From assembly GCA_023910605.1 (NCBI GenBank), contig JAAVVV010000001.1, positions 486,698 through 550,697 of the forward strand: DNA of 64,000 bases, read 5' to 3'. The first letter of the stretch is position 1. The number at the start of each line of letters is the position of its first letter. The notes below the pieces were generated by a model. That model was not told the origin of the DNA, did no database searches, and saw only the letters and a program-made list of their open reading frames with translations. The position numbers were made by a program, and so were the translations under genes. Shown here piece by piece: positions 1 to 64,000 of this stretch. The DNA comes from Bosea sp. (in: a-proteobacteria). GTDB lineage: Bacteria; Pseudomonadota; Alphaproteobacteria; Rhizobiales; Beijerinckiaceae.

Positions 1-1
1 G

Positions 2-181
2 CAGGCGGCCTGGTCGATCGGGCTCGATGCCGTTGTGGTGGACAACTCGCCAGGGCCGGGCATTCTCTGGGTCGCCCGGCTGGGCCTGGTGGCCGATCCA
101 GCGACGGCCGCGCCGCGCCCGCTTTACCTGCGGGCCGCCGACGCCCAGCCCCAGGACAATGGCAGGTTGGCGCGGCAGTGA
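2..181 (+). CDS. tsaB: TsaB, tRNA threonylcarbamoyladenosine biosynthesis protein, C-terminal fragment
   Basis: Only the last 59 codons are present; the gene begins left of the window. The end of the product (APRPLYLRAADAQPQ, then about ten residues to the stop) matches the tail of TsaB, the non-catalytic partner of TsaD in making t6A37 on ANN-decoding tRNAs. It is followed four bases later by rimI, the usual tsaB-rimI pair in proteobacteria. The identification depends on this short tail plus the neighbour. The partner TsaE is encoded at the other end of the window. Confidence 0.75.
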   Translation, partial: QAAWSIGLDAVVVDNSPGPGILWVARLGLVADPATAAPRPLYLRAADAQPQDNGRLARQ

Positions 182-185
182 CCCG

Positions 186-674
186 ATGAAGCTGCTGGAA
201 CGCCTGTTCGGACGAGCCCGGCTGAACATCGAGGCGCTGGGACCGGCGCACGCGCCCGGCATGGCGCGCCTGCATGGCGAGAGCTTCGCGCATGGTTGGG
301 ACATGCCGGAACTGTCGCGCATGCTCACCGATCCTGCGACGCTGGGGGACGGCTTGTTCTCCGGCGATGCGCGCCAGCCCAGCGCCTTCGTGTTGTCCCG
401 CCTGGCGGCGGACGAGGCCGAGGTCCTCACCATCTGCGTCGATGCAAGCGAGCGCGGCCGTGGCCTTGGGCGCATGCTTCTCGACCGCCACTTGCATAAT
501 CTCGAGCGTCGCGGCATTGCGCGGCTGTTCCTGGAAGTCGAATCCGGCAACAAGCCGGCCCTCGCGCTTTACCGCCGCTTCGGCTTTGTGCAGGTGGGTG
601 AAAGGCCTGGCTATTATGCGCGCCCGGATGGGTCACGGGCGCTGGCGCTGATCATGCGCCGCGATCTGGGTTGA
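186..674 (+). CDS. rimI: Ribosomal protein S18-alanine N-acetyltransferase (RimI), GNAT family
   Basis: A 162-residue GNAT acetyltransferase. The acetyl-CoA loop is RGRGLG at residues 90-95, and the C-terminal NKPALALYRRFGF block (about 120-133) is typical of RimI, which acetylates the N-terminal alanine of ribosomal protein S18. I chose the ATG four bases after the tsaB stop. An in-frame start further upstream would run through tsaB and add 53 residues with no family resemblance. Length fits RimI. Another GNAT substrate cannot be excluded, but the tsaB-rimI pairing supports the name. Confidence 0.85.
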   Translation: MKLLERLFGRARLNIEALGPAHAPGMARLHGESFAHGWDMPELSRMLTDPATLGDGLFSGDARQPSAFVLSRLAADEAEVLTICVDASERGRGLGRMLLDRHLHNLERRGIARLFLEVESGNKPALALYRRFGFVQVGERPGYYARPDGSRALALIMRRDLG

Positions 675-678
675 GGTC

Positions 679-1551
679 ATGACGCATTCCGATCTGTCCG
701 CCGAGGCGCGACCCGCTCCGGCCGTGCTGCCGGGCAGCCGCTGGACCGCCAAGGCCGTGGCGCGCCTCGGCCTCATCGGCCTTGCGGCCATGCCGCTGGT
801 CCCGGCGCAGATGCTGGTGGCGAAGGCCATGCCGCGCCGCAGCCATGTCATCCCGCGCCTTTTCCACCGCATGGTCTGCCGCATCATGGGTGTGCGCTTT
901 GTGGTCGATGGCATGCCGCCGGCCAGGCTCTCGCGTACATTGGTCGTCGCGAACCACATCTCATGGCTCGACATTTCCGTGATCGGCTCGCAGCAGCCCC
1001 TGTCCTTCATCGCCAAGTCCGAGATCGCGGGCTGGCCGGGGGTGGGCATGCTGGCCCGCCTGCAGGACACCATCTTCGTCGACCGCTCCCGCCGCGCCGC
1101 CACGGCCGCCACGGCCTCCCAGATGGGCGCGCGCCTGATGAACGGCGACAGCATGGTGCTCTTTGCCGAGGGCACCACGAGCGATGGCTCGCGCATCAAG
1201 CCCTTCCGCTCGTCATTGCTTGGCGCGGTCAAGGAAGCCCTTGGCCCCGATGGCGAGGGCGAGATCACGGTGCAGCCGCTCGCCGTGCTCTACATGGGCC
1301 AGCATGGCATCCCCGGCGGCCGCGCCGGCCGCGCGCGCCTCGCCTGGTATGGCGACATGGCGCTGGGCCCGCATGTGCGCGACGTTCTGTCGGGAGGCCC
1401 GATCGATGTGCGCCTGATCTGGGGCGAGCCCATCCGCATGGGCCGCGGGCATTCCCGCAAGGAGGTCGCGCGCCTCGCCGAGCAGGCGATCAAGCGGGCC
1501 GCCGTAACCCATTTCACCGGACGCAGCCGCGATTCAAGGTCCGCCGATTGA
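679..1551 (+). CDS. olsA: 1-acyl-glycerol-3-phosphate / lyso-ornithine lipid O-acyltransferase (PlsC family, OlsA-like)
   Basis: A 290-residue membrane-associated acyltransferase of the PlsC family. The HX4D catalytic motif is in NHISWLD (His93, Asp98) and the acceptor-site EGTTSDG motif lies near residues 163-170; a hydrophobic stretch at about 27-45 probably anchors it. In Sinorhizobium the gene between rimI and miaB is olsA, which adds the second fatty acid to lyso-ornithine lipid, so position supports that name. Sequence alone does not separate OlsA from PlsC (lysophosphatidate acyltransferase). It starts four bases after rimI, with no fur-type gene between. The GTTGAGGT just before the ATG gives a fair ribosome site. 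Confidence 0.8.
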   Translation: MTHSDLSAEARPAPAVLPGSRWTAKAVARLGLIGLAAMPLVPAQMLVAKAMPRRSHVIPRLFHRMVCRIMGVRFVVDGMPPARLSRTLVVANHISWLDISVIGSQQPLSFIAKSEIAGWPGVGMLARLQDTIFVDRSRRAATAATASQMGARLMNGDSMVLFAEGTTSDGSRIKPFRSSLLGAVKEALGPDGEGEITVQPLAVLYMGQHGIPGGRAGRARLAWYGDMALGPHVRDVLSGGPIDVRLIWGEPIRMGRGHSRKEVARLAEQAIKRAAVTHFTGRSRDSRSAD

Positions 1552-1614
1552 ACCGCGGCGTCTTCGCGCCTATCACGGGGCCTTGAGCCCGCTCAGAAAG
1601 GATGCCCCAAGGCG

Positions 1615-2994
1615 ATGTCCCGGAAGCTGTTCATCAAATCCTATGGCTGCCAGATGAACGTCTATGACGGGCAGCGCATGGCCGATGTGCTGGCGCCCGA
1701 AGGCTTCGTCGAGACCGCCCGGCAGGAGGATGCGGATCTCGTCATCCTCAACACCTGCCACATCCGCGAGAAGGCCGTCGACAAGGTCTATTCCGAGCTT
1801 GGCCGCGTGCGCGAGGTCAAGGACGCTCGCGCCGAGCTTGGCCTTGGCACGCGCATCGTCGTCGCCGGCTGCGTGGCGCAGGCGGAAGGCGCGGAGATCC
1901 AGCGGCGCCAGACGGCGGTGGATCTCGTGGTGGGCCCGCAGAGCTATCATCGCCTGCCGGCCCTGCTCGCCGAAGCCGCATCCCGGCGCGTGGTCGACAC
2001 CGAGTTTCCGGTCGAGGACAAGTTCTCCGTGCTGCCGGCGCCGGACTTGGCCCGCACCCGCTCGCGAGGGGTCACCGCCTTCCTCACGGTGCAGGAAGGC
2101 TGCGACAAGTTCTGCGCCTTCTGCGTCGTGCCCTATACGCGCGGCGCGGAGGTCTCGCGGCCGGTCGCGCGCATTCTTGACGAGGCGTCTGCCCTCGCGG
2201 CGGCCGGCGTGCGTGAACTCACCGTCATCGGGCAGAACGTCAATGCCTATCATGGCGAAGGCCCCGACGGGCGCGTGTGGCCGCTCTGGCGGCTCCTCGA
2301 GCGGCTGGCCGGGATCCCGGGCGTCGCCAGGCTGCGTTACACCACAAGCCATCCCAACGACATGGACGAGGGCCTGGTCGCGGCGCATCGCGACCTGCCG
2401 GCCTTGATGCCGTATCTGCATCTTCCCGTGCAGTCGGGCTCCGACCGCGTGCTCGCGGCGATGAACCGCAAGCACACCGCCGACGCCTACCGCCGCGTGA
2501 TCGACAAGGTGAAGCAGGCACGCGGCGACATCGCGCTGTCATCCGATTTCATCGTGGGCTTCCCCGGCGAGACGGACGCCGACTTCGAGGACACGATGCG
2601 GTTGATCGACGATGTGCGCTTCGCCTCGAGCTTTTCCTTCAAGTACTCGGTCAGGCCCGGCACGCCGGCGGCCGAATCCGGCGACCAGGTGCCCGAGGCG
2701 GTCAAGACCGAGCGGCTCGCCCGCCTGCAGGCGCGCGTCGAGGAGCACAGGCAGGAATTCAACGCCGCGATGATCGGCCGCCAGACCGAGATCCTGCTCG
2801 AGCGCAAGGGCCGCCAGCCGGGTCAGCTCACAGGAAAGACCCCCTGGCTCCAGACCGTGCAGATTGACGGCGAAGGCTGTCATCCGGGCGACATGGTGGC
2901 GGTGGAGATTGTGGCCAGGTCCACAAATTCGCTGTTCGGCCAGCCCGTTTCGCCCGCCGGACAGCCGTGCGAAGCTGACGCAGTGCCGGCGTGA
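1615..2994 (+). CDS. miaB: tRNA-2-methylthio-N6-dimethylallyladenosine synthase (MiaB)
   Basis: A 459-residue radical-SAM methylthiotransferase that converts i6A37 to ms2i6A37 in tRNAs. The N-terminal UPF0004 domain carries its cluster cysteines at Cys12, Cys48 and Cys86. The radical-SAM motif CDKFCAFC gives Cys163, Cys167 and Cys170. A C-terminal TRAM domain starts near residue 375. Length and all six cysteines match MiaB rather than MtaB or RimO. AAGG a few bases before the ATG acts as ribosome site. It lies between olsA and phoH, the standard rhizobial order. Confidence 0.96.
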
Positions 2995-3077
2995 TTCGCC
3001 CCGCGCGCGGCTGAGGAACAAAGCTATCCAGGAACGGTTGCAACGCTTTCGATGCTTGGCTCAGGAGAACAGCACGC

Positions 3078-4160
3078 TTGGCACGGTCTGATCTGTCGCC
3101 CAACAAGGGCTTGATCCGCCCCTCGGTTTCCCCCTCTCCCGCTCCGGTGCGGGAAACTGCCGAGGTTTCGCTGACCTTCGAGGATAATCGCCTCGCCGGC
3201 GTCGTCTTCGGTCAATACGACCAGAACCTGGCCCATCTCGAACGGCGCCTCCAGCTCGTCGCCCACGCCAATGGCAACCATGTCCTGCTGAAGGGACCTC
3301 CCGACACCGCCGAACAGGGGCGCCGCGTGCTCCAGGCGCTCTATGCGCGCGCCCGGCATGGCGCGGCGATCAGCCCCGGCGATGTCGATGGCGCGATCGA
3401 GGAGAGCGCCCAGCAGCGCTCGCTCTTTCCGGCGCCGAACACGGCCAATGGCCTGTCCTTCGATGCGGTCGTCACGCGCAAGCGCGGCCCGGTCCGGGCA
3501 CGCTCCGTGGCGCAGGACGCTTATCTGCGCGCCATGAAGCGCAACGAACTGGTCTTCGCCGAAGGTCCTGCCGGCACGGGCAAGACCTGGCTTGCCGTGG
3601 GCCATGCCGTGTCCCTGATCGAGCAGGGCGTGGTGGAGCGCATGATCCTGTCGCGCCCCGCAGTCGAGGCCGGCGAGCGCATCGGCTTCCTGCCCGGCGA
3701 CATGCGCGAGAAGGTCGACCCCTATCTGCGGCCGATCTACGACGCGCTCTATGATTTCATGGAGGCGCGCAATGTCGAGCGGGCCCTGCAGACCGGCATG
3801 ATCGAGATAGCGCCGCTGGCATTCATGCGCGGGCGCACGCTCACCAACGCCGTGGTGCTGCTCGACGAGGCGCAGAACACCACGACCATGCAGATGAAGA
3901 TGTTCCTCACCCGCCTCGGCGAAGGCTCGCGCATGATCGTCACGGGCGACCCGACGCAGATTGACCTGCCGCCCCAGCAGAAATCCGGCCTGGTCGAGGC
4001 CGTGCGCCTGCTCTCCGGCGTCGAGGGCATCGGCCATGTCACCTTCCGCGAGGGCGACGTGGTGCGCCACGATCTCGTGCGCAAGATCGTCAAGGCCTAT
4101 GAGGACGCCGCGCGCGAGGCCGTGGTGGCGCCGTCTCCCGACAGGGGAGCGCCGCGTTGA
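3078..4160 (+). CDS. phoH: PhoH-family P-loop ATPase
   Basis: A 360-residue cytoplasmic PhoH-type ATPase. Walker A is GPAGTGKT at residues 163-170 and Walker B is VVLLDEAQN near 258-266; the N-terminal region (about 45-110) resembles the KH-like part of PhoH/PhoL proteins. The reading frame has no ATG near its beginning. The TTG at 3078 is preceded by AGGAG with about ten bases of spacing, so I take TTG as the start. PhoH beside YbeY is conserved in most bacteria and points to RNA processing. Its stop overlaps the TTG start of ybeY, so the two are probably translationally coupled. Confidence 0.93.
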   Translation: MARSDLSPNKGLIRPSVSPSPAPVRETAEVSLTFEDNRLAGVVFGQYDQNLAHLERRLQLVAHANGNHVLLKGPPDTAEQGRRVLQALYARARHGAAISPGDVDGAIEESAQQRSLFPAPNTANGLSFDAVVTRKRGPVRARSVAQDAYLRAMKRNELVFAEGPAGTGKTWLAVGHAVSLIEQGVVERMILSRPAVEAGERIGFLPGDMREKVDPYLRPIYDALYDFMEARNVERALQTGMIEIAPLAFMRGRTLTNAVVLLDEAQNTTTMQMKMFLTRLGEGSRMIVTGDPTQIDLPPQQKSGLVEAVRLLSGVEGIGHVTFREGDVVRHDLVRKIVKAYEDAAREAVVAPSPDRGAPR

Positions 4161-4642
4161 GCGAGGGCCCTGCGGCAGACATCGCCATCGAGAGCGCTGG
4201 CTGGGCGGCTGTTCCGGATGCGGAGGCGCTGGTCCTCGCTGCCATCGAGGCCAGCGCCGCCCAGGCGGGGATCGCGCTGCGCACGGGCGCGGAGGTCAGC
4301 GTGCTGCTCACAGACGATGCCCAGGTGCGCGAACTCAACCGCCTGTGGCGCAAGAAGGACAAGCCGACCAACGTCCTGTCCTTTCCTGCGGCGGCTCGGG
4401 ACAGGATTGCCTCCGCCCCCATGCTGGGCGACATCGTGATCGCCTTCGAGACCGTGAACGCCGAGGCCGCCGAAGAAGACAAGCCGCTGCCGCATCACCT
4501 CACCCACCTGGTGGTGCACGGTTTCCTGCACCTGCTCGGCCACGACCATGACACCGACGCCGACGCCGAGGCGATGGAGGATCTGGAGCGGCGCATCCTC
4601 GCCTTGCTTGCGATTCCTGATCCTTATGCCGATAAATCTTGA
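4157..4642 (+). CDS. ybeY: Endoribonuclease YbeY (rRNA maturation)
   Basis: A 161-residue zinc-dependent RNase. The H-x3-H-x5-H metal site is formed by His121, His125 and His131 within HGFLHLLGHDHD. YbeY matures the 3' end of 16S rRNA and takes part in ribosome quality control. Translation appears to start at TTG 4157, within the TTGA that also holds the phoH stop. AGGGGAGC just upstream is a strong ribosome site and no suitable ATG exists nearby. A UUG start overlapping the previous stop suggests its amount is held low and tied to phoH. Confidence 0.95.
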   Translation: MSEGPAADIAIESAGWAAVPDAEALVLAAIEASAAQAGIALRTGAEVSVLLTDDAQVRELNRLWRKKDKPTNVLSFPAAARDRIASAPMLGDIVIAFETVNAEAAEEDKPLPHHLTHLVVHGFLHLLGHDHDTDADAEAMEDLERRILALLAIPDPYADKS

Positions 4643-4678
4643 CGAGGCGGGCCAGATCGGGCCATTCCACACCCCGCC

Positions 4679-5680
4679 ATGACCGACGACAGTCGAACCA
4701 GCGACCGCCCATCGCCCTCACAGGCCGGCGTGATCGCCCGCCTCCTTGGAGCCCTCAAGCTCAGGGGCGGCCCCACCCTTCGCGACGAGATCGAGGGAGC
4801 CCTCGCGCAGAACGGGCGCGACTCGGAGCTGTCGCCCCAGGAACGCGCGATGCTCTCCAATGTGCTGAGCCTGCGCACCAAGCGTGTCGAGGACGTGATG
4901 ATCCCCCGCGCCGACATCGTGGCCGCGCCGGCGGACATCTCGCTGGGCGATCTTCTGGGCCAGTTCCGCACCGCAGGCCATTCGCGCCTGCCGGTTTATG
5001 GCGAGTCGCTCGATGATCCGCGCGGCATGGTCCATATCCGCGATTTCATCGACTTCATCGCCGCCCGGGCCGAGGCCAGCCGCAAGCGCCGCCGCAAGGC
5101 AGGAGCCGGCGAAGGCGCCAGCCTCGATCTGGGCGCTGTCGATTTGTCCGCCACGCTGGCCAGCGCGCGCATCCTCAGGCCCGTGCTCTACGTGCCCGCC
5201 TCGATGCCGGCCGTTGACCTTCTGGTGCGCATGCAGGCGACCCGGACCCACATGGCGCTGGTCATCGATGAGTATGGCGGCACCGACGGTCTTGTCTCGA
5301 TCGAGGATCTCGTCGAGATCGTTGTCGGCGACATAGAGGACGAGCACGACGAGGCGGAAAGCGCGGGATTCACCCGCCTCGCCGACGGACGTATCGCTGC
5401 CGACGCCCGTGCGCCGCTGGAGGACATGTCCGAGGCGCTGGGCGTCGATCTGGTTTCGGCCCGGCAGGCCGAGGATGTCGACACGCTCGGAGGCCTGATC
5501 GTCAGCATCGCAGGGCGGGTTCCCGCCCGGGGCGAACTGATCAAGGGTCCTGACGGCCTCGAATTCGAGATCCTGGATGCCGATCCGCGCCGCATCAAGC
5601 GCGTCAGGATCCATCGGCCAAGCGCCGTGGCCATCTCGGGCAATGGCGCCTCGCCAGATGCGCCCGACCGGAGCGGGTGA
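4679..5680 (+). CDS. corC: CorC/TlyC-type CBS-domain protein (HlyC/CorC family)
   Basis: A 333-residue soluble protein of the family called hemolysin C or CorC. A CBS pair spans roughly residues 66-225, opening with the [11 protein letters not shown] motif typical of the family. A CorC/transporter-associated domain covers about 240-320. The N-terminal DUF21 membrane domain of longer relatives is absent, so this is the soluble form linked with magnesium and cobalt efflux in enterics. It sits between ybeY and lnt as in most proteobacteria. Between residues 120 and 155 is a low-complexity Arg/Lys/Ala insert between the two CBS motifs. A role as a true hemolysin is unlikely. Confidence 0.88.
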
Positions 5681-7305
5681 TGCTCTTTCGCCTTGCCGAA
5701 GCGGTGATGCTGAGCTGGGGCTGGCGGCGCAGGCTGATCGCCCTGGCCTGCGGCGCAGCCGGCGCGCTCACGCTCGCGCCGTTCGGCCTGTGGCCGCTTC
5801 TGGTCATCCCCTTCTCTGCGGCGGTCTGGCTGCTCGATGGCGTCGCTTCGCCCTCGCGGCTGCGAAGGCTCGGCCATGCCATGCTTGATGGCTGGTTCTG
5901 GGGCCTGGGCTATTTCCTCTCCGGGCTGTGGTGGCTCGGCTCGGCCTTCCTCGTCGAGGCCGACCGCTTTTTGTGGGCGATGCCGATGGGCGTGCTGGGT
6001 CTGCCCATGGTCCTCGCCATGTTCCCGGCTTTCGGCTTTGTGCTGGCGCAGCTGCTGTGGCGCCCTGGCCTTGGCCGCATCGGCGCGCTGGCGGGCGCGC
6101 TCGGGCTCAGCGAATTCGCGCGGGGGGCGCTGTTCACCGGCTTTCCCTGGAATGCCTATGGCCAGGCGCTGGCCGAGAACCTCTATCTGGCGCAGACCGC
6201 CTCGATGATCGGCCTGCACGGGCTGACCGTGCTCGCGGTGGCGCTGGCGGCGACCCCGGCGGTGCTCGTGACGGCAGGGCCGGGCGCGCGCCGCTGGCTG
6301 GCCGGCGCCTGTGCCGTCGCGCTGCTCGCGGGCATGGGGCTTTTCGGCTGGCAGCGCATCCCGGCCGCGCAGAGCCCGCTCGTGACCGGGGTCAAGCTGC
6401 GGATCATGCAGCCGAACCTGCCGCAGGATGACAAGTTCCGGCCCGAGAAGGGGCGCGAGATCCTCGAGGGCTATCTGGCGCTCTCCGATCGTGCGACCAC
6501 GCCGCGCACGCTCGGGCTTCAGGATGTCACCCATCTGATCTGGCCCGAATCGGCCTTTCCCTTCCTGTTGGGGCAGTCTCCCCAGGCGCTGGCGATGATC
6601 ACCGCCGCGCTGCCACCGAACGTCACGCTCGTCACCGGCGCGGCGCGGGCTGGTGCGGTCCTGCCGGGCGAAGCCCAGCCGCCGATCTACAATTCCATCC
6701 AGGTGATCACCCGCACGGGCGGCATCGTGGCCGCTTATGACAAGCGCCATCTGGTGCCGTTCGGCGAGTATCTCCCCGCCCCGTTCCAGAGCCTGCTGCA
6801 TGGGCTGGGGCTCACCGCCTTCGTGGCGATTCCCGGCGGCTTCACCGCTGCCCCGGCGCGCGCGACGCTTGAGATACCGGGCCTGCCCCCCGTTGTGGCC
6901 AGCATCTGCTACGAGGCCATCTTTCCCGGCGCGGTGATGCCCGAGGCCGGTGGTGACGCTCTGGCCGCACCCCGGCTCATGCTCAATGTCACCAACGATG
7001 CCTGGTTCGGCGTGACTCCGGGTCCCTACCAGCACGCCCAGCAGGCGAGGCTGCGGACCATCGAGGAAGGTCTGCCGATGATCCGCGCCGCCAACAATGG
7101 AATATCCAGCGTTGTCGATGCCTACGGCCGCGTAATCGGCAGCCTCCCCCTTGGTATTGACGGGGTTCTGGACACTGGACTTCCGGTGGCAATCGGCCCT
7201 ACAACCTTTTCGCGAGTTGGCAACCTGATTGCCGGCCTGATGATCGGATTTTGCCTGGCAGTCGCGGCGGCTGCCAGGGTGCGACGCCGGGCTCATGAGC
7301 ATTGA
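5680..7305 (+). CDS. lnt: Apolipoprotein N-acyltransferase (Lnt)
   Basis: A 541-residue inner-membrane enzyme that adds the third acyl chain to the N-terminal cysteine of lipoproteins. The first ~200 residues form several membrane segments. A nitrilase-fold domain follows, with the triad Glu290 (PESAFPF), Lys355 ([11 protein letters not shown]) and Cys410 ([10 protein letters not shown]), all present. The codon pair GTG-ATG at 5677-5682 gives two possible starts. I prefer the ATG at 5680, which overlaps the corC stop as TGATG and implies coupled translation. Length is normal for the family. Confidence 0.95.
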
Positions 7306-7364
7306 ATGAGGAAGGTCGCTGGGGCGAAGGAGCCCGCGGCCGGGGAAGAGGTTTTGCGCTGATC

Positions 7365-7790
7365 ATGTCCGTGCCGCCGAAGAAAATACCGAACCCGATC
7401 GACAAGCATGTCGGCGCCCGCGTCAGGATGCGGCGTCTTCTGGTGTCCATGAGCCAGGAACGGCTTGGCGAGGCGCTCGGCATCACCTTCCAGCAGATCC
7501 AGAAATACGAGAAGGGCGCCAACCGCATCGGCGCCAGCCGCCTGCAGCAGATCGCCAAGATCCTTGGCGTTCCGGTCGAGTTCTTCTTCGACGGCTCCCC
7601 CTCAGGCGAGATCGGCGCGGCGGCCGGATTCGGCGACATGCCGCAGCCGAGCTTCGTCTCCGATTTCATGGCCACATCCGAAGGCGTCCAGCTGACCCGC
7701 GCCTTCGTCAAGATCGCCGATCCCCAGGTGCGAAGGCGTCTGATCGATCTGGTCGAAACCCTGGCCTCCAGCCAGCCGGCCAGACCTTGA
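7365..7790 (+). CDS. XRE-family helix-turn-helix regulator (PhrR-like)
   Basis: A 141-residue transcription factor. The XRE helix-turn-helix spans about residues 15-70 (RVRMRRLLVSMSQERLGEA followed by ITFQQIQKYEKG), and a short C-terminal helical region follows. Genes of this kind are conserved between lnt and metK in rhizobia, where I recall the name PhrR for a low-pH-induced member. I cannot show that this copy responds to acid. The ATG at 7365 is chosen because homologues start MSVPPKKIPNPIDKHVG. A TTG at 7302, overlapping the lnt stop, would add 21 low-complexity residues. Its target, perhaps metK or its own operon, is unknown. Confidence 0.85.
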   Translation: MSVPPKKIPNPIDKHVGARVRMRRLLVSMSQERLGEALGITFQQIQKYEKGANRIGASRLQQIAKILGVPVEFFFDGSPSGEIGAAAGFGDMPQPSFVSDFMATSEGVQLTRAFVKIADPQVRRRLIDLVETLASSQPARP

Positions 7791-7988
7791 TCGCGGTCCT
7801 GGCCAGTTGTCCAGCAGGACCCGATGGCCAAGGCCATGTTCGCCATGACGAACGAACGTCCGTTTTTTCAGCCGACGCGCTTGACGAAACGCCCTCTTGC
7901 TGGCAGAAGCGCGCGCCGTTGTGCCCTGTGCGCAACAAGTTGACCCCCGCCCATCACCCTTTCCCACCATCAGCCCAGAGGACGCGCC

Positions 7989-9203
7989 GTGGCCCGCTCG
8001 AGCTATCTTTTCACCAGTGAGTCGGTCTCCGAAGGCCACCCGGACAAGGTGTGCGACCGGATCTCCGACGAGGTCGTGGACCTGTTCTTCCGCGAGGCTG
8101 CCAAGGCCGGCATGGATGCCAGCCAGGTGCGCGTGGCCTGCGAGACGCTCGCCACCACCAACCGCGTCGTGATCGCCGGCGAAGTCCGCACCTCGCTCGA
8201 CGAGAAGGCGATGAAGTCGAAGGTCAAGAGCGCCGCCCGCAAGGCGATCCGCGCCATTGGCTACGAGCAGGATGGCTTCCACTGGAAGAAGGCGAAGATC
8301 GACGTGTTGCTGCATCCGCAGTCCGCGCACATCGCGCAGGGCGTCGATGCCTCGGGCAACAAGGATGAGGGCGCCGGCGACCAGGGCATCATGTTCGGCT
8401 ATGCCTGTCGCGAGACGCCGGAGCTCATGCCCGCCCCGATCTTTTACGCCCACAAGATTCTCGAGGTTCTGTCGGCCCTCCGACACAAGGGCGAGCGCGG
8501 CTGTGAAAAGCTCGGCCCCGATGCCAAGAGCCAGGTGACCGTGCGCTACGAGGACGGCAAGGCCGTGGGCGTGACGCAGATCGTGCTGTCGACCCAGCAT
8601 CTCGACGCCAGGCTCAGCTCGAAGGATGTGCAGAAGATCGTCGAGCCGATCATCCGCGAGACCCTGCCCGAGGGCTGGATCACCAAGGACACCATCTGGC
8701 ACGTCAATCCCACCGGCGCCTTCGTGATCGGCGGACCGGATGGCGACGCCGGCCTCACGGGCCGCAAGATCATCGTCGACACCTATGGCGGCGCGGCCCC
8801 CCATGGCGGCGGCGCCTTCTCGGGCAAGGATCCCACGAAGGTGGACCGCTCCGCCGCCTATGCCGCGCGCTATCTCGCCAAGAACGTCGTGGCCGCCGGC
8901 CTCGCCGACCGCTGCACCATCCAGGTCTCCTACGCGATCGGCGTGTCCAGGCCGCTCTCTGTCTATGTGGACCTGCACGGCACCGCCAGGGGCAAGGTCA
9001 CCGAGGCCATGCTCGAGAAGGTGCTGCCCGAGATCATGGATCTGTCGCCCCGCGGCATCCGCAATCATCTCGGCCTCAACAAGCCGATCTATGCGCGCAC
9101 CGCCGCCTATGGCCATTTCGGCCGCAAGGCGACGCGCGACGGGGGCTTCTCGTGGGAGCGCACCGATCTCGCCAGGACCCTGAAGGCCGCCATCGCCGGA
9201 TGA
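7989..9203 (+). CDS. metK: S-adenosylmethionine synthase (MetK)
   Basis: A 404-residue cytoplasmic enzyme that makes S-adenosylmethionine from methionine and ATP. The N-terminal [20 protein letters not shown] block, the metal/ATP motif [12 protein letters not shown] (about residues 127-138) and the glycine-rich [19 protein letters not shown] loop (about 273-291) are intact. A GTG start at 7989 is supported by AGAGGA ending about six bases upstream. The 198-base space before it holds a TTGACG (7881-7886) that could be a -35 element, but no convincing -10 and no riboswitch I can recognise. The stop overlaps the trmB start as ATGA. Confidence 0.97.
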
Positions 9204-10015
9204 CGGCGAAGCGCGAGCCCGGCCCCGAAAGCCCGCGCGCCCGGCGCCGGGATGGTCCCGACGGCGCCGATGCGGCGTCGGGCGCCTTTTTCGGACGGCG
9301 CAAGGCCAAGAAGCTGCGCGGCGGACAGGCTGACCTGTTCGCCACCTTGCTGCCGCAGCTGACCTTGCCGACGCCTCTGCCCGAAAGGCTTGAGGCTTTG
9401 TTTGCGCAGCCGGTGCGCGAGGTGCGCCTCGAGATCGGCTTCGGCGGCGGCGAGCATCTTCTCGCTGCGGCGCGGGCCCAGCCGGAGGTCGGCTTCATCG
9501 GCTGCGAGCCGTTCATCAACGGCATGGCCAAGATCCTGGCCGCGATCGCGCGCGAGGGCATCGGCAATGTCAGGCTCTGGCCAGACGATGCCGCGCCGCT
9601 TCTGGAGCGGCTGCCGGCGGCCTCGCTCGCCTGCATCGATCTGTTCTATCCCGATCCCTGGCCCAAACGCAGGCAACGCAAGCGTCGCTTCGTGTCAGCG
9701 ACCACGCTGGCTCATCTGGCGCGCGCCTTGCGCCCCGGCGGCCAGTTCCGCTTCGCCACCGACATCGACGATTACGCCGGCTGGACGCTGGCTCATCTCT
9801 CGCGTGAGCCGCAGCTGCGCTGGACGGCCCGTGCCGCCAGCGACTGGCTCACGCCCTTCGAGGGATGGGTGCGCACGCGCTATGAGGCGAAGGCGCTGGC
9901 GGCCGGCCGCCAGCCGTCCTACCTGCATTTCGTCCGGGCCGGAGGCCGAGGGGGCGTTCCAGCCCCCGGCCATCTCAGCCCTGCGCCGCGATCCTGGCCG
10001 CGTTCTGATCCTTGA
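9200..10015 (+). CDS. trmB: tRNA (guanine-N7-)-methyltransferase (TrmB)
   Basis: A 271-residue SAM-dependent methyltransferase forming m7G46 in tRNAs. The SAM-binding motif is EIGFGGGEH (near residues 78-86) and the TrmB signature [16 protein letters not shown] follows near 149-164. About 30 disordered Arg/Pro residues precede the domain. The start ATG at 9200 overlaps the metK stop (ATGA), a sensible pairing because MetK supplies the methyl donor. The last 41 bases overlap the 3' end of the convergent DUF2336 gene. Confidence 0.94.
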
Positions 10016-11066
10016 CGCGCAGGAACTGCAACACGCGCTGGGCGGTGGAGATGGCCAGATTCTCGAAATTGCTGTGCGCGCGGCCAATCAGATGCGGCAT
10101 CTGCTCGGAAGCGGGGCGAAGCCCGATGAGCGCCTGCACGGTGGGCCAGGACCAGCCCATCGCTTTGCCGATCACCAGGCAGGCGTCGCGATCTGAGCCG
10201 CAAAGGGCCTGCTCTGCCGCCGTCACCGAAATGCCGGCCAGCGTCGCGATGGCGCACAGCGCTTCCTCGGACTGGCCCTTGCCGGCGAAGGCCACCAGAG
10301 CGGCCTCGTCGAGGCGCTTGCTGTCCGACAGCGCCCGAATTGTCTCCATCGCTGCAGCCCGGGCGGCCGGATCATGCGTCAGCCCGGGCGCCGTCTCGGG
10401 CGCAGGCGGCTTGCGGCTCATCAGCGCGGCCGGCGCCGTCTTGTTCATCAGCTTGCGGCGCGCGCTTTCGCGGGCGGCGTTGGAGAGGTTGACCATCAGG
10501 TCCGTCGGAATGTCGTAGCGCGCGCCAAGCGCCACCTGCAGCGCATCGTCCGAATAGGCCCGCGTCACCAGCAGGCCCATGCCGCGGCCCGAGAAGCGCG
10601 CCGTCTCGTTGTTGACAAGCGCATGGGAGATCACGCGGTCGCCCTTGACCACGAGATAGTCCGTCACGTTCTCGGTGAGGTGCGGCCGTTCTGTGATCGC
10701 GAGCATGTGGTCCCGGCCCTTGGTGGATGCCACGGCAACCAGATCATGCTCGGTCAGAATCGGCGAGCGCGTCAGCACCGGGCGCGCCACCACGATCTCG
10801 TCGAGCGCCAGCTGTCGCACCACGCCGTGCGGCGCCCTCGCGAGGTCCGCCAGCCTGTCCGCCAGCGCCACGCGGCTCTGCAGGGACGTTCCGGCGGCCA
10901 GACGGCCGATCACCACGTCGAAGACGCTGATCTGATCGTCGGAATACTCCTCCAGCCGCGTGGCCAGCATATCCGTCACGCGAGCGATGGTCAGATTCTT
11001 CTGTTCTTCCGAGCGTGACGCAAGAGCGCTGTCGAGATGAGCCAGTATGGCGCTGACGGTGGTCAT
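9975..11066 (-). CDS. DUF2336 domain-containing protein
   Basis: A 363-residue protein of the alphaproteobacterial DUF2336 family. Helical repeats predominate from about residue 1 to 190 (for example SRVALADRLADLARAPHGVVRQLALDE), followed by the characteristic ITERPHLTENVTDYLVVKGD segment; the C-terminal third is less regular. There is no signal peptide or membrane segment. The biochemical function of the family is not established to my knowledge; HEAT-like repeats suggest a scaffold. It converges on trmB and is transcribed away from the rimP promoter region. Confidence 0.8.
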   Translation of the reverse strand: MTTVSAILAHLDSALASRSEEQKNLTIARVTDMLATRLEEYSDDQISVFDVVIGRLAAGTSLQSRVALADRLADLARAPHGVVRQLALDEIVVARPVLTRSPILTEHDLVAVASTKGRDHMLAITERPHLTENVTDYLVVKGDRVISHALVNNETARFSGRGMGLLVTRAYSDDALQVALGARYDIPTDLMVNLSNAARESARRKLMNKTAPAALMSRKPPAPETAPGLTHDPAARAAAMETIRALSDSKRLDEAALVAFAGKGQSEEALCAIATLAGISVTAAEQALCGSDRDACLVIGKAMGWSWPTVQALIGLRPASEQMPHLIGRAHSNFENLAISTAQRVLQFLRVKDQNAARIAAQG

Positions 11067-11210
11067 GGGGAGACGGCGAACCCTTCTGGAGTTGTCGTCA
11101 TTCTAACGGCCATCCGTCACCGATCGGTTAGCGGCGAGCCCCTGTTATGAAGCCTTGGCCGGAATTCCGCGCCAGCGCCGGCCTGGCCGGCAGGAGCGCA
11201 GCGAGCTTGC

Positions 11211-11239
11211 TTGAAAAGCTGCGCGACTTGGCCTATAGA
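11211..11239 (+). promoter_or_regulatory. Strong sigma-70 type promoter upstream of rimP-nusA-infB
   Basis: TTGAAA at 11211-11216 and TATAGA at 11234-11239 are separated by exactly 17 bases, a near-consensus housekeeping promoter for an alphaproteobacterium. Transcription would begin near 11246, about 150 bases before rimP. The first 60 bases of that transcript end in an intrinsic terminator, so full-length operon mRNA would need read-through. Inferred from sequence only. Confidence 0.65.
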
Positions 11240-11275
11240 GCCTCAAAGCTCTGGTTCAGGCTCATGGCCACGATC

Positions 11276-11307
11276 AAGAGCGGGTCCGAAACGACCCGCT
11301 CTTTTTT
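11276..11307 (+). terminator. Intrinsic terminator / possible attenuator in the rimP leader
   Basis: A perfect 11-base-pair stem (AAGAGCGGGTC at 11276-11286 with GACCCGCTCTT at 11293-11303) closes the 6-base loop CGAAAC. Its last two bases begin a run of six T residues (11302-11307), the classical form of a factor-independent terminator. It lies only about 30 bases after the predicted transcription start and 90 bases before rimP. It therefore defines either a ~60-nt small RNA or an attenuator for the operon. The rest of 11067-11396 holds no gene I can support. Confidence 0.8.
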
Positions 11308-11396
11308 GTTGCCGCGAGCAGGCCGCGGGCCCGAGGCTTCGGCCTCGGCGTGCGGGGCTTACCTGGACGCAATCGCAGGAAACACTGTTGCCGGCC

Positions 11397-12092
11397 ATGG
11401 ACGAACAGGACAAGCGCCTCATTGTGGAAAGCGGCGTCGCCGCGCGCGTCGCCGGTGTCGTCGAGCCCGTCATCGAGCAGCTCGGCTACAGGCTGGTGCG
11501 CGTGCGCGTCACTGGCCAGAACGGCTGCACGGTCCAGATCATGGCCGAGCGTCCCGACGGCTCCATGGGCGTTGACGATTGCGAGGCCGTGAGCCGCGCC
11601 GTGTCGCCAGCCCTCGATGTCGAGGAGCCGATCACCGCTGCGTACCATCTCGAGCTTTCGTCGCCGGGCATCGACAGGCCGCTGGTCCGCCCGTCGGATT
11701 TCGCGCGTTGGGCCGGCTTCGACACCAAGGTCGAGATGGAGGTCCCGGCCCATGGCCGCAAGCGCTATCGCGGCATCCTGCGCGGCGTGAACGGGGTCCA
11801 GGCCCTGCTGGAATTGCCCGACGCGCCGGTCGGGGTCGATCCCAGTGTGTCGCTGCCCATCGCCGACATGGCGGAGGCGCGGCTGATCCTGAGCGACGCG
11901 CTGATCGCCGAATCGCTCAAGCGCGGCAAAAGCGGGCTCGAGCCCGCGATGCCCGAGCCCGAAGCCGTGGAGCGCCGCAAGGCCGATGTCCGGCTCAAGG
12001 CCAACCGCCTCAAGGGCGGCAAACCCGATACGAAGGCGCGTCGCCAGGCGGCGTCCGCCACTCAAGACACATCATCTTCCGAGGAGAACTGA
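11397..12092 (+). CDS. rimP: Ribosome maturation factor RimP
   Basis: A 231-residue protein needed for 30S subunit assembly. The N-terminal RimP domain includes [18 protein letters not shown] (about residues 19-36), and the typical [14 protein letters not shown] motif falls near 83-96. An SH3-like C-terminal domain follows, with a basic Lys/Arg-rich tail of about 50 residues longer than the enteric protein. I chose ATG 11397 because [13 protein letters not shown] is where similarity begins; upstream in-frame codons run through the terminator. nusA starts three bases after the stop. Confidence 0.92.
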
Positions 12093-12095
12093 GCC

Positions 12096-13682
12096 ATGGT
12101 CGTCAGCGCCAATCGCCTTGAGCTGTTGCAGATCGCCGACGCGGTCGCCCGCGAGAAGTCCATCGACCGCCAGATCGTGGTCGGCGCGATGGAGGATGCC
12201 ATCGCCAAGGCCGCCCGCTCGCGCTACGGCGCTGAAACCGACGTCCATGCCGAGATCCACCCCAAGACGGGCGAGCTGCGCCTGTCGCGCCACCTTCAGG
12301 TGGTCGAGCAGGTGGAGAACGACGCCACGCAGATCTCGCTGACCGAGGCGCGCCGCAAGAACCCCGCCGCCGAGCCGGGCGACGTGATCTCCGATCCGCT
12401 GCCGCCCTTCGATTTCGGCCGCATCGCCGCGCAATCCGCCAAGCAGGTCATCGTCCAGAAGGTGCGCGAGGCCGAGCGCGACCATCAGTATGACGAATAC
12501 AAGGACCGCATCGGCGACATCATCAACGGCGTGGTCAAGCGCGTCGAATATGGCAACGTCTTCGTCGATCTGGGCCGCGGCGAAGGCATCGTCCGCCGCG
12601 ACGAGCTGATCCCGCGCGAGACCTTCAAGGTCGGCGACCGCATCCGCGCCTATGTCTATGACGTGCGCCGCGAGCAGCGCGGACCGCAGATCTTCCTGTC
12701 ACGCACCCATCCGCAGTTCATGGCCAAGCTGTTCGGCCAGGAAGTGCCGGAAATCTACGACGGCATCGTGGAGATCAAGGCCGTCGCGCGTGATCCGGGC
12801 TCCCGCGCCAAGATCGCCGTCATCAGCCGGGATTCGTCCATCGATCCGGTCGGCGCCTGCGTCGGCATGCGCGGCAGCCGCGTCCAGGCGGTGGTCGGCG
12901 AGCTTCAGGGCGAGAAGGTCGACATCATTCCCTGGAGCCAGGACATCGCAACCTTCATCGTCAACGCCCTGCAGCCGGCCGAGGTCGCCAAGGTCGTGCT
13001 CGACGAGGAAGCCGACAAGATCGAGGTTGTGGTTCCCGACGAGCAGCTCTCGCTCGCCATCGGCCGCCGCGGCCAGAATGTGCGCCTCGCCTCGCAGCTC
13101 ACGGGCTGGAACATCGACATCCTGACGGAAGCCGAGGAATCGGAGCGCCGCCAGAAGGAGTTCGTCACGCGCACCGAGCTGTTCATGTCGGCCATGAACG
13201 TGGACGAGGTGGTCGGCCAGCTCCTCGCTTCGGAAGGCTTCCGCACGGTGGAGGAAGTCGCCTATGTCGACCTGTCCGAGCTTGCCGGCATCCAGGGCTT
13301 CGACGAGGACACCGCCTCCGAGATCCAGAACCGCGCGCTGAGCTACCTCGCCGAGCGCGAGGCCGAGTTCGACGCCCGCCGCCGCGAGCTTGGCGTGCTT
13401 GACGAACTGCGCGAGATCGATGGCGTCACCACCGCCATGATGGTGGCGCTGGGCGAGAACGAGGTGAGGTCGGTCGAGGACCTGGCCGGCTGCGCCACCG
13501 ATGACCTTGTGGGCTACACCGAGCGCAAGCAGGGCGAGACCATGCGTTACCCGGGCTTCCTCGACAGCTTCGGCCTGTCGCGCGACGAGGCCGAGGCCGT
13601 CATCATGGCGGCCCGTGTCAAGGCCGGCTGGATCGAGGCGCCGGCGCATGACGACGGCGTGTCCGAGAACGCGGAAGCCTGA
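12096..13682 (+). CDS. nusA: Transcription termination/antitermination factor NusA
   Basis: A 528-residue RNA polymerase-binding factor acting in pausing, termination and rRNA antitermination. Domains in order are: N-terminal polymerase-binding domain (about 1-130), S1 domain (about 135-200, with [20 protein letters not shown]), two KH domains (about 230-350, including the second-[22 protein letters not shown]), and two C-terminal helix-hairpin-helix repeats (about 365-515). GAGGAGAA immediately upstream provides a strong ribosome site. It follows rimP by three bases and precedes ylxR and infB, the conserved nusA operon order. Confidence 0.97.
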
Positions 13683-13704
13683 GCGGACCGGGCCGGGGCC
13701 CCCG

Positions 13705-14391
13705 ATGGGCGCGCGCCGTGACGAGCCGGACAGCGAGCGCCGCTGCGTGGCCACGCGGCTGGCGCTCCCGGTGGAGGAGCTGCTGCGCTTCGTGGCGGGC
13801 CCCGATGGCCGGCTGACGCCGGACATCCGGCGCAAGCTGCCGGGCCGCGGCGTCTGGACGGCCCTCTCGCGCGAGGCGGTGGAGCGTGCGGTCCGCACAC
13901 GGGCCTTCCCGCGTTCGCTCAAGAGCGCGGTGGAGGTGCCCGATGGCCTTGCCGACGAGGTGGACGCGCTGCTGGTCAGGGACGCGCTCCAGTCGCTGTC
14001 ATTCGCCAACAAGGCCGGGCTGCTCGTCACCGGCTTCGGCAAGGTCGAGGCGGCGCTCTCCGGCGCCCGCGCGCCCGCCATCTGGATTGAGGCGGCCGAT
14101 GGCGCCGAGGATGGTCGCCGCAAGCTGATGCAGGCCATGCGCCGGCGTCATGGCGACCATTCGTCCGCAGTTCCGATCGCCGATTGTTTCGACAGCCACG
14201 ATTTGGGGTTAGCCTTGGGGCGTGAGCTTGTGATACACGCTGCGCTCAAAGACGGCGCGGCGTCGGGGGCATTCCTCGATCGCTGGCGTCGGCTCGTGCA
14301 TTTCCGGACACGGCCCTTGCCCCAAGCAGCCATGCCCGCAGGCGCAGATGAGTTTCAAAAAGATGTAACCGCAGGACCGACATCGGAATGA
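13705..14391 (+). CDS. YlxR/DUF448 RNA-binding protein with C-terminal L7Ae-like region
   Basis: A 228-residue protein. Residues about 8-75 are a YlxR (DUF448) domain: RRCVATR, then [15 protein letters not shown] and KLPGRGVW, the usual landmarks. Residues 85-175 resemble the ribosomal L7Ae-like fold found fused to YlxR in alphaproteobacteria ([20 protein letters not shown]). The remaining tail is variable. YlxR proteins are RNA- or nucleoid-binding and almost always lie between nusA and infB, as here. Start at ATG 13705 keeps the domain and leaves 22 bases after nusA; the stop overlaps the infB start as ATGA. Confidence 0.87.
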
Positions 14392-17300
14392 CCGATCCAA
14401 AGAACCCCGGCGACAAGACCTTGACCGTGTCGCCGCCCAAGACCCTGACGCTGAAGCGTCCGGTCGAACAGAACACGGTCAAGCAGAGCTTCTCCCACGG
14501 ACGGTCGAAATCCGTCGTGGTCGAGGTCAAGCGCCGCATCGCGGGCCCGCATGAGGGTGCCCACCAGGCTGCGCCGGCTCCCCGCCCGCCCGCACCGGCC
14601 CCGGCTCCCCAGCCGGCTGTTCCGCCCCCCGCCGCGCCGAAGGCGGCTGCTCCGCCACCTGCCGCGCAGAAGCTGGCAGCCGGCATGGTGCTGCGCACGC
14701 TGTCCGCCGATGAGCACGATGCCCGCACCCGCGCCTTGGCCGATTCCCGTGGCCGCGAGAGCGAGGAGCGCCGCCGCGCCGAGGAAGAGGCCCGCGCCCG
14801 CGCCGCCCGCGAGGAGCGCGAACGCGCCGAGCGCGAGGCCGCTGCCGCCCGTGTGCGCGAGGACGAGGAACGTCGCCGCGCAGAGGAAGATTTCCGCCGT
14901 CGTGGCCGCGATGAGGCTTCGCGCCGTCTGGGCGAGGACGCTGCCCCGGTGCGCTCTTCGCAGCCTGCGGCCGGCCCCGGCTCTGCACGCACCGATGGCC
15001 GCCCCTTCCGCATGGATGGCCGTCCCCCGCGCATCGACATTCCCCGCCCGCCGCGCGATGACAGGCCTGCCCGCCCCGAGGGCGAACGTCCCGCCATGCG
15101 CAGCGATCGTCCCCGCCCCGAGGGCGGCTTGCGTGCGCGCGAGGGCGATGGACCCCGCGCTCCCCGTCCCGAAGGCGGTTTTGGCGGCCCTCGCCCCGAG
15201 GGCGGCTTCCGCCCGCGCGAGGGTGGCGCTCCCCGTCCCGAAGGCGGCTTCCGCCCCCGTACCGAGGGTTCCGGTCCCCGCCCCGAGGGCGGTTATCGTG
15301 GCCCGCGGCCTGAAGGCGCAGGTCCGCGGCCTGAAGGCGGCTTCCGCCCCCGCACCGAAGGCGATGGACCCCGCGGTCCCCGTCCGTCCGGCGGCTTCGG
15401 CTTTGGCTCCGGCGCGGGCGCCCGCATGCTGCGCACCAGCACGGGCGAGGCGCCGCCTGTCGATCTGTCCTTGCCGCGCCGCGCGCCTCCTGGCGCCGGT
15501 CGCCCGCGCTCCGATGATGATGACCGCGCCGGCGTGCGCCGGGGTCCCGGCGGCGCGCCCAAGCCGGGCAGCACCGAAGTCCGCGTCCCCAAGGTCGGGG
15601 ACAAGAGCCGCGGCCGCCTGACGCTGACCAACGCGCTTGATGCCGACGCCGAGCGCATGCGCTCGGTGGCGGCCTTCCGCCGCCGCGTGCAGCGGATGAG
15701 CGGGCGCGGCGCTGCCAGCGAGCCCAAGGAGAAGCTCTCGCGCGAGGTGATCATCCCCGAGACGATCACCATCCAGGAACTCGCGAACCGCATGTCGGAA
15801 CGCGCGGTCGATGTCATCCGCTTCCTGATGAAGCAGGGCCAGATGCTCAAGATCACGGACGTGCTGGATGCGGACTCCGCCCAGCTCATCGCCGAGGACA
15901 TGGGCCACACGGTCAAGCGCGTCTCGGAAGCCGACGTGGAAGAAGGCCTGTTCAACCTCGTCGACGAGGACGACATGCTGGCTCCGCGCCCGGCCGTCGT
16001 GACCATCATGGGCCATGTCGACCACGGCAAGACCTCGCTGCTCGACGCAATCCGCAAGACCAATGTGGTTTCGGGCGAGGCGGGCGGGATCACCCAGCAT
16101 ATCGGCGCCTATCAGGTGTCGACGCCTTCGGGCGCCCGCGTCACCTTCATCGACACGCCCGGCCACGCCGCCTTCACACAGATGCGCGCGCGCGGGGCCA
16201 AGGTCACGGACATCGTCGTGCTGGTCGTGGCGGCGAATGACTCGGTGATGCCCCAGACCGTCGAGGCCATCAACCACGCCAAGGCCGCCAGGGTGCCGCT
16301 GATCGTGGCGATCAACAAGGTCGATCTGCCCGACGCAAGGCCGGAGCGGGTCAAGACCGACCTGATCCAGCACGGCGTCCAGGTGGAGAGCCTGGGCGGA
16401 GACGTGCTCGAGATCGAGCTGTCGGCCAAGACGCGCCTCAATCTCGACAAGCTGCTTGAGGCCATTGCGCTGCAGGCCGAGTTGCTGAGCCTGACGGCGA
16501 ACCCGGACCGCCCTGCCGAAGGCACGGTGATCGAGGCCAAGCTCGATCGCGGCCGCGGCCCCGTGGCCACGGTTCTCGTCCAGCGCGGCACGTTGCGCAC
16601 CGGCGACATCATCGTCGCGGGCTCCGAATGGGGCCGCGTGCGCGCCCTGATCGGCGATACCGGCGCGACCATGAAGGAGGCTCCGCCCTCCATGCCGGTC
16701 GAGGTCCTCGGCTTCAACGGCACCCCGGAGGCAGGCGACCGCGTCGCCGTCGTCGAGTCCGAGGCCCGCGCCCGCGAGATCACCGACTACCGCATGCGCC
16801 AGAAGCGCGACATCGCCGCCGCGCGCGGCACGTCGGGCGCTGGCCGCAGCCTCGTCGACATGATGCGCGACCTGAAGGCCAGCGCGGGCCGCAAGGAGTT
16901 CCCGCTTCTGGTCAAGGGCGACGTGCAGGGCTCGGTCGAGGCCATCGTCGGCGCGCTCGACAAGCTTGGCACCGATGAGGTGCGCGCCCGCGTGCTGCTC
17001 TCGGGCGTCGGCGGCATCAATGAATCCGATGTCACGCTCGCCCAGGCTTCGGGCGCGGTGCTGATCGGCTTCAACGTCCGCGCCAACAAGGAAGCACGCG
17101 AGGCGGCCGAGAGGGCCGGCGTCGAGATCCGCTACTACAACATCATCTACGATCTCGTGGATGACGTTAAGGCGGCGATGTCGGGCCTGCTTGCGCCCAC
17201 CCTGCGCGAAACCATGCTCGGCACGGCCACCATGCTCGAGATCTTCAACATCACGAAGGTCGGCAAGATCGCCGGCTGCCGTGTCACTGAAGGCACCATC

Positions 17301-17504
17301 GAGCGCGGCCAGCATGTCCGCCTGATCCGCGACAACACCGTCATCCACGAAGGCAAGCTCTCCACGCTCAAGCGCTTCAAGGATGACGTCAAGGAGGTTC
17401 AGGTCGGCCAGGAATGCGGCATGTCCTTCGAGAACTATCAGGACATCCGCGCCGGCGACGTGGTGGAATGCTACCGCATCGAGGAGATCAAGCGCACGCT
17501 CTGA
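14388..17504 (+). CDS. infB: Translation initiation factor IF-2
   Basis: A 1038-residue initiation GTPase that positions fMet-tRNA on the 30S subunit. After a short IF2-associated N-terminal motif come an Arg/Glu/Ala-rich helical segment (about residues 122-180) and a Pro/Arg/Gly/Glu repeat (242-338). The conserved region follows: IF2-N domain near 455-505, G domain with [14 protein letters not shown] (about 542-555), DTPGHAAF and NKVD, then domains II-IV to the C-terminus. Start ATG 14388 overlaps the ylxR stop. The N-terminal linker is much longer than in many bacteria; this part is not conserved in the family. Confidence 0.97.
15111..15402 (+). repeat. Degenerate coding repeat (PRPEGG units) in the IF-2 linker
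   Basis: About eight imperfect copies of a unit reading [10 protein letters not shown](T/E)EG in protein, spread over residues 242-338 of IF-2. The DNA units share the core CCCGAGGGCGG or CCCGAAGGCGG, with spacing that varies between 8 and 16 codons. Such runs tend to expand or contract by slippage. The region is predicted to be disordered, with strong positive and negative charge mixed with glycine and proline. Confidence 0.85.
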
Positions 17505-17533
17505 TCGCTGCGCCTGGCCCAGCCTCTGCAGAA

Positions 17534-17556
17534 CCCGGCCCCTTGAGGGGGCCGGG
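17534..17556 (+). terminator. GC-rich hairpin between infB and rbfA
   Basis: CCCGGCCCC (17534-17542) pairs with GGGGCCGGG (17548-17556) around the loop TTGAG, 30 bases after the infB stop. No T-run follows (the next bases are CCGTTACCC). It may be a weak or factor-dependent terminator, or an mRNA-stabilising or processing stem inside the operon, since rbfA and truB follow on the same strand. Confidence 0.4.
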
Positions 17557-17635
17557 CCGTTACCCTAACCAGACGGGCCCGGGATCATGCATTCCGGGCT
17601 GACGGTCCTGCCGGTCCGAGCCCGGAAAGCGAACC

Positions 17636-18067
17636 ATGGCCAAACCCAGCTCCAAGACGCCCAAGGGCCCCACGCAGCGGCAGTTGCGCGTGGGCGAACT
17701 GATCCGCCACGAGCTGGCGGCCATCCTCTCGCGCGGCGGGATCCATGATCCGGTTCTGGCGAAATACGTGATCTCGGTGACGCAGGTGCGCCTGTCGCCC
17801 GATCTCAAGCTCGCCACCTGCTACATCATGCCCCTTGGCGGACAGGACGAGAAGCCGGTCATCGCCGCGCTCGACCAGCACAAGCGCTTCCTGCGCGGCG
17901 AGATCGCGCACCGCGTGAATCTCAAATTTGCGCCCGATCTGCGCTTCCGCCGCGATGAGGCCTTCGACGAGGCGCTGCGCATCGACCGCCTGCTCCATTC
18001 CGACAAGGTGCAGCGCGACCTGCGCAAGCCTTCCGAAACGACCGCTGACGATGCGGACGAGGCCTGA
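17636..18067 (+). CDS. rbfA: 30S ribosome-binding factor RbfA
   Basis: A 143-residue cold-shock-associated factor that binds the 30S subunit and helps 16S rRNA 5'-end maturation. The KH-like domain begins with [20 protein letters not shown] and includes the conserved [20 protein letters not shown] segment; the family motif [18 protein letters not shown] is near residues 100-117. GGAAAGCGAACC before the ATG contains a plausible ribosome site. truB starts one base after the stop, matching the conserved infB-rbfA-truB order. Confidence 0.94.
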
Positions 18068-18068
18068 C

Positions 18069-19025
18069 ATGGCAAGCCTGATCCAGGAGCCCGCCGCCGC
18101 GGCCGATGCCCCGTCGGCCCCCCGACCCAAGAAGCGTGACATCCACGGCTGGCTCATCCTCGACAAGCCGGTGGGCGAGACATCGACCCATGCCGTTGCG
18201 GTGGTGAAGCGCGCCTTCCAGGCCAAGAAGGCCGGCCATGCCGGCACGCTCGATCCGCTCGCCTCCGGCCTGCTGCCCGTTGCGATGGGTGAAGCCACAA
18301 AGACCGTGCCCTTCGTCATGGACGGGCGCAAGGCCTACCGCTTCACCGTGACCTGGGGCGCCGAGACCGCGACGGACGATGCCGAGGGTGAGGTCACGCA
18401 CAGCAGCGCCGACAGGCCGGACGAAGCGGCGATCCTGGCGATCCTGCCGCGATTCACCGGCACGATCCTGCAGGTGCCGCCGAAATACTCCGCCATCAAG
18501 ATCGCGGGCGAGCGCGCCTATGATCTGGCGCGCGAGGGCGAGGAGGTGACGCTCCAGCCGCGCCCGGTCGAGATCGACGCGCTGCGTCTGGTGGGGCACG
18601 AGGATGGCCGCTCCACCTTCGAGGCGGAATGCGGCAAGGGCACCTATGTGCGGGCGCTGGCCCGCGATTTCGGGCGTCTTCTGGGCTGCTTCGGCCATGT
18701 CACCGCGCTGCGCCGCACGCGTGTCGGCCCCTTCACCGAGGCGGACGCAACGCCGCTGGCCGCGCTGGATCAGGCCCGGCGCGAGGGCGGCGACGTCATG
18801 GGCTTCATCACGCCGGTCGACCGGGCGCTCAGCGAGATCCCGGCGGTCCATGTCAACCGCAACGATGCCAATCGGCTGATGCGCGGCCAGTCCTGCCTGC
18901 TGCGCGGGGCCGGAGCGCCGATCGATGAGGCGGCGGTCGCGGTGTTCTCGAGCGGCGCGCTTGTCGCCATCGGTGAGGTTGCGCGGGGCGAGCTGCATCC
19001 CAGGCGGGTGTTCCACCTGGGATAG
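18069..19025 (+). CDS. truB: tRNA pseudouridine(55) synthase TruB
   Basis: A 318-residue enzyme that makes pseudouridine 55 in the T-loop of tRNAs. The catalytic aspartate is in HAGTLDPLASGLLPVA (about residues 58-73), preceded by GWLILDKPVGETSTHAV. The C-terminal part contains the family's TyrRS-like KGTYVRALARDFGRLLG motif. An N-terminal extension of about 25 residues rich in Ala and Pro precedes the domain. The ATG one base after the rbfA stop is the clear start. In many relatives rpsO and pnp follow truB; here the next gene is on the other strand. Confidence 0.95.
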   Translation: MASLIQEPAAAADAPSAPRPKKRDIHGWLILDKPVGETSTHAVAVVKRAFQAKKAGHAGTLDPLASGLLPVAMGEATKTVPFVMDGRKAYRFTVTWGAETATDDAEGEVTHSSADRPDEAAILAILPRFTGTILQVPPKYSAIKIAGERAYDLAREGEEVTLQPRPVEIDALRLVGHEDGRSTFEAECGKGTYVRALARDFGRLLGCFGHVTALRRTRVGPFTEADATPLAALDQARREGGDVMGFITPVDRALSEIPAVHVNRNDANRLMRGQSCLLRGAGAPIDEAAVAVFSSGALVAIGEVARGELHPRRVFHLG

Positions 19026-19071
19026 GCTTTCTGTTGGGCTGAGCCTCGCCCTGGGCCGAGCCTTGGCTGCC

Positions 19072-19422
19072 TCAGCGGGCGGCAGTCACCATGATCTCGA
19101 CCTTGTAGTCCGGCGTCGCCAGATCGGCCTTCACCGTGGCGCGCGCCGGCGTGTGGCCCTGCACGACCCACTTGTCCCAGACCGCGTTCATCTCGCCGAA
19201 AGTGGCCATGTCGGTCAGCCAGATGTTGGCGCTGAGGATCTTGCTCTTGTCGCTGCCGGCCTCGACCAGCCTGGCCTCGATCTGGGCCAGGATGTCGGCG
19301 GTCTGCTCGGCCACCGACTTGCCCCTGGGCTCGCTGGCAACATGCCCGGCGAGATAGACGGTGGAGCCATGGGCGACAGCCATGCTCATGCGGGGGCCGA
19401 CGCCGAAACGCTCGATGCTCAT
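19072..19422 (-). CDS. RidA/YER057c/UK114-family protein
   Basis: A 116-residue protein of the RidA superfamily, whose best known members hydrolyse reactive enamines/imines formed by PLP enzymes. The fold landmarks are present: VYLAGHVASEP, QTADILAQIEARLVEAGSDKSKI and the C-terminal GHTPARATVKADLATPDYKVEI, which keeps the conserved arginine of the active site (PAR). AAGGAT upstream of the ATG is an acceptable ribosome site. It stands alone between truB and a convergently unrelated membrane gene; the exact substrate cannot be told from sequence. Confidence 0.86.
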   Translation of the reverse strand: MSIERFGVGPRMSMAVAHGSTVYLAGHVASEPRGKSVAEQTADILAQIEARLVEAGSDKSKILSANIWLTDMATFGEMNAVWDKWVVQGHTPARATVKADLATPDYKVEIMVTAAR

Positions 19423-19492
19423 GAAGGGTATCCTTGATTGAAGTGAAGTTCCGGCTTTGTCCTATCGCAAGCTGCGGCACGGGGCAAACCCC

Positions 19493-19945
19493 TCAGCCGG
19501 CCACGGCCATCCAGCCGGCCCAGATCGCGCCATAGCGCAGGCCCTTGCCGAGGCCCACGATCAGCGCGAAACGTCCCAGCGGATAGCGCAGCGCGCCCGC
19601 CGCCACCGTGCCGAGATCGCCGATGCCCGGCACCCAGGACAACAGGAGCGCCACCCAGCCGAAGCGCGCGAAAAGCCGCTCGCCTCTGGCAAGCGTCGCC
19701 GGCTCTGGCCTCAGCCGCGCGGGCAGCCGCTCCATGCCGCCCCCGGCCACCGCCCTGCCCACCCACCAGTTGACCATCGAGCCGAGCGTGTTGAAAACGG
19801 TCGCGACCACGAACAGCGCCGGCGCGTTGACCTGTCCGCGGTGCAGCAGCCCTGCGAAGGTGGCCTCCGACGGAAAGGGCAGGATGGTGGCCGCGAGGAA
19901 GGCCGATGCGGCCATGGTGGCCAGCGAAACGAGGTTTTCAAGCAC
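19493..19945 (-). CDS. YqaA/DedA-type small membrane protein (VTT domain)
   Basis: A 150-residue integral membrane protein resembling the YqaA branch of the DedA/VTT family. About four hydrophobic segments are seen (near residues 8-25, 42-65, 95-115 and 125-148). The FPSEATFAGLL and GSMVNWWVGRAV motifs and the SWVPGIGDLGTVAAGALR loop fit the family. DedA relatives act in membrane homeostasis and polyprenyl-phosphate or lipid flipping; the role of YqaA is not settled. It begins with GTG at 19945, 18 bases after coaA on the same strand, without a clear Shine-Dalgarno, so coupling to coaA is possible. Confidence 0.78.
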   Translation of the reverse strand: MLENLVSLATMAASAFLAATILPFPSEATFAGLLHRGQVNAPALFVVATVFNTLGSMVNWWVGRAVAGGGMERLPARLRPEPATLARGERLFARFGWVALLLSWVPGIGDLGTVAAGALRYPLGRFALIVGLGKGLRYGAIWAGWMAVAG

Positions 19946-19963
19946 GACAGGCGACGTTCGGCG

Positions 19964-20938
19964 TCACAGCCGCCTCAGCGCGACATCCTGGATGCGATGG
20001 CTCGCCCCTTTGGTCAGGATGAGGCTGGCGCGCTGGCGTGTCGGGAGGATGTTCTCGCGCAGATTGGGCAGGTTGATGCGGTCCCACAGCCCCTCGGCGA
20101 TTTCCAGCGCCTCGGCTTCGGACAGGTCGGCATATTTGCGGAAGAACGAGCGCGGATCGCGGAAGGCGGTCTGCCGCAGCAGGAGGAAGCGGTTGATGTA
20201 CCAGCGGCGCAGATCGTCCTCGTCCGCGTCGAGATAGATCGACACGTCGAAGAAATCCGACACGAACGGGATCGCGGAGCCATCCTTGGGCAGGCGCGCC
20301 GGCTGCAGCACGTTCAGCCCCTCGACGATGAGGATGTCGGGTCGTTCGACGGCGATCTCCTCGCCCGGCACCACGTCATAGACGAGATGCGAATAGACCG
20401 GCGCCTTCACCACCGGATGGCCCGCCTTCACCTGGCTGAGGAACTGCAGCAGCCGTGCGCTGTCATAGCTTTCGGGAAAGCCCTTGCGCTCCATCAGGCC
20501 GCGCGCCGCAAGCTCGGCATTGGGCAGCAGGAAACCATCCGTGGTGATGAGCTTGACCTTGGGCGTGTTGGGCCAGCGCGACAGCAGCGCCGTGAGCACG
20601 CGCGCCGTGGTGGACTTGCCGGCCGCGACCGAGCCGGCCAGTCCGATGACATAGGGCACCTTCACCTCATCCTCGGCCTGCAGGAAGCGCTGCGTGGCCC
20701 GGAACAGCCCTTGCGCGGCCGCGACATAGACCGACAGCAGGCGCGACAGCGGCAGGTAGATCGACACCACCTCGTCGAGCGAGATGGGGTCATTGATGGA
20801 TTGCAGCTTCTCGATGTCCTGCACGGTCAGCGTCAGCGGCGTGTCCGCGCGCAGATGGGCCCACTCATCCCGCGTGAAGACCCGATAGGGGGAGAGATCG
20901 GGCAAGGCGGGCGCTGCCGGTGTCACGCGCTGGTCCAT
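19964..20938 (-). CDS. coaA: Type I pantothenate kinase (CoaA)
   Basis: A 324-residue kinase for the first step of coenzyme A synthesis (pantothenate to 4'-phosphopantothenate). Walker A is GSVAAGKST near residues 108-116; the family motifs [30 protein letters not shown] and PVYSHLVYD are intact. GAGAGAAAG before the ATG is a strong ribosome site. It lies just downstream of hisF-hisE on the same strand, the normal rhizobial grouping, though the rest of that his cluster is found 19 kb away. Confidence 0.96.
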
Positions 20939-21005
20939 GTCTTTCTCTCAGGACGCCGCGGTCCGGTACGCGCTGCCGGACGCGCCTCAAGGCCCGCCGA
21001 TCGGG

Positions 21006-21326
21006 TCAATTAGAAGACCTTGCGGCCTTTTCCGCAAGTCCGGAGAGACCCGTGCGGCGCTCGAGTTCGCTCATCACATCGTCGAGGGGCACCGCGCGCG
21101 ACTGGAGCAGCACGAGGAGGTGGAACAAAACGTCGGCGGCCTCGGCCGTCAGCGCCGCACGGTCGCCCTGCACGGCCGCGATCACCGCCTCCACCGCTTC
21201 CTCGCCGAACTTCCTGGCGACGCGTTCCGGCCCCGAGGCCAGCAGCTTGGCTGTCCAGCTTTCCTCCGGCGCGGAACTGGCGCGGGCCGCCACGATGGCG
21301 GCGAGATCGGCGAGGGTGAAGCCCAT
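21006..21326 (-). CDS. hisE: Phosphoribosyl-ATP pyrophosphatase (HisE)
   Basis: A 106-residue all-helical pyrophosphohydrolase for step two of histidine synthesis. The MazG-like metal site is visible in [16 protein letters not shown] and [14 protein letters not shown] (residues about 36-75). It is separate from HisI, as usual in alphaproteobacteria. hisF ends two bases upstream on the same strand and coaA follows, giving a hisF-hisE-coaA operon. Confidence 0.95.
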
Positions 21327-21328
21327 GC

Positions 21329-22102
21329 TCAGTCCATCCGCATCCTGAGTCCGGCCGCGCGCATGTACGACTTGGCCTGCCCGATCGTGTAGGTTCCGAA
21401 ATGGAAGATCGAGGCGGCCAGCACGGCGCTGGCATGGCCCCCGGTCACGCCCGCCACCAGGTGATCGAGGGCGCCGACGCCGCCGGATGCGATCACCGGC
21501 ACGCTCACCGCATCCGCGATGGCGCGCGTCAGCTCCACGTCATAGCCTGCCTTGGTGCCGTCCCGGTCCATTGAGGTGACGAGCAGCTCCCCAGCCCCAA
21601 GCGCCGTGACCTCCTGTGCGAAGGCGACGGCATCGATGCCGGTGGCCTCCCGGCCGCCATGGGTGAAGATCTCGAAACGCGCCGGGCTTGCCCCCGGCGT
21701 GACGCGCTTGGCGTCGATGGCGACGACCACGCATTGCGCGCCGAACTTTTCGGCGGCCTCGCGCACGAAGGCGCGCCGCTTCACCGCCGCGGTGTTGATC
21801 GACACCTTGTCGGCTCCGGCCAGCAGCAGCCGGCGGATGTCGTCGGTGGTGCGCACGCCCCCGCCCACGGTCAGCGGAATGAAGCAGGCCTCGGCCGTGC
21901 GCGTCACCACATCGAGCAGGATGCCGCGCCCTTCATGGCTCGCGGAAATGTCGAGAAAGCAGAGCTCGTCCGCCCCGGCTGCGCCATAGGCCTTGGCGGC
22001 CTCGACCGGGTCCCCGGCATCCACCAGGTTGACGAACTGCACGCCCTTGACGACGCGCCCATCCTTGACGTCGAGGCAGGGGATCAGGCGGGTCTTGAGC
22101 AT
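21329..22102 (-). CDS. hisF: Imidazole glycerol phosphate synthase cyclase subunit HisF
   Basis: A 257-residue (beta/alpha)8-barrel that, with the glutaminase HisH, makes imidazole glycerol phosphate and AICAR. Catalytic aspartates are in [14 protein letters not shown] (Asp11 region) and [13 protein letters not shown] (near 129-141); phosphate-binding GGVRT and ASGGVGA motifs are present. I start it at ATG 22102 ([12 protein letters not shown]), the family's usual beginning, rather than a TTG two codons earlier. Its partner hisH lies at 41.8 kb on the opposite strand, so the usual hisH-hisA-hisF run is broken. Confidence 0.96.
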
Positions 22103-22223
22103 TTGCAACTCGATATTGCAGCCTGTTGGCTATGGCAAATCTTTCTGACGGCGTCGTCTACGTCGATGGAAGCGGCGTCCATACACAAGATCAGCCGGGC
22201 AGTCGCTCGGAAGCCAGTCCCCC

Positions 22224-23636
22224 TCACCTGAAAAACACCACCGTCACCAAGACAAAAATCGGGATCAGGATCGCGCCTGACCAGAGCATGTAGCCGAAGA
22301 AGCTCGGCATCTTCACGCCCATGTCCTTCGCGATGGCGTAGACCATGAAGTTGGGCGCGTTGCCGATATAGGTGTTGGCGCCCATGTAGACCGCGCCCGT
22401 GGAGATCGCGGCGAGCGTGACGGCGAGCCTGGTCATCAGCGCCTGCGGATCGCCCCCCGCCAGCTCGAAGAAGACGAGATATGTCGGGGCGTTGTCGAGG
22501 AAGGAGGACAGCGCGCCCGTGAGCCAGAAATACATGACGTTGTTGGGGCTGCCATCGGGGTTCGAGACCAGCGCCACCAGCGGGGCCGCGGCCCCGCCCT
22601 TGCCCGCGCCGAGGATGGCGAGGACCGGCACGATGCAGATGAAGATGCCGGCGAAGAGCTTGGCCACTTCGAGGATGGGCCCCCAGTTGAAGCCGTTGGC
22701 CTCGCGATATTCCTTGCGGGCGAACTTCAGCGAGGCCAAGGCCGCCGCCAGCATGATGAGGTTCGAGGCGATGTCCTGCAATTGCAGATACACGCCCAGC
22801 ACGCTGAACTGCACGCCCGGCTTCCACTCGGCGCGGAGCAGCACGGCGCCGATGATGATGGCGACGAAGACGAGGCTCTCCAGGCCCATGATCCTGACGC
22901 GGCTGTCCGGCGTCGGGTCGGGGCGCGTCACGCCTTCCTTTCTGTAAAGATAGCTGTCGAGGGCATAGAACAGCGCCAGCAGGATGCCGGCCACCAGCAT
23001 CGTCTCGGTGAAGAGGTTGGTGGTCGTCCAGAAGAAGCTGACGCCCTTGAGAAAGCCCACGAACAGCGGCGGATCGCCCAGCGGGGTCAGCGCGCCGCCC
23101 ACATTCGAGACGAGGAAGATGAAGAACACGACGACGTGGACATTGTGCGCCCGGTTGTCATTGGCCCGGATGATGGGGCGGATCAGCACCATGGAGGCGC
23201 CCGTGGTGCCGACGAAGCTCGCCAGGATCGTCCCGATGGCGAGGATGCCGGTGTTGGTCAGCGGCGAGCCGTGGATGTTGCCCTTGACGAAGATGCCGCC
23301 CGCCACCGTGTAGAGCGCGAAGAGCAGGATGATGAAGGGCACGTATTCGAGCAGCATGGCGAAGGCGATGCCGGCCGTCGCATCCGGGGGCGCGAAGCTG
23401 AGATAAAGCGGGATGATGACCAGCGCCGACCAGAAGGCGGCGAACTTGCCATAATGGTGCTCCCAGACATGCGGGAAGAAAAGCGGGCCGGTGGCGATGC
23501 ACAGCAGCAGGCCGGCGAAGGGCACGATCCAGAGCAGGGACATTCCGCGCCCGTCCAGCGCCGCAGCCGCGAGGGCCGGCTCGGGCATCAGCGCCAGTCC
23601 GGCGCAGAGCGCCGCCACCATGAGCCTCGCAAGCAT
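22224..23636 (-). CDS. NhaD-type sodium:proton antiporter (ArsB/NhaD superfamily)
   Basis: A 470-residue polytopic membrane protein with about 12 hydrophobic segments, preceded by a cleavable-looking leader ending ALAAAALDG. Family landmarks of NhaD-type Na+/H+ antiporters are seen: FVGTTGASMVLIRPIIRAN (residues about 142-160), VSNVGGALTPLGDPPLF (near 180-196) and, in the second half, SSFLDNAPTYLVFFELAGG and GANTYIGNAPNFM. GGGGAGATGAAGAC before the ATG is a good ribosome site. It would exchange cytoplasmic sodium for protons; the exact ion cannot be told from sequence. It stands alone between hisF and an unknown gene. Confidence 0.85.
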   Translation of the reverse strand: MLARLMVAALCAGLALMPEPALAAAALDGRGMSLLWIVPFAGLLLCIATGPLFFPHVWEHHYGKFAAFWSALVIIPLYLSFAPPDATAGIAFAMLLEYVPFIILLFALYTVAGGIFVKGNIHGSPLTNTGILAIGTILASFVGTTGASMVLIRPIIRANDNRAHNVHVVVFFIFLVSNVGGALTPLGDPPLFVGFLKGVSFFWTTTNLFTETMLVAGILLALFYALDSYLYRKEGVTRPDPTPDSRVRIMGLESLVFVAIIIGAVLLRAEWKPGVQFSVLGVYLQLQDIASNLIMLAAALASLKFARKEYREANGFNWGPILEVAKLFAGIFICIVPVLAILGAGKGGAAAPLVALVSNPDGSPNNVMYFWLTGALSSFLDNAPTYLVFFELAGGDPQALMTRLAVTLAAISTGAVYMGANTYIGNAPNFMVYAIAKDMGVKMPSFFGYMLWSGAILIPIFVLVTVVFFR

Positions 23637-23840
23637 GTCTTCATCTCCCCAGTGCCCGTGCCGCCAGCGTTATCAGGCGTGGGCGCGCGCGCACAAGAGC
23701 GTGATTCACGGCGCCCTGATGGAAATTTGCGGTTCCGATGACCCGGGAGCCTAGCCATCGCCGGTTGCTTGAGGCAAGGAGCCCTCCCGCAGCCGCTCAG
23801 ACTTCGTTCCGATTCGCTGCAGATCGAGGATGCCCCTTTC

Positions 23841-24314
23841 ATGTACCGCTCCGTCATCTTCGGCGCTGTCCTCGCCGGCGCATCGATCAGCAGCGCTGCG
23901 GCGCAGTTCGCCATCGATGACATCAAGGTGCAGTTGTTCAAGGAACGCGCCGGGGCGCTGAGCGAGAACATCGCAAACGCCGGCAGGAGCTTCGTGAACA
24001 CGACTGCGGGCACGGGCGATGTTGGCGATCCGGCTGACGCGATGCTCGTGACGCTGGCCTTCACGGGGCCGCGCAACAGCAAGGCCTCCGACAAGATGGC
24101 GCGGGACATCGCCTCCGTCACCGTCACGCAGATGGCCAAGACCGGCCCGCGGATCATGCTCAAGCGCGCCTATGGCGGCTTTCACTTCGGCGCGGACGGG
24201 CGCGGCCACAAGGCCTTCTGGCTCGACGGCGCCACCTGCGCGCCGCTCGAGATCGAGGTGAGGCTCGGCCGCTCGCGCAAGACGGCCAAGCTGGATTTCC
24301 GCTGCGACGGCTGA
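23841..24314 (+). CDS. Hypothetical secreted protein
   Basis: A 157-residue product I do not recognise. The first ~22 residues form a typical Sec signal peptide (hydrophobic core VIFGAVLAGASISSAA, cleavage after AAAQ). The mature part is mixed alpha/beta with two cysteines near the C-terminus (ATCAPLEIEV and DFRCDG), which could form a disulfide in the periplasm. There is no membrane segment after the signal. Composition matches its neighbours, so no sign of recent transfer. The ATG at 23841 is chosen because it places the signal peptide at the N-terminus; upstream in-frame sequence is not leader-like. Confidence 0.6.
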   Translation: MYRSVIFGAVLAGASISSAAAQFAIDDIKVQLFKERAGALSENIANAGRSFVNTTAGTGDVGDPADAMLVTLAFTGPRNSKASDKMARDIASVTVTQMAKTGPRIMLKRAYGGFHFGADGRGHKAFWLDGATCAPLEIEVRLGRSRKTAKLDFRCDG

Positions 24315-24406
24315 TGGAGAGGCGTTTGCCCTGCCTTCATCGCCTGTTCATGGAATGATGCGCACTCTGGCCTTGACATTCCGGAAATGAAGCTGGGTTC
24401 GGGCTG

Positions 24407-25195
24407 ATGTGCCGCTTTCTTGCCTATCAGGGTGTTCCGGTCTTTCTCGAAGAGTTCGTCTCCTCGCCCTGCCATTCTCTGGTGCACCAGTCGATCCACG
24501 CCACCGAGGCCAAGACGGGCACCAATGGCGACGGTTTCGGGCTGGGCTGGTATGGCGACCGGCCCGAGCCGGGGCTCTATCGCGAGATCAGGCCGGCCTG
24601 GTCCGACGAGAACCTGCTCTCCATCGCCCGGCAGGTACGCTCCTCGCTGTTCTTCGCGCATGTGCGGGCCGCCACGGGCACGGCCTCGACGCGCGCCAAT
24701 TGCCATCCGTTCAGCCATGGCCGCTGGCTGTTCATGCACAATGGCCAGATCGGCGGCTATGCGGCGATCAAGCGGCGGCTCGAGGCGCTGATCCCCGACC
24801 ACCTTTATGCCGCGCGCACCGGCACCACCGATTCAGAAGCGCTTTTCCTCATGGCGCTCGCCCGGATCGAGGCCGGGGCGGAGCCTGTCGCCGCGATGTG
24901 CGCCGCGCTTGGCGATGCGGTGGCGCTGATGGCCGCCGCCGGGATCACCGAGCCGCTGCGCTTCGCGGCCGGGCTGTCGGATGGCGAGACGCTCTATGCC
25001 TTCCGCTGGTCCACCGACAAGCGCCCGCCGACGCTCTATCACTGCCAGCAGGATCATCACGTCGTGGTGGCCTCGGAGCCGGTGGATGAGCGCCGCGAAT
25101 GCTGGCAGGCCCTGTTTCCGAACTCCGTGGTCGTGGTCCGGCGTGGCCGCGTGGAGACAAGGCCGATCACGGTGGGTTTGCCGCTCGCCGCCTGA
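24407..25195 (+). CDS. Class II glutamine amidotransferase (YafJ/EgtC-like)
   Basis: A 262-residue Ntn-hydrolase of the glutamine amidotransferase class II family. The nucleophile is Cys2 exposed after Met removal (MCRFLAYQG). Conserved glutaminase motifs are NGDGFGLGWYGD (about 40-51), AHVRAATG (near 84-91) and HPFSHGRWLFMHNGQIGG (about 98-115). No synthetase or other acceptor domain is attached, so the acceptor of ammonia, if any, is unknown. EgtC cannot be claimed: no ergothioneine genes are nearby. hrpB follows after 55 bases. Confidence 0.85.
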   Translation: MCRFLAYQGVPVFLEEFVSSPCHSLVHQSIHATEAKTGTNGDGFGLGWYGDRPEPGLYREIRPAWSDENLLSIARQVRSSLFFAHVRAATGTASTRANCHPFSHGRWLFMHNGQIGGYAAIKRRLEALIPDHLYAARTGTTDSEALFLMALARIEAGAEPVAAMCAALGDAVALMAAAGITEPLRFAAGLSDGETLYAFRWSTDKRPPTLYHCQQDHHVVVASEPVDERRECWQALFPNSVVVVRRGRVETRPITVGLPLAA

Positions 25196-25250
25196 CGCAG
25201 CTGTTCATCGGGGCGCTTGCATCGGGGCTGCCCGCGCGTCACATGACGCC

Positions 25251-27722
25251 ATGCGTTCCTTCGAGACAGCGCTGCCGATCGACGACGCGCTTGAGCCGCT
25301 CGCGGCGGCCTTGCGCCAGCGCGCCGCCGCCGTGGTGGTGGCGCCGCCGGGCGCCGGCAAGACCACGCGCGTGCCGCTGGCGCTGCTGGACGAGCCCTGG
25401 GCCGCAGGCCGCAAGCTCGTCATGCTCGAGCCGCGCCGGCTCGCCGCCCGCGGGGCGGCGGCGCGCATGGCCGCGACGCTCGGCGAGGCTGTGGGCGAGA
25501 CCGTGGGCCTGAGGGTCCGACTCGGCTCGAAGGTCAGCGCGAGGACGCGCATCGAGGTGGTCACCGAGGGGGTGTTCTCCCGGATGATTCTCGACGACCC
25601 CATGCTGGACGGCGTCGCAGGCGTGCTGTTCGATGAATATCACGAGCGTTCGCTCGATGCGGATCTCGGCCTCGCGCTTGCCCTCGATGCGCAGAGCGGG
25701 CTGCGCGAGGATTTGCGCCTTGTCGTGATGAGCGCGACGCTCGATGGCGCGCGGGTGGCCGCGCTGATGGGCGATGTCCCCGTGATCACCAGCGAGGGAC
25801 GCGCCTTTGCGGTCGAGACCCGCTATCCGGGCCGTGATCCGCGCGCCCGGATCGAGGACGAGGTGGCGTCGGCGTGCCTGACGGCCTTGGCCCAGGAGAA
25901 GGGCTCCATCCTCGTCTTCCTGCCCGGGCAGGGCGAGATTCTGCGCACGGCCGAACGGCTCGGCCAGCGCATCGCGGACCCCGCGATCGACATCGCCCCG
26001 CTCTACGGCGCCATGGAGATGGCCGAGCAGGACCGGGCGGTGAAGCCGGCCGCCCCCGGACGGCGCAAGATCGTGCTGGCCACCTCGCTGGCGGAGACGT
26101 CGCTGACGATCGAGGGCGTGCGCATGGTGATCGATTCAGGCCTGGCGCGCGTGCCGGTCTACGAGCCGGATGTCGGCGTCACCCGCCTCGCCACCGTGCG
26201 GGCCTCGCGCGCAGCGGTGGATCAGCGGCGCGGCCGCGCAGGACGGACCGAGCCGGGGCTGTGCCTGCGCCTGTGGGACGAGGCCGGCATGGGCGCCCTG
26301 CCCGCATTCGCCACGCCGGAAATCCTCGCCGCCGACCTTGCGCCGCTGCTGCTCGATTGCGCCGCCTGGGGCGTGACCGATCCGCGTTCGCTGCGCTTTC
26401 TCGATGCGCCGCCCGCGCCGGCGCTGGCGGAAGCGGGCCGGATGCTGCGAGGGATCGAGGCGCTGGACGAGGCAGGGCGGATCACGGCCATGGGCCGCAA
26501 GCTGCGCGGGCTGGCGCTGCCGCCGCGTCTGGCTCGCATGGTCCTGAAAGCCGGCGAGACGGGAGCTGGCTCAGAGGCGGCCGCGATTGCCGCCGTGCTG
26601 GTGGAGCGCGGCCTGGGCGGAGACGGCGCCGACATCGCCGCGCGCGTCGAGCGCTTCGGGCGTGATCGCAGCCCGAGGGCGCAGGACATGCGGCGCATGG
26701 CCGAGGGCTGGGCGCGCACCGCGCCCGGCGCAGGCCCGGACATCCGCCTGGGCCTTGGGGTCGGGGGCCTGCTGGCGCTGGCCTATCCCGACCGGATCGC
26801 GCGGGCCCGGGGCCGGCCGGGGGCCTATCTGCTGGCCAACGGCCGCGGGGCCGAGATCGAGCCGCACGACCCCCTGGCCCGCTCCGGCTGGCTGGTGGTG
26901 GCCGAGATGCAGGGCAGCGCCGCCGCCTCGCGCATCCTCAGCGCCGCCGCGCTGGACGAGGCCGACCTCGCGGTCGTGGCGGGCGCGGCGATGACCGATT
27001 TCGACGAAACCGCCTTCGATCCGGCCGCCCGCGCGCTCCGCCGGCGGGCAGGCCGGAAGCTGGGGATGATCACGCTCCAGGAACGCGCCATGCCGGTCGA
27101 GCCCGATCTTGCGAGCGCCATCCTTCTGGCGCGCGGCATAGCGGCGCTGGGGATCGAACGGCTGCCCTGGAGCCGGGCGCAGATGGCATTGCGGGGACGG
27201 GCGGCGTTTCTCAGCGCGGCCGATCCCGGCTCCTGGCCCGATCTGGCCGATGGCGCGCTGGCGCGCGATGCGGAAGCCTGGCTTGCGCCGCACATCATCG
27301 GACGCAGCGGCCTTGGGGCCATCCAGGCGGAGGATCTGGGCGCCGCGCTCGATGCGCTGATCCCGTGGGATCTGGCTCGGCGGATCGAGCGGGAGGCGCC
27401 GAGCCATTTCGAGGCTCCGACCGGCAACAGGGCGCTGGTGGACTACGAGGCCGATGCCGGCCCCACCGTCTCGATCAGGGTGCAGGAGCTCTACGGGCTG
27501 AAGGAGCATCCGGCGCTGGCTGGCGGGCGTGTCCCGCTCGTGCTGGAACTGCTCTCGCCGGCGCACCGGCCGATCCAGGTCACGCGCGACCTGCCGGGCT
27601 TCTGGCGCGGCTCATGGGCGGCGGTGAAGGCGGAGATGAAGGGGCGTTATCCGCGCCATCTCTGGCCCGACGATCCGGCGGCGGCCCTGCCCACCGCGCG
27701 GGCCAAGCCGCGCGGCGCCTGA
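25251..27722 (+). CDS. hrpB: ATP-dependent helicase HrpB (DEAH-box)
   Basis: An 823-residue DEAH-type helicase of the HrpB family, whose role in most bacteria is not settled. Walker A is APPGAGKTTRVPLALL near residues 32-47, the DExH box is DEYHER near 127-132, motif III is SATLDG, and motif VI is QRRGRAGRTEPG near 324-335. The HrpB C-terminal domain ends with the usual VTRDLPGFWRGSW and KGRYPRHLWPDDP landmarks. Length matches HrpB rather than the longer HrpA. ATG 25251 is preferred; longer in-frame extensions overlap the amidotransferase. Confidence 0.93.
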   Translation: MRSFETALPIDDALEPLAAALRQRAAAVVVAPPGAGKTTRVPLALLDEPWAAGRKLVMLEPRRLAARGAAARMAATLGEAVGETVGLRVRLGSKVSARTRIEVVTEGVFSRMILDDPMLDGVAGVLFDEYHERSLDADLGLALALDAQSGLREDLRLVVMSATLDGARVAALMGDVPVITSEGRAFAVETRYPGRDPRARIEDEVASACLTALAQEKGSILVFLPGQGEILRTAERLGQRIADPAIDIAPLYGAMEMAEQDRAVKPAAPGRRKIVLATSLAETSLTIEGVRMVIDSGLARVPVYEPDVGVTRLATVRASRAAVDQRRGRAGRTEPGLCLRLWDEAGMGALPAFATPEILAADLAPLLLDCAAWGVTDPRSLRFLDAPPAPALAEAGRMLRGIEALDEAGRITAMGRKLRGLALPPRLARMVLKAGETGAGSEAAAIAAVLVERGLGGDGADIAARVERFGRDRSPRAQDMRRMAEGWARTAPGAGPDIRLGLGVGGLLALAYPDRIARARGRPGAYLLANGRGAEIEPHDPLARSGWLVVAEMQGSAAASRILSAAALDEADLAVVAGAAMTDFDETAFDPAARALRRRAGRKLGMITLQERAMPVEPDLASAILLARGIAALGIERLPWSRAQMALRGRAAFLSAADPGSWPDLADGALARDAEAWLAPHIIGRSGLGAIQAEDLGAALDALIPWDLARRIEREAPSHFEAPTGNRALVDYEADAGPTVSIRVQELYGLKEHPALAGGRVPLVLELLSPAHRPIQVTRDLPGFWRGSWAAVKAEMKGRYPRHLWPDDPAAALPTARAKPRGA

Positions 27723-27761
27723 GCGAGGGCTTGAGCCAGCAGACCGGGCGAGGGTCCGGGA

Positions 27762-28610
27762 TCAGTTGCGCATGCGGTCGCGCCACATGTCCTCTCCCAC
27801 TGTGCAGGAGACCCGCGGGGTTCGCATCTGGGCCGGGATGATGAGCCGCGCCGGCTCCGCGGGCGCGTCGGAGATCTCCATGATCAGCTTTGTCTTGATC
27901 GTCTGCACGAACTGGCTCTTCTCGGTGATGGCGATGACGAAGGCGCCCTGCCCGCCGATCACGCAATCCTCGTAGTAGATGTCGAGCTGGTCGATATCGA
28001 GATAGCCCGGCCGCTTGAGCGCGATCGGCAGCCCGTTGATGGACATGCCCTTCCTCAGCGCCTCGTCGCGCGCCAGCGTGACGATCCTGCCCGAATTGTT
28101 AGGCCCGTCGCCCGAGATGTCCATGACCTTCCGAAGGGCCTGAACGGGCGCCTCCTCGAGCTGCCGCACCGAGAAATCGATGGCGCCGGAGACGGAGGTG
28201 CGCTGGCCGCGCCGTGTCGGCTGCCTTTCCAGCTCTTCGGCGAAGGCCATGGCCGACCCTGCGGAATCGATCACGCGCCAGGGCACGAGGTGATGCTGGA
28301 TGTTGACGCCTGCCCACTCGAAGAAGGTCAGCGCGATGCGGCCTGTGGCGCCGTTGGCGATGGCCTTGTGCACCTCCGGGGAGCGCAGGGCCTCGATATA
28401 GCCGGTGCGCTGCATGGCCAGCTCCTCCAAATCCATGGAGAAGGAAATGTCGACGGCGAGCACGAGCGCGACATCAACCTCCGGAAGCGTTGACGCGGGC
28501 GGCGCGCTGCGACCGACGCCCTGCGCCGTGACGGCGAGCGTGCCGAAACCCAACGTGGCCAGACCGAAGGCGGCGGCGCGGACGAACCTGCTGCTCACAA
28601 ACCTCTTCAT
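27762..28610 (-). CDS. DUF1194 protein with von Willebrand factor A fold, exported
   Basis: A 282-residue exported protein. An N-terminal signal peptide (VRAAAFGLATLGFGTLAVTAQG) is followed by a von Willebrand A-like domain with MIDAS motif DISFSM near residues 54-59 and a second metal-loop segment DISGDGPNNSG near 164-174. DUF1194 proteins are common in rhizobia; their role is unknown. I chose the ATG at 28610 because GGAGAG lies seven to twelve bases upstream; an ATG four codons earlier is also possible. It lies downstream of cmk, where rpsA is found in many relatives. Confidence 0.82.
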   Translation of the reverse strand: MKRFVSSRFVRAAAFGLATLGFGTLAVTAQGVGRSAPPASTLPEVDVALVLAVDISFSMDLEELAMQRTGYIEALRSPEVHKAIANGATGRIALTFFEWAGVNIQHHLVPWRVIDSAGSAMAFAEELERQPTRRGQRTSVSGAIDFSVRQLEEAPVQALRKVMDISGDGPNNSGRIVTLARDEALRKGMSINGLPIALKRPGYLDIDQLDIYYEDCVIGGQGAFVIAITEKSQFVQTIKTKLIMEISDAPAEPARLIIPAQMRTPRVSCTVGEDMWRDRMRN

Positions 28611-28771
28611 GGCGCTCTCCATGGCCGGCCTGTCCGCCGCCAGCAGATGGACAGCATGTCCCAACCCGAGGGAAAGGCAAGCCCGGAACTTGGGCAACCC
28701 GCCCGGCCGCGATCACGATCGCTCGCACCGGCCGAGGCCACGGTCAGGGACCTGACGGGAGCGCCTGCGCC

Positions 28772-29416
28772 TCAGGCGCGCCGGGCGTCGACGTGCGCGA
28801 TGGCCGCCGCGAGCGCCTCGGCGATGCCGAGCGCCGAGGTGTCGAGGATGACGGCATCGGGCGCGGCCTTGAGGGGCGCGTCGGAACGGCCCGAATCGCG
28901 GGCGTCGCGCCGGCGGATATCGGCCAGCACCGTGTCGAAATCGGGACCATCGCCGCGCTCGGCGAGCTCCTTGTGGCGGCGGGCGGCGCGCACGGTCTGG
29001 CTTGCGGTGACGAAGAGCTTCACCGCAGCGTTCGGGCAGATCACCGTGCCGATGTCGCGCCCGTCCAGCACGGCCCCGCCCGGCCCCGCCGCAAAGCTGC
29101 GCTGCATGTCGACCAGCGCCGTCCTGACCGGCGGGAACCCCGCAACCACCGAAGCCGCCTCGCCCATCTCCGCGCCGCGGAGGCGGCTTTCGTCGAGCGT
29201 TGCGGCGTCAAGGGCGCGGGCGGCGGCCACCGCACGCTCGACATCCCCCAGCCCGGCGCCCGCATCGAGAAGGGCGCGGGCGATCGCGCGATACAGCAGT
29301 CCCGTGTCGAGGTGCGGCAGCCCGTAATGGGCGGCCAGCCGCCGCGCCAGCGTGCCCTTGCCGGAGGCCGCCGGCCCGTCAATGGCCAGAACCAGAGGTG
29401 CAGATGTCGCGCCCAT
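28772..29416 (-). CDS. cmk: Cytidylate kinase (Cmk)
   Basis: A 214-residue CMP/dCMP kinase. Walker A is [16 protein letters not shown] at about residues 14-29; the NMP-binding segment [11 protein letters not shown] and the [12 protein letters not shown] motif (near 119-130) are intact. Its ATG overlaps the aroA stop as TGATG, giving the conserved aroA-cmk pair. The usual third member, rpsA, does not follow; the next gene downstream is the DUF1194 protein. Confidence 0.95.
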
Positions 29417-30786
29417 CAGGCGATCTCGCCGCCAAGCGCGTTCATCATGGGCAGGAAAGTGGGAAAGCTGGTGGCGATGGTGTCGCGGTCGTCCACGCTC
29501 ATCGGCCTTGCCGAGGCCATGCCGAGCACGAGGAAGCTCATGGCGATGCGGTGATCGAGATGAGTCAGCGCAAGCCCCCCGCCTGCGACCTCGCCGCCCC
29601 CGCCCTGGACCACGAGATCATCGCCCTCGACCGCGGCCTGCACGCCGGCCGCCGCCAGGCCGGCGGCCACCGCCGCCAGCCGGTCCGATTCCTTGACGCG
29701 CAGCTCATGGAGCCCGCGCATGCGGGTGACCCCCGCCGCATAGGAGGCTGCCACTGCCAGGATCGGGTATTCATCGATCATGGACGGCGCGCGCTCGGGC
29801 GGCACCGTCACGCCGGTCAGCTCGGAATGGCGCACGCGCAGCGTCGCCACCTCCTCGCCGCCCTCATGGCCCACGGCCTCGACATCGATGCGCGCACCCA
29901 TCTCGCGCAGCGTGGCGATGAGCCCGGTGCGCAGCGGGTTCATCATCACGCTTTCGAGGATGATGTCGGAGCCAGGGGTGATCAGCGCCGCGACCATGGG
30001 AAACGCCGCGGAGGAAGGGTCCGCCGGCACCACGATCGGCGCGGGCCTGAGCTCGGGCTGGCCCTTCAGCACGATCTTGCGGCCATGGCTGCCGTGCGGC
30101 TCGACCCGCACGTCGGCGCCGAAATGGCGCAGCATGGTTTCGGTGTGATCGCGCGTCGCCTCGGCCTCGATCACGGTCGTCTCGCCGGGAGCGTTGAGGC
30201 CGGCGAGCAGCACTGCGGACTTGACCTGCGCGGAGGCGACCGGCGTTTCGTAGTTGATGGGGATGGCTTCATCCGGCCCCTGCAGCGTCAGCGGCACCCG
30301 GCCGCCCTCCTGCTGCGCGGTGACGGTGACGCCCATGCGCAGCAGCGGCTCAAGGATGCGGCGCATGGGCCGCTTGCGCAGGGAAGCATCGCCATCGAAG
30401 GTCGTGACGATGGGGTGCGAGCCGCACACGCCCATCATCAGCCGCGAGCCGGTGCCCGCATTGCCGAAATCGAGCACGCCCCCGGGCTGGCGCAAGCCGC
30501 CGACGCCGACCCCATGGACGCGCCAGATGCCATCGCCCTCGCGCACCACATGGGCGCCGAGCGCGCGGGCGGCCTGTGCGGTGCGCAGCACATCCTCGCC
30601 TTCGAGCAGGCCCGAGATCCGCGTCTCGCCGACGCTGAGCAGCCCGAAAATCATTGAGCGGTGCGACATGGACTTGTCGCCTGGCACGCGGACGCGGCCC
30701 TGGAGGGGGGCGGCCCGGCGCGAAGTGGCGGGCTGCGGCGAGCTGTGGCCATGGGGGGCGGCGGGCGGGCTTTCGGAGCTGGACAC
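29416..30786 (-). CDS. aroA: 3-phosphoshikimate 1-carboxyvinyltransferase (EPSP synthase)
   Basis: EPSP synthase of the shikimate pathway, 456 residues with the chosen start. PEP and shikimate-3-phosphate site motifs are [15 protein letters not shown] near 35-49, [13 protein letters not shown] near 109-121, and [15 protein letters not shown] in the second half. Ala in the GNAGTGSR loop rather than the Gly of many class I enzymes is often seen in class II, glyphosate-tolerant AroA proteins of alphaproteobacteria. That property is only an inference. The start is uncertain: GTG 30786 gives a normal N-terminus, while an ATG at 30879 would add 31 Arg-rich residues. Confidence 0.92.
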
Positions 30787-30898
30787 GGGCGCTTTGGACC
30801 ATCTGCGGGAGGGGCGGCCCGGGCGGGCGCGGAGCCTTGGCCGTTTATCACGGGCACCGCATGCGCGCCAACATGCCATGGCGCAGGGCCGAAAAGAA

Positions 30899-30928
30899 TT
30901 GACATGACAGGCCTACACGGACTAACGC
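30899..30928 (+). promoter_or_regulatory. Possible promoter for the TIGR02300 gene
   Basis: TTGACA at 30899-30904 is a perfect -35 box. The best -10 candidate, TAACGC at 30923-30928, sits 18 bases away and is poor. Position fits a leader of about 35 bases before the GTG at 30969. Only the -35 half is convincing. Confidence 0.35.
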
Positions 30929-30968
30929 CACCCGACCAAACCAGAACTCAGCCCCAGGAAGCAGAACC

Positions 30969-31337
30969 GTGGCCAAACCGGAACTCGGCATCAAGCGCGT
31001 TTGCCCCGTGACGGGACGCAAGTTCTACGATCTGAACCGCGACCCCGTCGTCTCGCCCTATTCGGGCCAGGCCTATCCCCGTGCCTATTTCGAGCCGCAG
31101 GCCAAGGCGCCCGTGCGCGACGAGGAGGAAGAGGAGGTGGAAGCCGCCCCGGTCGAGCTCGTCGCGCTCGAAGAGGTCGACGCGCCCGAGGCCGCCGCCA
31201 AGGACGTGGTGGTCGAGGACATCGACGAGGACATCGCCGCCGACGAGGAAGACACCTTCCTCGAGGCCGATGAGGAGGACGATGATGACGTCTCCGACCT
31301 CATCGACGGCGACATCGTCGACGACGAGGAAAGCTGA
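30969..31337 (+). CDS. TIGR02300 family protein (acidic, zinc-ribbon-like N-terminus)
   Basis: A 122-residue protein of an alphaproteobacterial family known as TIGR02300. The conserved N-terminal 45 residues (KPELGIKRVCPVTGRKFYDL followed by DPVVSPYSGQAYP) resemble half of a zinc ribbon, with one visible cysteine. The remainder is a long acidic tail with runs of Glu and Asp. Function is unknown. A GTG start is supported by AGGAAG seven to twelve bases upstream. It sits next to tRNA-Ala and divergent from aroA, the family's usual context in rhizobia. Confidence 0.85.
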   Translation: MAKPELGIKRVCPVTGRKFYDLNRDPVVSPYSGQAYPRAYFEPQAKAPVRDEEEEEVEAAPVELVALEEVDAPEAAAKDVVVEDIDEDIAADEEDTFLEADEEDDDDVSDLIDGDIVDDEES

Positions 31338-31365
31338 GCCTGCAAAAAAGGGGTCGCTTTGCCCC

Positions 31366-31394
31366 TTGATGCTTCGGCGCGGGGCGTGTAGAGA
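31366..31394 (+). promoter_or_regulatory. Promoter of the tRNA-Ala gene
   Basis: TTGATG (31366-31371) and TAGAGA (31389-31394) are separated by 17 bases. The start would lie near 31401, about 70 bases before the tRNA. The -35 box shares bases with the hairpin AAGGGG/CCCCTT (31348-31353 and 31362-31367) that follows the TIGR02300 gene, so terminator and promoter overlap. Confidence 0.5.
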
Positions 31395-31472
31395 CCGCTC
31401 CGCAACGCCTCGCCCCGGCGGCAAGGCATTGACGACCCGGCAGCCGCATCCCATGGGTGGCTGCCTCAGAGT

Positions 31473-31548
31473 GGGGCCATAGCTCAGCTGGGAGAGCGCC
31501 TGCATGGCATGCAGGAGGTCAGCGGTTCGATCCCGCTTGGCTCCACCA
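31473..31548 (+). tRNA. tRNA-Ala (anticodon GGC)
   Basis: A complete 76-base cloverleaf. The acceptor stem GGGGCCA pairs with TGGCTCC (one G-U pair), the D arm contains AGCTCAGCTGGGAGAGC, and the anticodon stem CCTGC/GCAGG encloses the loop ATGGCAT with anticodon GGC. The T arm has GGTTCGATC. The discriminator is A and CCA is encoded in the DNA. It reads GCC and GCU codons, GCC being heavily used in this genome. Confidence 0.97.
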
Positions 31549-31741
31549 AATCTTGCCCCTGGCCCCTGACAGGCAGACCTGTCGCAGCCCGCCTTCACTG
31601 GCGGCGCGGAAGGAGAGCTTGTCGGGCATGGCGAACGCCTGGTTGCGCATCGCCGCGCATTCCGCGAGGACCGGAGTGGGCACTTTGCATCAAGGCGCTG
31701 TTGTCGGACAGCATGCGCGGCCGGCAGGGACCGCCCGGCGA

Positions 31742-32836
31742 TCAGCCCTCGCGCTTCATCATCATGTCGGACACCACCTTGGCGGTGAAATCGACCATGG
31801 GCACGATCCGGGCATAGTTGAGCCGGGTGGGGCCGATGATGCCGACGACGCCGATGATCTGCTGGCGGCTGTCACGGAAAGGCGCGGCGATGAGCGAGGA
31901 GCCTGACAGCGAGAACAGCTTGTTTTCGGAGCCGATGAAGATGCGCACGCCATCGGCCGTCTCGGCGCGGGAGAGCAGCTCGATCACCTCCTTCTGCGTC
32001 TCGAGATCGGCGAAGAGCAGCCGGATGCGCTCGAGATCCTCCTGCGCGTCGAGATCCTCGAGCAGATTGGCCTGCCCGCGCACGATGAGCTGGCGCGCGC
32101 CCTCCTCGCCGACGCTGACGGCAAGCCCGGCCTCTACGAGGCGACCCGTCAGGATGTCGAGCTCCTGCGCCACCTGCGCTCGGTGCGTCTCGAGATCGGC
32201 GCGGATCTCGCTGATGGTGCGGCCCTGCAGCCGGGCGTTGAGGAAGTTGGTCGCCTCGACCAGCGCGGAGGCCGGAAGCCCGGGCGGCAGCGCCAGGATG
32301 CGGTTCTCGACCTGGCCATCCGCGCTGACCAGCACGACCAGCGCGCGGGTCGGATCGAGCATCACGAACTCGACATGCTTCAGGCGCGCATTGGTCTTGC
32401 TGGCCAGGACCACGCCGGCGCCGCGCGACAGGCCGGAGAGCAGCATCGAGGCCTCGGCCAGAACCCCGTCCAGCGAACGGCCCGAGGCGGCGCGCACCTG
32501 GGATTCGATCGCGGCGCGCTCGTCCCCGGTCGGGTCGCCCACCTCCATCATGGCGTCGACGAAGAAGCGCAGGCCCTTTTCGGTGGGCATGCGGCCGGCG
32601 GAGGTGTGCGGCGCGAAGATGAGGCCCGCCTCTTCGAGATCCGACATGACGTTGCGGACCGAGGCCGGCGACAGCGTCATGGGGATGATGCGCGAGAGGT
32701 TGCGCGAGCCCAGCGGCTCGCCATTGGCGAGATAGTTCTCCACGATCCGGCGGAAGATCTCCCGCGAGCGTTCATCCACGCCGCCGCCATTGGCGAGGGC
32801 AGACGCCCTTGCCGGAGGGCGCACAAGCTGTGTCAT
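31742..32836 (-). CDS. hrcA: Heat-inducible transcription repressor HrcA
   Basis: A 364-residue repressor of class I heat-shock genes, which binds CIRCE elements before groESL or dnaK. The N-terminal winged helix (about 20-100) includes [22 protein letters not shown]... and [17 protein letters not shown] with [21 protein letters not shown]-like domain follows. It is monocistronic here: no grpE or rph is adjacent, unlike many relatives, and I find no CIRCE (TTAGCACTC-N9-GAGTGCTAA) in the 395 bases upstream. It is transcribed divergently from typA. Confidence 0.93.
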
Positions 32837-33231
32837 CGCTGCCTTCTCTCCCTGTCCAGACCGTCCCGTCCACCGCGCCCGATGCGGCTCGCACGAGCCT
32901 GCCGTGCCAGCATGGGCGCCTGAACCGTTTCAACTCCGCATCAGGCCATCGCGCGGCGCGGCAATCAAGCGTCTGTCACGCGTTTTTCATTGAAATGACC
33001 CAGAACCGCGCCATCTGCCTTTCCAATTGCATCCAACCCCCGGCTGGTGATATTGCAGCGCAACGAATTGGGGGGCGCAAGCTGGGTCGGCATCGGGCCC
33101 GAGCCTGCGCCTCCCCTGTTTTTTGGCTGGCCGTCCGGTCCTTCCCGGCGTCCGGCCTCAACGTCCGTCAATCGCCCGTCATCCGACCTCTGCGCGGCCA
33201 GCCGCCGCCCGCAATCGCAAAGTCCGCCACC
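32837..33231 (+). other. Intergenic region between divergent hrcA and typA
   Basis: The 395 bases hold no gene I can support; open frames here are short and lack coding character. It contains a likely typA promoter (33027-33054) and a lower-G+C stretch around 32980-33010 that may hold the hrcA promoter on the other strand, though I cannot point to clear boxes there. No CIRCE element was found. Confidence 0.6.
33027..33054 (+). promoter_or_regulatory. Likely typA promoter
   Basis: TTGCAT (33027-33032) and GATATT (33049-33054) are separated by 16 bases. This gives a leader of about 170 bases before the typA start. The match is moderate, but this is the best promoter-like pair in the region. 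Confidence 0.4.
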
Positions 33232-35058
33232 ATGTCGCTTCGCAACATCGCCATCATCGCCCACGTCGACCATGGCAAGACCACGCTTGTCGACAAGCTG
33301 CTCAGCCAGGCCGGCTCCTTCCGCGACAACCAGCGTGTGGCCGAGCGCGTGATGGACTCGAACGACCTCGAGAAGGAACGCGGCATCACCATTCTCGCCA
33401 AGTGCACCTCGGTGGTCTGGAAGGATGTCCGCATCAACATCGTCGACACGCCGGGCCACGCCGATTTCGGCGGCGAGGTCGAGCGCATCCTCAACATGGT
33501 CGATGGCGTGATCGTGCTGGTCGACGCCGCCGAAGGGCCGATGCCGCAGACCAAGTTCGTGGTCGGCAAGGCGCTGAAGCTCGGCCTGCGCCCCATCGTG
33601 GCGATCAACAAGATCGACCGTCCGGATGGACGCCATGTCGAGGTGGTCAACGAGGTGTTCGACCTCTTCGCCGCGCTCGACGCCAATGACGACCAGCTCG
33701 ATTTCCCCATCCTCTACGGCTCGGGCCGCGATGGCTGGATGGCGGCGAAGCCGGAAGGTCCGAAGGATGAGGGCCTCGCCCCGCTCTTCGACCTGGTGCT
33801 CACGCATGTGCCGCAGGCCAAGACCGAGGAAGGCCCGTTCCGCATGATCGGCACGCTGCTGGAGGCCAACCCCTTCCTCGGCCGCATGATCACCGGTCGC
33901 GTCACCTCCGGCTCGATCAAGCCGAACATGCCGATCAAGGCGCTGGCCCAGGACGGCACGCTGGTCGAAACCGGCCGCGTCTCGAAGATCCTCGCCTTCC
34001 GCGGCGTCGAGCGCACGCCGATCGACGAGGCCGTTCCGGGCGACATCGTCGCGATCGCGGGCCTGTCCAGGGGCACGGTCGCCGACACATTCTGCGCGCC
34101 GGAGGTCATGGAGGCCATGAAGGCCCAGCCGATCGACCCGCCCACCGTCTCGATGTCGTTCATCGTCAATGACAGCCCGCTGGCCGGCACCGAGGGCGAC
34201 AAGGTGACCAGCCGCGTCATCCGCGACCGGCTCCTCAAGGAAGCCGAAGGCAATGTCGCGCTCAAGATCGAGGAAAGCGCCGACAAGGACAGCTTCATCG
34301 TCTCCGGCCGCGGCGAACTGCAGCTTGCCATCCTGATCGAGACAATGCGCCGCGAGGGCTTCGAATTGGGCGTCTCGCGTCCGCGAGTCGTCTACCAGAA
34401 GGACGCCGGGGGCAATCTGCTCGAGCCGATCGAGGAAGTGCTGATCGACGTGGACGAGGAGCACTCCGGCATCGTCGTGCAGAAGATGAGCGAGCGGAAG
34501 GCCGAGATGCTGGAGATGCGCCCCTCGGGCGGCAATCGTCTTCGCCTCGTGTTTCATGCCCCGACACGGGGCCTGATCGGCTACCAGTCCGAGCTGATGA
34601 CCGACACGCGCGGCACGGCGATCATGAACCGGCTCTTCCACGCCTATCAGCCCTATCGCGGCGAGATGGCGGGCCGCGTCAACGGCGTGCTGATCTCCAA
34701 CGATGCCGGCGAGGCCGTGGCCTATGCGCTGTGGAACCTCGAGGATCGCGGCCCGATGGTCATCGAGCCGGGCTGGAAGGTCTATCAGGGCATGATCATC
34801 GGCATCCACAGCCGGGATAATGACCTTGAGGTCAACGTGCTCAAGGGCAAGAAGCTCACCAACATCCGCACCACCTCGAAGGACGAGGCCGTGCGCCTGA
34901 CCCCGCCGATCCGCATGACGCTGGAACGGGCGCTGGCCTGGATCCAGGATGACGAGCTTGTCGAGGTCACGCCGAAATCGATCCGGCTGCGCAAGATGAA
35001 GCTTGACCCGAATGAGCGCAAGCGCGCCGAGAAGATGAAGGAAGCGCTGGCGAGCTGA
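33232..35058 (+). CDS. typA: Ribosome-associated GTPase TypA/BipA
   Basis: A 608-residue translational GTPase involved in 50S assembly and stress adaptation. The G domain has [15 protein letters not shown] (residues about 10-24), [17 protein letters not shown] and NKIDRPDGR; domains II and III follow, and the TypA-specific C-terminal region includes [18 protein letters not shown]. Length is normal. ATG 33232 gives the family's usual [15 protein letters not shown] start; the in-frame extension upstream lacks homology. No partner gene is co-transcribed. Confidence 0.96.
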
Positions 35059-35207
35059 GGCTCGCGGCTGTTTCGACCTTGCTCTTCCGCAAGATTGCCG
35101 TTGTCTATCTTTTCGTGTCTTGCATCGCTGATCGCGGCGCTCTCTTCCGGCCCGCCACTGCGCCGCGTGGTTCGGGCAGATGGCCATGATGGCCGCCCCT
35201 GCCCAAT

Positions 35208-35231
35208 CCGGCAGGCTTGACGCCCTGCCGG
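35208..35231 (+). terminator. Hairpin between convergent typA and usp genes
   Basis: CCGGCAGG (35208-35215) pairs with CCTGCCGG (35224-35231) over an 8-base loop, in the 190-base gap where typA and the stress-protein gene converge. No T-run on either strand, so it may act only with Rho, or as an mRNA end barrier for both genes. Confidence 0.35.
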
Positions 35232-35248
35232 CAGGGCCGGCTGAGGCG

Positions 35249-35746
35249 TCAGGCCAGCGCGTCAATCTCCTGATCGCTCAGATGGCCGGGCACGATTGCG
35301 AGCGGCACGGGAAACTGCCCTGAGCTCAGCCCCGCCAGCATGCTCACGAGCGGGCCTGGCCCGTCGGCATCGGCGCCCGCGGCGAGCACGAGGATCGCCA
35401 CGTCCTCATCCTCCTCGATCAGCTTGAGGATTTCCTCGGCCTCCTGCCCCATTCGCACCTGTGTCTCGGGCTCGAGACCCGCCACGGCGCGCACGATCTC
35501 GGCCGCATTCTCCAGCCGGCGCTCCGCCTCGGCCTGGCTTTCGGCCTGCATCACGTCGCCCACCCCCAGCCACTGCGTGAACTCGGGCGGCGGCGCCACG
35601 GCCACAAGCAGCACCACAGAGCCGATGCGGGCCGCGCGGCGGGCCGCAAAGCGGACGGCGCGGCCGCATTCGGGAGTCTCGTCGACCACGGCCATGAATT
35701 TCGGCCGATGGCCCGGCTCGTAAGCCCGCCGCGTTGTCGCTGTCAT
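35249..35746 (-). CDS. Universal stress protein (UspA family)
   Basis: A 165-residue protein with the Usp alpha/beta fold: an N-terminal KFMAVVDETPECGRAVRFAARRA strand-helix and a central VRMGQEAEEILKLIEEDEDVAILVLAA segment. The ATP-binding G-2x-G-9x-G(S/T) motif is poorly preserved at ILVLAAGADADGPGPLVSML, so nucleotide binding is doubtful. The gene follows trpS on the same strand with 75 bases between, a grouping (murJ-trpS-usp) common in rhizobia. Start could be at ATG 35746 or 17 codons later at MAVVDET. Confidence 0.82.
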   Translation of the reverse strand: MTATTRRAYEPGHRPKFMAVVDETPECGRAVRFAARRAARIGSVVLLVAVAPPPEFTQWLGVGDVMQAESQAEAERRLENAAEIVRAVAGLEPETQVRMGQEAEEILKLIEEDEDVAILVLAAGADADGPGPLVSMLAGLSSGQFPVPLAIVPGHLSDQEIDALA

Positions 35747-35821
35747 GAGGGTCCGCTCCGCCGCCGGCCGCGATCATGAGCGAAGGCTCAGGGCAAAAGC
35801 AAGGCGTAGCGGCGGCGGCCC

Positions 35822-36874
35822 TCAGCGGGCGCGCACGAAGCCGACAATGTCCTTCACCTCGGCCATGGTGACGTCGGCGATGGCGCGGGCGCGGGCCGCG
35901 CCATCGCCGAGGATGCGGTCGATCTCGGCAGGGTCCGCCAGAAGGCGCTTCATCTCGCCGTTGATCGGCGAAAGCCTGGCCACCGCAAGATCGACCAGCG
36001 CCGCCTTGAAGCCGGAGAATTGCGCGCCGCCGAACTGGTCGAGCACGGCCTGCTTGGAGGTGTCGACGAGGCCGGCGAAGATGCCCACCAGATTGTCGGC
36101 CTCGGGGCGGGCCTCCAGCCCCTTCTCCTCGGAGGGCAGGGCGTCAGGGTCGGTCTTGGCCTTGCGCACCTTCTGCGCGATCGTGTCGGCATCATCGGTC
36201 ATGTTGATGCGCGAATAGTCCGACGGGTCGGATTTCGACATCTTCTTGGTGCCGTCGCGCAAGCTCATGACGCGCGCCGCCGGCCCGCCGATCATCGGGT
36301 CGGTGAGCGGGAAATAGGCGTCGCCATGGCCCTTGGCGGCGATGGATTCGGCGAAATCGACGTTGAATTTCTGCGCGATGTCGCGTGTGAGCTCCAGATG
36401 CTGCTTCTGGTCCTCGCCGACCGGCACGGCAGTGGCCTTGTAGAGCAGGATGTCGGCGGCCATCAGCACGGGATAATCATAAAGGCCGACCGAGGCGTTC
36501 TCGCGGTCCTTGCCGGCCTTCTCCTTGAACTGGGTCATGCGGTTGAGCCAGCCAAGCCGCGCCACGGTGTTGAAGATCCAGCCCAGCTCCGCATGGCCGG
36601 ACACCTGGCTCTGGTTGAACAGGATGGAGCGCATGGGATCGATGCCGGCGGCGATGTAGGCGGCCGTAACCTCGCGGATCGAGCGGGTCAGCACCTCGGG
36701 CCCGCCCCAGACGGAGGCGGGCTGGGTGATGGCGTGCATGTCCACCACGCAGTAAATGCACTCATGGCTCTCCTGCATCTCGACCCAGCGCTTCAGGGCG
36801 CCAAGGTAGTTGCCGAGGTGCAGCGTGTGCGTGGGCTGCATGCCGGAAAAGACGCGGGGGGTGAAGGAGGCCAT
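35822..36874 (-). CDS. trpS: Tryptophanyl-tRNA synthetase
   Basis: A 350-residue class I aminoacyl-tRNA synthetase that charges tRNA-Trp. The HIGH-like motif is [14 protein letters not shown] near residues 14-27 and the KMSKS motif is intact ([14 protein letters not shown], about 208-221). The specificity segment [27 protein letters not shown] is present. Size fits the bacterial TrpRS I. It follows murJ on the same strand after 95 bases; usp is next downstream. Confidence 0.97.
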
Positions 36875-36969
36875 GGCGCAGTCCGATCGAAAACGGGTTT
36901 CGCGGCCTTATGAGGCAAGGGCGCGCGCGTTGACAAGTGCGCTGCGCGGGCCGGCGCGGCCAGCCGCGT

Positions 36970-38559
36970 TCAGGGCGCGGATTTTCTGATGCCGTGGATG
37001 GCGAGACCGGTGCGGAGCGCGCCGAAAGCCCAGGCCGCCGCAGCATAGACGCCGAGGCCTGCCGCGCAGAGTCCCGTCAGCAGCGCAAATTCGCGCAGCC
37101 CCGCCTGGCGTCCGATGAGGGCATCGGACATGCCGGCGCCGAGCCAGGTGACGGCCACGCCCATCAGGGCTGCGGCGGTCGCGCCGATGAGGACGAGGCG
37201 CAGCAGGGCCAGGCCCGGCGCCCAGAGCCGGTCGTGCACGAGCCACAGCGCCAGCAGCAGGCTCTGCGTCCAGAAGGCGAGGGACGCCGCCAGAGCCGCC
37301 CCCGTGGCCGGCATGCCCGGCGCGAGGAACATTCCGCCCAGCGCCGCAGTGCCGATCGAGACCAGCCCTACGGCAAGCGGCTTTCCGGGGTTCTGGCGTG
37401 CGAAATAGACCTGGGCCAGCACCTTGGCGATGACCGCGCCCGGCAGCCCCACCGCGAAGGCCGCGAGCGCCGCCGCGGTGCGCTCGCGATCGACCGGACC
37501 GAAGCGGCCGCGCTCGAACAGCACCGCCACGATCGGCTCGGCCAGCACAGCCAGCGCCGTGGCGGCCGGAATGGCGAGCATCAGGCCGAGCGCCAGCGCC
37601 CCGCTCACGGTCGCGCGCCGTCCGGCCTCATCGCTTTCGGCCTCGCGCGCAGCGATCTCGGGCAGCAGCACGACGCCCATCGCCACGGCCACGAAGCCGA
37701 GCGGCAACTGGAAGACGCGGTCGGCGTAATAGAGCCAGGAGACGGCGCCGGGCTGGCTGGACGCGATCTGCGTCGCGACCAGCAGCACGAACTGCGCGGT
37801 GGCGCTGGCCAGCAGGGCTGGCACGCCGAGGCGGACGAGCCGGCGCATGGCGGGCGACCAGCCAAGGCGGATGGGCGGGATGCGGGGCGGCTTCCAGCCC
37901 AGCGCCCAGAACACCAGCAGCAGGTGCAAGGCGCCCGCCAGGCTGACGCACCAGGCGAGGTTCTTGGCGACGCGGAAAGCCGGCTGATCATGATGGCCGT
38001 CCCACAACAGCGAGGTTATCAGCACGAGGTTGAGCATGATGGGCGCCAGCGCCGCCACCGCAAAGCGCCTCTCGGCATTGAGGATGGCCGCGACCAGCGA
38101 GGCCAGCACGGTGAAGCCCACGAAGGGCAGGGCAAGGCGCGTGTAGTTCTGCGCGAGCGCAAAGGTGAGCGGCGCATCCCTGAAGCCTCCCGCCAGCCCC
38201 AGCACGAGCCAGGGGGCGATGAGCTCGGACAAGCCGACAATCAGCAGCAGGATCGCCGCGAAGTTGCCGATGGCCTCGCCGGCGAAGCGGCGCGCCTCGG
38301 CATCGCCCTCGTGGGTCTTGAGGCTGAGGTAGACGGGCACGAACGGGGCGTTGAGCCCGCCCTCGCCCAGCACGCGCCGGAACATGTTGGGCAGTCGGAA
38401 GGCCACGAGGAAGGCGTCGGCAATAGGCCCAGCCCCCAGCGCCCGCGCGATCAGCACGTCGCGGACGAAGCCGAGCAGCCGCGAGGCCACCGTCGCAAGG
38501 CCGACTATGGCCGAGTCGCGCGCCAGATGTGAGGCCGGCTCGGCGGTGCGGTCTGTCAT
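36970..38559 (-). CDS. murJ: Lipid II flippase MurJ (MviN)
   Basis: A 529-residue polytopic membrane protein with about 14 hydrophobic segments. It carries the MurJ start SAIVGLATVASRLLGFVRDVLIARALGAGPIADAF (residues about 15-49) and PNMFRRVLGEGGLNAPFVPVY (near 55-75), with the arginines that line the lipid II cavity. MurJ flips the peptidoglycan precursor lipid II across the inner membrane. murJ-trpS order on the same strand is typical of rhizobia; glnD, often upstream there, is replaced by hslU here. Confidence 0.95.
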   Translation of the reverse strand: MTDRTAEPASHLARDSAIVGLATVASRLLGFVRDVLIARALGAGPIADAFLVAFRLPNMFRRVLGEGGLNAPFVPVYLSLKTHEGDAEARRFAGEAIGNFAAILLLIVGLSELIAPWLVLGLAGGFRDAPLTFALAQNYTRLALPFVGFTVLASLVAAILNAERRFAVAALAPIMLNLVLITSLLWDGHHDQPAFRVAKNLAWCVSLAGALHLLLVFWALGWKPPRIPPIRLGWSPAMRRLVRLGVPALLASATAQFVLLVATQIASSQPGAVSWLYYADRVFQLPLGFVAVAMGVVLLPEIAAREAESDEAGRRATVSGALALGLMLAIPAATALAVLAEPIVAVLFERGRFGPVDRERTAAALAAFAVGLPGAVIAKVLAQVYFARQNPGKPLAVGLVSIGTAALGGMFLAPGMPATGAALAASLAFWTQSLLLALWLVHDRLWAPGLALLRLVLIGATAAALMGVAVTWLGAGMSDALIGRQAGLREFALLTGLCAAGLGVYAAAAWAFGALRTGLAIHGIRKSAP

Positions 38560-38616
38560 TTCGGGACGATGACCGTGTTTTGCGGCGAAAGGGAGATGGG
38601 GCGGCGCATTGCGGGC

Positions 38617-39927
<1,311 letters not shown>

Positions 39928-39936
39928 GCCGGCTCC

Positions 39937-40494
39937 TCAGGCGACGTCCAGGCTCTCGATCACGAGCGAGTGGTTGGTGTAGACGCAGATGTCGCCCGCG
40001 ATGGCCATGGCCTTGCGCACGATGGCCTCGGCATCGAGATCGGTGTCGGCCAGGGCGCGCGCCGCCGCCAGCGCGTAGTTGCCGCCCGAACCGATCGCCA
40101 TGATCCCGTCGGCCGGCTCAAGCACATCGCCCGTGCCGGAGAGCAGAAGGCCGACCTGCCTGTCGGCGACCAGCAGCATGGCTTCCAGCCGGCGCAGATA
40201 GCGATCCGTGCGCCAGTCCTTGGCCAGCTCGACGCAGGCGCGCATGAGCTGCACCGGATACTGATCCAGCTTGGCCTCGAGCCGCTCGAACAGGGTGAAG
40301 GCATCGGCGGTTGCGCCCGCGAATCCGGCGATCACCGAGCCCTTGGCGAGCAGCCGCACCTTGCGGGCATTGCCCTTCACGATGGTGGGGCCGAGCGATA
40401 CCTGCCCGTCGCCGCCGACCACCACCTTGCCGCCCTTGCGCACCATCAGGATGGTGGTGGCGTGCATCACGGGAAGGGCGCCGTGCTCCATCAT
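39937..40494 (-). CDS. hslV: ATP-dependent protease peptidase subunit HslV
   Basis: A 185-residue Ntn-hydrolase, the proteolytic core of HslUV. The nucleophile would be Thr13 after removal of the propeptide [12 protein letters not shown], since [15 protein letters not shown] is the family's processing site. Motifs GDGQVSLG and [14 protein letters not shown] are intact. Two consecutive ATG codons (40494 and 40491) are both possible starts; longer in-frame extension toward 40650 overlaps hisB and lacks homology. The 12-residue propeptide is longer than the single Met of the E. coli enzyme. Confidence 0.94.
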
Positions 40495-40529
40495 GGTCGA
40501 ATCGCTTTCGGGGCTGCTGTCATCACGCC

Positions 40530-40558
40530 TATGTAGCGATTCTGCGGCCCCGGACCAA
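40530..40558 (-). promoter_or_regulatory. Promoter of hslV-hslU
   Basis: Read on the minus strand, TTGGTC (40553-40558) and TACATA (40530-40535) have a 17-base spacer; transcription would start near 40523, about 29 bases before hslV. A heat-shock sigma factor (RpoH) is expected for hslVU in proteobacteria. These boxes could suit RpoH or the housekeeping sigma; sequence does not decide. Confidence 0.5.
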
Positions 40559-40655
40559 CGGCCCCGGACCAGGGGCGGGCGCTCATTCCATGGTGGCCAT
40601 CGCCGCGCCGCGCTGCTAAAGCCTCGCCCGACACCAGAACGCGGGGGCAAGGGCC

Positions 40656-41243
40656 ATGCGCACAGGCGAAATCCAGCGCCGCACAGCGGAAACCGACGTG
40701 CACGTCGCAGTCGATCTCGACGGCAGCGGCAAGGCCGAGATCAGCACAGGCGTGGGCTTTTTCGACCATATGCTGGAGCTGTTCGCCCGCCATTCGCTCA
40801 TCGACGTCACCGCCCGTGTCAAGGGTGACCTGCATGTGGATTTCCACCACACCGTGGAGGACACCGGCATCGCGCTCGGCCAGGCCGTGCTTGCCGCCAT
40901 GGGCGACAAGAAGGGCCTCGCGCGCTACGCCAGCCTCGACCTGCCGATGGACGAGACGCTGACGCGCGTGGCCGTGGACGTGTCGGGGCGGCCCTTCCTC
41001 GTGTTCCGCACCACTTTCCCCGCGCAGAAGATCGGCGAGTTCGACACCGAACTGGTGCGCGAGTTCTTCCAGGCATTCGCCATGAACGCCGGTCTGACGC
41101 TTCATGTCGAGACGCTCTATGGCGCCAACGCCCACCACATCGCGGAAAGCTGCTTCAAGGGGCTGGCGCGCGCGGTGCGGGTCGCGCTGGCGGTCGATCC
41201 GCGCGAGGGCGGGCGCATTCCCTCCACCAAGGGCGCGCTGTGA
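40656..41243 (+). CDS. hisB: Imidazoleglycerol-phosphate dehydratase (HisB)
   Basis: A 195-residue manganese enzyme for the sixth step of histidine synthesis, of the monofunctional type without the phosphatase domain seen in E. coli. The metal-binding duplicated motifs are intact: [13 protein letters not shown] (near 36-48), [15 protein letters not shown] (about 64-78) and the later [15 protein letters not shown] (about 159-173). It is divergent from hslV and heads the hisB-DUF2628-hisH-hisA operon. Confidence 0.96.
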
Positions 41244-41250
41244 GGTAACA

Positions 41251-41754
41251 ATGGCTGTATTCACCGTTCTCACCCCGCCGCCCGGCGACGGCGACGCCCA
41301 TGAACGGGCCGAGCGCACGCTGTTCCTGAAAGACGGCTTCCTGCTGTCGGCCTTTCTGTTCACGGGGCTGTGGCTCCTGGCCAAGCGCCTGTGGCTGGCC
41401 TTCGCCGTGTTCGTGGCCTTGTGGGCGGCCATCGGCTTCGGTGGGCGCGCAATCGGCGTGCACCCGCTCGGGCTGGCGCTCGCGCAGATGCTGATCGGGC
41501 TTTATCTCGGACTCGAGGGCCACGCGCTGATCGAGCGCAAGCTGCTGCGCAAGGGCTGGCGCCTGGCGGGCGTTGTCGAGGGCAAGGAGATCGACCAGGT
41601 GGCGCGCCGCTTCTTCGAGCAGGCCGGCGCGCTCGACGCGCTCGACGCGCGCGAGGCCGCGACGGCCACGCCCGGACTCCAGCGCTCCGGCCAGCCGCCG
41701 GCTCCCGATTACGGCGTGCTCGGCCTCTTCCCCGATTCGCAGGGGAGACCATGA
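41251..41754 (+). CDS. DUF2628 membrane protein
   Basis: A 167-residue inner-membrane protein of the DUF2628 family, with hydrophobic segments near residues 30-60 and 64-96 and a hydrophilic C-terminal half. It is placed between hisB and hisH in rhizobia and relatives, but no histidine-related function is known. The start [10 protein letters not shown](G) is a typical motif of the alphaproteobacterial members. It begins seven bases after hisB and its stop overlaps hisH (ATGA), so it is cotranscribed. Confidence 0.85.
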
Positions 41755-42404
41755 GCGTCGTCGCGATCATCGACTACGGCTCGGGCAACCTGCACTCCGC
41801 CGCCAAGGCCTTCGAGCGCGCGGCGCGCGCGGCCGGGCTGCCGCATGCGGTGGTGGTGACGGCCGATCCCGGGCAGGTGCGCCGCGCCGAGCGGGTTGTG
41901 CTGCCCGGCGTCGGCGCCTTTGCCGACTGCAAGCGCGGGCTCGCCGCCGTGCCGGGCATGATCGAGGCCATGACCGAAGCCGTCATCGCCGGCGGCAAGC
42001 CCTTCCTCGGCATCTGCGTGGGCATGCAGCTGATGGCCAGCCGCGGGCTCGAGCACGAGATCGTCGACGGGCTGGGCTGGATCGCGGGCGACGTGGGGCC
42101 GATCACGCCCGCCGATTCTGCGCTCAAGATCCCGCACATGGGCTGGAACACGCTGGATGTGGCGCGCCCGCATGCGCTGCTCGGCGGCATTGCGACGGGG
42201 CCTGATGGTCTGCACGCCTATTTCGTGCATTCCTATGCGTTGCGCCCACGGGATGAATCTTCCCTGATCGCCAGCACCGATCATGGCGGCCCTGTCGCGG
42301 CGCTTGTGGGGCGCGACAACATGGCCGGCACGCAGTTCCACCCGGAGAAGAGCCAGAAACTGGGCCTGGCCCTCATCGCCAACTTCCTCCGGTGGCGTCC
42401 GTGA
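41751..42404 (+). CDS. hisH: Imidazole glycerol phosphate synthase glutaminase subunit HisH
   Basis: A 217-residue class I glutamine amidotransferase. The triad is complete: Cys in [11 protein letters not shown] (about residues 82-92), His and Glu in TQFHPEKSQ near 197-205. It supplies ammonia to HisF. ATG 41751 overlaps the stop of the DUF2628 gene, and the stop overlaps the GTG start of hisA. Its partner hisF is encoded 20 kb away on the other strand. Confidence 0.96.
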
Positions 42405-43123
42405 TCCTGTTTCCCGCCATCGACCTCAAGAACGGTGAGTGCGTGCGCCTGCGACAGGGCGACATGGACTGCGCGACCGTGTTCAACGACAATCCCGCCG
42501 CGCAGGCCGCCATCTTCGAGGCGCAGGGCTTTTCCTGGCTGCATGTGGTGGATCTCGACGGCGCCTTTGCGGGCGCTCCAGTCAATCGCGAGGCGGTGGA
42601 CGCCATACTGGGGGCCGTGTCCTTCCCGGTGCAGCTTGGCGGCGGCGTTCGCGACATGCGCACCGTGGAGGGTTGGCTCGCCAGGGGCGTGGCCCGCGTC
42701 ATCATCGGCACGGCGGCAGTGCGCGATCCGGCCTTCGTCAAGGCAGCCGCTCGCGCCCATCCGGGCCGGATCGTCGTCGGCATCGATGCGCGCGAGGGGC
42801 AGGTGGCGGTCGAGGGCTGGGCGAAGACCTCCTCGCTCAGCGCCGTGGACCTCGGCCAGCGCTTCGAGGATGCCGGCGTCGCGGCCATCGTCTATACCGA
42901 CATCGCGCGCGATGGCATGCTGCAGGGCGTCAACTGGGACGGCACCATCGCGCTGGCGCAGTCGCTGCGCATCCCGGTGATCGCCTCGGGCGGGCTTGCC
43001 TCGATGGACGACATCGAGCGGTTGATGCAGCCGGACGCCGCCATCCTTGAAGGGGCCATCACCGGCCGCGCCCTCTATGACGGCCGCATCGACCCCGCCG
43101 CAGCGTTGGCGCTTTTGAAGTGA
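42401..43123 (+). CDS. hisA: ProFAR isomerase HisA
   Basis: A 240-residue (beta/alpha)8-barrel that isomerises ProFAR to PRFAR. Catalytic residues are Asp8 in [10 protein letters not shown] and the second aspartate in YTDIARDGM (near 168-176); phosphate loops LGGGVRD and ASGGLAS are present. GTG 42401 gives the family's usual [12 protein letters not shown] start and overlaps the hisH stop (GTGA). A GTG three codons earlier is also possible. hisF, the usual next gene, is absent downstream. Confidence 0.96.
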
Positions 43124-43423
43124 TTCTCAGGGAGTCAGGTTTTCAATGACCAATCCCTTTCGGTTCGGACACCTCCAACAACGCCATTTCTGATCGGGCT
43201 TGGTGAATCGGGCGGCTGGGTTCTGGTTCCGCCTGCTTCGGCAAGGGCGTTTTCGGCGCTGCTTCGCGTTTCAGGCCGTGCCGGCTGGGTGCTTCAGCCG
43301 CCCGAGACCTGTCGAATGCTGTGTTCGAACCATAATCGCGCCAAACGCAATCGACAGGCTATCCACCCACCAGCCGCTCCCGGACCAGCCCTCCTGCGCC
43401 GTCCGGCATGACCATTGGCCTCC
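43124..43423 (+). other. 300-base intergenic space at the break of the his operon
   Basis: The space between hisA and the convergent BMP-family gene has no gene I can support. The longest open frame, at 43200-43439, is a 79-residue Arg/Phe-rich product running into the BMP gene on the other strand, with no known motif. The first 80 bases are lower in G+C than the surroundings. No terminator hairpin with T-run, and no recognisable repeat ends, were seen. Confidence 0.55.
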
Positions 43424-44494
43424 TCACTTCGGCAACTGATCCTTGATCCCCTGCACGTAAAAGTTCATGCCGAACACCTGCTCGTCGGAGAGCTTGCCGT
43501 CGCCCTTGCATTCCACTGTCTGGCCGGCCTGGTTGATGATCGGGCACTTGAAGGGGTCGAACGTGCCGGCCTTGATGGCGGCTTCGGTGGCTTCCGCCAT
43601 GGCCTTCACGTCGGCGGGCATGTTGACGTAAGGCCCCATCTTCACCTTGCCCTTGGCGAGCCCGTCGAACACGTCCTGCGACTTCCAGGTGCCGTCCAGC
43701 GCCGCCCTGACGCGCTCGATGTAGTAGGGGTTCCAGTCGTCGATGATCGAGGTCAGGATGTTGTTCGGCGCGAACTGGGTCATGTCCGAGGCCTGGCCGA
43801 AGGCGAGCTTGCCGCGCTGGGCGGCCTGTTGCAGCGGCGCGGGGCTGTCCGTGTGCTGGGTGATCACGTCGGCGCCCTGATCGAGCAGCACCTTGGCGGC
43901 GTCCGCTTCCTTCGGAGGATCGAACCAGGACGAAACCCACACCGTCCTGATCTCGACATTGGGGTTCACCGATTTCGCGCCGAGATAGAAGGCGTTGATG
44001 CCGGCGATCACCTCGGGGATCGGGAAGGCGCCGACATAGCCGATCGTGTTGGTCTTCGTCATCTTTCCGGCGATCTGGCCGGCGATGTAGCGCCCTTCAT
44101 GAAACTTGGCGGAATACGTCGCGACGTTCGGCGCGCGCTTGAAGCCGGTGGCGTGTTCGAACTTCACGTCCGGAAAGCGCGCGGCCACCCGCAGCGTCGG
44201 CTCCATGTAGCCGAAGGAGGTGGTGAAGATCAGCTTGTGGCCGGTGCGGGCCAGCTGCTCGATCACGCGGTCGGAGGTCGGCTCCGGCACGCTCTCGATG
44301 AAGGTGGTCTCGACCCGGCCGGGGAACGCCGCCTCGATCGCCTTGCGGCCCTGCTCGTGCTGGTAGCTCCAGCCGAAATCGCCGATGGGCCCGACATAGA
44401 TGAAGCCGATCTTGAGCTTCTCCTGAGCGAGCGCGGCCCCGGCCGACAGAGTGAAGGCGCCGGCCAGAAGGCCAGCCAGAATGCTGTGTTTCAT
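43424..44494 (-). CDS. BMP-family ABC transporter substrate-binding protein
   Basis: A 356-residue periplasmic binding protein of the BMP (basic membrane protein, PnrA-like) family. A Sec signal peptide ends SAGAALAQ near residue 24, and no lipobox is present. Family landmarks are KIGFIYVGPIGDFGWSYQHEQG, FTTSFGYMEPT and the region NVATYSAKFHEGRYIAGQIAGKM. BMP proteins feed nucleosides or related bases to ABC importers. Neither an ATPase nor a permease is encoded nearby, so the substrate and partner transporter are not defined. A DUF4105 gene lies 86 bases upstream on the same strand. Confidence 0.9.
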   Translation of the reverse strand: MKHSILAGLLAGAFTLSAGAALAQEKLKIGFIYVGPIGDFGWSYQHEQGRKAIEAAFPGRVETTFIESVPEPTSDRVIEQLARTGHKLIFTTSFGYMEPTLRVAARFPDVKFEHATGFKRAPNVATYSAKFHEGRYIAGQIAGKMTKTNTIGYVGAFPIPEVIAGINAFYLGAKSVNPNVEIRTVWVSSWFDPPKEADAAKVLLDQGADVITQHTDSPAPLQQAAQRGKLAFGQASDMTQFAPNNILTSIIDDWNPYYIERVRAALDGTWKSQDVFDGLAKGKVKMGPYVNMPADVKAMAEATEAAIKAGTFDPFKCPIINQAGQTVECKGDGKLSDEQVFGMNFYVQGIKDQLPK

Positions 44495-44580
44495 GGATTG
44501 GATCCCCGGTGGCGGCCATTGCGGCCCGAGGCCGCAATCTACAGCCTTCCGACGGGAAAACAGAAGCCCGGACGTGCCGC

Positions 44581-45657
44581 CTACGGGTTTTGACGGATGC
44601 CGCGCGGTCCAGGCACGCCCTCGCGGATCGCGGCGGAGAAGTCCGCATCCGGGGCGAGTTTCTGCGCCTTCTCGGTGATGGCGGCGAGGCGCTTGAGCTC
44701 GTCGAGCGGAATGTCGCTGCGCAGCGCGCCAAGCTCATGGGCATAATCAGGCCCGCGCCCGGGCGCGAGGATGCGCCAGTCGAAGCGAAGGCCCGGCCAG
44801 AGCCCGCGCGCGATGCGGAAGGCCACGGTCGAGCAGTTGGCGCCGAGCGTGTCATACCAGCGCGGCTCGCGTTTGAGCGCATTGATCTGGTCTGCATAGG
44901 CGAGCAGCAACGCCCGCGCCTTGTCCCGCCCGACATCGAGCCGGTAAAGCCGCACATCCTCCTTCCAGACATCGGTGCGCAGGCGCACGATGTCGCGCTC
45001 GTCGGCGGCGATGATGGCGAGTTCGTAGGATTTGAAGAAGCCCGCCAGCGCCGAATAGACCTCGCCGCGCTCGCGGCGGATCTCGATCGAGAAGGTCAGC
45101 GGCGGCGCATCGTCGAAGGTCACGCTGACCAGCACATGGGCGATGAGCGGGCCGGTCCAGTAGGAGAAGAACAGGTCGATGCCCGCGGCCTTGGACAGAT
45201 CATAGCTGCGCGTCTCCCAGCGCGCCTCGGCCACCTCCTCGCCCGAGCCTTCATCGGCGTCGCCGACCGTCGCGCGCCAGGTGAAGTTGCGCACATTGGT
45301 GATCGTGTAGCGCTCGCCCTCGACCGTGACGCTCGGCAGCCGCGACAGCGCCTCCGCCCAGACGCGCCCGCCGCTGGGGCGCAGGCTGCTCCACCAGCCC
45401 ATCACCACGGCCAGGAGCGCGAGGAAGGCGACAAGCGCCGGCCAGCCCTGGCTCAGAGGCGGGCCCAGCCGCCAGGCCAGGACAAGGCAGCCGAAAGCCG
45501 CCAGCGCGAATCCGGCAGCCCACGCCCAGGAGGGGGCGGGGGCGCGGTGCCAGAGTGCGAGCGTGGCCCACCCAGTGGCGAGCGCCAACGCCAACGCCAG
45601 GATGAGGCCGGCGGCCAGCATGGATGCCCTGCGAAGCCCTGCCGCCGTCAGACCCAA
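44581..45657 (-). CDS. DUF4105 domain-containing membrane protein
   Basis: A 358-residue protein. Three hydrophobic segments near residues 14-34, 43-62 and 70-88 are followed by a DUF4105 domain (about 110-340) with the family's YDLSKAAGIDLFFSYWTGP and NCSTVAFRIARGLWP motifs. The latter has the cysteine that resembles a papain-like active site (NCS). The lipoprotein-adjacent domain's function is not established to my knowledge. The proposed TTG start at 45657 has no clear ribosome site; an ATG at 45621 is an alternative. It starts five bases after pckA stops, on the same strand. Confidence 0.8.
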   Translation of the reverse strand: MGLTAAGLRRASMLAAGLILALALALATGWATLALWHRAPAPSWAWAAGFALAAFGCLVLAWRLGPPLSQGWPALVAFLALLAVVMGWWSSLRPSGGRVWAEALSRLPSVTVEGERYTITNVRNFTWRATVGDADEGSGEEVAEARWETRSYDLSKAAGIDLFFSYWTGPLIAHVLVSVTFDDAPPLTFSIEIRRERGEVYSALAGFFKSYELAIIAADERDIVRLRTDVWKEDVRLYRLDVGRDKARALLLAYADQINALKREPRWYDTLGANCSTVAFRIARGLWPGLRFDWRILAPGRGPDYAHELGALRSDIPLDELKRLAAITEKAQKLAPDADFSAAIREGVPGPRGIRQNP

Positions 45658-45662
45658 GCCGC

Positions 45663-47273
<1,611 letters not shown>

Positions 47274-47353
47274 GGGGCATTCCTCCTGACCGGCGCGTCT
47301 GTGAAGACCGCGCGCCTGTGCTGAAGCCGGACGAGCCCCGGCCGTAGGCCGGG

Positions 47354-47382
47354 ATTTTACGCGGGCTTGGCAGCCCGCTCAA
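47354..47382 (-). promoter_or_regulatory. pckA promoter with a palindromic spacer
   Basis: On the minus strand TTGAGC (47377-47382) and TAAAAT (47354-47359) are separated by exactly 17 bases, a strong housekeeping promoter. Transcription would begin near 47347 and give a leader of about 73 bases before the GTG of pckA. The spacer is almost entirely the inverted repeat described at 47361-47378, so a repressor bound there would block polymerase. Confidence 0.65.
47361..47378. repeat. Perfect inverted repeat inside the pckA promoter spacer
   Basis: GCGGGCT-TGGC-AGCCCGC: arms of 7 bases (47361-47367 and 47372-47378) around 4 bases. It fills the gap between the -35 and -10 boxes and could be an operator. 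A rhizobial repressor of the LacI family (PckR) is known to control pckA, but I cannot confirm the site type. As RNA it would not be transcribed, being upstream of the start, which argues against a terminator. Confidence 0.6.
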
Positions 47383-47422
47383 GCGCTCCGAAGCGGCGAC
47401 CGGCGTGATACGCGCCCCAAGG

Positions 47423-47444
47423 CCAAAGGTTTCCATCTCTTTGG
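47423..47444. repeat. Second inverted repeat upstream of pckA
   Basis: CCAAAG (47423-47428) and CTTTGG (47439-47444) are separated by 10 bases, about 80 bases upstream of the predicted pckA start. It could be an activator or repressor half-site pair. No stop or T-run is associated. Its arms are short, so chance is possible. Confidence 0.3.
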
Positions 47445-47481
47445 TAAAGATCCAATGCTGAATGACAAGGGGCAGGAATCC

Positions 47482-48243
47482 TTAGGCTGCGCCCTGAGCG
47501 CTGCGGGCTGCGCGTGCGAGGCCGATCAACGCGATGCGAGCGGCCTCGGGCGTCGTCACCCGCGCGGGAAAGGCGATGCGCGCCAGCGCGCCCTGGGCGC
47601 CGATCTCGAAGCCATCCGGATCGAGGCTGAGCATCCGCCAGGGACCGGCCGCGCAGCCTGCGACCGCGGTTGCGTAAAGGCCCACCGCATCGGCATGGTC
47701 CTCGTTCATGTGGGCGAGTATCTCCGCCTCTGCCGCGACAAGCGCTTCGGCTTCGTCCAGTTGCGTGAGCAGGTCCTCGGCCGTCAGCTCATAGGCCTTG
47801 CCGAAGCCGCCATTGAGGCTCGCCGAGCGGATTGCCACGCGCACAAGCAGGAAGTCGGGAAAGTCCACGTAAAGCTGCGCCTTGGGCTGCCGCGCGAGGA
47901 AGCGCCGCCGCGCCTGCTCCCCGGCCGCGCTGTCGCGGTCGAGCGCCTCGGCCTCCCCTGCCACGCTGATGCGCGGATGCGCCAGCGGATCGCCCTTGCC
48001 CGGGCGCGCGAAGAGAAGGGACAGCCTGGGCCGGGCCAGCAGATTGCCTGTGTGGCCAGACAGGCGTGACACCAGCAGCAGCGGCGCGCCATCCGGGCCC
48101 GTGGCCACGCTGATCAGCGACGCGAGCGGAAACCCATCCGCACCCAGCGTCGCGAGGCTGGCAAAGGGGCTGGCGCGGATGAGCTGGCGCGCCAGCATGC
48201 GCGCATCGTCATCGGTCTGGCGGATGGTTTGGCTGCTGCTCAA
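47482..48243 (-). CDS. HugZ-family heme utilization protein / FMN-binding split barrel with DUF2470
   Basis: A 253-residue protein. The N-terminal part (about 15-160) is a pyridoxamine-phosphate-oxidase-like FMN-binding split barrel (ASLATLGADGFPLASLISVATG, DFPDFLLVRVAI), and the C-terminal part (about 170-250) is a DUF2470 domain with AHMNEDHADAVGLYA. This combination is the HugZ family, some members of which oxidise or store heme. I take TTG 48243 as start because homologues begin a few residues before TDDDAR and AAGAG lies at a reasonable distance. A TTG at 48276, 11 codons upstream, is also possible. Confidence 0.82.
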   Translation of the reverse strand: MSSSQTIRQTDDDARMLARQLIRASPFASLATLGADGFPLASLISVATGPDGAPLLLVSRLSGHTGNLLARPRLSLLFARPGKGDPLAHPRISVAGEAEALDRDSAAGEQARRRFLARQPKAQLYVDFPDFLLVRVAIRSASLNGGFGKAYELTAEDLLTQLDEAEALVAAEAEILAHMNEDHADAVGLYATAVAGCAAGPWRMLSLDPDGFEIGAQGALARIAFPARVTTPEAARIALIGLARAARSAQGAA

Positions 48244-48405
48244 TTTGGTGTCTCTTCTGGCAAGGAGGGCGTTCAATTCCTATTTAGAGCAAGCGTAGCG
48301 CTCGCGCCGCGCAATCGCTAGATTGTGGCCATGGTTTCGCCGCCCTCGGCGTCAAACCAATTGCCCCGTCGCCACAATTCCCGGCCGCCGTGAGGAAGAA
48401 GATTG

Positions 48406-49107
48406 ATGCCCACCATCGCCCTGGTCGATGACGACCGCAACATACTGACCTCCGTATCGATCGCGCTCGAGGCGGAAGGCTTTCGCATCAGCACCTACAC
48501 CGACGGCGCCTCGGCCCTTGAGGGACTGAAGCAGAATCCGCCCGATCTCGCCATCTTCGACATCAAGATGCCGCGCATGGACGGGATGGAGCTTCTGCGC
48601 CGGCTGCGCCAGAAATCCGACATGCCGGTGATCTTCCTCACCTCGAAGGATGACGAGATCGACGAGCTCTTCGGCCTGAAGATGGGCGCGGATGACTTCA
48701 TCCGCAAACCCTTCTCGCAGCGCCTGCTGGTCGAGCGGGTGAAAGCCATCCTGCGCCGCGTCGGCACCAAGGACCTGCCGGCCACGCCGCGTGCGGAGGA
48801 CGCCAAGGCGCTGGAGCGTGGCAGCCTGAAGATGGATCCCGAACGGCACGCCTGCACCTGGAAGGGCGAGCAGGTCGTGCTCACCGTCACCGAGTTCCTG
48901 ATCCTGCAGTCCCTCGCCCAGCGGCCGGGCGTGGTCAAAAGCCGCAATGCCTTGATGGATGCGGCCTATGATGACGAGGTCTATGTCGATGACCGCACCA
49001 TCGACAGCCACATCAAGCGGCTGCGCAAGAAGTTCAAGATGGTCGATGACGAGTTCGAGATGATCGAAACGCTCTATGGCGTGGGCTATCGCTTCAAGGA
49101 AGGTTGA
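48406..49107 (+). CDS. chvI: Response regulator ChvI (OmpR family)
   Basis: A 233-residue response regulator. The receiver domain has acidic pocket DDD at residues 8-10 and phosphoacceptor Asp52 in [10 protein letters not shown]. The winged-helix output domain (about 135-230) reads [17 protein letters not shown] and ends [12 protein letters not shown]... with GVGYRF. ChvI with ChvG controls acid and envelope stress, exopolysaccharide and virulence or symbiosis in rhizobia. AGGAAG seven bases before ATG 48406 supports the start; TTG 48403 is one codon earlier. Confidence 0.95.
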
Positions 49108-49152
49108 TCCTGATATGCCGTTCGGGCCCCGAGGCGGCTACGGGAGCCAGCC

Positions 49153-50952
49153 GTGACGCCCCTGCGAGACGACAAACCATTGGGCGCGGGCCGCGTGCGC
49201 GGAGCCCTGGCGGCGGTCAGGGGCCGGGTGCCCGGTTTCGGCGCGTTCTTCGCCAAGCGCCTCGCCTCGAGCCTGACGCGCCGTATCCTCGTTCTGAACC
49301 TTGCGGGGCTCGTGATCCTGCTCTTCGTGCTGCTCTACTTCAACCAGTTCCGCGAGGGCCTCATCGAGGCGCGCGTGCAGAGCCTCCAGACGCAAGGCGA
49401 GATCATCGCCAGCGCCATCGCGGCCTCGGCCACGGTCGAGACGGACCAGATCGCGATTGACCCCGACAAGCTGCTGCAGCTCCAGGCTGGCGAAAGCTCG
49501 GGGCTGGGCGAGGACCTGCAGTCCATCCTGCAGTTCTCGATCAACCCAGAACTGGTTGGCCCGCTTCTGCGGCGCCTGGTGACGCCGACCGGCACCCGCG
49601 CGCGGGTGTATGACCGCGAGGCGCTCCTGGTGCTCGACACCGCCGCGATCTATAGTCGCGGCGACATCCTCAGGCGTGAGGTGGCCCCGGTGGTGCGCGA
49701 CGACATCCCCATGGTCGAGCGCACCTGGAACAGCATCCGCCGCCGCTTCGGGCGCGCCGAGATCGCCAGCTACGACGACAGCGAGCCGGGGGTCGGCACG
49801 GCCCTGCCCGAGGTGGCGCGCGCGCTTCAGGGCCAGCAGCGCAACGTCGTGCGCGTCAATGCGCTGGGCCAAACGACGGTCTCCGTCGCGGTGCCGATCC
49901 AGCGCCAGCGCAATGTGCGCGGCGCGCTTCTGCTCTCCACGCAGGGCGGCGACATCGATCAGGTGATCATCTCCGACCGCAACGCCATCCTGCAGGTCTT
50001 CGCCGTGGCCGCGGTCGTGATGACGCTGCTCTCGCTGCTGCTCGCCAACGCCATCGGCGAGCCGCTGCGCCGGCTCTCGGAGGCCGCCGTCAGGGTGCGC
50101 CGCCGGGTCAAGTCGCGGCAGGAGATCCCCGACTTCACCGATCGTCACGACGAGATCGGCCAGCTCTCGGGGGCGCTGCGCGACATGACCAGCGCGCTCT
50201 ACGCCCGCATCGATGCGATCGGCAGCTTCGCCGCCGATGTCGCGCACGAGCTGAAGAACCCGCTCACCTCACTTCGCAGCGCGGTGGAGACGCTGCCGCT
50301 GGCCCGCAACGACGCCTCGCGCGCCCGGTTGCTGGAGGTGATCCACCATGACGTGCGCCGCCTCGACCGGCTCATCACCGACATTTCCGACGCCTCGCGG
50401 CTGGATGCCGAGCTTGCGCGCGGCGAGACGGCGCCGGTTGACATCGCGAATCTGCTGCAGACAGTCGTCGGCATGCAGAACGGCATCGCCAATCAGGATC
50501 AGGCTCCCATCCGCCTCAGCATTGACGCCTCGGTGCTGCGCGAGCCCAGCCTCGTGCTCGGACATGACGGGCGGCTCGGGCAGGTCATCATCAACATCCT
50601 CGACAATGCCCGCTCCTTCTCGCCCCCCGGGGCAGAGGTCCGCGTCGGCCTGCGCCGCATTGCCCAGCAGCTGCTCGTCACCGTCGACGATGACGGGCCC
50701 GGCATTCCCGAGCACGCGCTCGAGCGGATCTTCGAGCGCTTCTACACCGACAGGCCCGAGCATGGCTTCGGCCAGAATTCGGGCCTCGGCCTGTCCATCT
50801 CACGCCAGATCATCGATGCCCATGGCGGCTCGATCACGGCGACGAACCGGTTGGGCCCGCCCGCCGCCGATGGCGAGCCCGCGCGGCTCGGCGCCCGCTT
50901 CGCCATCACGCTGCCGCTGGTTCCTCCTGCCCCGAAGCGCGGCCAGCGATGA
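49153..50952 (+). CDS. chvG: Sensor histidine kinase ChvG
   Basis: A 599-residue membrane kinase. The first membrane segment is near residues 45-63, a ~210-residue periplasmic sensor region follows, and the second segment is near 280-298 with HAMP after it. The phosphoacceptor is His365 in DVAHELKNPLTSL, and the ATPase domain has DNARSFSP, DDGPGIP and GLGLSISRQI. In Sinorhizobium and Agrobacterium ChvG is inhibited by periplasmic ExoR, which is not in this window. GTG start with GGGAG upstream. chvI and chvG are 45 bases apart and form an operon; the stop overlaps hprK. Confidence 0.93.
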   Translation: MTPLRDDKPLGAGRVRGALAAVRGRVPGFGAFFAKRLASSLTRRILVLNLAGLVILLFVLLYFNQFREGLIEARVQSLQTQGEIIASAIAASATVETDQIAIDPDKLLQLQAGESSGLGEDLQSILQFSINPELVGPLLRRLVTPTGTRARVYDREALLVLDTAAIYSRGDILRREVAPVVRDDIPMVERTWNSIRRRFGRAEIASYDDSEPGVGTALPEVARALQGQQRNVVRVNALGQTTVSVAVPIQRQRNVRGALLLSTQGGDIDQVIISDRNAILQVFAVAAVVMTLLSLLLANAIGEPLRRLSEAAVRVRRRVKSRQEIPDFTDRHDEIGQLSGALRDMTSALYARIDAIGSFAADVAHELKNPLTSLRSAVETLPLARNDASRARLLEVIHHDVRRLDRLITDISDASRLDAELARGETAPVDIANLLQTVVGMQNGIANQDQAPIRLSIDASVLREPSLVLGHDGRLGQVIINILDNARSFSPPGAEVRVGLRRIAQQLLVTVDDDGPGIPEHALERIFERFYTDRPEHGFGQNSGLGLSISRQIIDAHGGSITATNRLGPPAADGEPARLGARFAITLPLVPPAPKRGQR

Positions 50953-51443
50953 AAGCGCCGCCCGCCGCCGCCCCTGCCCCCGCCATCCACGCCAGCTGCG
51001 TCCTCATCGGCGAGGGCGCGGTGCTGGTGCGCGGCGAGCCCGGCGCCGGCAAGACGGCGCTGTGCCTGGCGCTGCTGGCGGCGGCGCGGGCGCGCGGTCT
51101 GTTCGGCCGTCTCGTCGCCGATGACCGGGTCCTGGTCGAGGCGCGGTCCGGCCGCCTTCTGGCGCGCCCGCACCCCGCCATTGCCGGCCTGGTCGAGCGC
51201 CGCGGCCTTGGCCTGACCCCGGCCGAGCACGAGGCGGCCGCCTGCGTCAGGCTCGTGGTCGACCTGTCGCCCGAGCCGCCTGACAGGCTGCCCGAGCCGC
51301 AGGACCTTGTCGTGGATCTTGGCGGCGTCATGCTGCCGCGCATTGCGGCCCTCGGCGGAGCGGCGATCGCCGGGGCGGGCGCCGACAGTCTGGTGCTCGC
51401 CGCGCTCTCGCTCTTTTGCGACGAGCCCTGGCGCGAAGCCTGA
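50949..51443 (+). CDS. hprK: HPr kinase/phosphorylase, short alphaproteobacterial form
   Basis: A 164-residue HPr kinase C-terminal domain only, typical of alphaproteobacteria. The P-loop GEPGAGKT is at residues 29-36, where many HprK proteins have GxSGxGKS. The LVADDRVLVEARSGRL segment follows (near 56-71), and the IAGLVERRGLG motif is near 80-90. It phosphorylates a serine of HPr. It overlaps the chvG stop by four bases. The N-terminal domain of Firmicutes HprK is absent, which is normal here. Confidence 0.88.
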   Translation: MKAPPAAAPAPAIHASCVLIGEGAVLVRGEPGAGKTALCLALLAAARARGLFGRLVADDRVLVEARSGRLLARPHPAIAGLVERRGLGLTPAEHEAAACVRLVVDLSPEPPDRLPEPQDLVVDLGGVMLPRIAALGGAAIAGAGADSLVLAALSLFCDEPWREA

Positions 51444-51535
51444 GCTTCGGACAGGCGCTGCCGGCGGCCCGAGGGGGTTCGAAGGGCGTCCAGGGCGGGC
51501 CGCGCCGCTGCGCCCAAATGACCTGCGGGTTTATC

Positions 51536-51564
51536 TTGCACTGCAACCGGCTTTGCCTCATATA
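51536..51564 (+). promoter_or_regulatory. Promoter of manX-ptsH
   Basis: TTGCAC (51536-51541) and CATATA (51559-51564) have a 17-base spacer; TATAAA starts two bases later. Transcription would start near 51571, about 40 bases before manX. It would allow the PTS genes to be expressed separately from chvI-chvG-hprK. Confidence 0.55.
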
Positions 51565-51609
51565 AACCCGGCTCTTTGGGTGCCTGGAAGCGCTCGCGCA
51601 GGGTTTGAC

Positions 51610-52011
51610 ATGATCGGCCTCGTCCTCGTGACGCACGGACACCTCGCAACGGAATTCCGCTCCGCGCTGGAGCACGTCGTGGGTCCCCAGAAGCAGATAG
51701 CAACAATCGCGATTGCGCCCGATGACGACATCGAGAGCCGCCGCATCGACATCATTGAAGCCATCCATGCCGTGGACAGCGGCCAGGGCGTGGTGGTGCT
51801 GACCGACATGTTCGGCGGCACGCCCTCCAACCTCGCCATCTCCGCCATGAACGGAGGCAAGGTCGAGGTGCTGGCGGGCATCAACCTGCCCATGCTGATC
51901 AAGCTGGCCTCCGTGCGCGAGGACAAGCCGATCGATGACGCCGTTGGCTGCGCCCAGGAGGCAGGACGCAAATACATCAATATCGCCAGCCGCTTGCTTG
52001 CAGGGCGCTGA
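51610..52011 (+). CDS. PTS system mannose-type EIIA domain protein
   Basis: A 133-residue single-domain EIIA of the mannose family. The phosphoacceptor His9 lies in GLVLVTHGHLATEF, and GVVVLTDMFGGTPSNLA (about residues 58-74) is the family signature. In rhizobia it is called EIIA-Man or ManX/PtsM and is part of a regulatory PTS, not sugar uptake, since no EIIBCD is present here. It sits between hprK and ptsH, exactly as in rhizobial chromosomes. Confidence 0.93.
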   Translation: MIGLVLVTHGHLATEFRSALEHVVGPQKQIATIAIAPDDDIESRRIDIIEAIHAVDSGQGVVVLTDMFGGTPSNLAISAMNGGKVEVLAGINLPMLIKLASVREDKPIDDAVGCAQEAGRKYINIASRLLAGR

Positions 52012-52107
52012 CATCCGTGAAATGGTGCTGCCCCCGGCGTGGCCGAGGGCCGCATCCGCCTTGCGCGGACAGGTCCCGGCCGCTCCCTGAGCGAGCGGAC
52101 TGAGACC

Positions 52108-52422
52108 ATGGATCTGGACGGCGATTGCCCGGAAGCCACCTTTCCCGAAGGCGCGCTCGTGCGCCAGCTCCAGATCGTCAACCGCAAGGGCCTTCACGCC
52201 CGCGCCACCGCCAAGCTGGTGCAGACGGTGGACCGCTTCTCCTGCGACGTCTGGATCAACCGCTGCGGCGAGACCGTGGGCGGGCGCTCCATCATGGGCC
52301 TGCTGACGCTGGGCGCCGGGATCGGCACCACCATATCGGTCGCGGCGCTGGGTGATGACGCGGCCGAGGCGCTCGACGCCATCGCGGCGCTGGTGGCGGA
52401 CAGGTTCGGCGAGGGCGAATGA
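52108..52422 (+). CDS. ptsH: Phosphocarrier protein HPr
   Basis: A 104-residue HPr. The PEP-dependent phosphoacceptor is His30 in NRKGLHARATAKLV, and the HprK-dependent serine is Ser61 in GGRSIMGLLTLG. The first ~20 residues are an acidic extension not present in enteric HPr. Both phosphorylation sites intact means the protein can link PTS state to HprK. It follows manX by 96 bases on the same strand. I chose ATG 52108; the in-frame extension upstream has no HPr character. Confidence 0.92.
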   Translation: MDLDGDCPEATFPEGALVRQLQIVNRKGLHARATAKLVQTVDRFSCDVWINRCGETVGGRSIMGLLTLGAGIGTTISVAALGDDAAEALDAIAALVADRFGEGE

Positions 52423-52455
52423 AGGGGCCTTGTCGCCGCGTTTAAGAAATCGTTC

Positions 52456-52475
52456 ACATAAAGAAATCTTTATGT
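52456..52475. promoter_or_regulatory. Inverted repeat operator before ahcY (SahR-like)
   Basis: ACATAAAG (52456-52463) and CTTTATGT (52468-52475) are perfect inverted arms around AAAT. CTTTAT occurs again at 52476-52481, giving an overlapping extra half-site. ArsR-family SahR controls S-adenosylmethionine-cycle genes such as ahcY in several proteobacteria through AT-rich palindromes. This position fits, but the match to the alphaproteobacterial SahR consensus is from memory. The site just precedes the -35 box at 52481-52486. Confidence 0.55.
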
Positions 52476-52480
52476 CTTTA

Positions 52481-52509
52481 TTGCCTCAGGCCTGCGCCCA
52501 TGCTAGAGG
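52481..52509 (+). promoter_or_regulatory. ahcY promoter
   Basis: TTGCCT (52481-52486) and TAGAGG (52504-52509) are separated by 17 bases. The start is expected near 52516, about 67 bases before the ATG. The operator-like palindrome at 52456-52475 directly precedes the -35 box. Confidence 0.5.
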
Positions 52510-52582
52510 CCTCCCCTGATCGAGGGTGGGGCGAGGCCATGGGGCCTTCCGTGCCGCGCCCGGACCGCACAACGAGGACCAG

Positions 52583-53989
52583 ATGGCCGCTTTCACCGAT
52601 TACATCGTCAAGGACATGTCGCTTGCCGCCTTCGGGCGCAAGGAGATCGACCTCGCCGAAACCGAGATGCCCGGCCTGATGGCCATCCGCGAGGCCTATG
52701 GCGCCAGGCAGCCGCTCAAGGGCGCGCGCATTGCCGGCTCGCTGCACATGACGATCCAGACAGCCGTGCTGATCGAGACGCTGAAGGCGCTGGGCGCCGA
52801 CATCCGCTGGGTGTCGTGCAACATCTTCTCGACCCAGGACCACGCCGCCGCCGCCATCGCCGCCGCCGGCATCCCGGTCTTCGCCTACAAGGGCGAAACC
52901 CTGACCGAGTACTGGGATTACACCGCCAGGCTGTTCGACTGGCATGGCGGCGGCACGCCGAACATGATTCTCGATGATGGCGGCGACGCCACGATGCTGG
53001 TGCATTACGGCCTGCGCGCCGAGCAGGGCGACGTGGCCTTCCTCGACAAGCCGGCGTCGGAAGAAGAGGAGATCTTCTTCGCGCTCATCAAGAAGATGCT
53101 CGCCTCCAGGCCGAAGGGCTGGTTCGCCGAGGTCGCCGCCGCGATCAAGGGCGTGTCCGAAGAAACCACCACGGGCGTGCACCGCCTCTACAAGCTCGCC
53201 GAGCAGGGCAAGCTCCTGTTCCCGGCTATCAACGTCAACGACGCCGTCACCAAGTCGAAGTTCGACAACCTCTATGGCTGCCGCGAGAGCCTCGTGGACG
53301 CCATCCGCCGCGGCACCGACGTGATGATGGCCGGCAAGGTGGCCTTCGTCGCCGGCTTCGGCGATGTCGGCAAGGGCTCGGCCGCCTCGCTGCGCCAGGC
53401 CGGCGCCCGCGTCCTGGTCTCGGAGGTCGATCCGATCTGCGCGCTCCAGGCCGCCATGGAAGGCTATGAGGTCTGCACCATCGAGGACGCCCTGCCGCGC
53501 GCCGACATCTATGTCACCGCAACCGGCAACAAGGACATCATCACGGTCGACCACATGCGCGGCATGAAGGACCGGGCGATCGTCTGCAACATCGGCCACT
53601 TCGACAACGAGATCCAGGTTTCGGGCCTCAAGAACTTCAAGTGGAACAACATCAAGCCGCAGGTCGACGAGATCGAGTTCCCGAAGGGCAACCGCATCAT
53701 CCTGCTCTCCGAAGGCCGCCTCGTGAACCTCGGCAACGCCATGGGTCACCCATCCTTCGTGATGTCCGCCTCGTTCTCGAACCAGACGCTGGCGCAGATC
53801 GAACTGTGGACCAACCCCGGCAAGTATGAGCGCAAGGTCTACACCCTGCCCAAGCATCTCGACGAGATGGTCGCCGCCTTCCACCTCGAGAAGATCGGCG
53901 TGAAGCTCACCAGGATGACCAGGGAGCAGGCCGACTACATCGGCGTGCCGGAACAGGGCCCGTTCAAGCCCGATCACTATCGCTACTGA
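52583..53989 (+). CDS. ahcY: S-adenosyl-L-homocysteine hydrolase (AhcY)
   Basis: A 468-residue NAD-dependent enzyme cleaving S-adenosylhomocysteine to adenosine and homocysteine, recycling the product of methyltransferases such as TrmB and others. The NAD-binding segment [27 protein letters not shown] is clear near residues 251-277, the substrate motifs [12 protein letters not shown] and [10 protein letters not shown] are present, and the C-terminus ends [15 protein letters not shown] before ATG 52583 is a good ribosome site. It is placed after the PTS genes, as in rhizobia. Confidence 0.97.
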
Positions 53990-53997
53990 CAAGATAT

Positions 53998-54021
53998 GGG
54001 GGGTGCTGCACGGCGCCCCCC
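53998..54021 (+). terminator. Hairpin after ahcY
   Basis: GGGGGGTGC (53998-54006) pairs with GCGCCCCCC (54013-54021), with one G-T pair, eight bases after the ahcY stop. There is no T-run, so it may only slow the polymerase or protect the mRNA end. A second weaker stem lies further on; the gap to divL (53990-54259) otherwise shows nothing. Confidence 0.4.
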
Positions 54022-54259
54022 TACATCTCGGTCCTTCCTGGCCGTCGCCCGAAAAGGGTGGCGGCCATGCCCGTTTTTACGCGCCCTTAAGCACTTCCCG
54101 GCGGAATCGAAGGCTGTTTAGTGTGGTGCAGTGATTCGGGGTTTGCGCCCTGACCGTCCTGCGCAGCGGCCTTGTCTGGCCACGGCGCATGCGGCCGTGC
54201 GCCGACGGCGCCGTGAGCTGCGTGGCGTGCATTCGCGTCGGAATGGGCCTCGAGAGGGA

Positions 54260-56785
54260 ATGGCGGCATTGTCAGGGAAGAGCGCAGGGCCATGGCAGGC
54301 GACGAAAGGTGAGGGCGCCGCGCCGCGCCGCTGGCTGCGCGCCGTCGCTTCCGGCTGCGTCTCCACCGCCGCCCTCATCGCGGCCGCCGGCCCGGCCCGC
54401 GCCTTCGGCGTCGATCAGGTGAAATCGGTCTTCCCCGACGCCTACAGCGCCTTCGGCGTTTCCACCGTCGTCGGGCTTGCCGTGTTCTCCGTCACCCTCG
54501 CCGTCCTGCACATCCGCGAGCGCACGCGCTGGGTCAGGCGCGAGGCCAAGCTTAATGCCCAATTGCACGAGGCCGTCGGGCGCGCGGCGCAGGCCGAGGT
54601 GTTCAGCTCCACCGAGGATGAGGTCACGGTGACATGGGCCACGCCTTCGGCGCAGGCCGAGCTTCACGGCGCGGCCGATTTCCTGCTGCAGAACGGCGTG
54701 CGCGTCTCGCCGCTCGCCTTCGGAAGCTGGGCCGCGGCCGAGCATGTCAAGGCGCTGGGCGATGGCGTCGACCTGCTCAAGGCGAGAGGCGAGCCTTTCG
54801 ACCTGGGCCTGCACACGCGCGATGGCCGTTTCGTCGAAGCGCGCGGCCGCGCCGTGGCTGGCCAGGCTGTGATGCATCTGCGCGATGTCTCGCAGACGCG
54901 GCGCGCCCTGCGCGAGATGGAGCTGGAGCGCGACCGCCTGCTGGGCCTGAACCAGCGGTTCGATGCGTTGCTGGACGCCAGCCCGAGCCCGGCCTGGCTG
55001 CGCGGGCCCTCGGGCGAGCTGGTCTGGGTGAACGCGGCCTATGCCCGCGCGGTCGAAGCGCCCGGCGCGGAGGACGTGGTTCGCCGCAGCGTCGAACTCA
55101 TGGACCGCGAGCAGCGTGAACGCGCCGTCCGCGCCCGCGCCAGCGGCGAGGCCTTCGCCATGCGCGCGCCAACCGTGGTGTCCGGCCAGCGCCTCTTCTT
55201 CGACCTGAGCGAGAGCCCGACTGCCCAGGGTTACGCCGGCCATGCGATCGATGTCAGCGAACTCGAGGTGCTGCGCGCCGATCTGGCCCGGCAGATGGAG
55301 GCCCATGTCCGCGTGCTGGACCGGCTTCCGACCGCCGTGGCGGCCTTCGATTCGCGCCAGCGCCTGTCGTATCGCAACCTGGCCTATGAGAAGCTCTGGT
55401 CGCTCGACCCCGCCTATCTCGATTCGCGCCCCAGCGATGGCGAGATCCTCGACCGGCTGCGCACGGAACGCCGCCTGCCCGAGGCCGGCGCCCACAAGGA
55501 CTGGAAGGCGGAGCGGCTCAAGGCCTACACCGCGATCGAGACTACCGAGGACTGGTGGTATCTGCCCGATGGCCGCGCTATCCAGGTCACCACGAGCCCC
55601 AATCCGCAAGGCGGCGTGATCCATCTGTTCGATGACGCCACCGAACGCTTCTCGCTCGAATCCAAGGTCAAGGCGCTGTCCCGCACCCAGCGCGAGACCC
55701 TGGACGGCCTGCGCGAGGGCGTGGCGGTGTTTGGCTCCGATGGCCGCCTGAAGCTGAGCAATCCGGCCTTCGCGACGCTGTGGAAGCTCTCGCCGACCCT
55801 GCTCGCCACCCATCCCCATGTCGATGAGGTCATGGCCCTGTGCCAGCTGCTGAGCCCCGTCGAGGAGGCCTGGACGGTGCTGCGCGGCGCGGTCGTCGGC
55901 GTGCGCGAACGCCGCGAGGATCATGCCTCGCGCATGGTGCGGCTCGATGGCTCAGTGCTGGATTGCGCGCTGGCGCCCCTGCCCGACGGCGCCACCTTGC
56001 TGACCTTCGCCAATGTCACCGATACGGTGAACTTCGAGCGCGCGCTGACCGAGCGCAACGACGCCCTGGTCAAGGCGGCCCAGCTGCGTGACACCTTCGT
56101 GCATCATGTCTCCTATGCGCTGCGTTCGCCGCTCACCACCATCATCGGTTTCGCCCAGCTCATCGGCGAGGAGATCGCCGGACCCCTCAACCCGCGCCAG
56201 CGCGAATACGCCCAGCTCATCCTGCGTTCGTCAGGCACGCTTCTGACCATCATCAACGACATTCTCGACCTCGCCTCGATCGACAATGACGAGCTTCAGC
56301 TCGATCTTGCGGAAACGGATGTGACGGAGCTTGTCGCCAGCGCGGCACGCGGGCTGGAGGACAGGCTGGCCGAGACGGGCATCGTGCTGAAGCAGGAGAT
56401 CGCGCCCGATGCCGGCCGGATCGTCTGCGACCCCAAGCGCATCAGGCAGGCGCTCTACAATCTCATGTCCAACGCCATCGGCTTCTCGCAGGGCGGGCAG
56501 GTCATTGAGGTCAGCGCGGCGCGCCAGGGCGGCGATGTCGTGTTCTGCGTGAGCGATCATGGCCGCGGCATTCCCGCCGACTTGCAGGACCGCATCTTCG
56601 AGCGCTTCGAGACCTACACCACAGGCTCGCGCCATCGCGGCATCGGTCTCGGCCTCGCCATCGTGCGCTCCTTCATCGAGCTGCACGGCGGAACGGTGGC
56701 GATCGACTCACGCATGGGCGAGGGCACCACGGTGACATGCCGCGTGCCGGTCGGCTCGCAATCGCTCGCGGACGCCGCCGAATGA
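54260..56785 (+). CDS. divL: DivL-type cell-cycle histidine pseudokinase (Tyr in place of phosphoacceptor His)
   Basis: An 841-residue membrane-anchored sensor kinase. Hydrophobic segments near residues 33-48 and 68-87 are followed by PAS-like regions (roughly 120-230, 235-370, 380-480 and 500-600). The kinase region follows: the H-box reads HHVSYALRSPLTTII, so the position aligned with the phosphoacceptor His of ordinary kinases is Tyr619. The N box is NLMSNAIGFS, then SDHGRGIP and GIGLGLAIV. Caulobacter DivL has the same Tyr substitution and controls CckA in the CtrA pathway. Context (ahcY to tsaE/amgK) matches rhizobial divL. The start is uncertain; ATG 54260 has GAGAGGG close by. Confidence 0.82.
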   Translation: MAALSGKSAGPWQATKGEGAAPRRWLRAVASGCVSTAALIAAAGPARAFGVDQVKSVFPDAYSAFGVSTVVGLAVFSVTLAVLHIRERTRWVRREAKLNAQLHEAVGRAAQAEVFSSTEDEVTVTWATPSAQAELHGAADFLLQNGVRVSPLAFGSWAAAEHVKALGDGVDLLKARGEPFDLGLHTRDGRFVEARGRAVAGQAVMHLRDVSQTRRALREMELERDRLLGLNQRFDALLDASPSPAWLRGPSGELVWVNAAYARAVEAPGAEDVVRRSVELMDREQRERAVRARASGEAFAMRAPTVVSGQRLFFDLSESPTAQGYAGHAIDVSELEVLRADLARQMEAHVRVLDRLPTAVAAFDSRQRLSYRNLAYEKLWSLDPAYLDSRPSDGEILDRLRTERRLPEAGAHKDWKAERLKAYTAIETTEDWWYLPDGRAIQVTTSPNPQGGVIHLFDDATERFSLESKVKALSRTQRETLDGLREGVAVFGSDGRLKLSNPAFATLWKLSPTLLATHPHVDEVMALCQLLSPVEEAWTVLRGAVVGVRERREDHASRMVRLDGSVLDCALAPLPDGATLLTFANVTDTVNFERALTERNDALVKAAQLRDTFVHHVSYALRSPLTTIIGFAQLIGEEIAGPLNPRQREYAQLILRSSGTLLTIINDILDLASIDNDELQLDLAETDVTELVASAARGLEDRLAETGIVLKQEIAPDAGRIVCDPKRIRQALYNLMSNAIGFSQGGQVIEVSAARQGGDVVFCVSDHGRGIPADLQDRIFERFETYTTGSRHRGIGLGLAIVRSFIELHGGTVAIDSRMGEGTTVTCRVPVGSQSLADAAE

Positions 56786-56813
56786 GGGCTGCGCCGCCAG
56801 CCATCGCCGCGCC

Positions 56814-58367
56814 GTGAGCCGGGATGCCGCCCTCAAGCGCTCGTGGAGCCTCGCCTTCGGCAGCCAGGCCGAGACCTTGCGCCTCGCCGACGACATCGCC
56901 GGCATCGTGCGTCCCGGAGACATCATCGCCCTGTCCGGGGATCTGGGCGCCGGCAAGAGCACCTTCGCGCGCGCGCTGATCCGGCATCTGGCAAACGATC
57001 CGCGGCTGGAGGCGCCGAGTCCCACCTTCACCCTTATGCAGTCCTACGAGACGCCGCGCGGCCGCGTCGTCCATGCGGACCTTTATCGCCTGCGTGGGCC
57101 GGACGAACTGGTCGAGCTCGGCTTCGATGAAGCCTTGCACGATGCCATCGGGCTTGTGGAGTGGCCGGACCGGGCCGGCGAGAGCCTCGATGCCGCCAGC
57201 CGGCTCGACATCGTGTTCGATCTCGATCCCGGTGCCGGGAACCAGACCGGGGATGAGCACCGGCTCGTGACGCTGATCCCCGGCGCGGCCTGGGCCGAGC
57301 GGCTTGGCCTGACGCTCGGCGCCCGCCAGCTCATCGACCGCGCCGGCTGGGGCGAGGCGGAGCGCCGCCACATGCTCGGCGACGCCTCGACACGGGCCTA
57401 TGAGCGACTTGTCCGCGCCAATGGCGAGACCGCGATCCTGATGATCTCGCCGCCCCGCCCCGATGGGCCGGCCGTGCGCGGCGGCAAGCCCTACAGCGCC
57501 GTCGCGCGGCTGGCGGAGCGGGTCGACGCCTTCGTGGCCATCGACCGCGGCCTGCGCGCGCTCGAGCTGTCGGCCCCGGAGATCTACGCCAGCGACCTCG
57601 TCAACGGCTTGCTGCTGATCGAGGATCTCGGATCGGAAGGCGTCCTGGGCGCGGACGGCCTGCCTGACCGCGCGCGCTACGAGGTGGCGGTGGAGGTGCT
57701 GGCCGCCATCCACGCCCAGCCACTGCCCACCATCCTGCCGGTGGCCGAGGGCCGCGAGTACGTCATCCCCGATTATGACGCTGAGGCCCTCGCCATCGAG
57801 ACGGAGCTGCTGCTCGACTGGTATGCGCCTCATATCGCGGGCGTGACGCTGCCTGCCATCGCGAGGGCGGAGTTCAGCCGCGCCTTCGCGCCGCTCTTCG
57901 ACACCCTGGCCAAGGGCCAGCGCACCTGGGCCTTGCGCGATTACCACTCGCCCAACCTGATCTGGCTGCCTTCCCGCGAGGGCCTTTGCCGGATCGGCAT
58001 CATCGATTTCCAGGACGCCGTGCTCGGCCATCCGGCCTATGATGTCGTGTCGCTGGGGCAGGATGCGCGCGTGGACGTCGCGCCAGAGCTCGAATTTCGG
58101 CTGCTCTCGCGCTATGCCGCCGCTCGCCGCGCGCGTGACGCATCCTTTGACCTCGGCGCCTTCGCCGCCGCCTATGCCATCATGGGCGCGCAGCGCAACA
58201 CCAAGATCCTCGGCATCTTCGCCCGGCTCGACAAGCGCGACGGCAAGCCGGCCTATCTCAAGCATCTGCCGCGCATCGAGGCCTATCTGCGCCGCGATCT
58301 GGCCCATCCCGCGCTGTCCGGGCTGAGGGCCTGGTACGAGGCCTATCTGCCGCGCCTTCTGGGCTGA
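56814..58367 (+). CDS. Bifunctional TsaE / aminoglycoside phosphotransferase-type kinase (AmgK-like) fusion
   Basis: A 517-residue two-domain protein. Residues about 1-160 are TsaE, the ATPase of the tRNA t6A complex: Walker A GDLGAGKST at 42-50, then SPTFTLMQSYE and HADLYRL. Residues about 175-515 are an APH-fold kinase like AmgK, with catalytic-loop LRDYHSPN (Asp376, Asn381) and metal-binding Asp398 in IIDFQD. AmgK phosphorylates anomeric MurNAc/GlcNAc during peptidoglycan recycling, and the next gene is MurU-like, which fits that reading. A GTG start is used, 28 bases after divL. Fusion of these two functions is frequent in alphaproteobacteria. Confidence 0.9.
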   Translation: MSRDAALKRSWSLAFGSQAETLRLADDIAGIVRPGDIIALSGDLGAGKSTFARALIRHLANDPRLEAPSPTFTLMQSYETPRGRVVHADLYRLRGPDELVELGFDEALHDAIGLVEWPDRAGESLDAASRLDIVFDLDPGAGNQTGDEHRLVTLIPGAAWAERLGLTLGARQLIDRAGWGEAERRHMLGDASTRAYERLVRANGETAILMISPPRPDGPAVRGGKPYSAVARLAERVDAFVAIDRGLRALELSAPEIYASDLVNGLLLIEDLGSEGVLGADGLPDRARYEVAVEVLAAIHAQPLPTILPVAEGREYVIPDYDAEALAIETELLLDWYAPHIAGVTLPAIARAEFSRAFAPLFDTLAKGQRTWALRDYHSPNLIWLPSREGLCRIGIIDFQDAVLGHPAYDVVSLGQDARVDVAPELEFRLLSRYAAARRARDASFDLGAFAAAYAIMGAQRNTKILGIFARLDKRDGKPAYLKHLPRIEAYLRRDLAHPALSGLRAWYEAYLPRLLG

Positions 58368-58472
58368 GCCTTCCGGGCTGAACCGCGCTTTTCCGGTGCG
58401 CAGGGGCATGACGCTGCGCTAGACTGGCTGCGCCGGCCTGATTCCCGCCTTTCCGCATGGAGCGCCTGACGC

Positions 58473-59207
58473 ATGGGCCCGTCCACCTTCCGTCCCACCC
58501 ACGCCATGGTGCTGGCCGCCGGCCTTGGCCAGCGCATGCGTCCCATCACGGACACGCTGCCCAAGCCGCTGGTGGCCATCGGCGGCAAGCCCATGCTCGA
58601 TCATGCGCTCGACCGGCTGGCCGAGGTTGGCGTCTGGGAGGCGGTGGTGAACGTCCATCATCTGGCGGACCGCATCGAGGCGCATCTGGAGGGCCGCACC
58701 GCGCCGCGCATCACCATTTCGGATGAGCGCGCCGCGCTGCTTGAAACTGGCGGCGGGGTGGCCAAGGCACTGCCCCATCTCGGCGCCGAGCCCTTCTTTC
58801 ACATCAACTCGGATTCGCTCTGGGTCGAGAACGGCGTCTCCAACCTCGCGGCGCTCGCGAGCGCCTGGGCGCCCGAGCGCATGGACATGCTGCTGCTGGT
58901 CGCGGACAAGGCGCGCTCGCTCGGCTATGACGGGCCAGGCGATTTCCACAAGGCCCCGGATGGCGCGCTCACGCGGCGACGGCCCGGAGAGCCCGCCCCT
59001 TGCATCTATGCCGGTGTGGCCATCATCAAGCCTGCCCTGCTGGCGGACGCTCCCGCAGGCCGCTGGAGCCTCAATCTGCTGTTCGACAGATTGATCACCC
59101 AAGGCCGCCTGCATGGCCACGCGCTGGATGGCGAGTGGCTGCATGTGGGCACGCCCGAGGCGATTCCCGCAGCCGAAGCCCGCTTCCGGGCCTTCGCCGC
59201 CTCATGA
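58473..59207 (+). CDS. murU: MurU-like nucleotidyltransferase (NTP transferase family)
   Basis: A 244-residue sugar-1-phosphate nucleotidyltransferase. The NTP-binding signature is VLAAGLGQRMRPITDTLPKPL (residues about 13-32 in two overlapping blocks) with GGKPMLDHAL; the metal aspartate sits in FFHINSDSLW. MurU makes UDP-MurNAc from MurNAc-1-phosphate, bypassing de novo synthesis. That role is inferred from the adjacent AmgK domain; mannose-1-phosphate guanylyltransferase is an alternative from the same family. Its stop overlaps the addB start (ATGA). Confidence 0.85.
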   Translation: MGPSTFRPTHAMVLAAGLGQRMRPITDTLPKPLVAIGGKPMLDHALDRLAEVGVWEAVVNVHHLADRIEAHLEGRTAPRITISDERAALLETGGGVAKALPHLGAEPFFHINSDSLWVENGVSNLAALASAWAPERMDMLLLVADKARSLGYDGPGDFHKAPDGALTRRRPGEPAPCIYAGVAIIKPALLADAPAGRWSLNLLFDRLITQGRLHGHALDGEWLHVGTPEAIPAAEARFRAFAAS

Positions 59208-62200
59208 GCGAAAGCCACGCCGGGGGGCCGCGCGCGAGGCCCAACCTCTACACCATCCCCGCGGGCGAGGATTTCCTGCCCGTGCTGGCCGAGGCCGTGC
59301 TGGCGGACCGGCTCGGTCTGGGGCTTGGCGGCGATGATCCCGCATCGCTGGGCAAGCTCACCCTTTACCTCCCCACCCGCCGCGCGGCACGCGCCTTCGC
59401 GGCCGTGCTGCTCGCCGCCAGTGGGCGCAAGGCGCTCATCATGCCGAGGCTGGTGCCGCTGGGCGATCCGGCCGAGGCCGAGCTGCACGACATCCTGTCG
59501 ACCCCGCCGGACGAGGCGGGGCTGGCGGACGATCCGGCCCCCATCAAGCTCCTGTCGCGGCAGCTGCTGCTGGCCCGCTTCATCCAGAGCGCGAGCGTGC
59601 GGCCAAAGACGGAAGGAGAGGCGCCGGCGGCGCTCTCGGCCGCCTCGCTTGGCAGCGCCTTTGCGCTGGCTGGCGATCTCGCGGCGCTTCTCGACGCCAT
59701 GCAGGCCGAGGATGTGCCCTATGAGCGGCTGCTCAACCTCGACGCCGCGCGCTTCGACGAATTCTGGCAGGTCACGGCGCGCTTTCTCGACATTCTGGGC
59801 AAGACCTGGCCCGGCGTCCTGCGCGAGCGGGGCGAAGTGGACCCGGTGTCCTGGCGCAACCGGCTGCTCGATGCGCGCAGCGCGCGGCTGAGGGCGGGCG
59901 GACCTGGCGATCCCGTCATCGTCGCGGGCTCGACCGGCTCCATGCCGGCCACGGCCCGCCTCATCGCGGCGGTGGCGCGGCAACAGCGCGGGGCCGTGGT
60001 CCTGCCCGATCTGGACCTCGGGGCGGACGATGCGCAGTGGTCGGCGCTGGGCACCGAGGCGAAGGCGCGCCCTGATCGCGCCGCCAGCCACCCGCAGGCC
60101 ATGCTGGTGCGGCTGCTCGACCAGATGGCGGCGGCGCGCGAGGATGTGCGCAGCCTGCGCTCGGCCACGCCCTGCCCGGCGCGGAGCCTGCGGCGCATCC
60201 TCGCCCATGAGGCCTTGCGCGCGCCCGGCAGCACCGAGGCCTGGCGCGATCTCGAAGCCCGGCTTCCCGCCGCCGGCATCGCCGCTGCCATGGCCGACGT
60301 CACGCTTGTCGAGGCGCCCGACGAGCGTCTGGAAGGGTTGACCGTCGCGCTCGCCATCCGCCGGGAGCTCGACCAGCCGGGCCGGACCGTCGCCCTCGTC
60401 ACACCCGATCGAGGCCTCGCGGAGCGCGTTGCGCTCGAGCTCGGGCGCTGGGGCGTCACCATCGATGATTCCGCCGGCCAGCCGCTGGGCCGGACGCTCG
60501 CCGGCCACGCTCTGTCGCTGCTGCTGGCCTTGCTGGAAAGCGGCGTGTCCTCGCGCTGCCTGCTTGAGCTGCTGCATCATCCCGGCATCGTCCTCGGCTT
60601 GCCGAAAGCGCAGCTCGCGGCGGCGCGCCGCGCCTTCGAGATCGGCGCGTTGCGCGGAGCGCGGCCCTTCACCGGGCTTGAGGGCCTGCGCGCCGCCATG
60701 GCCGGGATGCCCGAGCGAGTGGCCGACCATCGCGCGCCGCGCCCGCGCCGCAGCCTCGGCCCGGACGAGATGGCCGCGGCGGCCGAACTCGCCGGCCGGG
60801 TCGAACAGGCGCTCGCCCCCCTCCTCGCCAGCGCCTCCGGCACAGCCTTCAGCCTCGCCGGCGCGGTCCGCGCCCTGCGCTCCGCGATCGAGCGGCTGGC
60901 CGCGACCGATGACGGCGAGGTCGCCGTCTATGGCGCGGAGGATGGCCAAGCCCTCCAGCTCTTGCTCGATGACCTGGAGGCGGCCTGCGCCGATATCGCC
61001 GGGAATGCCGAGGAGCTTGCCCGCATCTGCCGCGTCGCCATGGCCGAGCGCGTGGTGCGCCTGCGCGGACGCGAGCATCCGCGCGTCAGGCTGCTGGGTC
61101 TCATCGAGGCCAGGCTGATGCATGCCGATCTGGTCATCCTTGGGGGGCTCAACGAGCCCGTCTGGCCGCCCGGCTCGGTCACCGATGCCTTTCTCAACCG
61201 GGCCATGCTGGCCGAGCTTGGCCTGTCCTCGCCCGAGCGGCGCGTGGGCCAGAGCGCCCATGACTTCATCCAGGCCTTCGCCGGCTCCCGCGTCCTGCTC
61301 TCCCGCGCCGCAAAGGCCGGCGGCGTGCTGGCGCTTCCCTCGCGTTTCTGGCAGCGGCTCGATGCCGTCGTCCCGCCGGACATCTGGAAGCAAGCCCATG
61401 AGCGCGGGCAGGGCCTTGTGGCGCTTGCGGCGGCCCTCGACACGCCGGCCGAGGTCAGGCCATGGCGCAGGCCAAGGCCCTTTCCGCCTGCCCACCTCCA
61501 GCCCCGGCGCCTGAGCGTCACCGAGGTGGAGACGCTTTACCGCGATCCTTACGCCATCCATGCCCGTCGCGTGCTGCGCCTCGACCCCCTGGAGCCGATG
61601 GAGCGCGCGCTGGGCGCATCCGATCGCGGGCAGCTTCTCCATGGCGTGATGGAGGCGTTCGCCCGCGCCTGGCCCTCAGCGCTGCCGCCCGACCCGCTGG
61701 CGGCCCTGCTCGCGCTCGGCACGGAGCGTTTCCGGCCGGTGATGCACGAGCCCGATGTGGCCGGCTTCTGGTGGCCACGCTTCTGCGCGCTCGCCCCCGA
61801 CATCGTGGCCTGGGAGCGCCAGCGCCACGCCAACCTCGTGCGCATCGGCACCGAGCTGCGCATCGAGGCTGCGATCGGCCTGCCTGCAGGCGGGGAGATC
61901 GCCTTGTCTGCCCGCGCCGACCGCATCGAGCTGATGCCCGATGGCAGCCTCGCCATTCTCGACTTCAAGACCGGCGCCCCGCCCTCCGCTCGGCAGATCG
62001 CAGCCGGTCTCGCCCCGCAGCTCCTGCTGGAGGCCGCCCTGTCCGAGCGCGCCCCCTTCGTGCCGGCCGAGCCCGGCGATGCGCAGGCGCCGCTGGGTCC
62101 CGCCGCTGCGAGCCAGGCGCTCTATGTCGTGCTCAAGCCGGTGAAGTCCGCGCTGCAGACGGTCGATGCAGCCCCGGCCTTGCGGCTGCGGGAGGTTGCG

Positions 62201-62374
62201 CGCGAGCACCTCGAAGGCTTCGTGGCGATGGTTTCGGATTTCCGCTCGGGCGCGCGGCCCTACACCTCGCGCTTCGCGGCGCAGTTCATGCGGTTTGACG
62301 GGGATTACGACCATCTTGCCCGTGTGAAGGAGTGGTCCGCTGCCGGCCATGACAGCGATGAGGAGGCGTCATGA
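59204..62374 (+). CDS. addB: Double-strand break repair protein AddB
   Basis: A 1056-residue subunit of the AddAB helicase-nuclease of alphaproteobacteria. The N-terminal ~300 residues form a helicase-like fold without Walker A, and a PD-(D/E)XK nuclease lies at the C-terminus: LSARADRIE, then LDFKTGAPP with Asp920 and Lys922. It starts with ATGA overlap on the nucleotidyltransferase gene and stops with ATGA overlap on addA. This is the standard alphaproteobacterial addB-addA pair. Confidence 0.93.
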   Translation: MSESHAGGPRARPNLYTIPAGEDFLPVLAEAVLADRLGLGLGGDDPASLGKLTLYLPTRRAARAFAAVLLAASGRKALIMPRLVPLGDPAEAELHDILSTPPDEAGLADDPAPIKLLSRQLLLARFIQSASVRPKTEGEAPAALSAASLGSAFALAGDLAALLDAMQAEDVPYERLLNLDAARFDEFWQVTARFLDILGKTWPGVLRERGEVDPVSWRNRLLDARSARLRAGGPGDPVIVAGSTGSMPATARLIAAVARQQRGAVVLPDLDLGADDAQWSALGTEAKARPDRAASHPQAMLVRLLDQMAAAREDVRSLRSATPCPARSLRRILAHEALRAPGSTEAWRDLEARLPAAGIAAAMADVTLVEAPDERLEGLTVALAIRRELDQPGRTVALVTPDRGLAERVALELGRWGVTIDDSAGQPLGRTLAGHALSLLLALLESGVSSRCLLELLHHPGIVLGLPKAQLAAARRAFEIGALRGARPFTGLEGLRAAMAGMPERVADHRAPRPRRSLGPDEMAAAAELAGRVEQALAPLLASASGTAFSLAGAVRALRSAIERLAATDDGEVAVYGAEDGQALQLLLDDLEAACADIAGNAEELARICRVAMAERVVRLRGREHPRVRLLGLIEARLMHADLVILGGLNEPVWPPGSVTDAFLNRAMLAELGLSSPERRVGQSAHDFIQAFAGSRVLLSRAAKAGGVLALPSRFWQRLDAVVPPDIWKQAHERGQGLVALAAALDTPAEVRPWRRPRPFPPAHLQPRRLSVTEVETLYRDPYAIHARRVLRLDPLEPMERALGASDRGQLLHGVMEAFARAWPSALPPDPLAALLALGTERFRPVMHEPDVAGFWWPRFCALAPDIVAWERQRHANLVRIGTELRIEAAIGLPAGGEIALSARADRIELMPDGSLAILDFKTGAPPSARQIAAGLAPQLLLEAALSERAPFVPAEPGDAQAPLGPAAASQALYVVLKPVKSALQTVDAAPALRLREVAREHLEGFVAMVSDFRSGARPYTSRFAAQFMRFDGDYDHLARVKEWSAAGHDSDEEAS

Positions 62375-64000
62375 GCGCCGCGTCCCCCGCCCGCCGCGTC
62401 ATCGCCGTGCCTCCCGCGACGCTGGAGTTGCAGCGGCGCGCCTATGATCCCGAGGCCAGCGCCTGGGTCTCCGCCAATGCGGGCTCGGGAAAGACCACGG
62501 TGCTGGTCCGCCGCGTGCTGAGGCTGATGCTCAGCGGAGCCGCGCCCGAGCGCATCCTGTGCCTCACCTATACGGCGGCGGCCGCCGCCACCATGGCCGA
62601 CCGGCTCTTCGGCACGCTGCGCGCCTGGGTCAGGCTGGATGATGCGGCGCTCGATGCGGCGCTGGTCGACCTGTTCGACCGCCAGCCCGCCGCCGCCGAG
62701 CGCGTGCGGGCGCGCCAGCTCTTCGCCGAGGCCCTCGAGACGCCGGGCGGACTCAAGATCCAGACCATCCACGCCTTCTGCACGCGAATCCTGCAGAGTG
62801 CGCCCTTCGAGGCGGGCATCCCGGCGCACTTCGAGGTGATCAGCACCACCGACAAGGCCGCCGCCATCGAGGCTGCCGTCACGCGCACCCTGATGAAGGC
62901 CAGCGATGATGCCGATGCGCTCAAGGCGTCGCTCGACCGCATAGCGCTGGCCGTCGACGATCGCCGCTTCCGCGAGCTGATCGACCGGGCGCTCGCCGCA
63001 TCGGGCAGCCTGATCGCGCCGGATGGCTCGGTGCGTCCGTTCGACGACATCAGGTCCGAACTTGCCACCGCGCTCGGTGTCGATCCCGCCTGGACCCTTG
63101 AACAGGTGGAGGAAGAGGGCCTGGCCGCCATCGAAGGGGCGATGGACTTTCGCGACGCCCTGGCGGCGGTGCTCGGCTTCGGCTCGCCGACCGAGAAGGC
63201 CAAGTGGACCGCGCTCGCCGCCGATCACCAGCGCGCGCCGAATGTCTCCGCCAGGCTCGACATCTGGCGCGGCGTCCTGTGCAAGGGCGACGGGCAGTTG
63301 CTGGCCAGGGCCTTCACCAAGCCTGTGCTCGCCGGCGCGCCTGCCATTGCAGCCCGCGTCGACGCCACATGCGCGGCCTATCTCGCCTTCCGCGAGCGCC
63401 TGAACGCCTTCACCATCTATGATCTCAGCGCCAGCCTGTTCGGCCTCGCTCGGCTCATCCTCGCTGATTACGACGCCGCCAAGCGGCGCATGGCGGCGCT
63501 CGACTTCGGCGACCTGATCGCAGCCACGCGCAGGCTGTTCGACAACACGCGCGCCGCCTGGCTGCTCTACAAGCTCGACGCCGGCCTCGATCACCTTCTG
63601 GTGGACGAGGCGCAGGACACCAGCCGCGACCAGTGGAGCATCCTCAATGCGCTCACCGGCGAATTCCTCGCGGGCCTCGGCCAGCGCGACCCGCGCCTGA
63701 TGCGCACCATCTTCGCCGTAGGCGACGAGAAGCAGTCGATCTATGGCTTCCAGGGCGCGGCTCCGGCCGAGTTCGGACGCCAGCGCAGCGAACTCAGGCG
63801 AGCCCATGAGGAGATGGACCGCCCCTTCAGGGATGTGCCCCTCACCGTGTCCTTCCGCTCGACGCGCGATGTGATCCGCGCGGTCGATGCGGTCTTCGCC
63901 CAGCCGGCCGCGTTCAAGGGCCTGTCGCATGATCCGGCCGTGACCGGCACGGTCCATGAGACGATCCATGGCGAGCTGTGCGGAGCGGTGGACCTGTGGG
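62371..64000 (+). CDS. addA: Double-strand break repair helicase AddA, 5' part
   Basis: The gene runs off the right edge; 543 codons are seen. It is an SF1 (UvrD/RecB-type) helicase: Walker A ANAGSGKTTVLVRRVL near residues 36-51, motif Ia LCLTYTAAAAATMADR, Walker B LLVDEAQDTSRDQW near 409-422 and motif III AVGDEKQSIYGFQGA near 450-464. AddA also has a C-terminal nuclease, which lies outside the window. ATG 62371 overlaps the addB stop. Intact so far, with no frameshift. Confidence 0.95.
   Translation, partial: MSAASPARRVIAVPPATLELQRRAYDPEASAWVSANAGSGKTTVLVRRVLRLMLSGAAPERILCLTYTAAAAATMADRLFGTLRAWVRLDDAALDAALVDLFDRQPAAAERVRARQLFAEALETPGGLKIQTIHAFCTRILQSAPFEAGIPAHFEVISTTDKAAAIEAAVTRTLMKASDDADALKASLDRIALAVDDRRFRELIDRALAASGSLIAPDGSVRPFDDIRSELATALGVDPAWTLEQVEEEGLAAIEGAMDFRDALAAVLGFGSPTEKAKWTALAADHQRAPNVSARLDIWRGVLCKGDGQLLARAFTKPVLAGAPAIAARVDATCAAYLAFRERLNAFTIYDLSASLFGLARLILADYDAAKRRMAALDFGDLIAATRRLFDNTRAAWLLYKLDAGLDHLLVDEAQDTSRDQWSILNALTGEFLAGLGQRDPRLMRTIFAVGDEKQSIYGFQGAAPAEFGRQRSELRRAHEEMDRPFRDVPLTVSFRSTRDVIRAVDAVFAQPAAFKGLSHDPAVTGTVHETIHGELCGAVDLW

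Follow-up and report, generated by a model that had tools for sequence, protein, structure and literature searches.

The closest described counterpart of the protein considered here is DivL of Caulobacter crescentus, for which binding of phosphorylated DivK (DivK~P) and control of CckA are known and which exhibits neither kinase nor phosphatase activity (PMC4211667). At its phosphoacceptor position stands a tyrosine, Tyr550, which is described as conserved among DivL homologues except for an Ala in Magnetospirillum, and the recognition of DivK~P by DivL is presented as a key question partly answered by the PAS region (PMC4211667). In HisKA kinases, the roles of the neighbouring residues have been separated, mutants of four of them (CrdS, HK853 and two more) showing that the acid at position +1 is required for kinase activity only, and the Thr or Asn at +4 for phosphatase activity only (PMC3510030). 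As the Tyr is a published hallmark of DivL, the half of the present observation relating to this residue was already known.

The window, i.e., the whole stretch of 64,000 nucleotides that was analysed, contains a divL gene (Table 1), for which an alternative GTG start at 54131, leading to a longer product, is possible. The protein exhibits several PAS domains followed by a DHp and a CA domain (Pfam PAS_7, PAS, HisKA and HATPase_c), with which the predicted model agrees (30-row alignment, mean pLDDT of 80.5, pTM of 0.35). Pfam matches near the start of the PAS region are to PAS_8, PAS and PAS_4, PAS_7 matching in two stretches, and the model presents strand-helix folds beyond the Pfam PAS matches, from about residue 121, as well as a helix at residues 63-116. 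The H-box, FVHHVSYALRSPL, is the translation of nucleotides 56096-56134.

Table 1. Position of divL, of its domains and key codons, and of the flanking genes in the window.
Feature	Position	Strand	Remarks
ahcY	52583..53989	+	upstream of divL; in conserved gene order
divL	54260..56785	+	ATG start, 841 residues; pseudo-histidine kinase with several PAS domains
Putative membrane helix region, residues about 63-90	54446..54529	+	hydrophobic stretch; inference
PAS region, residues 232-592	54953..56035	+	Pfam
DHp (HisKA) domain, residues 605-680	56072..56299	+	Pfam, dN/dS, model
Tyr619, phosphoacceptor position (Caulobacter Tyr550)	56114..56116	+	codon TAT; alignment
Ala620, +1 position	56117..56119	+	codon GCG; Glu in 59/59 other genus members
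Ser623, +4 position	56126..56128	+	Ser in 67/67 genus members
Leu653 (Caulobacter Ala582, HK853 Val294)	56216..56218	+	His in 59/59 other genus members
CA (HATPase_c) domain, residues 724-831	56429..56752	+	Pfam; N-box NLMSNAIGFS without the usual Lys
tsaE-amgK fusion	56814..58367	+	downstream of divL; in conserved gene order

Judging from its domains, its match to 4q20, its gene order, and the presence in the genome of CckA, ChpT, CtrA, PleD and a DivK-like gene, this 841-residue protein is a DivL orthologue, in line with the family assigned to it in the sequence-only reading. The structure of Caulobacter DivL (4q20) is the best PDB sequence match (E 3.5e-43, first of 63) and is also at the top when the model of the protein is compared with the PDB by VIA-align (Z 24.9, 230 residues aligned, rmsd of 4.8); by Foldseek E-value it ranks third, after two long chains of several domains for which the TM-scores are low. 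As no DivL model is present among the best 25 of the 81 NCBIfam families matched by the protein, NCBIfam neither supports nor contradicts the name. The order HPr-ahcY-divL-tsaE/amgK-murU-addB is found in 8/8 genomes of the subclade comprising the source genome, complete or as far as the contig ends, and divL is flanked by ahcY and tsaE in 25/26 tested loci of the remaining genus. Of five class genomes tested, three (G446, G320 and G391) have the order ahcY-divL-tsaE; in G371 and G322, the 10.5 kb examined did not show it.

The partners of the relay are recognised by NCBIfam models with bit scores above the respective cut-offs, namely CckA (1160.5 vs 1000), CtrA (423.6 vs 350), ChpT (282.6 vs 240) and PleD (651.5 vs 474). 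For CckA, a candidate at 2763738-2766168 fell below the NCBIfam cut-off and the 865-residue protein (locus L183) was taken instead. A DivK-like single-receiver gene adjoins pleD in the source genome; its product matches no NCBIfam family at E 1e-30 and is presumably DivK, given the likeness to that protein, its receiver domain and its neighbour. A strong match to it is found once in 57/58 genomes searched and twice in G371.

Compared with Caulobacter DivL (4q20; PMC4211667, in part), the source protein has in common the acceptor Tyr, the PAS array, the DHp-CA fold and the DivK-docking residues Arg553 and Thr557, kept as Arg622 and Thr626, and the two genomes are alike in possessing the CckA-ChpT-CtrA relay and a DivK-like gene. 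It differs by Ala for Glu at +1, Ser for Thr at +4 and Leu for Ala582, and in the docking residues Tyr562 and His579, which are not kept and correspond to Phe631 and Tyr650; since most sampled DivL sequences have Phe and Tyr there too, these two replacements are no argument against membership of the DivL family.

Both parts of the earlier observation, a Tyr at the phosphoacceptor position and an Ala next to it, are borne out, so that the protein has neither the acceptor His nor the Glu or Asp at +1 of an active HisKA kinase. Among the 22 HisKA matches of the genome, DivL alone deviates, all 21 others having His followed by Glu or Asp, which argues against chance. Tyr-Ala is found in seven further genomes of the subclade and is thus no sequencing slip; their DivL is 74-76% identical to the source copy in six of them and 72% and 79% for two pieces in the seventh. 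A Tyr in all orthologues of the clade, proposed beforehand as a check, is present in 67/67 genus members. At +1, the genus splits into Ala (8/8 in the subclade) and Glu (59/59 elsewhere, with DivL at most 56% identical to the source copy), and the motif SYELR, named beforehand for other rhizobial copies, proves correct for the 59 other members of the genus. In these 59, the acceptor Tyr, the Ser at +4 and the N-box Gly are the same as in the source copy (59/59 each), as are the ahcY and tsaE flanks in 25/26 tested loci, and the differences lie at +1, where they have Glu, and at 653, where they have His (59/59 each).

The wider comparison comprised 161 DivL rows, i.e., all 67 genus members found, 32 of the 42 other genera of the family with one row each, 24 other genomes of the order, and 38 rows hand-picked from 167 class genomes with a match, of which certain ones may not be true DivL orthologues. 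For the family genera, 30 rows were chosen from the matches listed and two (G115 and G091) were added from the class-wide matches; L070 and L071 were left out as inferred duplicates of L072 and L075, with which they agree in the length of both contig and match. A scan of genome contigs with a single protein query gave two loci. The acceptor residue is Tyr in 151 rows, His in three, Phe in two and another residue in five, and at +1, 131 rows have Glu, 17 Gln, eight Ala and two Gly, with Val, Asp and Ser occurring once each. The eight Ala rows form a single branch with a support of 100 in a FastTree tree, in which 58/158 inner branches are weak and the placement of a His-bearing family is unsure (support 45). 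The two Phe cases come from genera of the family outside the source genus (G115: L135/L189; G091: L136/L190), in which the tyrosine hydroxyl is absent too; the whole gene order is retained in G115, and only tsaE and murU are seen in G091, downstream. In-frame TGA codons noted for certain distant matches were set aside, those of L135 and L046 lying just past the last conserved residues, like a normal C-terminal stop, and the aligned portion of L132-L134 being without stop.

The copy of DivL is ordinary, and what is unusual is the loss of the +1 acid in a subclade of eight genomes, together with changes in DivK; beyond these, the finding consists mostly of a known feature in an ordinary DivL gene. 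On the sequences compared, the +1 Ala is lineage-specific, and so is the change in DivK. In the open-licence literature searched, by titles, the beginnings of abstracts and selected passages, no report was found of the Ala variant at +1, of the altered DivK or of a DivL with His.

With respect to the catalytic residues, the motif H-E-x-x-T/N has become Y-A-x-x-S in the source protein, Arg622, Pro624 and Thr626 being retained. Active HisKA kinases also carry a Lys in the N-box, where the source protein has Gly741, as do 67/67 genus members; the ATP-binding domain, previously described as otherwise complete, hence departs from the usual pattern at this position and may bind ATP weakly. The same position (56480-56482) is also Gly in 29/32 other family genomes. 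As regards HK853 and CrdS (PMC3510030), the DHp and CA fold and the general frame of the H-box are common to these kinases and the source protein, whereas His, an acidic +1 and Thr or Asn at +4 are replaced by Tyr, Ala and Ser. The suggestion that the change from Glu to Ala might end residual phosphatase chemistry does not fit the division of labour described in that paper, where the +1 acid serves the kinase and +4 the phosphatase (PMC3510030). The residue at +4 was not altered by the subclade, Ser623 being common to the entire genus, and Caulobacter DivL, inactive already, has Glu at +1 in the 4q20 alignment. Ala620 is therefore best read, from these comparisons, as the lineage-specific release of a kinase-only residue, dispensable after the loss of the His, and not as a loss of phosphatase. 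That the +1 acid can be dropped after the His is lost helps to split the residues of the H-box involved in catalysis from those involved in docking, where Arg, Pro and Thr stay.

Taken as a whole, the protein is very probably the sole DivL orthologue of the genome, i.e., a probably membrane-anchored PAS pseudokinase placing no phosphate on a histidine and most likely acting as a sensor. By analogy with Caulobacter, DivK~P binding, control of CckA and an absence of kinase and phosphatase activity would be expected; a pseudokinase acting on CckA, as anticipated in the sequence-only reading, appears very likely considering the orthology and the partner genes found here together with the mechanism described, in the parts consulted, in PMC4211667. 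As in Caulobacter, the DivL of the source genome would most likely be a sensor with a histidine-kinase fold, of which the DHp would dock phosphorylated DivK, and this docking would alter the effect of DivL, stimulating or restraining, on the CckA-ChpT-CtrA relay.

Two other accounts of the gene as a whole are far less credible. It is very unlikely that the protein is an active kinase using as phosphoacceptor either Tyr619 or His615 or His616, one helical turn earlier. DivL was reportedly named a tyrosine kinase in an early report (by Wu, in 1999), and His616 and His615 occur in 123/161 and 98/161 homologues, respectively, but the source protein possesses neither an acid at +1 nor a Lys in the N-box. 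Alignment with Caulobacter DivL, one of the checks suggested at the outset, pairs Tyr619 with Tyr550 and both His with Gly-Asn, so neither His is the phosphoacceptor. Moreover, Caulobacter DivL is without autokinase activity and its Y550H variant regains no autonomous activity, although this variant does become phosphorylated in the presence of DivK~P and ATP (PMC4211667). That divL would be a decaying gene, as could be suggested by the several catalytic positions gone and by a divergence faster than that of DivK or CckA, is extremely improbable, considering that 0/67 genus genomes have a stop inside the DivL match and that dN/dS lies between 0.05 and 0.3 for all parts tested. Estimated with a Nei-Gojobori script on 28 subclade pairs (21 for the N-terminal part), dN/dS within the subclade is 0.051 for the DHp, 0.116 for the PAS region, 0.219 for the CA and 0.299 for the N-terminal part; the value for the DHp points to strong purifying selection, and a domain so firmly conserved speaks against decay.

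Two further explanations concern the Ala only. Neutral drift, where the +1 site would have been free since the loss of the His and Ala fixed by chance with function unaffected, is an evenly balanced proposition. The site underwent at least 15 changes on the tree of the 161 homologues, with the states E, Q, A, G, V, D and S, and GAG to GCG is a single base change; on the other hand, Glu is retained in 59/59 other genus members and 131/161 rows overall, so that most lineages still keep the site under constraint, and Ala is fixed in 8/8 subclade genomes, with strong purifying selection acting on the DHp. The other explanation, compatible with the identity as DivL, is a coordinated remodelling of the DivL-DivK interface, in which compensating changes would retune the sensing of DivK~P, and this we consider possible though doubtful. 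In detail, DivL Glu620 and His653 and the acid at DivK position 12 would all have been lost, with small or hydrophobic contacts around the phospho-site replacing charged or polar ones, a scheme regarded as just as doubtful. DivK was sampled in 8/8 subclade genomes, in 20/59 genomes from the remainder of the genus and in 30 further genomes, the latter chosen mainly for a DivL departing from Tyr-Glu, with a numbering anchored on the contacts named in PMC4211667. Position 12 (Caulobacter numbering), beside the acid pair, is Ala in 8/8 subclade genomes and acidic in 50/50 others (Glu in 46, Asp in 4), including Glu in 20/20 tested genomes of the remaining genus. DivL position 653 is Leu in 8/8 subclade members vs 1/153 others; it aligns with Caulobacter Ala582, for which a contact with Leu13 of DivK, the neighbour of position 12, was modelled (PMC4211667 section 10), and with the specificity site Val294 of HK853, among the residues rewired according to the PDB titles of 4jas and 4jau. 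The DHp identity of DivL falls from 0.961 inside the subclade to 0.693 towards the remaining genus, compared with 0.972 to 0.888 for a control. This control is a PdhS-like kinase, which we assume to be linked to DivK, with His-Glu kept in 28/28 and a score below the PdhS cut-off.

Against such remodelling, all the changes sit on a single long branch, along with 8 fixed differences in DivK and 81 in CckA, so their co-occurrence may be due to chance, and AhcY too drops from about 94-98% identity within groups to about 76-81% between them, so that a large step is not special to DivL. In addition, reciprocal covariation of DivL +1 and DivK 12 across the class was rejected, the DivK acid being retained in 20/20 genomes with another non-acidic DivL +1 (Gln, Ser, Val or Gly), and an enrichment in specificity positions is not significant, 2/5 changed having a chance probability of 0.12. 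On these four grounds, coordinated remodelling is a lead and not a result, and it seems unlikely that the phospho-sensing DivL-DivK contact was rebuilt in the subclade by Glu620Ala, His653Leu and the change of DivK 12 to Ala, with a different contact chemistry for the phosphate. A natural lineage where an acid near the phosphate is lost in both DivL and DivK nonetheless provides a ready pair for swaps. Other DivK changes fixed in the subclade (L175, L211-L218) are Ala42Thr, Ile94Met and Arg95Leu (Caulobacter numbering), all at positions that most of the 50 others conserve. As for AhcY, its drop may mean that the subclade is a genus of its own or that AhcY had a different history.

Elsewhere in the class, some DivL homologues depart from the usual pattern in other ways. 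In one alphaproteobacterial family (f66: G446 and relatives; L267-L289), 25 genomes were searched, of which 24 had a match and 23 were readable, and in 23/23 of the latter the DivL homologue has a His (SHELRTPL); in two members examined further (L186 and L187), the N-box Lys, the other CA boxes and the order ahcY-divL-tsaE are all there. Since a Tyr throughout, with Ala in Magnetospirillum, is what PMC4211667 describes, this His-bearing DivL may be catalytically live. A His-bearing homologue also occurs in G371, from another family, where the 10.5 kb examined did not show the order ahcY-divL-tsaE. Finally, in G471, G563 and G356, the DivL matches stop near residue 590, in frames of 593-648 residues, and are thus without the kinase core; in G356 (L208), ahcY lies directly upstream of the match, and a published kinase-less DivL (PMC2877005, in the part consulted) is consistent with these three cases.
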